Assembly (NCBI GenBank): GCA_031276175.1 | Contig: JAISNP010000035.1 | Coordinates: 1-36,627, forward strand | Origin: Tannerella sp. | Lineage (GTDB): Bacteria; Bacteroidota; Bacteroidia; Bacteroidales; Tannerellaceae | Direction of reading: 5' to 3' | Length of the DNA stretch: 36,627 nucleotides | Part shown: piece after piece, positions 1-36,627 of the stretch | Layout of the letters: each line of letters opens with the position of its first letter | How positions within the stretch are numbered: position 1 is the stretch's first letter | The notes under the pieces: generated by a model | Told to the model about the DNA's origin: nothing | Seen by the model: only the letters and a program-made list of their open reading frames with translations | The model's database searches: none | Translations under genes and position numbers: made by a program

Positions 1-98
1 CATGCCGTGCCGGATGCCTTTAAAGGACTGTTCGGTATGAAAGCCCCTGCGGCAGCTACTCCTGCCGTTTTAATAAAATCTCTTCTTGAAAATTCCAT
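1..98 (-). CDS. Tat-exported protein, N-terminal fragment (runs off the window)
   Basis: The complement of 96-98 is ATG. The reading frame then stays open for 32 codons to the window edge. It encodes MEFSRRDFIKTAGVAAAG, followed by AFIPNSPLKASGTA. S-R-R-D-F-I-K at residues 4-10 is a textbook twin-arginine motif, followed by a short Ala/Gly hydrophobic stretch, so the protein should be exported folded through the Tat system. In Bacteroidota such leaders are common on Gfo/Idh/MocA oxidoreductases, sugar-phosphate isomerase-like proteins and sulfatases. Which one this is cannot be told from 32 residues. A secreted DUF1080 gene lies nearby at 2149, and DUF1080 and Gfo/Idh genes often share loci, which is only a hint. 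The gene diverges from ettA and has its own -7 box at 180-187. Confidence 0.75.
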   Translation of the reverse strand, partial: MEFSRRDFIKTAGVAAAGAFIPNSPLKASGTA

Positions 99-179
99 AA
101 TATGTGCTTTTTAAAATAAAATGATTGTTATACTGAAATCCAATAAATTCATATCCGTATTTCTTCATATTGTATGTCG

Positions 180-187
180 CAAAGGTA
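180..187 (-). promoter_or_regulatory. -7 box of the Tat-protein gene
   Basis: The minus strand reads TACCTTTG, matching the Bacteroidota -7 consensus TAnnTTTG. The 5' UTR to the start at 98 would be about 75 nt. No clear TTTG -33 element is seen at the expected distance. Confidence 0.5.
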
Positions 188-255
188 GTAATTTCTTGTC
201 GGGTATGTAATACGATATTTATAAATATTGAAATAATTTCGTATTTTTTCCTGAT

Positions 256-317
256 AAACACGAGTTTATTGTCGAAAAACACGAGTCTTTTGCCGAAAGA
301 TACGAGTCTTTGTTTTC
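256..317. repeat. Three imperfect 21-bp tandem repeats
   Basis: Copies begin at 256 (AAACACGAGTTTATTGTCGA), 277 (AAACACGAGTCTTTTGCCGA) and 298 (AGATACGAGTCTTTG, then diverging). The shared core is ACGAGTyTTT. The period is exactly 21 bp, close to two DNA helical turns. The array lies between the divergent promoters of the Tat gene and ettA. Confidence 0.6.
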
Positions 318-402
318 AATTTGTTAAGGAAATATACTTTTTAACGCCAGATCCGGTTATTTTTCTTAGCATCTCAAAATGAGATTTATTCAATTTTATT
401 CA

Positions 403-410
403 TACATTTG
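403..410 (+). promoter_or_regulatory. -7 box of ettA
   Basis: TACATTTG fits TAnnTTTG and lies 24 bases before the ettA start. No good -33 TTTG is visible upstream. Confidence 0.5.
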
Positions 411-434
411 TCGTTCTAATTAAAATGTATATTT

Positions 435-2117
435 ATGGCTGATGACAAGAAAATAATTTTCTCAATGGTGGGGGTAAGCAAGATATTCCCTCCGCAAAAG
501 CAAGTGCTCAAAAACATCTATCTTTCATTCTTTTACGGTGCGAAGATCGGCATTATCGGACTGAACGGTTCGGGCAAGTCGACGTTGCTGAAAATCATTG
601 CCGGCATCGAAAAGGAGTATCAGGGAGACGTCGTTTCCTCGTCCGGTTACAGCGTGGGATACCTTGAACAGGATCCCGTACTGGGTGCTGGTAAAACGGT
701 GAAAGAGATTGTGCAGGAAGGGGTGCAGGATATTGTCGACTTGCTGAAGGAATTTGACGAGGTGAATGAAAAATTCGGCGATCCCGACATACAGGACGAT
801 TCCGACAAGATGGAAGCCCTGATGAACCGGCAGGCCGGATTGCAGGACAAAATCGACGCGGCAGATGCGTGGAATCTGGACAGCCGGCTGGAACGCGCCA
901 TGGATGCCCTGCGATGCCCGCCCGAAGAGCAGATTGTCGATACGCTGTCGGGAGGCGAACGTCGCCGGGTGGCTCTGTGTCGCCTGCTGTTGCAGCAGCC
1001 CGACGTGCTGCTCCTCGACGAACCGACGAACCATCTTGATGCCGAGTCCATTGACTGGCTCGAACAGCATTTGCAGCAGTATCAGGGGACGGTTATCTGT
1101 ATCACGCACGACCGTTACTTCCTCGACCACGTGGCCGGATGGATTTTGGAACTCGACCGCGGCGAAGGCATCCCGTGGAAAGGGAACTACTCGTCGTGGC
1201 TCGAACAGAAAACTCAACGTATGGCGCAGGAAGAGAAGCAGGCCGGCAAGCGCCGCAAGACGCTCGAACGCGAACTGGAATGGATTCGCATGGCGCCCAA
1301 AGCCCGGCAGTCCAAAGGGAAAGCGCGCCTCAACTCATACGAAACCCTGATGAACGAAGACCAGAAAGAACGCGAGTCGAAGCTCGAAATCTTTATCCCC
1401 AACGGCCCCCGGCTGGGAAACAAGGTCATCGAAGCCCGCCATGTGGCCAAAAGCTACGGCGACAAGCTGCTGTTCGACGATCTGAACTTTATGCTTCCAC
1501 CCAACGGCATCGTAGGCGTCATCGGACCGAACGGAGCGGGGAAAACGACGCTCTTCAAACTGATCATGGGCATTGAACAGCCCGACAAAGGCGAGTTCGA
1601 CACGGGCGAAACGGTCAAGATCGGCTATGCCGACCAGACGCACAGCGACATCGACCCCGCCAAAACAGTCTATCAGATCGTTTCGGGCGGAAACGAATTT
1701 ATACGCATCGGCGGGAGGGAAATCAATGCGCGCGCCTATCTGTCGCGTTTCAACTTTGCCGGCGCCGATCAGGAAAAAATATGCGCCATCTTGTCGGGCG
1801 GCGAGCGAAACCGTTTGCATCTGGCCATCACACTCAAATCCGAAGCCAACGTGCTCCTTCTCGACGAACCTACCAACGACATCGACGTGAACACGCTGCG
1901 CGCCCTCGAAGAAGGACTGGAAAGCTTTGCCGGATGCGCCGTCGTCATTTCGCACGACCGCTGGTTTCTCGACCGCATCTGTACCCACATCCTCTCTTTC
2001 GAAGGAAACTCGGAAGTCGTCTTTTTTCAGGGCGCATACTCCGAGTATGAAGAATATAAACGCAAACAGTCCGGCTATGCCGAGCCTGTACGCATCCGTT
2101 ACCGGAATTTAAACTAA
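435..2117 (+). CDS. ettA: Energy-dependent translational throttle protein EttA (ABC-F ATPase)
   Basis: This is a 560-residue soluble ABC-F protein with two ATPase domains and no membrane segments. The first domain has Walker A GLNGSGKST (residues 42-50), signature LSGGE near 171 and LLLDEPTNHLDAES. The second has Walker A GPNGAGKTT near 363, signature LSGGERN near 453 and LLLDEPTNDID. The linker between domains is basic and helical (residues about 260-320), as expected for the tRNA-contacting P-site motif. The N-terminal stretch LSFFYGAKIGIIGLNG and the segment GWILELDRGEGIPW are characteristic of EttA rather than Uup or YheS. EttA binds the ribosomal E site and gates elongation according to ATP/ADP. 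Length matches the family (about 555). The gene has its own -7 box and is followed after 31 bp by the DUF1080 gene. Confidence 0.95.
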   Translation: MADDKKIIFSMVGVSKIFPPQKQVLKNIYLSFFYGAKIGIIGLNGSGKSTLLKIIAGIEKEYQGDVVSSSGYSVGYLEQDPVLGAGKTVKEIVQEGVQDIVDLLKEFDEVNEKFGDPDIQDDSDKMEALMNRQAGLQDKIDAADAWNLDSRLERAMDALRCPPEEQIVDTLSGGERRRVALCRLLLQQPDVLLLDEPTNHLDAESIDWLEQHLQQYQGTVICITHDRYFLDHVAGWILELDRGEGIPWKGNYSSWLEQKTQRMAQEEKQAGKRRKTLERELEWIRMAPKARQSKGKARLNSYETLMNEDQKERESKLEIFIPNGPRLGNKVIEARHVAKSYGDKLLFDDLNFMLPPNGIVGVIGPNGAGKTTLFKLIMGIEQPDKGEFDTGETVKIGYADQTHSDIDPAKTVYQIVSGGNEFIRIGGREINARAYLSRFNFAGADQEKICAILSGGERNRLHLAITLKSEANVLLLDEPTNDIDVNTLRALEEGLESFAGCAVVISHDRWFLDRICTHILSFEGNSEVVFFQGAYSEYEEYKRKQSGYAEPVRIRYRNLN

Positions 2118-2148
2118 CAGAATATCAAACTTAAACACATTCACAACA

Positions 2149-2790
2149 ATGAAAAAGTATCTATTTACGGCAATAATTGCCTTTGTATGCAGCGCCTCCG
2201 TGCGTGTGCACGCTCAAAAAGAAATCGCATTATTCAACGGAAAAGACCTGTCGAACTGGAAATTCGTTGTCGACGGCAACAAAGTTCCGGGCGAACAGGT
2301 ATTTTCGGTCAAAAACGGAGTCATCGAGATTGCCGGCGCCCCCCTCGGCTACATGTATACGACGCAGGCTTACGGCGACGGAAGCCTCCATGTAGAATGG
2401 CGATGGGTCGACGGAGCCTCGAACAGCGGAATCTTCCTGCTTATCGAAGACCCTAAAAATCCCTTTCCTAACGGCATAGAATGTCAATTACATGCAGGCG
2501 ATGCAGGCGATTTCGTCCTGCTCGGAGGCTCCGACCTCGCCGAATACAGGCAGCCCGAAGGACAGGAGCGCCCGAAATTTCCCGTAATCAAAAAACGCAA
2601 CGCCTCAAGCGAAAAGCCCGAAGGCGAATGGAATCGCGCGAAGATAGAAATACAGGACGGCGTAATCACCGTCTATATTAACGACGTACTTCAGAACATT
2701 GGAACCAACAAAGTGAAGAAAGGATACATCGGTCTGCAAAGCGAAGGGAAAAAAATTCAGTTTCGCAACATCACGCTGACAAAGAAATAA
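2149..2790 (+). CDS. Secreted DUF1080 (3-keto-disaccharide hydrolase type) protein
   Basis: This is a 213-residue protein. Residues 1-23 form a signal peptide (MKKYLFTAIIAFVCSASV, cleavage after VHA). The mature part opens with the family hallmark ALFNGKDLSNW and carries SNSGIFLL, GIECQLHAGD and a closing IGLQSEGKKIQFRNI, the laminin-G-like fold of DUF1080. Members are linked to cleavage of 3-keto-glycosides and other sugar metabolism, acting in the periplasm or at the cell surface. The substrate of this one cannot be inferred. It follows ettA by 31 bp with no visible terminator between them, so read-through is possible, although the functions are unrelated. The next promoter (trp) starts 40 bp after the stop. 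Confidence 0.85.
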   Translation: MKKYLFTAIIAFVCSASVRVHAQKEIALFNGKDLSNWKFVVDGNKVPGEQVFSVKNGVIEIAGAPLGYMYTTQAYGDGSLHVEWRWVDGASNSGIFLLIEDPKNPFPNGIECQLHAGDAGDFVLLGGSDLAEYRQPEGQERPKFPVIKKRNASSEKPEGEWNRAKIEIQDGVITVYINDVLQNIGTNKVKKGYIGLQSEGKKIQFRNITLTKK

Positions 2791-2830
2791 CCGCCGTATC
2801 TGCAACAAGCAAAAAAAAATAACAAAAAGA

Positions 2831-2861
2831 TTTGCGGATTCGAAAACATGCAGTATTTTTG
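2831..2861 (+). promoter_or_regulatory. trp operon promoter
   Basis: The -33 element is TTTG at 2831-2834. The -7 box is TATTTTTG at 2854-2861, with a 19-bp spacer, which is the expected Bacteroidota arrangement. Transcription should start near 2868, only about 9-15 nt before the leader ORF. Confidence 0.75.
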
Positions 2862-2876
2862 CAGCCGTAAAACGAA

Positions 2877-2945
2877 ATGATAATGATAAAATCTTATATA
2901 AATACATGTTGGTGGTGGCGCTCGCAATTTCAATTTTGTGAGTAG
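2877..2945 (+). CDS. trpL: trp operon leader peptide with three Trp codons
   Basis: A 22-codon ORF reads MIMIKSYINTCWWWRSQFQFCE and ends with TAG at 2943-2945. It may instead start at the second ATG (2883). The Trp codons TGG TGG TGG are consecutive at 2910-2918. It sits just after the trp promoter and before an intrinsic terminator that precedes trpB, so it has the position and content of an attenuation leader peptide. Ribosome stalling at the Trp codons under Trp shortage would leave 2936-2944 free. A ribosome reaching the stop codon would cover that segment. The peptide itself probably has no function beyond sensing charged tRNA-Trp. Confidence 0.85.
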   Translation: MIMIKSYINTCWWWRSQFQFCE

Positions 2946-3015
2946 CATACCCGATAATATTTATTATGTTTTTTGGTAAAAAAAGGCTTGTCATACTCAC
3001 GACAAGTCTTTTTTT
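2936..3015 (+). promoter_or_regulatory. trp attenuator: antiterminator and terminator pair
   Basis: GTGAGTA (2938-2944), overlapping the leader stop codon, is the exact reverse complement of TACTCAC (2994-3000). One more U-G and one A-U pair extend it to 2936-2944 with 2994-3002. The second partner is the terminator loop plus the first two bases of its 3' arm. Two local hairpins, ATAATA/TATTAT (2954-2967) and TTTTTT/AAAAAA (2969-2983), lie inside and would close the distance. The second also takes up the terminator's A tract. The antiterminator and terminator should therefore be mutually exclusive. This is read from complementarity, with no energies computed. Confidence 0.75.
2978..3015 (+). 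terminator. Intrinsic terminator (attenuator) before trpB
   Basis: The core stem GGCTTGTC (2985-2992) pairs with GACAAGTC (3001-3008) with one G-U pair and an 8-nt loop. It is flanked by seven A (2978-2984) and seven T (3009-3015), which extend the stem and give the U tract. It lies 32 bp before the trpB start and after the Trp-rich leader ORF. Confidence 0.85.
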
Positions 3016-3047
3016 GTTGTCACAGGAATATACATTAATATATATAC

Positions 3048-4238
3048 ATGAAGAAAAAGTATCAAGTAGACGAAAACGGATATTACGGACGGTTCGGCGG
3101 GACATACGTTCCGGAAATACTCTACCGCTGCGTAAAGGATTTGCAGGAAAGGTATCTCTCCGAGCTTGAAGACGAAACGTTTCAACACACGTACCGCGAA
3201 CTGCTGCGCGACTACGCCGGGCGCCCCTCACCCCTGTACCACGCCTCTCGGTTAAGCCGCGAGACGGGTTGCCGCATCTATCTCAAGCGCGAAGACCTGA
3301 ACCACACCGGGGCGCACAAGATAAACAATGCCGTCGGGCAGATACTGCTGGCGCAGCGCATGGGCAAAAGCCGCATCATCGCCGAGACGGGCGCGGGGCA
3401 ACACGGTGTGGCCGTAGCCACGGTCTGCGCCCTGATGAACATGCCCTGCGTCGTATATATGGGACGGACGGACGTGGAACGGCAGCAGCCGAACGTGCAG
3501 CGGATGCAGATGCTCGGCGCCACGGTAGCGCCCGTCACTTCGGGTAACATGACGCTCAAGGATGCTACGAACGAAGCCATCCGCGACTGGTGCTGCCATC
3601 CGGCGGACACGTTTTACATCATCGGCTCCACCACCGGCCCGCATCCGTATCCCGACATGGTGGCGCGCCTGCAATCGATAATCAGCGAAGAAATCAAATG
3701 GCAACTGCGCGAAAAGGAAGGGCGCGACTATCCCGACTGGCTGATAGCCTGCGTGGGAGGCGGGAGCAATGCCGCCGGCACGATCTATCATTATACGGAC
3801 GACGAGCGGGTGAAGATCGTCCTTGCCGAAGCCGGCGGTAAAGGCATCTCTTCGGGCATGAGCGCCGCCACCCTCCGGCTGGGACGCGAGGGGATCATAC
3901 ACGGCACCCGTACGCTGGTGATGCAAAACGAAGACGGGCAAATCGAAGAGCCTTATTCCATCTCCGCCGGACTGGACTATCCCGGCATAGGGCCTGTACA
4001 TGCGTATCTGGCCGAAATGAAAAGGATTGAAGCTCTGGCCATAGACGACGACGAGGCGCTGGAAGCTGCCTTTGAACTGACCCGGCTGGAGGGAATCATC
4101 CCCGCACTGGAAAGCGCTCATGCGCTGGGCGCGCTGAAAAAACTGCGCTTCCGTCCGGAGGATATCGTGGTGGTGACCGTCTCCGGGCGCGGAGACAAAG
4201 ACATGGACACCTATATCCGTACATCCATGAATCAATAA
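3048..4238 (+). CDS. trpB: Tryptophan synthase beta chain
   Basis: TrpB joins indole and L-serine to give L-tryptophan, the last step of the pathway, in complex with TrpA. The 396 residues match the family length. Near the N terminus is the TrpB hallmark GRFGGTYVPE (14-23). The PLP lysine is K91 in HKINNA. Also visible are AETGAGQHG, the phosphate-binding loop GGGSNAAGT, and HALGALKK near the end. It is the first structural gene of the operon, as usual in Bacteroidota (trpB-E-G-D-C-F-A), and directly follows the attenuator. The gap to trpE is 21 bp. No odd features. Confidence 0.97.
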   Translation: MKKKYQVDENGYYGRFGGTYVPEILYRCVKDLQERYLSELEDETFQHTYRELLRDYAGRPSPLYHASRLSRETGCRIYLKREDLNHTGAHKINNAVGQILLAQRMGKSRIIAETGAGQHGVAVATVCALMNMPCVVYMGRTDVERQQPNVQRMQMLGATVAPVTSGNMTLKDATNEAIRDWCCHPADTFYIIGSTTGPHPYPDMVARLQSIISEEIKWQLREKEGRDYPDWLIACVGGGSNAAGTIYHYTDDERVKIVLAEAGGKGISSGMSAATLRLGREGIIHGTRTLVMQNEDGQIEEPYSISAGLDYPGIGPVHAYLAEMKRIEALAIDDDEALEAAFELTRLEGIIPALESAHALGALKKLRFRPEDIVVVTVSGRGDKDMDTYIRTSMNQ

Positions 4239-4259
4239 TTCAAAAAAAAACAACACCTT

Positions 4260-5663
4260 ATGACCTATCATTTTACTACGGCTACAAAGCATCTGCTGGG
4301 CGACCTGCATACGCCGGCGAGCCTTTACCTGAAACTGCGCGATGTATATTCCAAATCCGCCCTGCTGGAAAGTTCGGATTTCCACGGCCACGAAAACAGT
4401 TTGTCCTTCATCGCCCTGTGTCCGCTGGCCGGCATCGGCATCAACCGCGCGGAAGCTACGCTGGATTATCCCGACGGCACAACGGAAGTGAAACCGCTCA
4501 CGAACGCTTATCCGGCGGCAGAGGCAATACACCGGTTTATGGACACCCTGTGCGTCACGGGCGAGGAGCGGCAGCATTGCGGCCTCTTCGGATACACGGC
4601 TTTCGACGCGGTTCGCTATTTCGAAAACATTCCGGTGGCAGAGGTACATCACGAAGATTCGGATGCGCCGGATATGCTCTATATCCTTTACAAGTACCTG
4701 CTGGTTTTCGACCATTTCAAGAACGGGTTGACGATTATCGAACTGCTGCGCGAAGGGGAGCAGGATCATCTGCGGGAGATTGAAACCTTGATTGAGAACC
4801 GCAACTTTGCGTCGTACAATTTCCGCACCGAGGGGGAGCGCACGTCGAGCATTACGGACGACGAATACCGGGCAATGGTGCGCGAGGGAGTGCGCCACTG
4901 TCTGCGCGGCGATGTATTTCAGATTGTGCTCAGCCGTCGCTTTGAGCAGGCTTTTCGCGGCGACGACTTTAAGGTCTACCGCAGTTTGCAGAACATTAAT
5001 CCTTCGCCATACTTGTTTTATTTCGACTTCGGCGGTTTCCGCATCTTCGGCTCTTCGCCCGAAACGCACTGCAAGATTACGGACGGACGGGTAAGCATTG
5101 ACCCGATTGCAGGCACCGCCTTCCGGTCGGGTAATGTGACGATCGACAAACATCGCGCCGAGGCATTGCTCAACGACCCGAAGGAGAACGCCGAGCACGT
5201 GATGCTTGTCGATCTGGCACGCAACGATCTTAGCCGCAACGCGCACAACGTGCGTATTGATTTCTATCGCGAAGTGCAGTATTACAGCCACGTGATGCAC
5301 CTCGTTTCCCGCATCAGCGGGGAGATTGATCCGGGAAGCAACACTGTCGGGACGTTTATAGACACCTTTCCCGCGGGGACGGTCAGCGGCGCGCCGAAAG
5401 TGCGCGCCATGGAACTGATCACGAAACTGGAGAGGCACAACCGCGGCGCATACGCCGGCTGCATCGGGTTCCTGGGACTGAACGGCAACCTGAATCAGGC
5501 CATCATGATACGCACGTTCGTCAGCCGCGGCAATGTGCTCTACTATCAGGCGGGGGCAGGCATCGTGGCGCTCAGCAACGACGAGCGCGAACTGCAGGAG
5601 GTAAACAACAAGCTGGAGGCGCTGAATCAGGCCATCCGGCAGGCAGAAACATTGATAAACTGA
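4260..5663 (+). CDS. trpE: Anthranilate synthase component I
   Basis: TrpE converts chorismate to anthranilate using ammonia delivered by TrpG. The 467-residue protein has the N-terminal anthranilate synthase domain with LLESS at residues 35-39, the motif of the tryptophan feedback site in TrpE. The C-terminal chorismate-binding domain shows DPIAGTAFRSG, LVDLARNDLSR, YSHVMHLVSRISG and FPAGTVSGAPKVRAMELI. Keeping LLESS argues for TrpE over PabB. The start ATG follows an A-rich spacer after trpB. trpG begins 10 bp after the stop, which supports coupled synthesis of the two subunits. Confidence 0.96.
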   Translation: MTYHFTTATKHLLGDLHTPASLYLKLRDVYSKSALLESSDFHGHENSLSFIALCPLAGIGINRAEATLDYPDGTTEVKPLTNAYPAAEAIHRFMDTLCVTGEERQHCGLFGYTAFDAVRYFENIPVAEVHHEDSDAPDMLYILYKYLLVFDHFKNGLTIIELLREGEQDHLREIETLIENRNFASYNFRTEGERTSSITDDEYRAMVREGVRHCLRGDVFQIVLSRRFEQAFRGDDFKVYRSLQNINPSPYLFYFDFGGFRIFGSSPETHCKITDGRVSIDPIAGTAFRSGNVTIDKHRAEALLNDPKENAEHVMLVDLARNDLSRNAHNVRIDFYREVQYYSHVMHLVSRISGEIDPGSNTVGTFIDTFPAGTVSGAPKVRAMELITKLERHNRGAYAGCIGFLGLNGNLNQAIMIRTFVSRGNVLYYQAGAGIVALSNDERELQEVNNKLEALNQAIRQAETLIN

Positions 5664-5673
5664 AAAAACGAAG

Positions 5674-6252
5674 ATGATGAACATACTGTTATTAGATAAT
5701 TACGATTCGTTCACCTACAACCTGCGGCATATACTGCTCGAACTGGGCGCCGGGGTGGAGGTGTATCGCAACGACCGGATTACGCCGGACGAAGCAGCGC
5801 GTTTCGACAAAATCGTCCTTTCGCCTGGCCCCGGCATCCCTTCGGAGGCGGGCATACTGCTGCCGCTGATTGCGCGCTGGGCGCCGACGAAAAGCATCCT
5901 TGGCGTCTGTCTCGGCGCGCAGGCCATCGGCGAAGCCTTCGGCGCACGGTTGCACAACCTCGCACGTGTATATCACGGCGTATGCAGCGACATCCGTACG
6001 CTGGCACCCGACCCGCTGTTCAGCGGACTGGAGCCGGGGTTCCGCGCAGGGAGATACCACTCGTGGGTCGTTTCGAAAGACGGCTTCCCCGATTGCCTGG
6101 AAATCACGGCGACCGATGCCGAAGAGGGAATGATCATGGCCCTGCGCCATCGCACGTACGACGTCCGCGGCATACAGTTCCATCCCGAATCCGTCCTGAC
6201 CCCGCAGGGGAAGCAAATCATCGCCAACTGGCTGAAAGAAGGAAAACATTAA
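5674..6252 (+). CDS. trpG: Anthranilate synthase component II (glutamine amidotransferase)
   Basis: This 192-residue class I glutamine amidotransferase supplies ammonia to TrpE. Motifs include LLLDNYDSFTYNL at the N terminus, LSPGPGIPSEAG (49-60), the nucleophile C79 in GVCLGAQ, and the His/Glu pair in QFHPES (H170, E172). The residue three after the nucleophile is Ala, where most relatives have His (CLGHQ). This His is common but not one of the three catalytic residues. Two ATGs are adjacent at 5674 and 5677 and either may be used. TrpG proteins often also serve PabB, and a pabB is not in this window. Confidence 0.95.
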   Translation: MMNILLLDNYDSFTYNLRHILLELGAGVEVYRNDRITPDEAARFDKIVLSPGPGIPSEAGILLPLIARWAPTKSILGVCLGAQAIGEAFGARLHNLARVYHGVCSDIRTLAPDPLFSGLEPGFRAGRYHSWVVSKDGFPDCLEITATDAEEGMIMALRHRTYDVRGIQFHPESVLTPQGKQIIANWLKEGKH

Positions 6253-6277
6253 ACATCACAATTTATACACACACGCT

Positions 6278-7276
6278 ATGAAGCAAATATTATACCGGCT
6301 TTCCGAACACCGCTACCTGTGCCGGGACGAAGCCCGGACGCTCCTGCAGGACATCGCGGAGCATAAGTACAACGAAGCGCAGATTGCAAGCCTGATCACG
6401 GTATTCCTGATGCGCAACATCTCCGTCGACGAGTTGGGCGGCTTCCGCGATGCGCTGCTCGACATGAGCCTGCCCGTCGATTTGTCCGACTATCCGTCGA
6501 TCGACATCGTGGGCACGGGCGGCGACGGGAAGAACACGTTTAACATCAGCACCGCCGCCTGCTTCACGCTGGCCGGCGCCGGATACCACGTCGTCAAGCA
6601 CGGCAACTACGGCGCCACGTCGGTGAGCGGCGCCAGCAACGTGATGGAGCAGCACGGCGTAAAGTTCACCACCTGCATCGACGTCATGCGCCGCTCAATG
6701 GATGCCTGCCGCATCGCCTACCTGCACGCCCCGCTCTTCAACCCCGCCCTCAAGGCCGTCGCCACGGTGCGCAGGAACCTCGCCGTGCGCAGCTTCTTCA
6801 ACATCCTCGGGCCGCTCGTCAACCCCACACGCCCCCGCTACCAACTGCTCGGCGTATACAGCCTCTCCCTTGCGCGGCTATACACGTATGCCTATCAGGA
6901 CATCGGGCTGCGCTTCGGCGTGGTGCACAGTCTTGACGGATACGACGAGATTTCGCTCACGGGCGAATTTAAAATCGCCCTTCCCGACAGGGAAAAAATC
7001 TACACCCCCGAAATGCTCCGGCTTCCGCGCACGCAGGAATCCGACCTCTTCGGAGGCGACACGCCCGCCGACGCGGCGCGAATCTTCGACGCCGTGATGC
7101 GCAACACCGCCACGGCGGCGCAACGCAACTGCGTCATCGCCAACGCCGCCTTTGCTGTTCAGGTGATATGTCCGGAAAAGAAAATAGACGACTGCCTTGC
7201 CGAAGCCGCCGAATCGCTGGAAAGCGGCAGGGCGCTGGCCACGCTGAATAAGTTTATCGAAATAAACGGACGGTGA
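6278..7276 (+). CDS. trpD: Anthranilate phosphoribosyltransferase
   Basis: TrpD transfers phosphoribose from PRPP to anthranilate. The 332-residue protein shows the PRPP-binding loop GTGGDGKNTFNIS around residues 78-90, KHGNYGATS followed by SGASNVMEQHG, and FFNILGPLVNP. These are the class signatures of the TrpD/nucleoside phosphorylase II fold. Length fits the family (about 330-345). It follows trpG by 25 bp and precedes trpC by 45 bp, both gaps without terminators. It is a separate gene, not the TrpG-TrpD fusion seen in enterobacteria. Confidence 0.96.
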   Translation: MKQILYRLSEHRYLCRDEARTLLQDIAEHKYNEAQIASLITVFLMRNISVDELGGFRDALLDMSLPVDLSDYPSIDIVGTGGDGKNTFNISTAACFTLAGAGYHVVKHGNYGATSVSGASNVMEQHGVKFTTCIDVMRRSMDACRIAYLHAPLFNPALKAVATVRRNLAVRSFFNILGPLVNPTRPRYQLLGVYSLSLARLYTYAYQDIGLRFGVVHSLDGYDEISLTGEFKIALPDREKIYTPEMLRLPRTQESDLFGGDTPADAARIFDAVMRNTATAAQRNCVIANAAFAVQVICPEKKIDDCLAEAAESLESGRALATLNKFIEINGR

Positions 7277-7321
7277 CGGACAAAATATTCCATCCCCGAC
7301 ATATAAACGGTAAAAAAAGAC

Positions 7322-8143
7322 ATGGATATACTGGAAGCCATCGTAGCAAACAAACGCCGCGAAGTAGCGGCGCAGAAAGCAGCCGTTTCGCTTGAGACGA
7401 TGCTGTCGATAAGCGGCAGCCATATGGAACGCCCCGTGGTCTCAATGCGCGCGGCGCTCGGCCGGTCGCCCTCCGGCATCATTGCCGAGTTCAAGCGACG
7501 CTCGCCCTCCAAAGGTCTGCTGCATCCGGAGGCAAAGGTCGAAGACGTGGCGACGGCATACGCACGCGGAGGAGCGGCGGCCTGTTCGATTCTGACGGAC
7601 AGCGATTTCTTCGGCGGATCGCTGACCGATCTCCGCCGCGCCCGCGCCGCCGTCGGCCTGCCACTGTTGCGCAAAGATTTCATTGTCGACGAATACCAGC
7701 TTTTTCAGGCGCGGGCGACGGGCGCAGACGCCGTGCTGCTGATTGCGGCCATCCTGACGCCCGACGAGTGCGAGCGGCTGGCACAGACCGCCCATGCGCT
7801 GGAGATGGAGGTGATGCTCGAAATACACGCCGAGGCGGAATTGTCGCATCTCAATCCGCACGTCGACATGCTGGGCGTGAACAACCGTCATCTGGGCACG
7901 TTCGACACTTCGGTCGAAAACTCGTTCCGCCTCGCAGCACAGGCGCGGCGGCACGCGGGCGAAGGCGCCGGCGCTCCGCTGCTCGTATCCGAAAGCGGGC
8001 TGGCGGATGTCGCCGACGTGCACCGGCTGCGGCAGGCCGGATTTCGCGGCTTCCTGATAGGCGAAACGTTTATGAAAACGCCACGTCCGGGCGAAACGCT
8101 GCAAGCCTTTGTCCGCAACCTTACCGCTTTGAGCGAGGAATAA
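7322..8143 (+). CDS. trpC: Indole-3-glycerol phosphate synthase
   Basis: TrpC closes the indole ring, turning CdRP into indole-3-glycerol phosphate. The 273-residue TIM barrel carries IIAEFKRRSPSKG (about residues 52-64, with the catalytic lysine), ILTDSDFFGGS, LLRKDFIVDEYQ and the LGVNNRHLGTF strand, ending with VSESGL and GFLIGETFMK. It is a monofunctional enzyme, since trpF is a separate gene starting 4 bp after the stop. This spacing indicates translational coupling. Confidence 0.96.
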   Translation: MDILEAIVANKRREVAAQKAAVSLETMLSISGSHMERPVVSMRAALGRSPSGIIAEFKRRSPSKGLLHPEAKVEDVATAYARGGAAACSILTDSDFFGGSLTDLRRARAAVGLPLLRKDFIVDEYQLFQARATGADAVLLIAAILTPDECERLAQTAHALEMEVMLEIHAEAELSHLNPHVDMLGVNNRHLGTFDTSVENSFRLAAQARRHAGEGAGAPLLVSESGLADVADVHRLRQAGFRGFLIGETFMKTPRPGETLQAFVRNLTALSEE

Positions 8144-8147
8144 AATC

Positions 8148-8813
8148 ATGTCTGCTCAGGAAATAAAAATTAAAGTGTGCGGAATGCGCGAAGCCGCAAA
8201 CATCCGCGCGGTGGAGCGGCTGGACGTCGACTGGATGGGATTTATCTTCTATCCGCCGTCGCCGCGACACGTCTCCGGCTCCGAGGCGGACGCGGAAGCC
8301 ATCCGCCGGTGCGGGCGGACGAAGGTCGGCGTATTTGTCGACGCACCTGTCGGCGAAATGGCCTACGCGGCGGCACGCTACGGATTAGACTGCCTGCAAC
8401 TGCACGGCAGCGAATCGCCGGACACGTGCCGTGCCGTGCAAACGCTCGGATACCCCGTCATCAAAGCCTTTCACATCGCCGACGCCGACGACCTGAAGCG
8501 CACGGCAGACTACGACGGGGCAGCATCCTTTTTCCTCTTCGACACGAAGTGCGACGGCTTTGGCGGTTCGGGGCGGCGGTTCGACTGGTCGGCGCTGCAC
8601 GCTTACGACCAACCCACACCCTTCATCCTCAGCGGCGGAATCACCCCGCAGTGCGCCGACGAACTGCTGCGCTTCCGCCACCCCGCAATGATCGGCGCAG
8701 ACCTGAACAGCGGCTTCGAACTTGCCCCCGCGCTGAAAGACGCCGGCGCGCTGGACGCATTTATCCGTAAATTAAAACCGAAACATCACGCATCGAACCC
8801 ACAAACCATTTAA
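8148..8813 (+). CDS. trpF: Phosphoribosylanthranilate isomerase
   Basis: TrpF isomerises phosphoribosylanthranilate to CdRP by an Amadori rearrangement. The 221-residue TIM barrel has the general-base cysteine in IKVCGM (C11), DWMGFIFYPPSPRHV, LQLHGSES, the catalytic Asp in LFDTKCDGFGGSG (D132) and a phosphate-binding FILSGGI loop. The start follows trpC by 4 bp and trpA begins 10 bp after the stop. Length is normal for the family. Confidence 0.95.
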   Translation: MSAQEIKIKVCGMREAANIRAVERLDVDWMGFIFYPPSPRHVSGSEADAEAIRRCGRTKVGVFVDAPVGEMAYAAARYGLDCLQLHGSESPDTCRAVQTLGYPVIKAFHIADADDLKRTADYDGAASFFLFDTKCDGFGGSGRRFDWSALHAYDQPTPFILSGGITPQCADELLRFRHPAMIGADLNSGFELAPALKDAGALDAFIRKLKPKHHASNPQTI

Positions 8814-8823
8814 CAATTATCGC

Positions 8824-9600
8824 ATGAATCGCATTACACAACTCTTCGAATCCTGCAAACAGGGCGGCATCCTGTCCGTATATTTCACCGCAGGCTATCC
8901 CGCCCTCCACGACACGAAGCCCATACTCGAAGCGCTCGAAAGCCGCGGCGTACATATGGCCGAAATAGGCATCCCCTTTTCCGACCCGCTGGCCGACGGC
9001 CCCGTCATACAGCAGTCGTCCGCACAGGCGTTGCGCAACGGCATGTCGCTTCGGCTCCTCTTCCGGCAACTGCGCGACATACGCCGCACGGTCAACATCC
9101 CGCTCATCCTCATGGGATACCTCAACCCCGTGATGCAATACGGCTTCGAAGCCTTCTGCCGCGCCTGCACCGACGCCGGCATAGACGGAATCATCATCCC
9201 CGACCTGCCATTCGACGACTACACGGCAAGCTACAAAGCCACAGCCGAACGTCACGGACTGAAAATCATCATGCTCGTCACGCCCGAAACGCCGGACGCA
9301 CGCATCCGCCTGATTGACCGCCACACCGGCGGATTCATCTACGCCGTGTCGAGCGCCTCCGTCACCGGCGCGCAAAAAGAATTTGACGAAAACAGCCAAG
9401 CCTTCTTTCGCCGCATCCGCGCAATGCACCTGCGCAATCCGCACCTCATCGGCTTCGGCGTCGGCAATAAAGCCACTTACGACGCCGCGCTTGCCCACGC
9501 GCACGGCGCCATCATCGGAAGCCGGTTTGTCGGGCTGCTCCAACAAAGCGCCTCGCCGGAAGAAGCCGTCGACAGGCTGCTCCGGGCAATTACCGTCTGA
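8824..9600 (+). CDS. trpA: Tryptophan synthase alpha chain
   Basis: TrpA cleaves indole-3-glycerol phosphate and channels indole to TrpB. The 258-residue TIM barrel shows SVYFTAGYP (18-26) and MAEIGIPFSDPLADGP with the catalytic Glu47 and Asp58, then GIIIPDLPFDDY, GGFIYAVSSASVTGA and GFGVGNK. It is the last gene of the operon, at the opposite end from trpB as usual in Bacteroidota. No strong intrinsic terminator follows directly. The first good hairpin is at 9731-9750. Confidence 0.96.
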   Translation: MNRITQLFESCKQGGILSVYFTAGYPALHDTKPILEALESRGVHMAEIGIPFSDPLADGPVIQQSSAQALRNGMSLRLLFRQLRDIRRTVNIPLILMGYLNPVMQYGFEAFCRACTDAGIDGIIIPDLPFDDYTASYKATAERHGLKIIMLVTPETPDARIRLIDRHTGGFIYAVSSASVTGAQKEFDENSQAFFRRIRAMHLRNPHLIGFGVGNKATYDAALAHAHGAIIGSRFVGLLQQSASPEEAVDRLLRAITV

Positions 9601-9683
9601 CCACGCCGGCCACCGCGACGCCCGGCGCTTTCCCATTCTTTTTTCATCCCGTAAAGGTATGCTTTTTTTTGATTGCACGTAAC

Positions 9684-9758
9684 ATGAGTAATAAAGATGA
9701 AGAAAGTAAAAATAACGAAAAAAAGTACCGAAAATCTCTGCGGAGATTTTTCGACTAA
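9684..9758 (+). CDS. Possible small basic/acidic peptide, doubtful
   Basis: ATG at 9684 opens 24 codons reading MSNKDEESKNNEKKYRKSL, then RRFFD and TAA. The peptide is very rich in charged residues and contains no hydrophobic core. Its 3' end is the 9731-9750 hairpin itself, and the frame could be chance in an AT-rich spacer. I recognise no family. Confidence 0.18.
   Translation: MSNKDEESKNNEKKYRKSLRRFFD
9731..9750. terminator. Short hairpin, possible trp operon terminator
   Basis: A perfect 8-bp stem, AAAATCTC with GAGATTTT, encloses a TGCG tetraloop. It lies 131 bp after trpA. The following T run is short (TTTTTC counting the stem end), so termination strength is uncertain. Confidence 0.4.
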
Positions 9759-9852
9759 AATACACGTTTCCGACCCGTGGTTACGAAAATTTTGCCGTTC
9801 AGGCAAAGGGAGAAAAGACTAAACCTGATGCTGCGTAACATGAGTTAATGAT

Positions 9853-9860
9853 TATCTTTG
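9853..9860 (+). promoter_or_regulatory. -7 box of the Rid/chorismatase-like gene
   Basis: TATCTTTG matches TAnnTTTG and lies 68 bp before the start at 9929. No clear -33 TTTG is seen. Confidence 0.5.
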
Positions 9861-9928
9861 TCGGCGGATAAAACAATTGTCCGCAAAACGAAACGGGTAC
9901 GACGCCTTGTTTCCTTTACAAAACAGAT

Positions 9929-11068
9929 ATGAACTACCGTACATTAGAATGGAAAGATTTGTCGGTTCACGCCCGGCTCGGCATTTTCAGCCGACCGGGG
10001 GCGAATATCCCCGAATATCACACGATACTCCGAATCACCAATACCACATACGACGCAGTGCGCCGGCACGAACGCATGGAAAGAGCCGTCGGACGGCTGC
10101 TTGAAGAATTGCCCGGCGCCGAAATCGTCTGGAAACGTTATCTCGTCGACGACGCTGCCGGCCAATACCCGCTCATCCCGCGCGGACAGGGCGACGCAGC
10201 CGTTTCCGTCGTGCAGCAACCGCCCGCCGACGGTAGCAAAGTCGCATTGTGGCTATACCTGATACCCGGCGGATTCCTGTCCGGCAATGAACGGGCTGCG
10301 GTTGTCACACACTCGGAGTACCGCCATCTATTTCACACACAGTTGTATGCGCCTGCCAACGACGAAGCGGAACAAACGAGGCTCATGTTCATGCAATACA
10401 TCGACCTTCTCTCGACCGAAGGGTGCACACTGGCCGACAACTGTATGCGGACGTGGATTTTCGTACAAGCCATCGACGTGCGCTACGCGGGAATGGTGGC
10501 CGCGCGCAGGACGTGTTTCGAACGGGAAGGATTGACAAAAGATACGCATTTTATTGCCGGTACGGGCATCGAAGGGAAGCACGTACGTCCCGATACGCGG
10601 GTGTTTATGGACGCTTACGCCGTCGAAGGGCTGCTGCCCGAACAAATCCGCTACCTTCGCGCCCCGACGCATCTCAACCCGACGCACGAGTATGGCGTGA
10701 CATTCGAGCGCGGCACGGCCATACAGTACGGCGACCGCCGGCACGTCTTCATTTCCGGTACGGCAAGCATCAACAATCGTGGAGAAATCGTACATCCCTC
10801 GGATGTGACGAAACAGGCCGGACGCATGTGGGAAAACATCCTGACGCTTCTCTGCGAGGCCGGCGCCGGTGCGGAAGATATTGCCTGCATGATCGTATAC
10901 TTGCGCAATGCCCCGGACTACCGGATTATTCGCGACTGGCTGGCGGAAACCTGTCCGCACGTGCCCAAAGCAGTCGTATGGGCGCCCGTATGCCGTCCGG
11001 GCTGGCTGATAGAAGCGGAGTGTATGGCCATAACCGCTGCAGAAAACGGGCGGTTTGCGGCGTTTTGA
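9929..11068 (+). CDS. Rid (YjgF) fold protein, chorismatase (FkbO/Hyg5)-like
   Basis: This 379-residue soluble protein has a divergent N-terminal half and a C-terminal RidA/YjgF-type domain (about 250-370). The C-terminal domain contains FISGTASI at 274-281, then GEIVHPSDVTKQAGRMWENI and CMIVYLRN. The pairing of an N-terminal domain with a Rid-like domain, and the GTASI segment, resemble chorismatases (FkbO, Hyg5, XanB2), which hydrolyse or convert chorismate. That assignment is inference from motifs and length. A plain Rid-superfamily role, such as enamine/imine hydrolysis, is the alternative. It has its own promoter region after the trp operon, the major chorismate consumer in this window. 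It converges with mtgA, with 2 bp between the stop codons. Confidence 0.6.
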   Translation: MNYRTLEWKDLSVHARLGIFSRPGANIPEYHTILRITNTTYDAVRRHERMERAVGRLLEELPGAEIVWKRYLVDDAAGQYPLIPRGQGDAAVSVVQQPPADGSKVALWLYLIPGGFLSGNERAAVVTHSEYRHLFHTQLYAPANDEAEQTRLMFMQYIDLLSTEGCTLADNCMRTWIFVQAIDVRYAGMVAARRTCFEREGLTKDTHFIAGTGIEGKHVRPDTRVFMDAYAVEGLLPEQIRYLRAPTHLNPTHEYGVTFERGTAIQYGDRRHVFISGTASINNRGEIVHPSDVTKQAGRMWENILTLLCEAGAGAEDIACMIVYLRNAPDYRIIRDWLAETCPHVPKAVVWAPVCRPGWLIEAECMAITAAENGRFAAF

Positions 11069-11070
11069 CG

Positions 11071-11763
11071 TCACTTGTTTTTGCGGTATCCCATCTCGAC
11101 CGTTTCGATTTTCTGCATCAGTGAGAGGATGTCGGCCTGTCGCTTTTGTATATACGGAGATGGTTTTAAGGGATTTCGTTTGAGGGGATTCGGCAATATT
11201 GCCGCCAGCAGCGCCGACTCGTTTCGCGTCAATTGCGCCGCATGTTTGGCAAAATAGACTTGTGCGGCCGCTTCGACACCGTAAATACCGGCTCCCATTT
11301 CGATGGAGTTGAGATACACCTCCATGATGCGCTCCTTTCCCCATATCCACTCGGTCAGCAGCGTGAAGTATGCTTCCAGTCCTTTCCTGAACATAGTCTT
11401 ACCCTGCCACAGGAATACGTTTTTTGCGGTTTGCTGCGAGATGGTGCTGGCGCCTCTGAGACGGCGGCCGCTTCTGGCTTCGTCGATGGCTTTTTGGATT
11501 TGTTCGCGGTCAAAACCGTGGTGTTCCATGAACCGATTGTCTTCCGACGCCATCACAGCCTGTATCATGGACTGCGAAATACGGTCTATCGGCACCCATT
11601 TGTGTTTTATCTCTTTGGCTTCCTTGTTGTATAATCGGATAAACATCAGCGGCGTATAATATACGGGAACATATTTGTACACGAAAACAAGCGCGATGCT
11701 GAACAGAAACAGCGCGATGAGCAGATTTCTGCACAGGACAAATATGCGCTTCAGTATTTTCAT
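11071..11763 (-). CDS. mtgA: Monofunctional biosynthetic peptidoglycan transglycosylase
   Basis: This 230-residue GT51 enzyme polymerises lipid II into glycan strands. Residues about 10-30 form one N-terminal membrane anchor. The catalytic glutamate lies in MASEDNRFMEHHGFD. Further GT51 motifs are RGASTISQQTAKNVFLW, KGLEAYFTLLTEWIWGKERIMEVYLN and GVEAAAQVYF. There is no transpeptidase domain, so it is MtgA and not a class A PBP. It is the last gene of the bamD-rpoZ-DUF4293-mtgA run, with a 62-bp gap after DUF4293. Confidence 0.93.
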   Translation of the reverse strand: MKILKRIFVLCRNLLIALFLFSIALVFVYKYVPVYYTPLMFIRLYNKEAKEIKHKWVPIDRISQSMIQAVMASEDNRFMEHHGFDREQIQKAIDEARSGRRLRGASTISQQTAKNVFLWQGKTMFRKGLEAYFTLLTEWIWGKERIMEVYLNSIEMGAGIYGVEAAAQVYFAKHAAQLTRNESALLAAILPNPLKRNPLKPSPYIQKRQADILSLMQKIETVEMGYRKNK

Positions 11764-11825
11764 ATGCCGAATCGGATGAGTGTAGCGCGCGTGCAGGAGG
11801 ATTGATTGCCCGCGGCCAGTTTGCG

Positions 11826-12287
11826 TTACCTCAGACGGTTGAGCGAACGTATGAGCACTTCGTCCGCCCCAATATTTCTTATGGCAAGATAATTGAATAT
11901 GAGTGCAACAAACGGAAAAGACAGCGCGATACGCACGCTGAACCCGAATGACTCGGACTGCCCCGCAATCTTCCAGACGAAAAAGGCGAACAAGCCGTAG
12001 AAAGCAATCATAAGAATTGCATTGAACACGCAGAGCCGAATCTGCAAGACACGCTTTTTATAAAGGAAAACGGTAGCCAGCGCAAGCAAAGCGATGATAC
12101 TTGCCAAAACCATCAATGCCCATGAGGGATAAACAAGTTTGGCGGGCGTCGTCATCGTACTCATGCCGGAAGCGTCGAACGCATAAAACGCATCGCCGGA
12201 GCGAATCACAGCCAGCGGCAGGAAAAGCATTGCCATCGTCAAGCCGGCAACCAGAAGCAGATAAAGTGTTTGTATGCGCTGTATCAT
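11826..12287 (-). CDS. DUF4293 four-helix membrane protein
   Basis: A 153-residue protein beginning MIQRIQTLYLLLVAGLTMAM, which is typical of DUF4293. Four hydrophobic segments are visible (about 5-25, 53-75, 82-104 and 120-140), with a short periplasmic stretch after the first. Function is unknown. In Bacteroidota it regularly follows rpoZ, as it does here at 13 bp, so the two are probably co-transcribed. Confidence 0.8.
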   Translation of the reverse strand: MIQRIQTLYLLLVAGLTMAMLFLPLAVIRSGDAFYAFDASGMSTMTTPAKLVYPSWALMVLASIIALLALATVFLYKKRVLQIRLCVFNAILMIAFYGLFAFFVWKIAGQSESFGFSVRIALSFPFVALIFNYLAIRNIGADEVLIRSLNRLR

Positions 12288-12300
12288 GGGAAACGCGCCG

Positions 12301-12633
12301 TCAGAAATTGTTTTTATCCTTTACGGGATTCTTGTAGAAAAGTTTGCCGTCTTCAAATTCCTGCGCGGCAATGAGGGTCGGTTTAGGCAGTTTCTCGTAG
12401 TAGCGCGAGATTTCGATCTGCTCCCTGTTTTCAAAAACTTCCTCAAGGCTGTCGTTGATGGAGGCAAAGGCCTGTAATTTCTGTTCCAAATCCTGCTTCA
12501 TCCTTACGGAAATCTGATTGGAACGTTTGGCGATAACCATCAAGGTTTCATACACGTTACCCACCTCTTCGGTCAGTTTAATCATATCGCGCGTAACGGT
12601 CGTCAGCGGTGCATTGGTTTTACGATAATCCAT
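12301..12633 (-). CDS. rpoZ: RNA polymerase omega (Rpb6-like) subunit
   Basis: This 110-residue protein has the Bacteroidota omega pattern. It carries a short N-terminal segment, then VGNVYETLMVIAKRSNQIS, corresponding to the omega/Rpb6 helix that clamps the beta-prime C terminus. A charged helix and EFEDGKLFYKNP follow at the end. It sits 27 bp downstream of bamD and upstream of DUF4293, the usual order in this phylum. It has no enzymatic motif and none is expected. Confidence 0.85.
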   Translation of the reverse strand: MDYRKTNAPLTTVTRDMIKLTEEVGNVYETLMVIAKRSNQISVRMKQDLEQKLQAFASINDSLEEVFENREQIEISRYYEKLPKPTLIAAQEFEDGKLFYKNPVKDKNNF

Positions 12634-12660
12634 AGTTATATGTTGTTCTATTTGTACGAA

Positions 12661-13467
12661 TTAATAATTATTGCTTATTTGTTTGTCCGCATATTCATAG
12701 AATTTGCGGACTTGCTTAATATATTTTCCTTCCGGATATTCGTTTGTATAATTGTAATATTCGTCTACGACTTCGCGGTAGCGCCCTTGCAGGCGGTCTT
12801 CGATGCTGACAAGCGCCAACTCATATTTAGCCCGTATTTTCAGAAAGATAAACTCCTCGCGGTATTTGGAATACGGATAGTCCTTCAGCGCGTTTTCGGC
12901 GGTGATGACACACGCACGATAGTTGTTTCCCATATACGTGCTCAGGTTATAATACAGTCGCGCACTCAACAATTCCTTATACGCCAACTTCTCCTGCAAT
13001 TCGAACAGGATGTCCTGCGCCTGTTTGGCGTGTTCGCTCTGCGGATAATATTCCATGTAGAGCTGGAGTTGGCTTATCGCTTCGTATGTTTGCTTTTGGT
13101 CTAAACGCGGATCGGGCGAATCAAGGTAAAGCCCGTAACCCGAATAGAAACGCGCCAATTCGACAAACTCGCCTTTCGGATAGGTCTGGTAATACTGTTT
13201 GAAATATTCCGATGCCGTTTGGTAATCTTTCTGCCCGTAGTAGCTTTGCGCCAGTAAATACAGCGATTCTTCGGCATTTGAGGTACCTCTGAAAACAAGT
13301 ATGACTTCTTCGAGCAAGGTGGCCGATTTGACGAACTTGCCCTCGTTGAAATATTTCTTGGCATAAGAATACTTCAATTCATAATCCGTACTTTTCAGTA
13401 TTTTGTTATATTCTCCACACGAAGAACACGCTAATACAATTCCTGCCCACAACAGAAATTTCTTCAT
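12661..13467 (-). CDS. bamD: Outer membrane assembly lipoprotein BamD
   Basis: BamD is the essential lipoprotein of the BAM complex, which inserts outer-membrane proteins. The 268-residue protein has a lipoprotein signal ending LACSSCGEYNK. C14 fits the lipobox V-L-A-C, while C17 aligns with the usual CGEYNKxLKSTDY start of Bacteroidota BamD. The rest is TPR helices, with LLAQSYYGQKDYQTASEYF, TYPKGEF and YYPQSEHAKQA. It leads the bamD-rpoZ-DUF4293 group and has a -7 box at 13488-13495. Confidence 0.93.
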   Translation of the reverse strand: MKKFLLWAGIVLACSSCGEYNKILKSTDYELKYSYAKKYFNEGKFVKSATLLEEVILVFRGTSNAEESLYLLAQSYYGQKDYQTASEYFKQYYQTYPKGEFVELARFYSGYGLYLDSPDPRLDQKQTYEAISQLQLYMEYYPQSEHAKQAQDILFELQEKLAYKELLSARLYYNLSTYMGNNYRACVITAENALKDYPYSKYREEFIFLKIRAKYELALVSIEDRLQGRYREVVDEYYNYTNEYPEGKYIKQVRKFYEYADKQISNNY

Positions 13468-13487
13468 TTTCCGTATTTTTTAGGTCG

Positions 13488-13495
13488 CAAAGGTA
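13488..13495 (-). promoter_or_regulatory. -7 box of bamD
   Basis: The minus strand reads TACCTTTG, 20 bases before the bamD start. It matches the Bacteroidota consensus. Confidence 0.6.
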
Positions 13496-13539
13496 ATGCT
13501 TTCCCGAAGAATCATCGCTGCACGAAACGTTAATAATGA

Positions 13540-13965
13540 TTACAGTCGGTACAGCTCGCTGGCCGCAAGCAGTTCCAATTTATTTTCGGTCAGTACTTTT
13601 TCGCATTTCTCAATGTCGTCGGGACGGATAATCACGTGCGCCGATTCGCCTTCCGAAAAAGCATACATGTATTCGATAAATATCTCCGCTCGGGTAATAA
13701 TATCCATTGCTTTACCGAGCGCGCCCGGCCGGTTCGGGCAATGCAGGCAAATCACATCGGCTTCCGATACGGCATATTTGTTGTCGCGAAGCACCTGGAG
13801 CGCCTTGTCCGTATCGGATACAATCAGACGCAATATGCCGAAATCCGAATTTTCGGAGACGGTAAACGCCGTCATGTTTATGTTTTCCTTACCCAGCAAC
13901 TTGGCCACTTCCGTGAAACGACCCTGCCTGTTTTCCAAAAATATGGATAATTGTTTAATGTACAT
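13540..13965 (-). CDS. Tandem ACT-domain protein
   Basis: A 141-residue protein made of two ACT domains. The first starts IKQLSIFLENRQGRFTEVAKLL and the second CLHCPNRPGALGKAMDII, each with the Gly-Arg or Gly-Ala turn of an amino-acid binding ACT fold. It has no catalytic domain, so it is probably a ligand-sensing regulator. It lies 24 bp after paaK on the same strand. In Bacteroidota and archaea such two-ACT proteins are commonly found next to phenylacetate-CoA ligase homologues, and an aromatic amino acid ligand is plausible but unproven. Confidence 0.85.
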   Translation of the reverse strand: MYIKQLSIFLENRQGRFTEVAKLLGKENINMTAFTVSENSDFGILRLIVSDTDKALQVLRDNKYAVSEADVICLHCPNRPGALGKAMDIITRAEIFIEYMYAFSEGESAHVIIRPDDIEKCEKVLTENKLELLAASELYRL

Positions 13966-13989
13966 AATGCTTTATTTTATATTTAACGG

Positions 13990-15291
13990 TTAATCAAATT
14001 TTCGTTTGTCAATTACTCGTTTGGCTTTTCCCTGGCTGCGCTCAATGCTGCGGGGTTCTACCAATTTCACATCGGGAGAAATGCCCAGCACGCTTTGCAG
14101 ACGGTGGGTGATGTGTTTTTTCAGGTCGAGTATTCTCGACATTTCGTCCGAATAGAAGTCTTCTTTTACTTCGACCTGTATTTCAAAGGTATCGAGATTG
14201 TTCACACGGTCGACGGTCAGGAGGTAATGCGGTTCGAGTTGCGGCAGTTCGCAGATGACCGATTCGACTTGCGAGGGAAATACATTCACGCCTCTTATGA
14301 TGAGCATGTCGTCGCAACGTCCGAGAATCCTCGACATCCTGACGGAAGTACGTCCGCACGCACATTTTTCGTAAGTCAGGCTGGTGAGGTCGCGCGTACG
14401 GAAGCGCAGCAGCGGCATTCCTTCTTTGGTAATGGTAGAAAATACCAGTTCGCCGGTTTGGCCTTCGGGGACGGGTTCGCCGGTTTCGGGATTCACTATT
14501 TCCGGATAGAAATGGTCTTCGCACAAGTGCGTCCCGTTTTGATATTCACATTCGTGTCCTACTCCGGGGCCTATGATTTCGGTCAAGCCGTAGAGGTCGT
14601 ATGCCTTGATACCCAGTTTTTCTTCGAGTTCCCTGCGCATACCTTCCGTCCACGGCTCGGCGCCGAATGCGCCGATACGCAATTTAAATTCTTCGCGCGG
14701 GATGCCCGAATCGAGCAGCGCATCGGCGAGGTAGAGGGCATACGAAGGCGTACAGGCCAGCCCTACCGAGCCGAGGTCGTGCATCAGCATGATTTGTTTT
14801 TCGGTATTGCCGCTCGAAGTGGGGAGCACCGTCCCTCCGATGGTTTCGACCGCACAGTGTGCGCCCAGTCCACCCGTGAAGAGGCCGTAGCCGTAGGATA
14901 CCTGCACTACGTCGTTACGGCCGAGACCGTAGGCGGTAAAGCATCGCGCGCCGGATTCGCCCCATATACTAAGGTCATTGCGCGTGTATCCTGCGACAAT
15001 CGGCTTGCCGGTAGTGCCGGAGGAGGCCTGCAGGCGGACGATTTCCGAAATAGGTACGCTCAGAAGACCGTAGGGATAGTAGTCGCGCAGGTCTTTTTTC
15101 GACGTAAAAGGCAATTTCACGATGTCGTCAAGTGTTTGAATATCGGCAGGCGTCACTCCTTTTTCCTGCATCCGCTTGCGGTAAGGCTCACAGTTGTGAT
15201 ATACGCGCTCTACCGTTCTTTTCAGGCGTATCCCCTGAAGTTTACGCATGTCCGTGCGGGACATGCACTCCATTGTTTCGTTCCAAATCAT
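13990..15291 (-). CDS. paaK: Phenylacetate-CoA ligase
   Basis: This 433-residue ANL-superfamily adenylate-forming enzyme activates phenylacetate or other aryl acids with ATP and CoA. The P-loop SSGTTGKP lies at residues 90-97. YDLYGLTEIIGPGVGHEC, GELVFSTITKEGMPLLRFRTRDLT and GRCDDMLIIRGVNVFPSQVE are diagnostic of PaaK. The C-terminal lysine region is SQGKAKRVIDKR. No other paa degradation genes are near. With the adjacent ACT protein it more likely serves fermentative aromatic amino acid metabolism, arylacetate being activated or recycled, than aerobic phenylacetate breakdown. A -7 box lies upstream at 15323-15330. Confidence 0.92.
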   Translation of the reverse strand: MIWNETMECMSRTDMRKLQGIRLKRTVERVYHNCEPYRKRMQEKGVTPADIQTLDDIVKLPFTSKKDLRDYYPYGLLSVPISEIVRLQASSGTTGKPIVAGYTRNDLSIWGESGARCFTAYGLGRNDVVQVSYGYGLFTGGLGAHCAVETIGGTVLPTSSGNTEKQIMLMHDLGSVGLACTPSYALYLADALLDSGIPREEFKLRIGAFGAEPWTEGMRRELEEKLGIKAYDLYGLTEIIGPGVGHECEYQNGTHLCEDHFYPEIVNPETGEPVPEGQTGELVFSTITKEGMPLLRFRTRDLTSLTYEKCACGRTSVRMSRILGRCDDMLIIRGVNVFPSQVESVICELPQLEPHYLLTVDRVNNLDTFEIQVEVKEDFYSDEMSRILDLKKHITHRLQSVLGISPDVKLVEPRSIERSQGKAKRVIDKRKFD

Positions 15292-15322
15292 ACCGATTAA
15301 AGATTTCCGATTAATTATGTTG

Positions 15323-15330
15323 CAAATATA
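15323..15330 (-). promoter_or_regulatory. -7 box of paaK
   Basis: The minus strand reads TATATTTG in the 57-bp gap between the threonine aldolase stop and the paaK start, so paaK and the ACT gene can be transcribed separately from the cysS group. Confidence 0.55.
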
Positions 15331-15348
15331 TGATTTAATTCCGCAGGA

Positions 15349-16380
15349 TTATATGTTTTGCGGAAGGATTGTATGAAGACTTTTTTCGAGTGCGCGGAGA
15401 TCTTCGTCCGTCGTGTCCCACGAGGTTACGAAACGGATTTCGCAGGCAGATTCGTTCCAGTAATAAAAGAAATACTCTTCTTCCAACTTTTTTGCGGCTT
15501 CGGGCGGCATGGTGAAAAAGAGCTGATTGGTCTCCGCTTTCTGCGTCGGGCGGATTTGCGGGAATTGCCGGAGTATGTCGAGCAGTTTTTCGGCCATCCG
15601 GTTGGCATGGCGTGCGTTCCGCAGCCAAAGGTCGTCGGAAAGATAAGCCGTAAACTGTGCGGAAAGGAACCGCATTTTCGAGGCAAGCTGTGCCGACTGT
15701 TTCCTGAAATAAGCCAGATGCGTCGCTATTTCCGGGCGGAAGGCGATAACGGCTTCTCCTGCCATCATGCCGTTTTTCGTGCCTCCGAAGCTGAGAATAT
15801 CCACTCCGGCATCTGCCGTCAGCTGTTTCATCGAGCAGTCGAGGCAGGCGCAGGCATTGGCCAGCCGCGCCCCGTCCATGTGCAGATACATATCGTGCCG
15901 GTGGAGCAGGCGGGCGATGGCGCGCACTTCGTCGATGGTATAGACCGTGCCGAGTTCGGTGGCCTGCGAGATGTATACGGCTTTAGGAGAGGCGTGATGG
16001 CATACGTTAAAATGCTTCAGGTAAGGACGTATAATATCCGGCGTCAGTTTACCGTCGGGAGTGGGAACGGCCGTCACCGTGGCGCCCGTCATCCGCGCAG
16101 GGGCGCCGCACTCGTCGACGTAGATGTGAGCCGTCTGCGCGCAGATGATGCTGTTGAACGAACGCGCCACGGCTTGCAGGGCAACCGAATTGGCGCCCGT
16201 CCCGTTGAAAACGATAAACGGCTCGGCTTCTTCGCCGAATACTTCTTTCAGCTTGCGCACGGCGGTCGCCGTCCACGGGTCGTCGCCGTAACCGGGCGCA
16301 TGGTCGCGGTTTGCTCCGGTGATGGCGTCCATAACCAAAGGATGTACGCCCGAATTGTTGTCGCTGGCAAAACTTCTCAT
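15349..16380 (-). CDS. ltaE: Low-specificity L-threonine aldolase
   Basis: This 343-residue PLP enzyme of the beta-eliminating lyase fold splits threonine or allo-threonine to glycine and acetaldehyde. SFASDNNSGVHP opens the protein. GYGDDPWT (30-37), HMDGAR with the PLP-contacting D169, and SFGGTKNG with the Schiff-base K202 are all present. Length matches the family (about 340). It lies 26 bp downstream of the thioesterase gene on the same strand. It is probably transcribed with cysS, although the functions are not linked. Confidence 0.93.
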   Translation of the reverse strand: MRSFASDNNSGVHPLVMDAITGANRDHAPGYGDDPWTATAVRKLKEVFGEEAEPFIVFNGTGANSVALQAVARSFNSIICAQTAHIYVDECGAPARMTGATVTAVPTPDGKLTPDIIRPYLKHFNVCHHASPKAVYISQATELGTVYTIDEVRAIARLLHRHDMYLHMDGARLANACACLDCSMKQLTADAGVDILSFGGTKNGMMAGEAVIAFRPEIATHLAYFRKQSAQLASKMRFLSAQFTAYLSDDLWLRNARHANRMAEKLLDILRQFPQIRPTQKAETNQLFFTMPPEAAKKLEEEYFFYYWNESACEIRFVTSWDTTDEDLRALEKSLHTILPQNI

Positions 16381-16406
16381 TGTTGTGATTTTATTTGTGA
16401 ATGATG

Positions 16407-16829
16407 TTACTGTTCCAAAGGGTCGAAGGGTAAGGCCGCGTCTTTCCGGTAGCCTGTGCCGTTGAAGGTGGCGACGAGTTCGCCACGTTCGTTCGTGATG
16501 CGCACTTCGCAGTTCGACAGGCGGGGGTGATTAAACATTTCGCGGGCTTCGGCATAGAGGTATCCCGACTTTTCGGACTTGAATATCTGTATGGAGGAAG
16601 TGATGGAAAACGTCAGTTTCGCATGGCTGTTTGCGGCAACGGCAAAGGCCAGGTCAGCCAGCGTAAAGAGGGCGCCTCCCTGACAAACGCCGCCGCCGTT
16701 GAGATGCAACGGCGTGATTGCCATCCGCGCCCGCGCATACCCGTTGCCCGCTTCGAGCAGTTCTACGCCGGCGGCCGCCGCAAAAGCGTCGTTCCCGAAA
16801 AAATCACGAATCGTCGTCACAGTCCCCAT
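16407..16829 (-). CDS. PaaI-family hotdog thioesterase
   Basis: A 140-residue hotdog-fold acyl-CoA thioesterase. The signature [20 protein letters not shown] places it in the PaaI/4HBT group. The position that is usually His before GG is Gln here. The Asp of TLAD, which acts in PaaI enzymes, is retained. The protein then shows [11 protein letters not shown] and [14 protein letters not shown]. Substrate is unknown. A PaaK gene lies two genes downstream, so aryl-acetyl-CoA is a possible substrate by analogy with E. coli PaaI. Its first 13 bases overlap the end of cysS, implying coupled translation. Confidence 0.85.
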
Positions 16830-18292
16830 TCAAATCCGTCTTTCGTATCTTTTACCGTAAAACCGCAGGCCGCCAGTTCGTCGCGTATCCTGTCGGACGT
16901 AGCCCAGTCCCTGTTTTGCTTTGCCTGCAAGCGGATGCGGAGCAGCAGGTCGACGGCCTTTTCGTATGCGGCTTTGTTTTTCCCGTCGCCGTCGCCGGCC
17001 TGTTTCAGTCCGAGAATGTCTTCGAGGAAAAGGGCGAAGGTTGCTTTCAATTCGTCGATATCGGCAGCCGAAAGCGCAGCCTTGCCGTCGGCAGCCGCAT
17101 TGACGACCTTGCCGGCTTCGAAGAGGTGCGATATGACAACCGGCGTGTTCAGGTCGTCGCACATCGCCTCTTCGCAGTGCGAACGAAGCTCACGCACGTC
17201 TGCCGTCGAAGCGGCGGCGGGCGCAAGCCTTTGCAGCCGCGCATACGTGTCGAACAGCCGCGCCAGTCCCTTCTCGGAAGCCTGCAACGCTTCGTTGCCG
17301 AAATCGAGCGTGCTGCGGTAATGTGCCTGAAGAATAAAGAAGCGTATTGTCATCGGCGCATACTTCTGCGTGAGCAGGGGATGGGCGCCCGTAAAAAATT
17401 CTTCCAGCGTGATGGCGTTGCCCAGCGATTTACCCATCTTTTGTCCGTTGACCGTGACCATGTTGTTGTGCATCCAGTACCGAACGATGTCTTCGCCCTG
17501 CGACGCCACGGCCTGTGCAATTTCACATTCGTGATGCGGGAAAATCAGATCCATCCCGCCGCCGTGGATGTCGAACCGTTCGCCCAGATACTTCCTTCCC
17601 ATCGCCGTACATTCGCAATGCCATCCGGGAAATCCGTCGCTCCACGGCGAAGGCCAGCGCATGATGTGTTCGGGCTGCGCCTTTTTCCAGAGCGCAAAAT
17701 CGACGGGACTGCGTTTTTCTTCCTGCCCGTCGAGGTCGCGCGTCGTATGCACAAGTTCGTCGATATTCCTGTTCGACAGGATGCCGTAGCGGTGACTCCG
17801 GTTGTATTTAACTACGTCGAAATAGACCGAGCCGTTGCTTTCGTAGGCAAGCCCGTTGTCGAGGATCTGCTTTGTCAGCGCAATCTGTTCGATGATATGC
17901 CCCGAAGCATGAGGCTCGATGCTCGGCGGCAATACGTTCAGCGCGCGCATCGCGTCGTGATAGCGGAGGAGGTAATGCTGCACGATTTCCATCGGTTCGA
18001 GCTGTTCGAGCCGCGCCTTTTTCGCAATCTTGTCTTCGCCGCTGTCGGCGTCGTGTTCCAGATGACCTACGTCGGTAATATTGCGCACATAGCGCACCTT
18101 GTAGCCCGCATGACGCAGGTAGCGGAACAGGATGTCGAACGTGACGGCCGCACGCGCGTGCCCCATATGCGGATCGCCGTATACCGTCGGCCCGCAAACA
18201 TACATCCCCACATGCGGGGGATACAGCGGCGTGAAGCGTTCTTTACGCCGCGTCAGCGTATTGTAAACATGTAAATCCGGTAATTGTTCCAT
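16817..18292 (-). CDS. cysS: Cysteinyl-tRNA synthetase
   Basis: CysS charges tRNA-Cys. From ATG 18292 the protein is 491 residues, beginning [18 protein letters not shown]. An upstream in-frame ATG at 18325 would add 11 residues, but it lies at the -7 box and upstream of the predicted transcription start, so I choose 18292. The class I HIGH motif reads HMGH (42-45) in [11 protein letters not shown] with zinc ligand C33. The other zinc region is [10 protein letters not shown] with [10 protein letters not shown]. The KMSKS loop is KMGKS near residue 283, a variant common in this phylum. It overlaps the thioesterase gene by 13 bp. Confidence 0.96.
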
Positions 18293-18322
18293 ATTTTTTA
18301 TCACTGTTTCGGTAAGAAGCGG

Positions 18323-18330
18323 CAAAGATA
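18323..18330 (-). promoter_or_regulatory. -7 box of cysS
   Basis: The minus strand reads TATCTTTG, 30 bases before the chosen ATG. Its position decides the cysS start against 18325. It lies 12 bp from the divergent tRNA-Val -7 box. Confidence 0.65.
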
Positions 18331-18342
18331 AGGAAATTTTTA

Positions 18343-18350
18343 TACCTTTG
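18343..18350 (+). promoter_or_regulatory. -7 box of tRNA-Val
   Basis: TACCTTTG lies 15 bp before the mature tRNA-Val 5' end, matching the Bacteroidota -7 consensus. Confidence 0.65.
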
Positions 18351-18365
18351 CAGCCGTAAACAGCA

Positions 18366-18440
18366 GAACTGTTAGCTCAGTTGGTTTAGAGCGCCGCCTT
18401 GACAGGGCGGAGGTCGCCGGTTCGACCCCGGCACAGTTCA
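18366..18440 (+). tRNA. tRNA-Val (anticodon GAC)
   Basis: Acceptor arms GAACTGT (18366-18372) and ACAGTTC (18433-18439) pair perfectly, with discriminator A at 18440. The anticodon stem is CCGCC/GGCGG with loop TTGACAG, so the anticodon is GAC (18401-18403), reading GUC/GUU valine codons. The D-loop is GCTCAGTTGGTTTAGAGC-like and the T-loop is TTCGACC. CCA is not encoded. It is divergent from cysS, with its own -7 box. Confidence 0.95.
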
Positions 18441-18457
18441 CTCCCCCACCCCACGCC

Positions 18458-19480
18458 TCAAAGCGGCAGGTATACACTGAAAACCCCTCCCCTGTTCTCT
18501 ATCCTTATCTTTTTGTTCAGCAGCAGTTCGTAACGATCGGCAAGGTTCGACAGTCCGAGGCCGTTGCGCTCTTCCGTATTGTCGAGCTTGTGATGTATCG
18601 GGTTCGAAAACACCAGTTCATCCTTGCCGTTCACACCGACCGACACGTGCATCAGGTTCTCGCTGTCAATCATATTGTGTTTGACGATGTTTCCCACCAG
18701 AGGAAGCAACGACAGGACGGGTATCAGCTTGCTTTTCTTCGATTCGGGGATATTAATATTGAAGCGCAGATTGTCGGCATAACGAATTTCCTGAAGGTAG
18801 CGGAACGATTCGAGGAAATCCAACTCTTCCCGCAGTTCGACCAACCCTTTCTTGTCGCTTTGCAGGCTGTACCGAAACACGTCCGACAATTTATTAATGT
18901 ACTCCAGCGTCTGCTCCTTTTTGTTGCATCGCACGAGCGCCGCAAGGCTGTTCAGCGAATTGAAGAAGAAGTGCGGATTGATCTGGCTGGCGAGCGCTTC
19001 GCAGCGGCTTTGCAGTTTCTCGGTTTTCAGCTGTTCGATTTCCATCTCACGCTCGCGCTGTTCGGAATACAGCGAAAGCACATACCCCGTGAACGCACAC
19101 AACAAAAACGTCACCACAAACTGGAACAGCAGCAACCCCGTAAAGCAATCGACGCGCTTGCTTATCAGCAGCGAAATCATCACGTACACACCGTAAGCCA
19201 CAGCCGTAATAAGCGCCGTTTTGAGCAGTCCGCCCGGAAAGAACCGCGAAGGCCGCTCGCGCGTGTTTACCGTCAACAGCGTCCACGTCAGCAGGCAAAA
19301 AAACAGGTAACGGTATATAAAAAAGGAAACATGCCCGACGCTTTCGTGCCTCGCGGAGAAGCGGGACAGTTCGACGGGCAAATCAATAATCCGCGGATAA
19401 ATGATAAATGCTCCGGCCACAAGGCTGATTATTATCAATATCTTATCCGACCTTAGTTTGTTAAACCATTTCTTTATCAT
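18458..19480 (-). CDS. LytS/YehU-type sensor histidine kinase
   Basis: A 340-residue membrane kinase. Four transmembrane segments are visible (about 13-32, 50-71, 85-107 and 113-137), followed by a coiled stretch and the His_kinase domain with ASQINPHFFFNSLNSL (phosphoacceptor H170). The ATPase part has LLPLVGNIVKHN (N box, with Gly-Asn in place of the common Glu-Asn) and NGLGLSNL (G box). Members phosphorylate LytTR-type response regulators. No response regulator gene is adjacent in this window, so it appears orphan or its partner lies elsewhere. It has its own -7 box. Confidence 0.88.
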   Translation of the reverse strand: MIKKWFNKLRSDKILIIISLVAGAFIIYPRIIDLPVELSRFSARHESVGHVSFFIYRYLFFCLLTWTLLTVNTRERPSRFFPGGLLKTALITAVAYGVYVMISLLISKRVDCFTGLLLFQFVVTFLLCAFTGYVLSLYSEQREREMEIEQLKTEKLQSRCEALASQINPHFFFNSLNSLAALVRCNKKEQTLEYINKLSDVFRYSLQSDKKGLVELREELDFLESFRYLQEIRYADNLRFNINIPESKKSKLIPVLSLLPLVGNIVKHNMIDSENLMHVSVGVNGKDELVFSNPIHHKLDNTEERNGLGLSNLADRYELLLNKKIRIENRGGVFSVYLPL

Positions 19481-19499
19481 ACTCTATTAAAAACTCGCA

Positions 19500-19507
19500 C
19501 AAAAGTA
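19500..19507 (-). promoter_or_regulatory. -7 box of the LytS-type kinase gene
   Basis: The minus strand reads TACTTTTG, 19 bases before the start at 19480, matching TAnnTTTG. Confidence 0.6.
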
Positions 19508-19542
19508 TGAAAAAAAACCTTCCCCCCGGCACAAAAAAACAA

Positions 19543-19740
19543 TCATCCCGTCCGCACCCGAATAGACAAAAACCGGACGTGTATAAAATCCTGCAACGCG
19601 ATATTAAAAACGTGCTTTGTCGGATTAACAGCATTCCAGCTTGCATAAAAATCCCGAATGATTTTCTCGCGCTGCGCGATTTCTTCTCTTGTCTGCGCCC
19701 CCTTTGGGTATTTCCTGTTCGGTGTGATCCGTTCGCAACC
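19543..19740 (-). pseudogene. Truncated fragment of a small conserved Bacteroidota protein
   Basis: Reading the minus strand from 19740, the open frame gives 65 codons ending in TGA at 19545-19543, with no ATG start and a stop just upstream. It contains REKIIRDFYASWNAVNPT, KHVFNIALQDFIHV and RFLSIRVRTG. The pattern of a charged start, W-x-x-x-N-P, then F-I-x-V-R-F-L-S-I, resembles the N-terminal third of a family of about 130-160 residue hypothetical proteins in Bacteroidota, recalled from memory and not checked. The rest of the family is missing. Directly after RFLSI the sequence enters GGGATGATTGTTTTTTT, which equals the 3' half of the intact terminator at 20962-20997. This suggests a deletion or recombination scar. 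Confidence 0.5.
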
Positions 19741-19741
19741 G

Positions 19742-20896
19742 CTATTTTTTTAACGTGGCAATAATAATTGCAGGGTTGTTCCCGCCAACCGTGTCCTCTT
19801 CAATCGAAATAAGATTGCGTCTGTCTTCGGAAACGGCTCCGGGAATAAAGGCGCCTTCGTAGCCGTAGTCTCGTGGATATGTAAACCGGACGTTGTGGAG
19901 CGATTTGCGCTGCTTATCCCAGTAGTAAGCGTGTGTTTCCCGATTGATACGCACGTTGAAAAACAGGTACGAATCCGTTTCGCCTGTAATTGACAAATGC
20001 GCCATGTCATCCCATCCATAATTTACATCGGTGAGGGCATGTTTCCGTTCCAGAGTGGGCTGGTATCTTCCCAAATCAAATATTAAACGGGGTTCGAGTG
20101 TGTGACCGGGCTGTATCGTAAACAGAGTATCGCTGTACTGTTCCTTGAAATAATCCTTGCCGTCATGGCTGTATACGTGCCCTTCCATTTCGAAGATGAG
20201 CAGGACGTTTTTCGGTTTGGCATACTCCCGGTCATAAGGAATGGCGTTCAACTCCTTCGATTCATCAAAGAAAATCAGTTTTTTCTTTTCCTTTCCGGAT
20301 ATGTTCAATTGGAATGCCACGTAATCGTCATCTTGCAGGGGGAATATCAAATTGTAGTAATTCCCGGTGGAGAAGGAGCGGACAAATTCTCCGCCGAAAG
20401 TGAAAACCGATACTTCCTTGTGCGACGTGTCATACAGATAAAACAGGCTGTCTTTGATGAATATGCTTGATATGCCGTTGAACTCGTGCGGCCCCTGGCC
20501 TTTGCGACTGATGTCGTTCAGGTATTTGCCCTCCTTGTCGAATACGGATATGCGAAACAGGTGCATCACAATGAAAAATTCGTCCGTCTGAAACACTTTG
20601 TAGATTTCTGCAATGAGAATACTGTCGCTCGTCTCCAGCTGCACTTTTTTGACTGAGGCGGCAAAGTCTTCCAACGGAACTTCTTCTACTTTATTCAGGT
20701 ATGATGCCACGGGAAGATGCAGTATCTCATCTTTTTCGCGGCAACGGCAGAAAATAAATGCCAAACAGATCCACAGTATCAGGGGAGGATATTTCCCGGA
20801 AGAAAAGCGCAATTGTGGTTTTGCGCAGGGAGATGATTTTGAAGACGGCATATTGCCGTCACGGGATTCGACTGCGTTTTTTAATTTCTTTGCCAT
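19742..20896 (-). CDS. 6-bladed beta-propeller protein, probable lipoprotein
   Basis: A 384-residue protein. A hydrophobic segment, PPLILWICLAFIFC followed by RCREKDEI (around residues 37-50), looks like a lipoprotein or membrane signal, preceded by an unusually long polar N terminus. A start at Met16 (20851) would shorten it. The body has repeated blade-like strands such as RISVFDKEGKYLNDISRKG, FYLYDTSHKEVSVFTFGGE and GQGPHEF. These are typical of the Bacteroidota 6-bladed beta-propeller family (often annotated BF3164-like or DUF4934-like). The function of that family is mostly unknown, probably in the periplasm or at the cell surface. No -7 box was found just upstream. Confidence 0.65.
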   Translation of the reverse strand: MAKKLKNAVESRDGNMPSSKSSPCAKPQLRFSSGKYPPLILWICLAFIFCRCREKDEILHLPVASYLNKVEEVPLEDFAASVKKVQLETSDSILIAEIYKVFQTDEFFIVMHLFRISVFDKEGKYLNDISRKGQGPHEFNGISSIFIKDSLFYLYDTSHKEVSVFTFGGEFVRSFSTGNYYNLIFPLQDDDYVAFQLNISGKEKKKLIFFDESKELNAIPYDREYAKPKNVLLIFEMEGHVYSHDGKDYFKEQYSDTLFTIQPGHTLEPRLIFDLGRYQPTLERKHALTDVNYGWDDMAHLSITGETDSYLFFNVRINRETHAYYWDKQRKSLHNVRFTYPRDYGYEGAFIPGAVSEDRRNLISIEEDTVGGNNPAIIIATLKK

Positions 20897-20961
20897 GATA
20901 TTTCAATTAAATGATTTTTGTTGTAAAGATGAACATTCCGGGCGAAACGGCGGATTGTCAT

Positions 20962-20997
20962 AAAAAACAATCATCCCTTTTTGAAGGATGATTGTTT
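20962..20997 (-). terminator. Intrinsic terminator of the gene at 21053-21730
   Basis: AAACAATCATCC (20965-20976) pairs perfectly with GGATGATTGTTT (20986-20997), a 12-bp stem. On the minus strand the T run TTTTTT follows the stem. It lies 56 bp after the stop of the minus-strand gene at 21053. The other strand lacks a strong T run. Confidence 0.8.
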
Positions 20998-21052
20998 ATG
21001 CGCCGAAACGAAGGGGTGAGCATCGTTGTTTCTTTTCCTTTTCCTGTATTTT

Positions 21053-21730
21053 TTACGGGATGACGGCTGCTTGAATGTCGCTCCAGGGGCCTTTCTCGCC
21101 GCGTGTGTTTTCCCAGCGCAGGGCTACGTAGAGGGTTTTGCCGGCGTCGGGGAGGTCGAATGTGAACGTGTAGGGCGACGCGGTGTCGAAAGCGCTCTTC
21201 GTGAGGTCGCTATACGACGCGGGCGGCGTGTCGAGGATGGAATGGATGAGTTCGACTCCGTGCACGCCGTGGGGTTTTGCCACGCTGCTTTCGCTTTCAT
21301 GATCGTGGGCGTGGTAGTGCACCAGCAGCCGGTGGCCGAGGGCTTGCTCGATACGGAAATCCGGCACGTCGGTGGGGATGGGGACGTGGGGATAGTGTTT
21401 GCCCTGACGGCGTCCGTAAACGCTCATCGACTCCAGATCTGCGTCCGTGACGTTAGGGTTGCCGATCAGCATGTTGCACAATTGCCTGATCATGGGTTCA
21501 TAGAGTTCGCGGGCGGCGTTTTTGAGAAACGTGATGCGTTGGGTGCGTTCGGCGGGGTTGGCGTTATAGGCCTCCCACGCGGCATCCCATTCTTTCTGTG
21601 CCGGGAGGACGGTCGATGAAAACCAGGGTTCGGGGATGCTCCATGCCGTTACGTTGGGGGTAACTTTGCTGATGATGACTCGTTGTTCGATGTCAAACTG
21701 TGCGTCTTTTGTACTTAGTGTCTGTGCCAT
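21053..21730 (-). CDS. Conserved protein of unknown function, C-terminal Fn3-like
   Basis: A 225-residue protein without signal peptide. The N-terminal half is helical and rich in Trp and Ala (KEWDAAWEAYNANPAERT, then RITFLKNAARELYEPMI). The middle has NPNVTDADLESM and PIPTDVPDF. The end, LYVALRWENTRGEKGPWSDI, looks like a fibronectin type III-like strand pair. This layout recurs in Bacteroidota and some spirochetes as hypothetical proteins of about 220 residues, often in several copies per genome, from memory. Function is unknown. It has a -7 box at 21771-21778 and a strong terminator, so it is monocistronic. Confidence 0.7.
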   Translation of the reverse strand: MAQTLSTKDAQFDIEQRVIISKVTPNVTAWSIPEPWFSSTVLPAQKEWDAAWEAYNANPAERTQRITFLKNAARELYEPMIRQLCNMLIGNPNVTDADLESMSVYGRRQGKHYPHVPIPTDVPDFRIEQALGHRLLVHYHAHDHESESSVAKPHGVHGVELIHSILDTPPASYSDLTKSAFDTASPYTFTFDLPDAGKTLYVALRWENTRGEKGPWSDIQAAVIP

Positions 21731-21770
21731 TTTTTCGTGTTTTAGTGTGTTATCAATATGTTTGATTGTA

Positions 21771-21778
21771 CAAAAGTA
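21771..21778 (-). promoter_or_regulatory. -7 box of the 21053-21730 gene
   Basis: The minus strand reads TACTTTTG, 40 bases before the start at 21730. It lies about 100 bp from the 21-bp repeat array. Confidence 0.55.
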
Positions 21779-21875
21779 AGTATTTTTCCGATAGATGATG
21801 TTTTTTTACGGAATTTTTTTTTGCCTAATCGGTATATTGCTGACTTTGAGCATGATATTTTTAAGTCTTCTTCAT

Positions 21876-22043
21876 TCGGAGTTAACTCCGAGCGGCTCGG
21901 AGCTAACTCCGAATGGCTCGGAGTTAACTCTGAATGGCTCGGAGTTAGCTCCGAGAGGCTCGGAGTTAGCTCTGAATGGCTCGGAGTTAACTCCGAATGA
22001 CTCGGAGTTAACTCTGAGAGGCTCGGAGTTAGCTCCGAGCCGG
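21876..22043. repeat. Eight tandem 21-bp units with palindromic core
   Basis: Units start at 21876, 21897, 21918, 21939, 21960, 21981, 22002 and 22023. The consensus is TCGGAGTTAACTCCGAATGGC. With the preceding C, CTCGGAGTTAACTCCGAG is an 18-bp perfect palindrome, and each unit adds a 3-bp spacer. Variation is confined to the centre (TTAA, CTAA, TTAG), one C/T position and the spacer. The array ends 2 bp before the ispH stop codon, so it is in the 3' flank of ispH and upstream of the 21730 start. Because 21 is divisible by 3, it produces heptad-repeat ORFs in several frames, which I reject as genes. Confidence 0.95.
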
Positions 22044-22045
22044 TA

Positions 22046-22924
22046 TTATTCGCATGTTATGCCGTTGATTTCGCGTATTCGTTTTGCGACTTCTTCCATG
22101 AGCCACTTGGGGGTGGAGGTGGCGCCGCAAATGCCGACGGTGCGGATGCCGGGGGTGAGGGGGGCGGTGATTTCGGCGGCTTCGGTGATGAAAATTGCGT
22201 CCGGGTTGGCTTTTTTGCATTCTTCGAACAGTATCCGTCCGTTGGAGCTTTGTTTTCCGGCGACGAAGTATATGCGGTCGTGCCGTGCGGCAAAGGCGCG
22301 TATGTTGGGGAGGCGGTTGGCTACGTGGCGGCAGATGGTGTCGTGGTAGCGGAAGGTGGCGCGGGGCGAAACGCGCCGGGCGATTTCGTCTACCATTTCC
22401 CGGAATCCGTCCGGCGGTTTGGTGGTTTGCGAGAAGAGGATGATGTCTTTTTCGAAGTCGAGGGTGTCGAGGTCTTCTTTTTTTTCGACTACGAAGGCCG
22501 TGCCGTTTGTCTGGCCTACCAGTCCGTTTACTTCGGCGTGTCCTTTTTTTCCGTAGATGACTAATTGTACGGAGGCGCCTTGCAGGGCGCGATAGCATCG
22601 GCTGATGAGGCGTTGCAGGCGGAGGACGACGGGGCATGTGGCGTCGACGATTTTAATGTGCCGCTGTTCGGCCAGCCGGTAGGTGGCCGGCGGCTCGCCG
22701 TGGGCGCGCAGCAGCAGGGTGCGGTGTGCCAGCCGGGGCAAGTCGTCGTGGGCGACGGTTTTGAGGCCGAGCCGTCGGAGGCGTTCCATTTCCGGGCTGT
22801 TGTGCACCAGTTCGCCGAGGCAGCACAGTTCGCCCGTGCGCGCCAGCTCGTGTTCGGCGCTTTGTATGGCGTTGACTACGCCGAAGCAGAAGCCTGAATT
22901 GCGGTCTATCGTGATTTTCATCAT
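22046..22924 (-). CDS. ispH: 4-hydroxy-3-methylbut-2-enyl diphosphate reductase
   Basis: IspH performs the last step of the MEP isoprenoid pathway, giving IPP and DMAPP. The 292-residue protein has the three 4Fe-4S cysteines C13 (GFCFGV), C97 (DATCPVV) and C198 (HDTICRHV). It also has [31 protein letters not shown] and [11 protein letters not shown]. It overlaps the end of cmk by 4 bp (ATGA), so translation is coupled. The 21-bp palindromic array starts directly after its stop codon. No ordinary intrinsic terminator is seen between ispH and the array. Confidence 0.95.
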
Positions 22925-23622
22925 GCCTGTTCTTCGCGTTCCGCCGCGCGGTTAAAGTGTGCGAGCAGCCATGCTTGCTGTTCGCGGACGGTCATATGCG
23001 AATTGTCTAATTCTATCGCGTCGGGGGCTTTTGTCAGGGGGCTTTCGCTGCGGGTCGTATCCGTCAGGTCGCGCGCTTTGACGTTTTCCAGCACTTCTTC
23101 GAAGGAAACGTGCAAGCCTTTCAGTGCGTACTCGCGCATACGTCGCTGCGCCCGGATCGCGGGCGAGGCCGTGACGAAGATTTTCAGTTCGGCGTCGGGG
23201 AATACTACCGTCCCGATGTCGCGCCCGTCCATCACCACGCCTTTGTGTCGCCCCATCGCCTGCTGCTGCGATACCAGTGTGGTGCGGACAAATCCCAGCG
23301 AAGCAATCAGGCTCACGCGCGAAGCGACTTCCATGCTGCGGATAGCGGTTTCGACATTTTCGCCGTTCAGATACGTTTCGGTCAGCCCCGTTTCGGGATT
23401 CATCGCAAACGTAATGTCCGTCCGTCCGACGGCATCGCGCAATCCGGCCTCGTCCACGCCGTCGCCTGCAAAAAGGCGCCGCCGGAGCGCATAAAGCGTC
23501 ACAGCCCTGTACATCGCGCCGCTGTCTATACAGGTATAGCCTACTGTGCGGGCGAGGTCTTTGGCCATCGTGCTCTTTCCGCAGGATGAAAAACCGTCAA
23601 TCGCTACGTTTATCTTTCTCAT
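22921..23622 (-). CDS. cmk: Cytidylate kinase
   Basis: Cmk phosphorylates CMP and dCMP. The 233-residue protein has Walker [10 protein letters not shown] (10-18), [32 protein letters not shown] and the lid arginines in RAQRRMREY and [14 protein letters not shown], followed by [12 protein letters not shown]. These are the Cmk family signatures. It lies 30 bp after porQ and overlaps ispH by 4 bp, so porQ-cmk-ispH looks like one transcript. Confidence 0.95.
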
Positions 23623-23652
23623 TCGCGTACATTAATAATATATGATATAAAA

Positions 23653-24666
23653 TCAGGGTTCGAAACCCGTCAGGGTGGTTGATACGCTCACCATCAGCGA
23701 ATATGCCGACGGATGATGGCGCGCCGCGGAAACGCCCACGTCAAACCGGCTGACGCGCAGGCCTGCTCCGGCGGAAAAACCGTTCAGGCTGTTTCCGCCG
23801 TTCCGCAATTTCATCTCCACACTTGTTTTCGGATTAAATCCTGCGCCCAGCCAGAAGTTCTCGGAAGGGATCCAGTCTACTCCGAACACCAGATGCTTGA
23901 TGAGCGTCTGCACAAACCGGTCGTCCGCTTCCTTCTCTGCCGACGCGGCGTCGGTATACTTGAATTTCCAGCGATTCAGGTGCACGGCCGTGACCGAAAA
24001 GCGTATCGGGGCATGTGCCATCTTCTTCGTGAAGCCCGTCTGTATGTCCCACGGCATTTTTTCGCGTTGGGAATCGTAGCTTTTCAGTTGCGCCCCGGCG
24101 TTTTTTATCACCAGCCCGTACGAGAACTCCCTTTCGGGATCGTAATAGCTCAGCCCCGCATCGACGGCGATACCGAACGACGAATATTCGGCAAGATTCG
24201 AATAAAGCGCCTTGAGCGAAACGCCTCCCCGCCAGCTATCCGTCAGATCATAGGAAAAAAACCCGTTCAGGCTCAAATCCTTGGGCGAGAAATTTCCCAT
24301 GACCACATGCTCGGCGCTTACCTCCTTCATGTTGCCGTAGCTGATAAAAGTCGCCCCAATCCCCCATGCGCTCCTTTCCCTGAGCGCTTTTGTAAACGCG
24401 ACGCTGCCTACGTGAATATCCGAATAATAATTCATGTAATTCAAGTTCGCCATGCCGTCCGTTTCGCCCCCCAGCAATGCCGGATTATGAAAAGCCAGCG
24501 AAGGATCGCGCGCAATCAACGAAACGGAATGTCCGCCCAGCGCATTGACATGCGCAGACGACGGATAGCGCAAAAATGCAAATACCCTGTCCCCGTCCTG
24601 TGCCCGGAGCATCAGCGGAAGCAACAATCCTAAAAAAACAGCAATTCCTGTATGTCTCATTTTCAT
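23653..24666 (-). CDS. porQ: Type IX secretion system protein PorQ
   Basis: From ATG 24666 the protein is 337 residues, starting MKMRHTGIAVFLGLLLPLML with a signal peptide cut after LRAQ. The frame is open further upstream, but the added segment is charged and AT-rich and would bury the signal, so I reject it. The mature part has FAFLRYPSSAHVNALGG, DPSLAFHNPALLG, NYMNYYSDIH and repeated outer-membrane barrel-like strands. This matches PorQ of the T9SS attachment complex (PorQ/U/V/Z). The C terminus SLMVSVSTTLTGF is barrel-like. Its presence suggests the organism exports proteins by T9SS. A related PorV/FadL-type barrel is the alternative. Confidence 0.8.
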   Translation of the reverse strand: MKMRHTGIAVFLGLLLPLMLRAQDGDRVFAFLRYPSSAHVNALGGHSVSLIARDPSLAFHNPALLGGETDGMANLNYMNYYSDIHVGSVAFTKALRERSAWGIGATFISYGNMKEVSAEHVVMGNFSPKDLSLNGFFSYDLTDSWRGGVSLKALYSNLAEYSSFGIAVDAGLSYYDPEREFSYGLVIKNAGAQLKSYDSQREKMPWDIQTGFTKKMAHAPIRFSVTAVHLNRWKFKYTDAASAEKEADDRFVQTLIKHLVFGVDWIPSENFWLGAGFNPKTSVEMKLRNGGNSLNGFSAGAGLRVSRFDVGVSAARHHPSAYSLMVSVSTTLTGFEP

Positions 24667-24845
24667 TTTCAATCGGAAAGCGTACCGAAATACGCCTTTT
24701 TGCGACGGCATGTACGCCGCCGGTTGTATAATAACGCATAAATCCGGAAAAAGGTATATCCGGTTTCTCCTTTTTTCGATTTCCCCAAAAAAAGCAAAAT
24801 CGTATTTTTTTTCCATCCCCCCGCGCATCGAATTAAATTTATTCC

Positions 24846-24853
24846 TATCTTTG
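24846..24853 (+). promoter_or_regulatory. -7 box of tonB
   Basis: TATCTTTG lies 24 bp before the tonB start, with the downstream GCTTCC usual after Bacteroidota -7 boxes. Confidence 0.65.
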
Positions 24854-24877
24854 CTTCCACATTATAATTAAAAAGCT

Positions 24878-25570
24878 ATGGAAATTAAGAAATCGTCTAA
24901 AGCAGACTTGGAAAAGACCAAAGGCACCGGTCTTTTGATGGGTTTGGTAGTAGGTTTGGCCATTTTGTTCGTGGGCTTTGAATATGGGCAGAAAGAACTG
25001 AACATATCGAAAGATGAAGGGATTGCCGACATTATTGTCGAAGATGACATTGAAATGACTACGCAAAACGAACCGCCGCCGCCACCGCCGCCGCCGCCGC
25101 CCGTGCAGGAAATTGCAGAGGTGTTGAATATCGTGGAAGATGATGCAAACATTGACCAAGTGGACATCCTGTCTTCGGAAGATACCCAGACGGATGCGCA
25201 GGTGCAAACATATGTTCCGCCTGCCGCGGTAGAGGAAGAGGAAGAAGATGAGCAACATATTTTTCAGGTAGTGGAAAAGATGCCCGACTTTCCGGGCGGA
25301 CAGGCTGCCATGTTGAGCTTCATCCAGAAAACGTTGAGATACCCGGTTGTAGCCGCGGAAAATGGAATTCACGGACGTGTGACATGCTCGTTTGTCGTAA
25401 ACAAAGACGGCACCATTGTAGACATTGAAGTGCTGCGCGGCGTAGATGCGTCGCTTGATAAAGAAGCCATACGCGTGATCAGCGCCATGCCGAAGTGGCA
25501 GCCGGGTGAACAAAGAGGTAAACCGGTACGCGTGAAATTCACCATACCGATTAACTTCAGATTACAATAA
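24878..25570 (+). CDS. tonB: TonB energy transducer
   Basis: TonB carries energy from the ExbB/ExbD motor to TonB-dependent (SusC-type) outer-membrane transporters. The 230-residue protein has a short cytoplasmic N terminus, one membrane segment (about 18-35), an acidic spacer and ten consecutive prolines at 66-75. A further acidic region ends in EEEEEDEQ. The C-terminal domain is typical for Bacteroidota: MPDFPGGQAAMLSFIQKTLR, GRVTCSFVVNKDG and MPKWQPGEQRGKPV. It has its own promoter and terminator. The exb genes lie about 2.2 kb downstream. The poly-Pro run is encoded mostly by CCG. Confidence 0.92.
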   Translation: MEIKKSSKADLEKTKGTGLLMGLVVGLAILFVGFEYGQKELNISKDEGIADIIVEDDIEMTTQNEPPPPPPPPPPVQEIAEVLNIVEDDANIDQVDILSSEDTQTDAQVQTYVPPAAVEEEEEDEQHIFQVVEKMPDFPGGQAAMLSFIQKTLRYPVVAAENGIHGRVTCSFVVNKDGTIVDIEVLRGVDASLDKEAIRVISAMPKWQPGEQRGKPVRVKFTIPINFRLQ

Positions 25571-25618
25571 GACTTTTTGTTTTCCCATACTTTTGATTTG
25601 AAATTTATTTACCGAAAG

Positions 25619-25646
25619 AAAAGGTCGCGTGGAGGCGACCTTTTTT
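25619..25646 (+). terminator. Intrinsic terminator of tonB
   Basis: AAAAGGTCGC (25619-25628) pairs with GCGACCTTTT (25635-25644) around a GTGGAG loop and ends in six T. It lies 48 bp after the tonB stop. Confidence 0.85.
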
Positions 25647-25677
25647 AATGCGATATATAATTAATTGCATGTGATTG

Positions 25678-26655
25678 ATGTTTTCGTTTGAAGAAATATT
25701 GAAGATCATCGACGAGGCTATCGGGCGGTTCACGTTCGACGGTAAAGCCCAAAACCTGTTCGACCCGATAAAATATACCCTCTCCAATGGAGGCAAGCGT
25801 ATTCGCCCTGCCTTCGTATTGATGGCATGTGACTTATACGGCGGGTCGACGGACAAAGCCTTGCCGCTTGCGATGGGGCTGGAAATCTTCCACAACTTCA
25901 CGCTGCTGCATGATGACCTGATGGACGAAGCCGACATCAGACGAAATCGTCCGACCGTGCATAAAAAATGGAATCGAAACACTGCCGTTCTGTCGGGCGA
26001 CGCCATGCTCATTTCAGCCTGCCGCCTGATAGGCGAAACGCCCGCCGCCTATCTTCGGGAAATACTTTTGCTGTTCACGCAAACTGCCATTGAAGTCTGC
26101 GAAGGACAACAGTTTGACATGGAATTTGAATCGCGGGAAGACGTGACGGAAGCCGAATACATTGAAATGATACGTCTGAAGACAGCCGTGCTGCTGGCAT
26201 GTTGCCTTAAATCGGGGGCAATCGTCGGAGGTGCGCCGAACGTCGAAGCGGAAAAGTTGTACCGGTTCGGATTGCATCTTGGGCTTGCGTTTCAGTTGCA
26301 GGACGATTTACTGGATGTATACGGTAATCCGGAAACGTTCGGGAAAAGCATCGGAGGCGATATCCTCTGCAATAAAAAGACGTTTCTGCTCATACACACA
26401 TTGAAACAGGCATCCGCAGCACAGAAAAGCATCATCAATCGCTATCAATCCGCATCCGACGGTTTTACGCCTGCCGAGAAAATTGCAGCCATCACCTCCG
26501 TATACGACCGGTTGCGGATAAAAGAACTTACGGAAAACAAAATTACGTACTATTATAATAAGGCGATTGACGATTTGGACAGTCTGGATGCACCGGCAGA
26601 ACGCCTTGCCGCCATACGCGATGTGGGCATGAGCCTGATGAAGCGTGAATCATAA
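25678..26655 (+). CDS. Polyprenyl (short-chain isoprenyl) diphosphate synthase
   Basis: A 325-residue trans-prenyltransferase that condenses IPP with allylic diphosphates. ATG 25678 is chosen over the in-frame TTG at 25675. Visible are GGKRIRP (38-44), the first aspartate-rich motif DDLMD (79-83) in LLHDDLMDEADIRR, and the second DDLLD (209-213) with NKKTFL behind it. The residue five before the first motif is Phe, which tends to limit chain length to about C15-C20. The product (FPP, GGPP or longer) is not certain. ispH elsewhere in the window supplies the same pathway. tatD follows after 12 bp. Confidence 0.9.
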   Translation: MFSFEEILKIIDEAIGRFTFDGKAQNLFDPIKYTLSNGGKRIRPAFVLMACDLYGGSTDKALPLAMGLEIFHNFTLLHDDLMDEADIRRNRPTVHKKWNRNTAVLSGDAMLISACRLIGETPAAYLREILLLFTQTAIEVCEGQQFDMEFESREDVTEAEYIEMIRLKTAVLLACCLKSGAIVGGAPNVEAEKLYRFGLHLGLAFQLQDDLLDVYGNPETFGKSIGGDILCNKKTFLLIHTLKQASAAQKSIINRYQSASDGFTPAEKIAAITSVYDRLRIKELTENKITYYYNKAIDDLDSLDAPAERLAAIRDVGMSLMKRES

Positions 26656-26667
26656 CCTTTTGCCTGC

Positions 26668-27453
26668 ATGAAAATAATAGATACCCATACACATATATAT
26701 CTGGAGGCGTTTGACGAAGATCGCGGGCAGGTGATTCGCACAGCCAAAGAATCGGGAATAGAAGCCGTATTGCTGCCGAATATCGACGCGTCGACAATTT
26801 CTCCGCTACTGCAATTGTGCGATACGGAACCGGATTTTGCTTTCCCGATGATGGGATTGCATCCGACAAGCATTGACCATACGTATGTTTCGCAACTGAA
26901 AACAATCGAATCGGCGCTTACGCAACGGAATTATTGCGGAATCGGCGAAATCGGAATCGACCTGTACCGGGACAAAAGCCGGCTGAAAGAGCAGAAAATC
27001 GCGTTTGAAGAGCAGTTACGCTGGAGTATCGACCTGCGTTTGCCCGTGGCCATCCACACGCGGGAGGCTTTCGACGAAATACTTGATTCCATACACAAGG
27101 TTGGGGCAAGCCGGCTGAGAGGCGTCTTTCACTGTTTCGACGGAACGCAAGCCGACCTCGACGAAATAAAGCGATTAAACAGCTTTAAAATAGGGATTAA
27201 CGGTATATTGACATTCAAGAAATCTCATTTGCCCGAAATCATCGGCCGCACACCGGTCGAGATGCTTCTTTTGGAAACAGACGCCCCCTATCTGGCGCCT
27301 TCGCCGTATCGCGGAAAACGGAATGAACCGCTTTTTTTGTGGGAAACGGCAAAAAAACTGGCATCTGTCCTTGACATTCGCCCGGAAAACGTCGCAGCAC
27401 ACACAAAAAAAAATACTCTTGAATTGTTTAATATCCAGATAGATAGTTTATGA
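26668..27453 (+). CDS. TatD-family metal-dependent hydrolase/DNase
   Basis: This 261-residue TIM-barrel metal hydrolase has the HxH metal site in IDTHTHIY (H7, H9). GLHPTSID, CGIGEIGIDLYRD (metal-bridging Glu), LPVAIHTREA and GVFHCFDGT follow, with LLLETDAPYLAPSPYRGKRN carrying the final metal Asp. TatD proteins act as 3'-5' exonucleases or D-aminoacyl-tRNA deacylase-like hydrolases, so exact activity is open. It follows the prenyl synthase by 12 bp, which suggests co-transcription. Confidence 0.92.
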   Translation: MKIIDTHTHIYLEAFDEDRGQVIRTAKESGIEAVLLPNIDASTISPLLQLCDTEPDFAFPMMGLHPTSIDHTYVSQLKTIESALTQRNYCGIGEIGIDLYRDKSRLKEQKIAFEEQLRWSIDLRLPVAIHTREAFDEILDSIHKVGASRLRGVFHCFDGTQADLDEIKRLNSFKIGINGILTFKKSHLPEIIGRTPVEMLLLETDAPYLAPSPYRGKRNEPLFLWETAKKLASVLDIRPENVAAHTKKNTLELFNIQIDSL

Positions 27454-27610
27454 GAGGGAAAGAAATTTTCATTAGGAGTGCATTTTTTTTGATTAAATTG
27501 CTTTTTCTTTCGCGTAAAAAACTGATATTTGTGCACTGAAAAAGTGGGTATGACATATATTTTGTGTAATTTGCACTCGTTTTCGAGACGATGCTTAATG
27601 AGCTTTAAAT

Positions 27611-27698
27611 GGAGAGATGCTCGAGTGGTTGAAGAGGCACGCCTGGAAAGCGTGTATACGCCTAAAGCGTATCGCGGGTTCGAATCCCGCTTTCTCCG
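27611..27698 (+). tRNA. tRNA-Ser (anticodon GGA)
   Basis: An 88-nt class II tRNA. Acceptor GGAGAGA (27611-27617) pairs with TTTCTCC (27691-27697) with one G-U pair, and the discriminator is G at 27698. The anticodon stem is CACGC/GCGTG with loop CTGGAAA, giving GGA at 27645-27647, which reads UCC/UCU serine codons. The long variable arm TATACGCCTAAAGCGTAT and the T-loop TTCGAAT are clear. CCA is not encoded. Confidence 0.95.
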
Positions 27699-27777
27699 CA
27701 TGTATGCAAACAGATTAACAGATTAAATTATTGACAATAAAAAACGAACTAAATTATTAATTAAATTTTCAAACGTT

Positions 27778-28515
27778 ATGAAAAAGTTATTTACAAAAAC
27801 ATTTTTGGTATTGTGCGCTCTGGGAACTTCTGTAGCCGTATTTGCACAGGAAGTTGCAGCAGTTGAAGGTGAGAGTATGCATCAGGCTCTCAAAACTAAA
27901 TTTATTGAGGGTAGTGCAGACTTTATGAGTCTGATTGCCATTGCTCTGATTTTAGGGTTGGCATTCGTGTTGGAACGTATTATCTATTTGAATCTGGCCG
28001 ATACCAACGCCAAAAAGATGTTGGAAGGTATTGAGGCCGCGCTTGTAGACAAAGGCGATGTAGAATCAGCCAAAGCAATTGCCCGCGATACGAGAGGCCC
28101 GATTGCATCAATTGCTTATCAGGGATTATTGAGAATCGACCAGGGAGTCGATATAGTAGAAAAATCCATTATTTCTTACGGCGGCGTACAGGGTGGTTTG
28201 CTCGAAAAGAACTTGTCGTGGATTACGCTATTCATTGCCATGGCTCCTTCTCTGGGATTTTTGGGAACGGTAATTGGTATGATTATGGCATTCGACAAAA
28301 TCGAACGTGTGGGCGACATCAGCCCTACTGTGGTTGCCAGTGGTATGAAAGTGGCGTTGATCACGACTGTAGGAGGTTTGGTTGTAGCTCTTATCCTGCA
28401 GATATTTTATAATTACCTGTTGAGCAAACTGGAATCCATCCTGAACAAAATGGAAGATGCATCCATCTCCCTGCTCGACATAATTATCAAATACAACGTG
28501 AAATACCAAAAGTAA
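27778..28515 (+). CDS. exbB: ExbB/TolQ-type proton channel subunit
   Basis: ExbB forms the pentameric proton channel that drives TonB. The 245-residue protein starts with a signal-like segment (1-23, ending VFAQ). Membrane helices follow at about 50-70 (LIAIALILGLAFVLERI), 145-168 and 188-210. The signature APSLGFLGTVIGMIMAFDKI and the GMKVALITTVGGLVVALI helix are typical. It leads the exbB-(28522 gene)-exbD-exbD run with 6-10 bp spacing, the usual Bacteroidota arrangement. No clear -7 box was found between tRNA-Ser and this gene. Confidence 0.93.
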   Translation: MKKLFTKTFLVLCALGTSVAVFAQEVAAVEGESMHQALKTKFIEGSADFMSLIAIALILGLAFVLERIIYLNLADTNAKKMLEGIEAALVDKGDVESAKAIARDTRGPIASIAYQGLLRIDQGVDIVEKSIISYGGVQGGLLEKNLSWITLFIAMAPSLGFLGTVIGMIMAFDKIERVGDISPTVVASGMKVALITTVGGLVVALILQIFYNYLLSKLESILNKMEDASISLLDIIIKYNVKYQK

Positions 28516-28521
28516 AAAGCC

Positions 28522-28995
28522 ATGGCTGTAACTAAAATAAGAAAAATTTCAAGTTGGACGCTGCTCCTCGTCATGATAATCAGCGTAGGCGTATTGGCGC
28601 TGTTTTATCTGGGAGGAGTCGTTGACCCTGCTGCAGAGGTTAAAGCGCCGATATACACATCCGAATTGCTGTATTGGTGTTATCTGATGAGTGTAATCAC
28701 AATCGGAGGGTTATTTATTTTCGGGATACTCCAATTCGTGTCGTCCCTGAAAGCAAAACCTAAGGCAGCGCTCGTGTCGTTAATTGTCCTTATTGCCTTT
28801 GCTGCGCTTATGGGCGTTGCTTATGGAATGGGTGATGCTACGCCGCTGCCCAATATCAATAGCGATTCCGCGCATTTTAATACGGAGGTATGGTTAAAGG
28901 TTTCGGATATGTGGATTTATGCCACCTACGTGTTACTTTCTCTGTGCATACTGGCAATGATTGCCGGCTCGGCTAAGGCAATATTTAAGAAGTAA
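28522..28995 (+). CDS. Conserved membrane protein of the exb locus, unknown function
   Basis: A 157-residue protein with four likely membrane segments (about 11-32, 49-71, 82-101 and 131-152). A loop, DATPLPNINSDSAHFN then TEVWLKVSD, lies before the last. It recurs between exbB and exbD in Bacteroidota, as here (6 bp after exbB, 19 bp before exbD), so it is probably an accessory or structural part of the motor. It has no enzymatic motif and no name that I can support. Confidence 0.7.
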   Translation: MAVTKIRKISSWTLLLVMIISVGVLALFYLGGVVDPAAEVKAPIYTSELLYWCYLMSVITIGGLFIFGILQFVSSLKAKPKAALVSLIVLIAFAALMGVAYGMGDATPLPNINSDSAHFNTEVWLKVSDMWIYATYVLLSLCILAMIAGSAKAIFKK

Positions 28996-29014
28996 AACAC
29001 TAAAAGCAAAGAAA

Positions 29015-29605
29015 ATGGGAAAAAAGAGAAAAGTTCCCGGTATTAACGGGTCTTCTTCTGCCGATATTGCTTTTATGCTTCTTCTGTTTTTTCTGTTGAC
29101 AACGTCAATGGATACCGATCAGGGGTTGGCAAGGCGTTTGCCGCAACCGCCTAACGACGAAAAGAGGTTGGAAGAAATAGATGTGAAGAAGAGGAATATT
29201 TTGCCTATCTTTATCAATACGCACAACCAAATAATGTGCGGAGACGAAACTGTGGAACTTGACGAGTTGAGGGAAAGGGCGAAAGAATTCATTGCAAACC
29301 GTAATGACGAGCCTAATCTGCCGGAAAGAGTAGAAGAAGAGGTGCCGTTTTTCGGTGTGGTGAAGACAAGTAAATCGCATGTGATCTCGCTGATGAACGA
29401 CCGGGGCACGCAGTATCAGAAATACATTGACGTGCAAAACGAACTGGCTGCGGCATACAATGAACTTCGTGACGAGATTTCCAAGGAAAAATTCGGAGGC
29501 AAGACTTTTGCCGAATTGAAAGAGGAAGAACAAAAGGCCGTGCAGATGATTTATCCGCAAAAGATATCGGAAGCCGAGCCTAAAAAATATGGAGACAAAA
29601 AGTAA
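29015..29605 (+). CDS. exbD: ExbD/TolR-type biopolymer transport protein, first copy
   Basis: A 196-residue ExbD. ATG 29015 (MGKKRKVPGINGSSSADIAF) is chosen. An upstream open stretch from 28961 overlaps the previous gene and is unlike ExbD. The membrane helix SADIAFMLLLFFLLTTSM has the functionally important D17. The protein is longer than a typical ExbD (about 140-160) because of an extended charged middle with KTFAELKEEEQ near the end. Its stop overlaps the start of the second exbD by one base (TAATG), so the two are translationally coupled. Confidence 0.9.
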   Translation: MGKKRKVPGINGSSSADIAFMLLLFFLLTTSMDTDQGLARRLPQPPNDEKRLEEIDVKKRNILPIFINTHNQIMCGDETVELDELRERAKEFIANRNDEPNLPERVEEEVPFFGVVKTSKSHVISLMNDRGTQYQKYIDVQNELAAAYNELRDEISKEKFGGKTFAELKEEEQKAVQMIYPQKISEAEPKKYGDKK

Positions 29606-30072
29606 TGGGAAAGTTCAATAAAGCGGGCGGACGCGAAATGCCCGAATTAAATACATCATCATTGCCCGACCTTGTTTTTGCAATCCTGTTTTTCTTCATG
29701 ATGGTAACAAGTATGCGCGAAGTGACACTCAAGGTGCAATTCCGGGTGCCTCATGCCACGGAACTTCAAAAGTTGGAGAAGAAATCGCTGGTGACGTTTA
29801 TTTATGTCGGCAAGCCGACAGCAGAGTTTTCTGCAAAAATGGGTACCGAGCCGCGACTCCAGTTAAATGACCAATTCGCCGAAGTATCGGAAGTCGGTTC
29901 ATACATTGCGCAGGAAAAATCGAGTATGAAAGAGGAGGATCAACCCTATATGACCGTTTCCATCAAAGGCGACTACGAAACAAAAATGGGATTGATAACA
30001 GACCTCAAACAAGCGCTACGAAAGGCCTACGCACTTAAAATCAGCTATTCCGCAAGAAAACAGATAGATTAA
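29605..30072 (+). CDS. exbD: ExbD/TolR-type biopolymer transport protein, second copy
   Basis: A 155-residue ExbD of ordinary length. MPELNTSSLPDLVFAILFFF carries the conserved Asp (D22) in the membrane helix, and a periplasmic domain follows with VSIKGDYETKMGLITDLKQAL. With two different ExbD proteins the motor may use an ExbD heterodimer. This is common in Bacteroidota loci with a single exbB. A terminator follows at 30099. Confidence 0.92.
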   Translation: MGKFNKAGGREMPELNTSSLPDLVFAILFFFMMVTSMREVTLKVQFRVPHATELQKLEKKSLVTFIYVGKPTAEFSAKMGTEPRLQLNDQFAEVSEVGSYIAQEKSSMKEEDQPYMTVSIKGDYETKMGLITDLKQALRKAYALKISYSARKQID

Positions 30073-30098
30073 CATCAAGTGCGTTTACAATAATGAAG

Positions 30099-30130
30099 CG
30101 AGGTTATCCGGAAAGGGTAGCCTCGTTTTT
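30099..30130 (+). terminator. Intrinsic terminator of the exb operon
   Basis: CGAGGTTATCC (30099-30109) pairs with GGGTAGCCTCG (30115-30125), including two G-U pairs, and five T follow. It lies 26 bp after the second exbD. Confidence 0.85.
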
Positions 30131-30255
30131 GATTGATAACCGATGTGAACTGCGAAGTTGTGCTATTTTTCTTCGAATCGACGTCTGCCTGAACACGGCA
30201 TTTTGCAGGTAAACCAAAAGAGACGAAACCTGATAAGCCGGCTTTATTTTCGTAA

Positions 30256-30353
30256 GGGGCTGTATCAAAAGTCCAAAATTTACAATTTTACCCCTCCCAC
30301 AACACATTGTAGCAGGGGTAATTTGCTTGAAAAAGAACTTTTGATACAGCCCC
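30256..30353. mobile_element. 98-bp MITE-like element with 17-bp terminal inverted repeats
   Basis: GGGGCTGTATCAAAAGT (30256-30272) is the exact reverse complement of 30337-30353. Flanking CGTA(A) and TACG continue the symmetry with one extra base. Inside, TTACCCCT and AGGGGTAA form a second nested inverted repeat. It has no coding capacity. The end sequence resembles ends of Bacteroidota insertion sequences, and a third, degenerate copy lies at 31025. No clear target-site duplication is seen. Confidence 0.65.
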
Positions 30354-30561
30354 TACGGAGATGAAACCTGCTCCTGCAATGAAAGAGTATGGCGCGTTGT
30401 CTTGCTTTACAGACCACGGTTGCGGAGCGACTTCCGTGCCCGGTTATGAAGATTGCAACTTTCGGCTGATTGAGGTATCATATCCGATATACATTAAAAA
30501 AACAGATGGAATCTAATGGGATGGCAGGAAAGAGATAAAATTAATCACCATATCACAATAC

Positions 30562-30638
30562 ATCCTAAAATTTGACTAAAGGTATCCTATACGGTCCCTG
30601 TACACATCCTATACGGATCCTGTACGAATCCCATATCC
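30562..30638. repeat. Tandem array with 11-bp subunit and 22-bp period
   Basis: In register are ATCCTAAAATT (30562), TGACTAAAGGT (30573), ATCCTATACGG (30584), TCCCTGTACAC (30595), ATCCTATACGG (30606), ATCCTGTACGA (30617) and ATCCCATATCC (30628). The alternate units match best, so the period is 22 bp, about two helical turns. Confidence 0.65.
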
Positions 30639-30777
30639 CGTGAATTAAGCGTTTTTTTATCAAAAAACGCAAATTAATGTAGATTAGACGTGAGAAAAAG
30701 GCAAAAAAGAACAGGAATAGAGATAAGATATTAGTAGATTTATAGCCTGAAAACCAAATAATGAAGAACTCTAAAAC

Positions 30778-30954
30778 ATGTGTCGGATTAAGCACATGCG
30801 CCATCGCAACTTTGCGAACTTCATCATACACATGATTTCCGCGCTTATTGCTTATACTTTCCTGTCTGAAAAACCTTCTCCGAACCTTGACATCGTGTAT
30901 ACGAGCGCTTTACAGAGGATCGCTCAGGTCGAACTCACGTTATTGCGTGAATGA
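30778..30954 (+). pseudogene. Possible C-terminal relic of a transposase
   Basis: A 58-codon frame starts at ATG 30778 and includes MCRIKHMRHRNFANFIIHM, then ISALIAYTFLSEKPSPNL. The R-H-R-x-x-x-N-F ... A-L-I-A-Y ... K-P pattern resembles the C-terminal helix of some DDE insertion-sequence transposases (from memory, family not certain). It lies between the inverted-repeat end at 30256 and the degenerate end at 31025-31040, as expected for the 3' end of a decayed IS gene. The catalytic parts of a transposase are not found upstream. Confidence 0.3.
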
Positions 30955-31024
30955 CTCACAACAAACGGGAATCGTGTGCATACTGAAATCTGAGAAAATC
31001 TGCCCGATCTGCGTCATCCGCGTG

Positions 31025-31040
31025 CTTTTGATACAGCTCC
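31025..31040. repeat. Degenerate third copy of the inverted-repeat end
   Basis: CTTTTGATACAGCTCC matches 15 of 16 bases of CTTTTGATACAGCCCC at 30338-30353. It has the orientation of a right end, facing the left end at 30256. Confidence 0.6.
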
Positions 31041-31183
31041 ATCCGGAATATACGGATCGAATCCCGCAGAATAAATCGAACGGGATAGAATCTCGTCCGA
31101 ACGAGAAGTCCATTCAAATCGCCGCATTTCACTTCTCCGAAAATTAATTTCCCCTCCGGAATACATTATTGCCGAACATTTGC

Positions 31184-31191
31184 TACCTTCG
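31184..31191 (+). promoter_or_regulatory. Weak -7 box of nusB
   Basis: TACCTTCG followed by CACCCC resembles the Bacteroidota -7 box and start region with one mismatch (TTCG for TTTG). It lies 37 bp before ATG 31229. Confidence 0.35.
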
Positions 31192-31228
31192 CACCCCGTA
31201 ACAACAACTATTGAAGTTCTTTTATATA

Positions 31229-32155
31229 ATGATTAACAGGATTCTAATCCGCATTAAAATATTGCAGATTGTTTTCGCTTTCTACCGGAACGGAAATGAC
31301 GACCCGAATGTGGCGGAACACGAACTGCTTTTTAGTTTGCGAAAGTCTTACGACCTGTACTATTACTTTCTCTTACTGATAATCGAGGTCACCCGTATGC
31401 AGGAACGCAGACTGGATGTACGCAGACACAGATACCACCCGACGGAAGACGAACTGAATCCCAACATTCGCCTGGTGAATAACCGGTTTGCCAGCCAGCT
31501 TGAAAGCAACCTGATGCTGCAGCAGTACGTAAAAGAGCATAGCATTTCGTGGGCTAACGAAACGGGATTCGTCAAGAAAGTACTCTCCCTCATACTGGAT
31601 TCCGATTTTTATCACTCCTACATGCACAGCGCGGAAGATACCTACGAAGCCGATCGCGAATTTTGGCGCATGGTTTTCAAAAAACTCATTTGCGGAAATG
31701 AAGAACTGGAAGAAGCGCTGGGAGACATCAGCATCTACTGGAACGATGACATAGAAATCATCGAATCGTTTGTAATAAAGACCATCAAGCGCTTCGACGA
31801 ATCGGAAGGCAGTCGGCAGGAACTGATGCCCATGTTCAAGGACAGCGAAGATTACGATTTCGCGCTCAACCTGTTCCGCCATACCCTGCGTGACGGCGAT
31901 GCCTATCGCGAACGAATCATCCGCCACCTGAAAAACTGGGAAATGGAACGAATTGCCGGCATGGATTTGATTATAATGCAGGTAGCGCTTGCCGAAATAA
32001 TCCACTTCCCCAACATTCCGATTAGCGTGACGCTGAACGAATACATCGACGCAGCCAAATATTACAGCACGCCCAAGAGCGCCACATTTATCAACGGACT
32101 TCTGGATTCGGTCGTAAAGGAACTAAAAAAAGAAAAACTATTGCTGAAAGACTGA
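31229..32155 (+). CDS. nusB: Transcription antitermination factor NusB, long form
   Basis: From ATG 31229 the protein is 308 residues, about twice the length of E. coli NusB. MINRILIRIKILQIVFAFYR corresponds to the N-terminal RNA-binding helix of NusB (arginine-rich start). The C-terminal part, EMERIAGMDLIIMQVALAEI then FPNIPISVTLNEYIDAAKYYS and FINGLLDSVVKEL, is the canonical NusB fold. The long helical insert between them is usual in Bacteroidota. An upstream in-frame TTG (31211) is possible but less likely. NusB acts with NusE/S10 in rRNA antitermination. yajC follows after 47 bp. Confidence 0.93.
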   Translation: MINRILIRIKILQIVFAFYRNGNDDPNVAEHELLFSLRKSYDLYYYFLLLIIEVTRMQERRLDVRRHRYHPTEDELNPNIRLVNNRFASQLESNLMLQQYVKEHSISWANETGFVKKVLSLILDSDFYHSYMHSAEDTYEADREFWRMVFKKLICGNEELEEALGDISIYWNDDIEIIESFVIKTIKRFDESEGSRQELMPMFKDSEDYDFALNLFRHTLRDGDAYRERIIRHLKNWEMERIAGMDLIIMQVALAEIIHFPNIPISVTLNEYIDAAKYYSTPKSATFINGLLDSVVKELKKEKLLLKD

Positions 32156-32172
32156 TTTTTTTCGTACTTTTG
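32141..32172 (+). promoter_or_regulatory. Promoter of yajC
   Basis: A -33-like TTG (32141-32143) and the -7 box TACTTTTG (32165-32172) are 21 bp apart. The first part overlaps the end of nusB. The -7 box lies 30 bp before the yajC start. Confidence 0.55.
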
Positions 32173-32202
32173 CCGGATAATACATTTTAAATACAACTGT
32201 TT

Positions 32203-32529
32203 ATGAACTTACTTAATGTGATACTTCAGGTGGCGGCCGCTCAGGACCAGTCGGCTTGGGGAAAATACAACGGAATCCTGATGCTTGTTGCTATCGTAGC
32301 AATATTTTATTTTCTGATGATCCGACCGCAACAGAAACGTCAAAAAAGCATCCAGAAAGCGCGCGAAGCCATGAAACCCGGCGACAAAGTGGTTACGGCA
32401 GGCGGCATTCACGGCCGAATCAAGGAAATAGCCGACACTACCATTCTGATAGAAGTAGCCGACGGTGTCCGTATCCGCGTAGACAAAGCGTCGGTATTTG
32501 CTTCGCCGGAGGACATTCACTCCAAATAA
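32203..32529 (+). CDS. yajC: Preprotein translocase subunit YajC
   Basis: A 108-residue single-span inner-membrane protein associated with SecDF. The membrane helix YNGILMLVAIVAIFYFLMIRP ends in the YajC hallmark FYFLMIRPQQKRQK (about 36-49). The soluble part shows MKPGDKVVTAGGIHGRI and VRIRVDKASV. It lies between nusB and ybbR, the usual Bacteroidota order. A separate promoter overlaps the nusB end. Confidence 0.95.
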   Translation: MNLLNVILQVAAAQDQSAWGKYNGILMLVAIVAIFYFLMIRPQQKRQKSIQKAREAMKPGDKVVTAGGIHGRIKEIADTTILIEVADGVRIRVDKASVFASPEDIHSK

Positions 32530-32543
32530 CTCTTCGCTGAAAT

Positions 32544-33554
32544 ATGGCACGACTTGATATTTCGTTTCTTTTCAAGTCTGTTTATCAAGAAATCCGAATC
32601 TTTTTCCACAAGCAACAATGGGAAGAGATTTTGATTTTCTTGGGTTTTTTATTGCTCTCGGCCGGTTTCTGGTTTCTTGAAAGTCTGCAGGAAGAATACG
32701 AAATAGAGATTTCGATACCCGTCAGATATAAAAATGTGCCGAGAGATATGATTCTCGCCGACAACAATCCGCAAAACCTGTTAGCCCGAATAAAAGACAA
32801 GGGCACCGTGCTGATTAATTACATGTGGTTTAATTCATTTTCGCCCATCGAAATAGATATGAAAGACGTCCTTCCCGCAAAAAAACAGCACGTCTTTATG
32901 GAAAAGAGAACCATTGAATCCTTCATATCGCGCCAACTGATTTCATCCACTTCATTGCTGCATACCGATCCGTCTGCCATTCAGGTCGATTATGCGGCAT
33001 TGACGCACAAGGATGTAGTCGTATATGCCTGCGTGGACATCCGTACCGAGCCGGGCTTTCAACTTTCGGACGCCATCCGTATCAATCCGCCAAAGGTACA
33101 TGTGTATGCCCACAGTGCCATTCTGGATACTTTGTCTGCGGTCGAAACGGATCTTGTCGAACTCAGGAGAGCCAACAAGACCGTAACGCTTTCCGTTCGG
33201 TTGAAGCAGATTCCGAACGTGCAGATTGAACCCGAAAAAGTGGAAATCACTGTTCCCGTCGAAGAATTTACGGAAAAACGCCTCCGGATACCTGTCGGAT
33301 GCCGGAATCTGCCCGGCAACTACACGCTGCGAATATTCCCCTCCTCGGTCGAAGTCACATGCAATATCCCCATGTCCAAGTATAAAAATTTGAAAAACAA
33401 TGACATCAGGATACAGATTCCGTTTCAGGAATTTGATTTGAATCGCGCTTCCGGCGAACTACCCGTTCGCCTGACACATTGTCCCGAATGGGTTGCAAAT
33501 CCGCTGATAAACCCCGCTACGGTAGAATTCATTCTGGAACAGAAAACGCGATGA
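32544..33554 (+). CDS. YbbR-domain membrane-anchored protein
   Basis: A 336-residue protein with a cytoplasmic N terminus, one membrane helix (about 30-46, ILIFLGFLLLSAGFWFL), and periplasmic YbbR-like repeats. One begins IPVRYKNVPRDMILADNNPQ and a later one IPVGCRNLPGNYTLRIFPSS. In Firmicutes the YbbR protein CdaR regulates the cyclic-di-AMP synthase CdaA. No cdaA is adjacent here, so that role is not supported by context. It ends in a 4-bp overlap (ATGA) with coaE, showing translational coupling, and the pair is conserved in Bacteroidota. Confidence 0.85.
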   Translation: MARLDISFLFKSVYQEIRIFFHKQQWEEILIFLGFLLLSAGFWFLESLQEEYEIEISIPVRYKNVPRDMILADNNPQNLLARIKDKGTVLINYMWFNSFSPIEIDMKDVLPAKKQHVFMEKRTIESFISRQLISSTSLLHTDPSAIQVDYAALTHKDVVVYACVDIRTEPGFQLSDAIRINPPKVHVYAHSAILDTLSAVETDLVELRRANKTVTLSVRLKQIPNVQIEPEKVEITVPVEEFTEKRLRIPVGCRNLPGNYTLRIFPSSVEVTCNIPMSKYKNLKNNDIRIQIPFQEFDLNRASGELPVRLTHCPEWVANPLINPATVEFILEQKTR

Positions 33555-34126
33555 CCACGATCGGCTTAACCGGAGGAATCGGAAGCGGCAAGTCGACCGT
33601 CGCCTCTTTATTTACCGTATACGGCATTCCGGTCTACGTGGCCGACGAGGCGGGAAAAAGACTTGCGAACACCTCGCCGTACCTGCGCAGCCGTTTGACG
33701 GACTTGCTCGGCAACGGCATCTACGGCGAAGACGGGCTGAACCGCCGTATGATGGCTTCGCTTATATTTAATGATAAGCGCCTGCTGGAAATGGTGAACG
33801 CCCTTATTCATCCCGAAGTAGCAACAGACTTTGACCGCTGGCTGACACGGCAGACAGGGCGGTATGCCGTGCTTGAATCGGCCATCCTGTTCGAATCCGG
33901 ATTCGACCGCAAAGTCGATATACGCCTGACCGTCCATGCGCCCGAATCCCTGCGGGTGCAGCGCGTGATAGCCCGCGAGCAGGCAAACGAAGCCGAAGTA
34001 CGGCAACGAATGAATCACCAGTTGCCGGACGAAATAAAATTAAAAAATGCCGATTACGTAATATTTAATGACGACCGGCAAGCGCTGATACCCCAAATGG
34101 AAAACCTGCTCGCCCGGCTTGCATAA
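33551..34126 (+). CDS. coaE: Dephospho-CoA kinase
   Basis: CoaE phosphorylates dephospho-CoA, the last step of CoA synthesis. From ATG 33551 it is 191 residues starting MTTIGLTGGIGSGKST, with Walker A at 8-16. An upstream extension of the frame into ybbR is rejected because the P-loop should lie at the N terminus. Further motifs are VYVADEAGKRL (usually DAD), LNRRMMASLIFNDKRLLEMVNALIHP, AVLESAILFESGFDRKVD and ADYVIFNDD. It overlaps the ybbR stop by 4 bp. Confidence 0.94.
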   Translation: MTTIGLTGGIGSGKSTVASLFTVYGIPVYVADEAGKRLANTSPYLRSRLTDLLGNGIYGEDGLNRRMMASLIFNDKRLLEMVNALIHPEVATDFDRWLTRQTGRYAVLESAILFESGFDRKVDIRLTVHAPESLRVQRVIAREQANEAEVRQRMNHQLPDEIKLKNADYVIFNDDRQALIPQMENLLARLA

Positions 34127-34188
34127 CGGTAATCGCTTTTTGTCGTTTTTTTAACACGACTGATTCCCGATTATCCTGCTGTTTTTGC

Positions 34189-34196
34189 TATATTTG
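34189..34196 (+). promoter_or_regulatory. -7 box of the DUF5606 gene
   Basis: TATATTTG lies 48 bp before ATG 34245 and downstream of an earlier in-frame ATG (34185), which it therefore argues against. Confidence 0.6.
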
Positions 34197-34244
34197 CCAC
34201 TCAAAGAATTACAAGATTTAATAACGGACACAAATTACACGGAT

Positions 34245-34805
34245 ATGTTAAAAGAAATACTTTCGGTTTCAGGTAAACCCGGTTTGTACAAGAAGGTTTC
34301 CCAAGGAAAAAACATGTTGATTGTAGAGTCGCTGACGGATAAAAAGCGAGTACCCACATATAGCAGGGACAAGGTCATCTCGTTGGGCGACATCTCGATT
34401 TATACCGTCGAGACGGAGGTTCCCCTTTATCGGGTGCTTAACAGCGTAAAGGCAAAGGAAGAAAGCAAACCTGCGGCGATAGACCTGCATAAGGCCACGG
34501 CAGACGAATTGCGCAGCTATATGGCCGAAGTGTTGCCCGATTTCGACCGGGGGCGCGTCTATCCGACCGACATCAAGCGTATGCTCAACTGGTACAATAT
34601 TCTGCTGAGCGTCGGGATCACCGACTTCGAGCCTGAAAAAGAAGAAAAGACGGAAGAAGAAAATGAAGAAACGGTAAAGGAAGAACTTAAAAAAAACGCA
34701 AAAACGGCAAAAGCCGCCGCGCCGAAAGATGCTTCCGTACCGAAAAGAACCGCAAGGACACAACCGCCTGTCGCCAAAACCACGCAACGTACCCGACAGA
34801 AATAA
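34245..34805 (+). CDS. DUF5606 protein of unknown function
   Basis: From ATG 34245 the protein is 186 residues, starting MLKEILSVSGKPGLYKKVSQ, the usual opening of this Bacteroidota family. The globular N-terminal domain contains MLIVESLTDKKRVPTYSRDKV and SLGDISIYT. A second helical part contains LPDFDRGRVYPTDIKRMLNW. The C terminus is a long acidic then basic, Ala/Lys/Thr-rich tail (from about 130), probably disordered. It is cytosolic with no known function. It is followed by a large two-tier hairpin at 34807-34863. Confidence 0.8.
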   Translation: MLKEILSVSGKPGLYKKVSQGKNMLIVESLTDKKRVPTYSRDKVISLGDISIYTVETEVPLYRVLNSVKAKEESKPAAIDLHKATADELRSYMAEVLPDFDRGRVYPTDIKRMLNWYNILLSVGITDFEPEKEEKTEEENEETVKEELKKNAKTAKAAAPKDASVPKRTARTQPPVAKTTQRTRQK

Positions 34806-34806
34806 G

Positions 34807-34863
34807 ACCACCGGTTTACAGGACGACAGGAAAAACGGCGTTTCCTGTCGTCTTTCCGGTGGT
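34807..34863 (+). terminator. Two-tier stem-loop after the DUF5606 gene
   Basis: The outer stem is ACCACCGG (34807-34814) with CCGGTGGT (34856-34863). The inner 12-bp stem is GACGACAGGAAA (34822-34833) with TTTCCTGTCGTC (34841-34852), and the loop is AACGGCG. The following sequence GTTTCTCC is only weakly T-rich, so it could be a terminator or an RNA-stabilising 3' structure. Confidence 0.6.
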
Positions 34864-34961
34864 GTTTCTCCATCCGCATGAGACTGTGATGCGCATCGCG
34901 TGTATCCTTTTCGCCCGTATACTGAGAATGAGAGAGTGATGTACAACAAAAACAATATATT

Positions 34962-36287
34962 ATGGAAAATCAAATCGCAATTTATATGTTGCATAATTAC
35001 CGTACCATTCCGCAGACGGCATCGCTGCCTGCCGAAATGATGCGGCATATCGAAGTGGTGGGAAGAGTACTCCCCTTTAAAACGAACAATTATGTAGTCA
35101 ATCAGTTGATCGACTGGTCGGACGTGGAGCACGACCCGATTTTCACGCTGAACTTCCCGCGACGGGAAATGCTGGACAAAAGACATTTTGCGACCGTCGA
35201 CAAAATGCTTTCGCAGGGAGCAGGGAAAAAGGAAACAGATGCCGTTGTAGAAAAAATACGCCTTGCGCTGAACCCCAATCCGGCAGGACAGGAACACAAC
35301 GTCCCCTGGCTGGGCAAAATCCGGCTGAAAGGCATACAGCATAAGTATCCGGAGACGGTTTTGTTTTTCCCAAGCCAGGGGCAGACCTGTCATGCCTATT
35401 GCACTTTCTGTTTTCGCTGGCCGCAGTTTTCGGGAATAAGCGCGCTGAAATTCGCGATGAAGGAAGCCGACCTGTTCCGAAGCTATCTTCGCATACATCA
35501 CGAAGTCACCGATATATTATTCACAGGCGGCGATCCGATGGTGATGAATTCCGACATGCTGAGCGCCTACATCGAACCGCTACTGTCTCACGAATTCACG
35601 CATATACGGTCTATACGCATCGGCACAAAATCACTGTCATACTGGCCGTACCGCTATCTGACCGATACGGACAGCGACGACATCATGCGCCTGTTCGACA
35701 AAATCATCTCAACCGGACGAAACCTCTCCGTGCAGGCGCATTTTAACCATCCGAGGGAGTTGTCGACCGGGACGGTCAGGAAAGCCATCGCACGCATACG
35801 CGCTACCGGCGCACAAATACGGACACAGTCGCCGCTACTGCGTCATATCAACGACAAGCCGGAACTGTGGAGCGAAATGTGGCGCACGCAAGTCGACCTC
35901 GGATGTATTCCCTATTACATGTTTGTCGCACGCGATACGGGCGCCAAGCCGTTTTTCGAACTGCCGCTGGAACGATGCTGGAACATCTTCAGACGCGCAT
36001 ACCGACGTGTGAGCGGGCTTTGCCGCACGGTCAGGGGGCCGGGAATGAGCGACCATGCGGGAAAGATTCAAATACTCGGCATTCAGGAGGTGAAGGGCGA
36101 AAAAGTGTTCGTACTTCGCTTCCTGCAAGGGCGCAATCCCCTATGGGTCGATATTCCCTTCTTTGCGCAGTACGACCCTCATGCCACATGGTTCAACCAG
36201 TTGAAACCCGCTTTCGGCGAAAAAAAATTCTTCTTCGAAGAACACGGCACGCGCCGAATCGACACAAAACCTTTTCTTTTCGAATAA
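34962..36287 (+). CDS. KamA-like radical SAM protein (lysine 2,3-aminomutase family)
   Basis: A 441-residue radical SAM enzyme. The 4Fe-4S motif CxxxCxxC is CHAYCTFC with C143, C147 and C150. FTGGDPMVM follows, then the barrel strands RIGTKSLSYWPYRY and VQAHFNHPREL, and QSPLLRHIND, as in lysine 2,3-aminomutase/EpmB. In that family a lysine after a Gly-rich loop binds PLP. Here MSDHAGKIQIL keeps a lysine at the matching place. Overall similarity to true KamA is only partial, so the substrate (lysine, glutamate or other) is unknown. It is longer than EpmB (about 340). No efp or beta-lysine genes are adjacent. Confidence 0.82.
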   Translation: MENQIAIYMLHNYRTIPQTASLPAEMMRHIEVVGRVLPFKTNNYVVNQLIDWSDVEHDPIFTLNFPRREMLDKRHFATVDKMLSQGAGKKETDAVVEKIRLALNPNPAGQEHNVPWLGKIRLKGIQHKYPETVLFFPSQGQTCHAYCTFCFRWPQFSGISALKFAMKEADLFRSYLRIHHEVTDILFTGGDPMVMNSDMLSAYIEPLLSHEFTHIRSIRIGTKSLSYWPYRYLTDTDSDDIMRLFDKIISTGRNLSVQAHFNHPRELSTGTVRKAIARIRATGAQIRTQSPLLRHINDKPELWSEMWRTQVDLGCIPYYMFVARDTGAKPFFELPLERCWNIFRRAYRRVSGLCRTVRGPGMSDHAGKIQILGIQEVKGEKVFVLRFLQGRNPLWVDIPFFAQYDPHATWFNQLKPAFGEKKFFFEEHGTRRIDTKPFLFE

Positions 36288-36305
36288 ATCCGAACTTTCC
36301 GCCAT

Positions 36306-36325
36306 CCTGCCATAAAAAAAGCAGG
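36306..36325. terminator. Small stem-loop after the radical SAM gene
   Basis: CCTGC (36306-36310) pairs with GCAGG (36321-36325) around CATAAAAAAA. The stem is short and lacks a T run, so it is weak evidence. Confidence 0.25.
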
Positions 36326-36402
36326 GGCAACACGCGAAACCGAAACGTATCCCCCTTACACATTCATAGTAATTAGTCAGTCCTTATTAACCTTTCATTT
36401 AA

Positions 36403-36627
<225 letters not shown>

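Follow-up and report, generated by a model that had tools for sequence, protein, structure and literature searches.

Three competing helices in a predicted ribosome-mediated attenuator of a Tannerella trp operon

Introduction

On a contig of Tannerella sp. (GenBank assembly GCA_031276175.1, contig JAISNP010000035.1), a short reading frame with consecutive tryptophan codons and an intrinsic terminator lie just ahead of trpB, which raises the question of whether the trp genes are controlled by transcription attenuation there, and through which competing RNA structures. The window considered here is the whole stretch of 36,627 nucleotides that was analysed. A passage of a 2010 paper stated that, to its authors' knowledge, no leader-peptide system had been shown outside Proteobacteria and Actinobacteria (PMC2965389). 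Table 1 of Weinberg et al. 2010 enters the Bacteroid-trp motif as 'RNA? y, cis-reg? y, switch? n, Bacteroidetes' (PMC2864571), and a text search of the main text of that paper located 'trp' solely in this table row. Passages of PMC6414381 describe Bacteroid-trp as resembling the E. coli Trp leader and place it ahead of the Flavobacterium psychrophilum trp operon; the discussion of that paper attributes to the RNA a putative role like that in E. coli. Because these passages liken Bacteroid-trp to the E. coli leader, an attenuator role for the family has already been proposed in print. In the open-access literature, the supplement of Weinberg et al. excluded, no paper on the antiterminator of this family was recognised.

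A preliminary description of the locus proposed a Trp leader-peptide attenuator whose antiterminator strand covers the leader stop codon, and held that only two competing structures are needed. Here, comparison with relatives and stepwise folding make it very probable that this element, a member of Rfam family RF01692, attenuates transcription of the trp operon by a ribosome-mediated mechanism. They also point to a third conserved helix, a protector hairpin that the preliminary description had missed; its attenuator reading is upheld and its two-structure scheme is not.

Results

Organisation of the trp leader and its neighbourhood

The features of the locus, all on the plus strand, are as follows.

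2831-2861 (+), promoter of Bacteroidota type, read from the sequence: TTTG at 2831-2834, a 19-nt spacer and TATTTTTG at 2854-2861 (-7)
2865-2992 (+), Rfam match to RF01692 (Bacteroid-trp): whole model 1-131, 53.4 bits, gathering score 49
2877-2945 (+), leader peptide ORF: ATG at 2877, 22 codons, MIMIKSYINTCWWWRSQFQFCE, stop TAG at 2943-2945
2910-2918 (+), three consecutive Trp codons, TGGTGGTGG, conserved in relatives: putative sensor
2921-2927 (+), segment 1, 5' strand of the protector hairpin: pairs with 2936-2942 over 7 bp (fold and relatives)
2936-2944 (+), segment 2, shared strand over the leader stop, UUGUGAGUA: partner is segment 1 (protector) or 2994-3002 (antiterminator)
2985-3008 (+), intrinsic terminator hairpin: 8-bp core 2985-2992 / 3001-3008, A/U pairs outside (fold and relatives)
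2994-3002 (+), segment 3, antiterminator partner, UACUCACGA: terminator loop and first two bases of the 3' arm
3009-3015 (+), terminator U-tract, from the sequence
3048-4238 (+), trpB, first gene of the cluster: TIGR00263, 575.3 bits, cut-off 392.45
4260-9600 (+), trpE, trpG, trpD, trpC, trpF and trpA, by NCBIfam

The promoter, the 22-codon leader with its W-W-W run, the terminator and the complementarity between 2936-2944 and 2994-3002 were all confirmed on the sequence at the positions given in the preliminary description, as were the 17 nt separating the last Trp codon from the antiterminator strand. TTTG at 2831-2834 is taken by us to be the -33 part of a Bacteroidota promoter. A second candidate start of the leader ORF is the internal ATG at 2883. 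The copy of TGGTGGTGG at 2910-2918 is the only one in the window on either strand, with 0.09 expected per shuffle. The pairing of UUGUGAGUA with UACUCACGA comprises nine pairs, one of them G-U and seven of them uninterrupted Watson-Crick pairs, and shares just 2 bp with the terminator stem. A simple terminator scan listed the 2985-3008 hairpin for the minus strand only. The region 2868-3020 folds at -40.6 kcal/mol compared with -25.1 kcal/mol in shuffles (z -5.06, equalled by 0 of 200 shuffles), and this fold contains the protector hairpin 2921-2927 / 2936-2942.

The trp operon setting also held, with trpB at 3048 followed by trpE, G, D, C, F and A by NCBIfam. Curated NCBIfam cut-offs were exceeded by trpD, trpC and trpA, and the trpG/papA subfamily cut-off by trpG; trpE and trpF were named by their best NCBIfam matches, which lie under the cut-offs. 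The gene after trpA (9929-11068, plus strand) is weakly FkbO/Hyg5 chorismatase-like (45.8 bits, cut-off 325) with an L-PSP / RutC-like domain, and a chorismate-related function next to the trp cluster is possible. Upstream lie genes for an EttA-type ABC-F protein (435-2117, plus strand; TIGR03719) and for a protein with a 3-keto-disaccharide hydrolase domain (2149-2790, plus strand; PF06439). Rfam placed tRNA genes at 18366-18440 and 27611-27698, both on the plus strand. Rfam matches to STnc370, BTnc231, RsaE, SurC, Atu_C9 and ncr1575 were under their gathering scores and were taken as chance.

The Trp leader is conserved upstream of trpB

Relatives were collected through TrpB, taking the best 80 of 586 candidates from named genomes plus members of the genus. 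Among these best 80, the closest named TrpB proteins came from two Tannerella sp. metagenome-assembled genomes (87% identity). The 121 loci obtained were reduced to 99 distinct trpB upstream regions by dropping one without trpB, two with short upstream sequences and 19 duplicates. A WW-containing leader ORF was found in 89 of the 99. Five more regions carry a leader that starts with GTG or in which the Trp codons are single or split, giving 94 in all, and none was found in the other five. Counted from the last Trp codon through the end of the stop, the spacing was exactly 27 nt in 75 of the 94 leaders. TAnnTTTG, which PMC6414381 names in one passage as the promoter motif of Bacteroidetes, stands together with an upstream TTG ahead of all 94 leaders, whereas TAnnTTTG was seen in 6 of 94 after one shuffle. 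An intrinsic terminator before the first gene was detected by script in 92 of the 94 leader regions; the two that the script misses (L032 and L064) have hairpins visible in the sequence.

Two further observations concern variants of this arrangement. In one genome (G003), no leader was found at trpB (L015, contig C139), and a leader scoring 46.8 bits, under the RF01692 threshold, precedes a trpE-like gene on another contig (L009, C113). Which gene the leader precedes may depend on which one comes first in the operon. In six loci (L017, L031, L032, L035, L046 and L121) the usual stop is missing and, beyond the last Trp codon, the frame runs on for 17-20 codons, counting the stop; in L017, L031 and L046 the strong pairing of the stop region is kept all the same. 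These leaders could serve as natural tests of whether the position of the stop matters.

Three conserved helices compete for shared strands

Alignment A1 comprised 81 sequences, after L121 and 10 near-identical rows had been left out of the 92 loci with a scripted terminator. The paired fraction exceeded that of every slid control for all three helices examined in A1. For the protector (2921-2927 / 2936-2942), 85.3% of cells were paired, with two-sided change at 8 of 9 pairs and slid controls at 29-45%; for the terminator, the corresponding values were 96.7%, 11 of 12 pairs and 28-53%. The antiterminator (2936-2944 / 2994-3002) was paired in 85.2% of cells, or 93.3% in its seven-pair helix, with two-sided change at 7 of 10 pairs and slid controls at 19-67%, where the control that reaches 66.8% does so on fewer cells. 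In 500 shuffles of the antiterminator, three of five measures were never reached, and the other two were reached by 88 and 91 shuffles. RNAalifold applied to the relatives recovered the protector and the terminator unprompted. The protector and the antiterminator have a strand in common, and so do the antiterminator and the terminator; the alignment supports three conserved helices that are mutually exclusive.

The pairing was further examined by exchanging strands among relatives. In 87 of 92 loci, the antiterminator duplex of the locus itself outdid the average duplex made with a strand swapped in from divergent relatives. Mean energies were -18.6 kcal/mol for own, -15.2 kcal/mol for swapped and -11.8 kcal/mol for shuffled duplexes, and the own duplex was better than all 100 shuffles in just 23 of 92. 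An antiterminator extended into the terminator's 5' arm was also considered and found little support (own better than swap in 61 of 91, own better than shuffle in 51 of 91). The preliminary description had named the terminator loop itself as the antiterminator's partner; the loop is indeed part of it, but in relatives the partner also takes in the top 4-5 nt of the 3' arm.

The independence of the two-sided changes was judged on a quick TrpB tree. At the best antiterminator pair (columns 54/153, A-U to G-C), three changes occurred on one side and four on the other, with a single independent pair of changes on well-supported branches. Columns 53/154 showed 3 and 12 changes, in the same direction in about two of three independent pairs, and columns 51/157 and 58/145 showed no joint change on this tree. 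None of the antiterminator sign tests among the results listed fell below 0.05. The direction of compensation thus appears consistent at two central pairs, resting on a handful of Bacteroidales events. The check on trpB upstream regions suggested in the preliminary description therefore turned out in its favour, with conserved Trp codons and conserved pairing and with some compensating changes, few of them independent.

Stepwise folding reproduces an attenuator switch

At equilibrium and with the terminator complete, the mean terminator probability was at least 0.88 in every ribosome state, and the antiterminator exceeded 0.5 in 6-8 of 91 sequences, even with a stalled ribosome. On its own, this result argues against a thermodynamic switch. 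Because folding of the complete leader at equilibrium is not discriminating, either here or in E. coli, a stepwise test was used. With assumed ribosome footprints, coarse steps and pseudoknots between loop and leader outside the model, the mean antiterminator probability at the point where the last antiterminator base has emerged was 0.80 for a ribosome stalled on the Trp codons, 0.16 for ribosome-free RNA and 0.00 when the ribosome sat at the stop. At this point the antiterminator was ahead of the terminator in 76, 23 and 0 of the 81 sequences under Trp stall, no ribosome and stop, respectively, and the probabilities for the window's own element were 0.91, 0.00 and 0.00. After four more nucleotides, the mean under stall had dropped to 0.27 (0.73 in the window), and once the terminator was complete the antiterminator stayed ahead under stall in 5 of 81 sequences, with a value of 0.01 or less in the window. 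The E. coli K-12 trp leader, used as a control with a slightly different measure, gave 0.87, 0 and 0 and also ended in the terminator.

The stretch of transcription in which the antiterminator was favoured spanned about 5 nt here (steps -2 to +2), whereas the E. coli leader gave about 11 nt (transcript ends 119 to 130). It is shorter here because the antiterminator's partner is the loop and the 3' arm. As the complete terminator wins in nearly all sequences, the switch would have to be kinetic under this model, and the element would behave like a textbook attenuator, its kinetic nature included. Sequence and folding together reveal the constituents of an E. coli-type attenuator, namely a leader ORF with Trp codons, a terminator, an antiterminator that excludes it and is masked when the ribosome is at the stop, and a protector opened by the stall.

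These results bear on the claim that an antiterminator and a terminator suffice, with no functional protector and hence a scheme simpler than that of E. coli. Both the antiterminator pairing and the terminator on which that scheme relies are real. However, the protector competes for the antiterminator strand, is conserved with two-sided change at 8 of 9 pairs, was found unprompted by RNAalifold and dominates ribosome-free folding, with a mean probability of 0.73-0.89 over six steps. As the protector masks the antiterminator strand when no ribosome is present, the logic is that of E. coli, and a switch of two structures only is highly improbable.

Relation to RF01692 and distribution beyond the order

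RF01692 is named 'Bacteroidete tryptophan peptide leader RNA'. The window's match scores over the gathering threshold, contains the Trp codons and is followed by trp genes; on this sequence evidence, the element is a well-supported further case of a catalogued family, and its kind is not new. At its 3' end the model reaches no farther than the terminator's 5' arm (2992) and so lacks the antiterminator partner strand and the terminator's second arm. The antiterminator partner is outside the family model because both match and model stop at that arm. What appears to be new here is that the switching parts of an RF01692 element have been mapped by comparison with relatives. Under strict filters, the family's own model matched 11 of 61 near relatives, six of them over threshold.

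Of 296 genomes sampled from the phylum, 41, among them the genome of the window, had matches to a model built from A1 (R1). From 30 R1 loci, the window itself and one Bacteroidales locus were left out, and the 28 examined all belong to the same class and lie outside the order. WWW was present in all 28, and in 23 of them the stop region could form at least six uninterrupted Watson-Crick pairs with the terminator loop or 3' arm (mean 6.4 compared with 3.2 when shuffled, typically GUCGUGA with UCACGAC); these matches lean towards this pairing pattern because R1 contains both strands. The gene that follows was judged by eye to be trpE-like in 16 cases and trpD-like in one, and in the other 11 no ATG-started gene was found by script.

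A Phe/Tyr leader precedes pheA in the same genome

A further, weak R1 match (E 0.044) lies elsewhere in the genome of the window (G000:C21:8357-8484, minus strand; loci L153/L155/L185). The leader there, MHKYFSTYFYFYFYFSGVKAGICM, has alternating Phe and Tyr codons and precedes a prephenate dehydratase gene (pheA), downstream of which are domain matches to an aminotransferase, a DAHP synthase with a chorismate mutase domain and a prephenate dehydrogenase. By these assignments the pheA cluster is a Phe and Tyr pathway.

A search for relatives of this locus (L156-L182) found one in 29 of 59 genomes drawn from the order Bacteroidales. The 30 loci were reduced to 28 by removing L183 and L184, in which no Phe/Tyr leader was seen, and to 27 with a scripted terminator (none in L162); the pairing tests used 25 loci, leaving out L157 and L182. 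A run of at least five Phe/Tyr codons was present in 23 of the 27 pheA upstream regions; none of the 99 trpB upstream regions had one, and shuffles averaged 0.1 of 27. Both Phe and Tyr occurred in 25 of the 27 runs. The stop region could form at least six Watson-Crick pairs with the 5' arm of the terminator in 20 of 25 loci (mean 7.0 compared with 4.0 when shuffled), and a locus's own pairing was better than the mean of swaps in all 25. No Rfam family scored over threshold in the 20 of 30 loci scanned, nor in L153. A paper on two groups of Phe-operon leader peptides is cited in a passage of PMC5009743, and a targeted search of the open-access literature recognised no paper on a Phe/Tyr leader in Bacteroidota.

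Like E. coli leaders of the pheL/pheA type, this one carries codons for the products of its operon and combines an antiterminator with a terminator; it differs from the trp element of the window in its amino acids and in an antiterminator that pairs with the terminator 5' arm. The pheA leader is probably a second attenuator, frequent in Bacteroidales, and is a less fully tested but more novel lead than the trp element. We are inclined, on balance, to see in the two a Bacteroidota family of leader-peptide attenuators with at least two layouts. One would be the trp layout of Bacteroidales and other families of the class, whose antiterminator strand copies the top of the terminator 5' arm and captures the loop and 3' arm within a few nucleotides before the U-tract. 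In the other, with Phe/Tyr codons before the pheA cluster and no Rfam match in the loci scanned, a single leader would sense both end products.

Discussion

The proposed sequence of events begins with RNA polymerase transcribing the leader while a ribosome presumably translates it. If charged tRNA-Trp is scarce, the ribosome would stall at 2910-2918 and cover segment 1 (2921-2927). Segment 2 (2936-2944), thereby left free, would pair with the emerging 2994-3002, block the terminator and allow trpBEGDCFA to be transcribed. If Trp is plentiful, a ribosome that has reached the stop would cover segment 2, the terminator would form and transcription would end near 3015. With no ribosome, the protector of segments 1 and 2 would hold segment 2 and the terminator would form too. 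The antiterminator would be favoured for only a few nucleotides before the terminator is complete, and its action would be kinetic.

Another mode of sensing deserves consideration, in which the nascent leader peptide, like TnaC, senses free tryptophan and stalls the ribosome at its own stop codon. Similarity of the peptide does extend past the Trp codons, where many Bacteroidales have LQLxxS. The codons for these residues, however, constitute segments 1 and 2, so that RNA pairing accounts for their conservation; the residues themselves vary, with SQFQFCE, LQFTDCE and others in the window and its near kin and often NLRQTS in the R1 matches elsewhere in the class. A stall at the stop, moreover, would favour the terminator, which would mean repression rather than induction, and several adjacent Trp codons are the classic sensor of tRNA charging. 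An arrest peptide is accordingly less likely than attenuation that senses charging, and we consider it highly improbable.

Control of the same terminator by a TRAP-like protein or a T-box, with an incidental ORF, has precedent in the trp operons of other bacteria. No T-box match was returned by Rfam in the window at the gathering threshold or in 2780-3060 at E up to 1, and the conserved Trp codons, stop spacing and pairing at the stop would be superfluous under such models, which makes this possibility remote. Least probable of all, to a degree that makes it nearly negligible, is that an unregulated leader and an ordinary terminator lie together by chance: randomness alone can yield short ORFs and hairpins in a single genome, but conservation in 81 relatives, the Rfam match and the fold z of -5.06 contradict it.

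Under the ribosome-mediated attenuator favoured here, a Bacteroidota RNA motif that is catalogued but little described would become a concrete switch whose base pairs can be named. Such an attenuator would also indicate that classic ribosome-mediated attenuation works with the promoters of Bacteroidota themselves. Translation starts in this phylum mostly lack a Shine-Dalgarno sequence, and attenuation would work there too. A late antiterminator that captures the loop yields a clear prediction on polymerase speed and pausing, and the Phe/Tyr leader suggests that further unannotated switches may exist in the phylum.

Compared with trpL of E. coli, the window's element has the same adjacent Trp codons, the same competition of protector, antiterminator and terminator for strands and the same stepwise switch. 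It differs from trpL in that segment 2 contains the leader stop and in that its antiterminator pairs with the loop and upper 3' arm of the terminator, whereas that of E. coli takes mainly the 5' arm.
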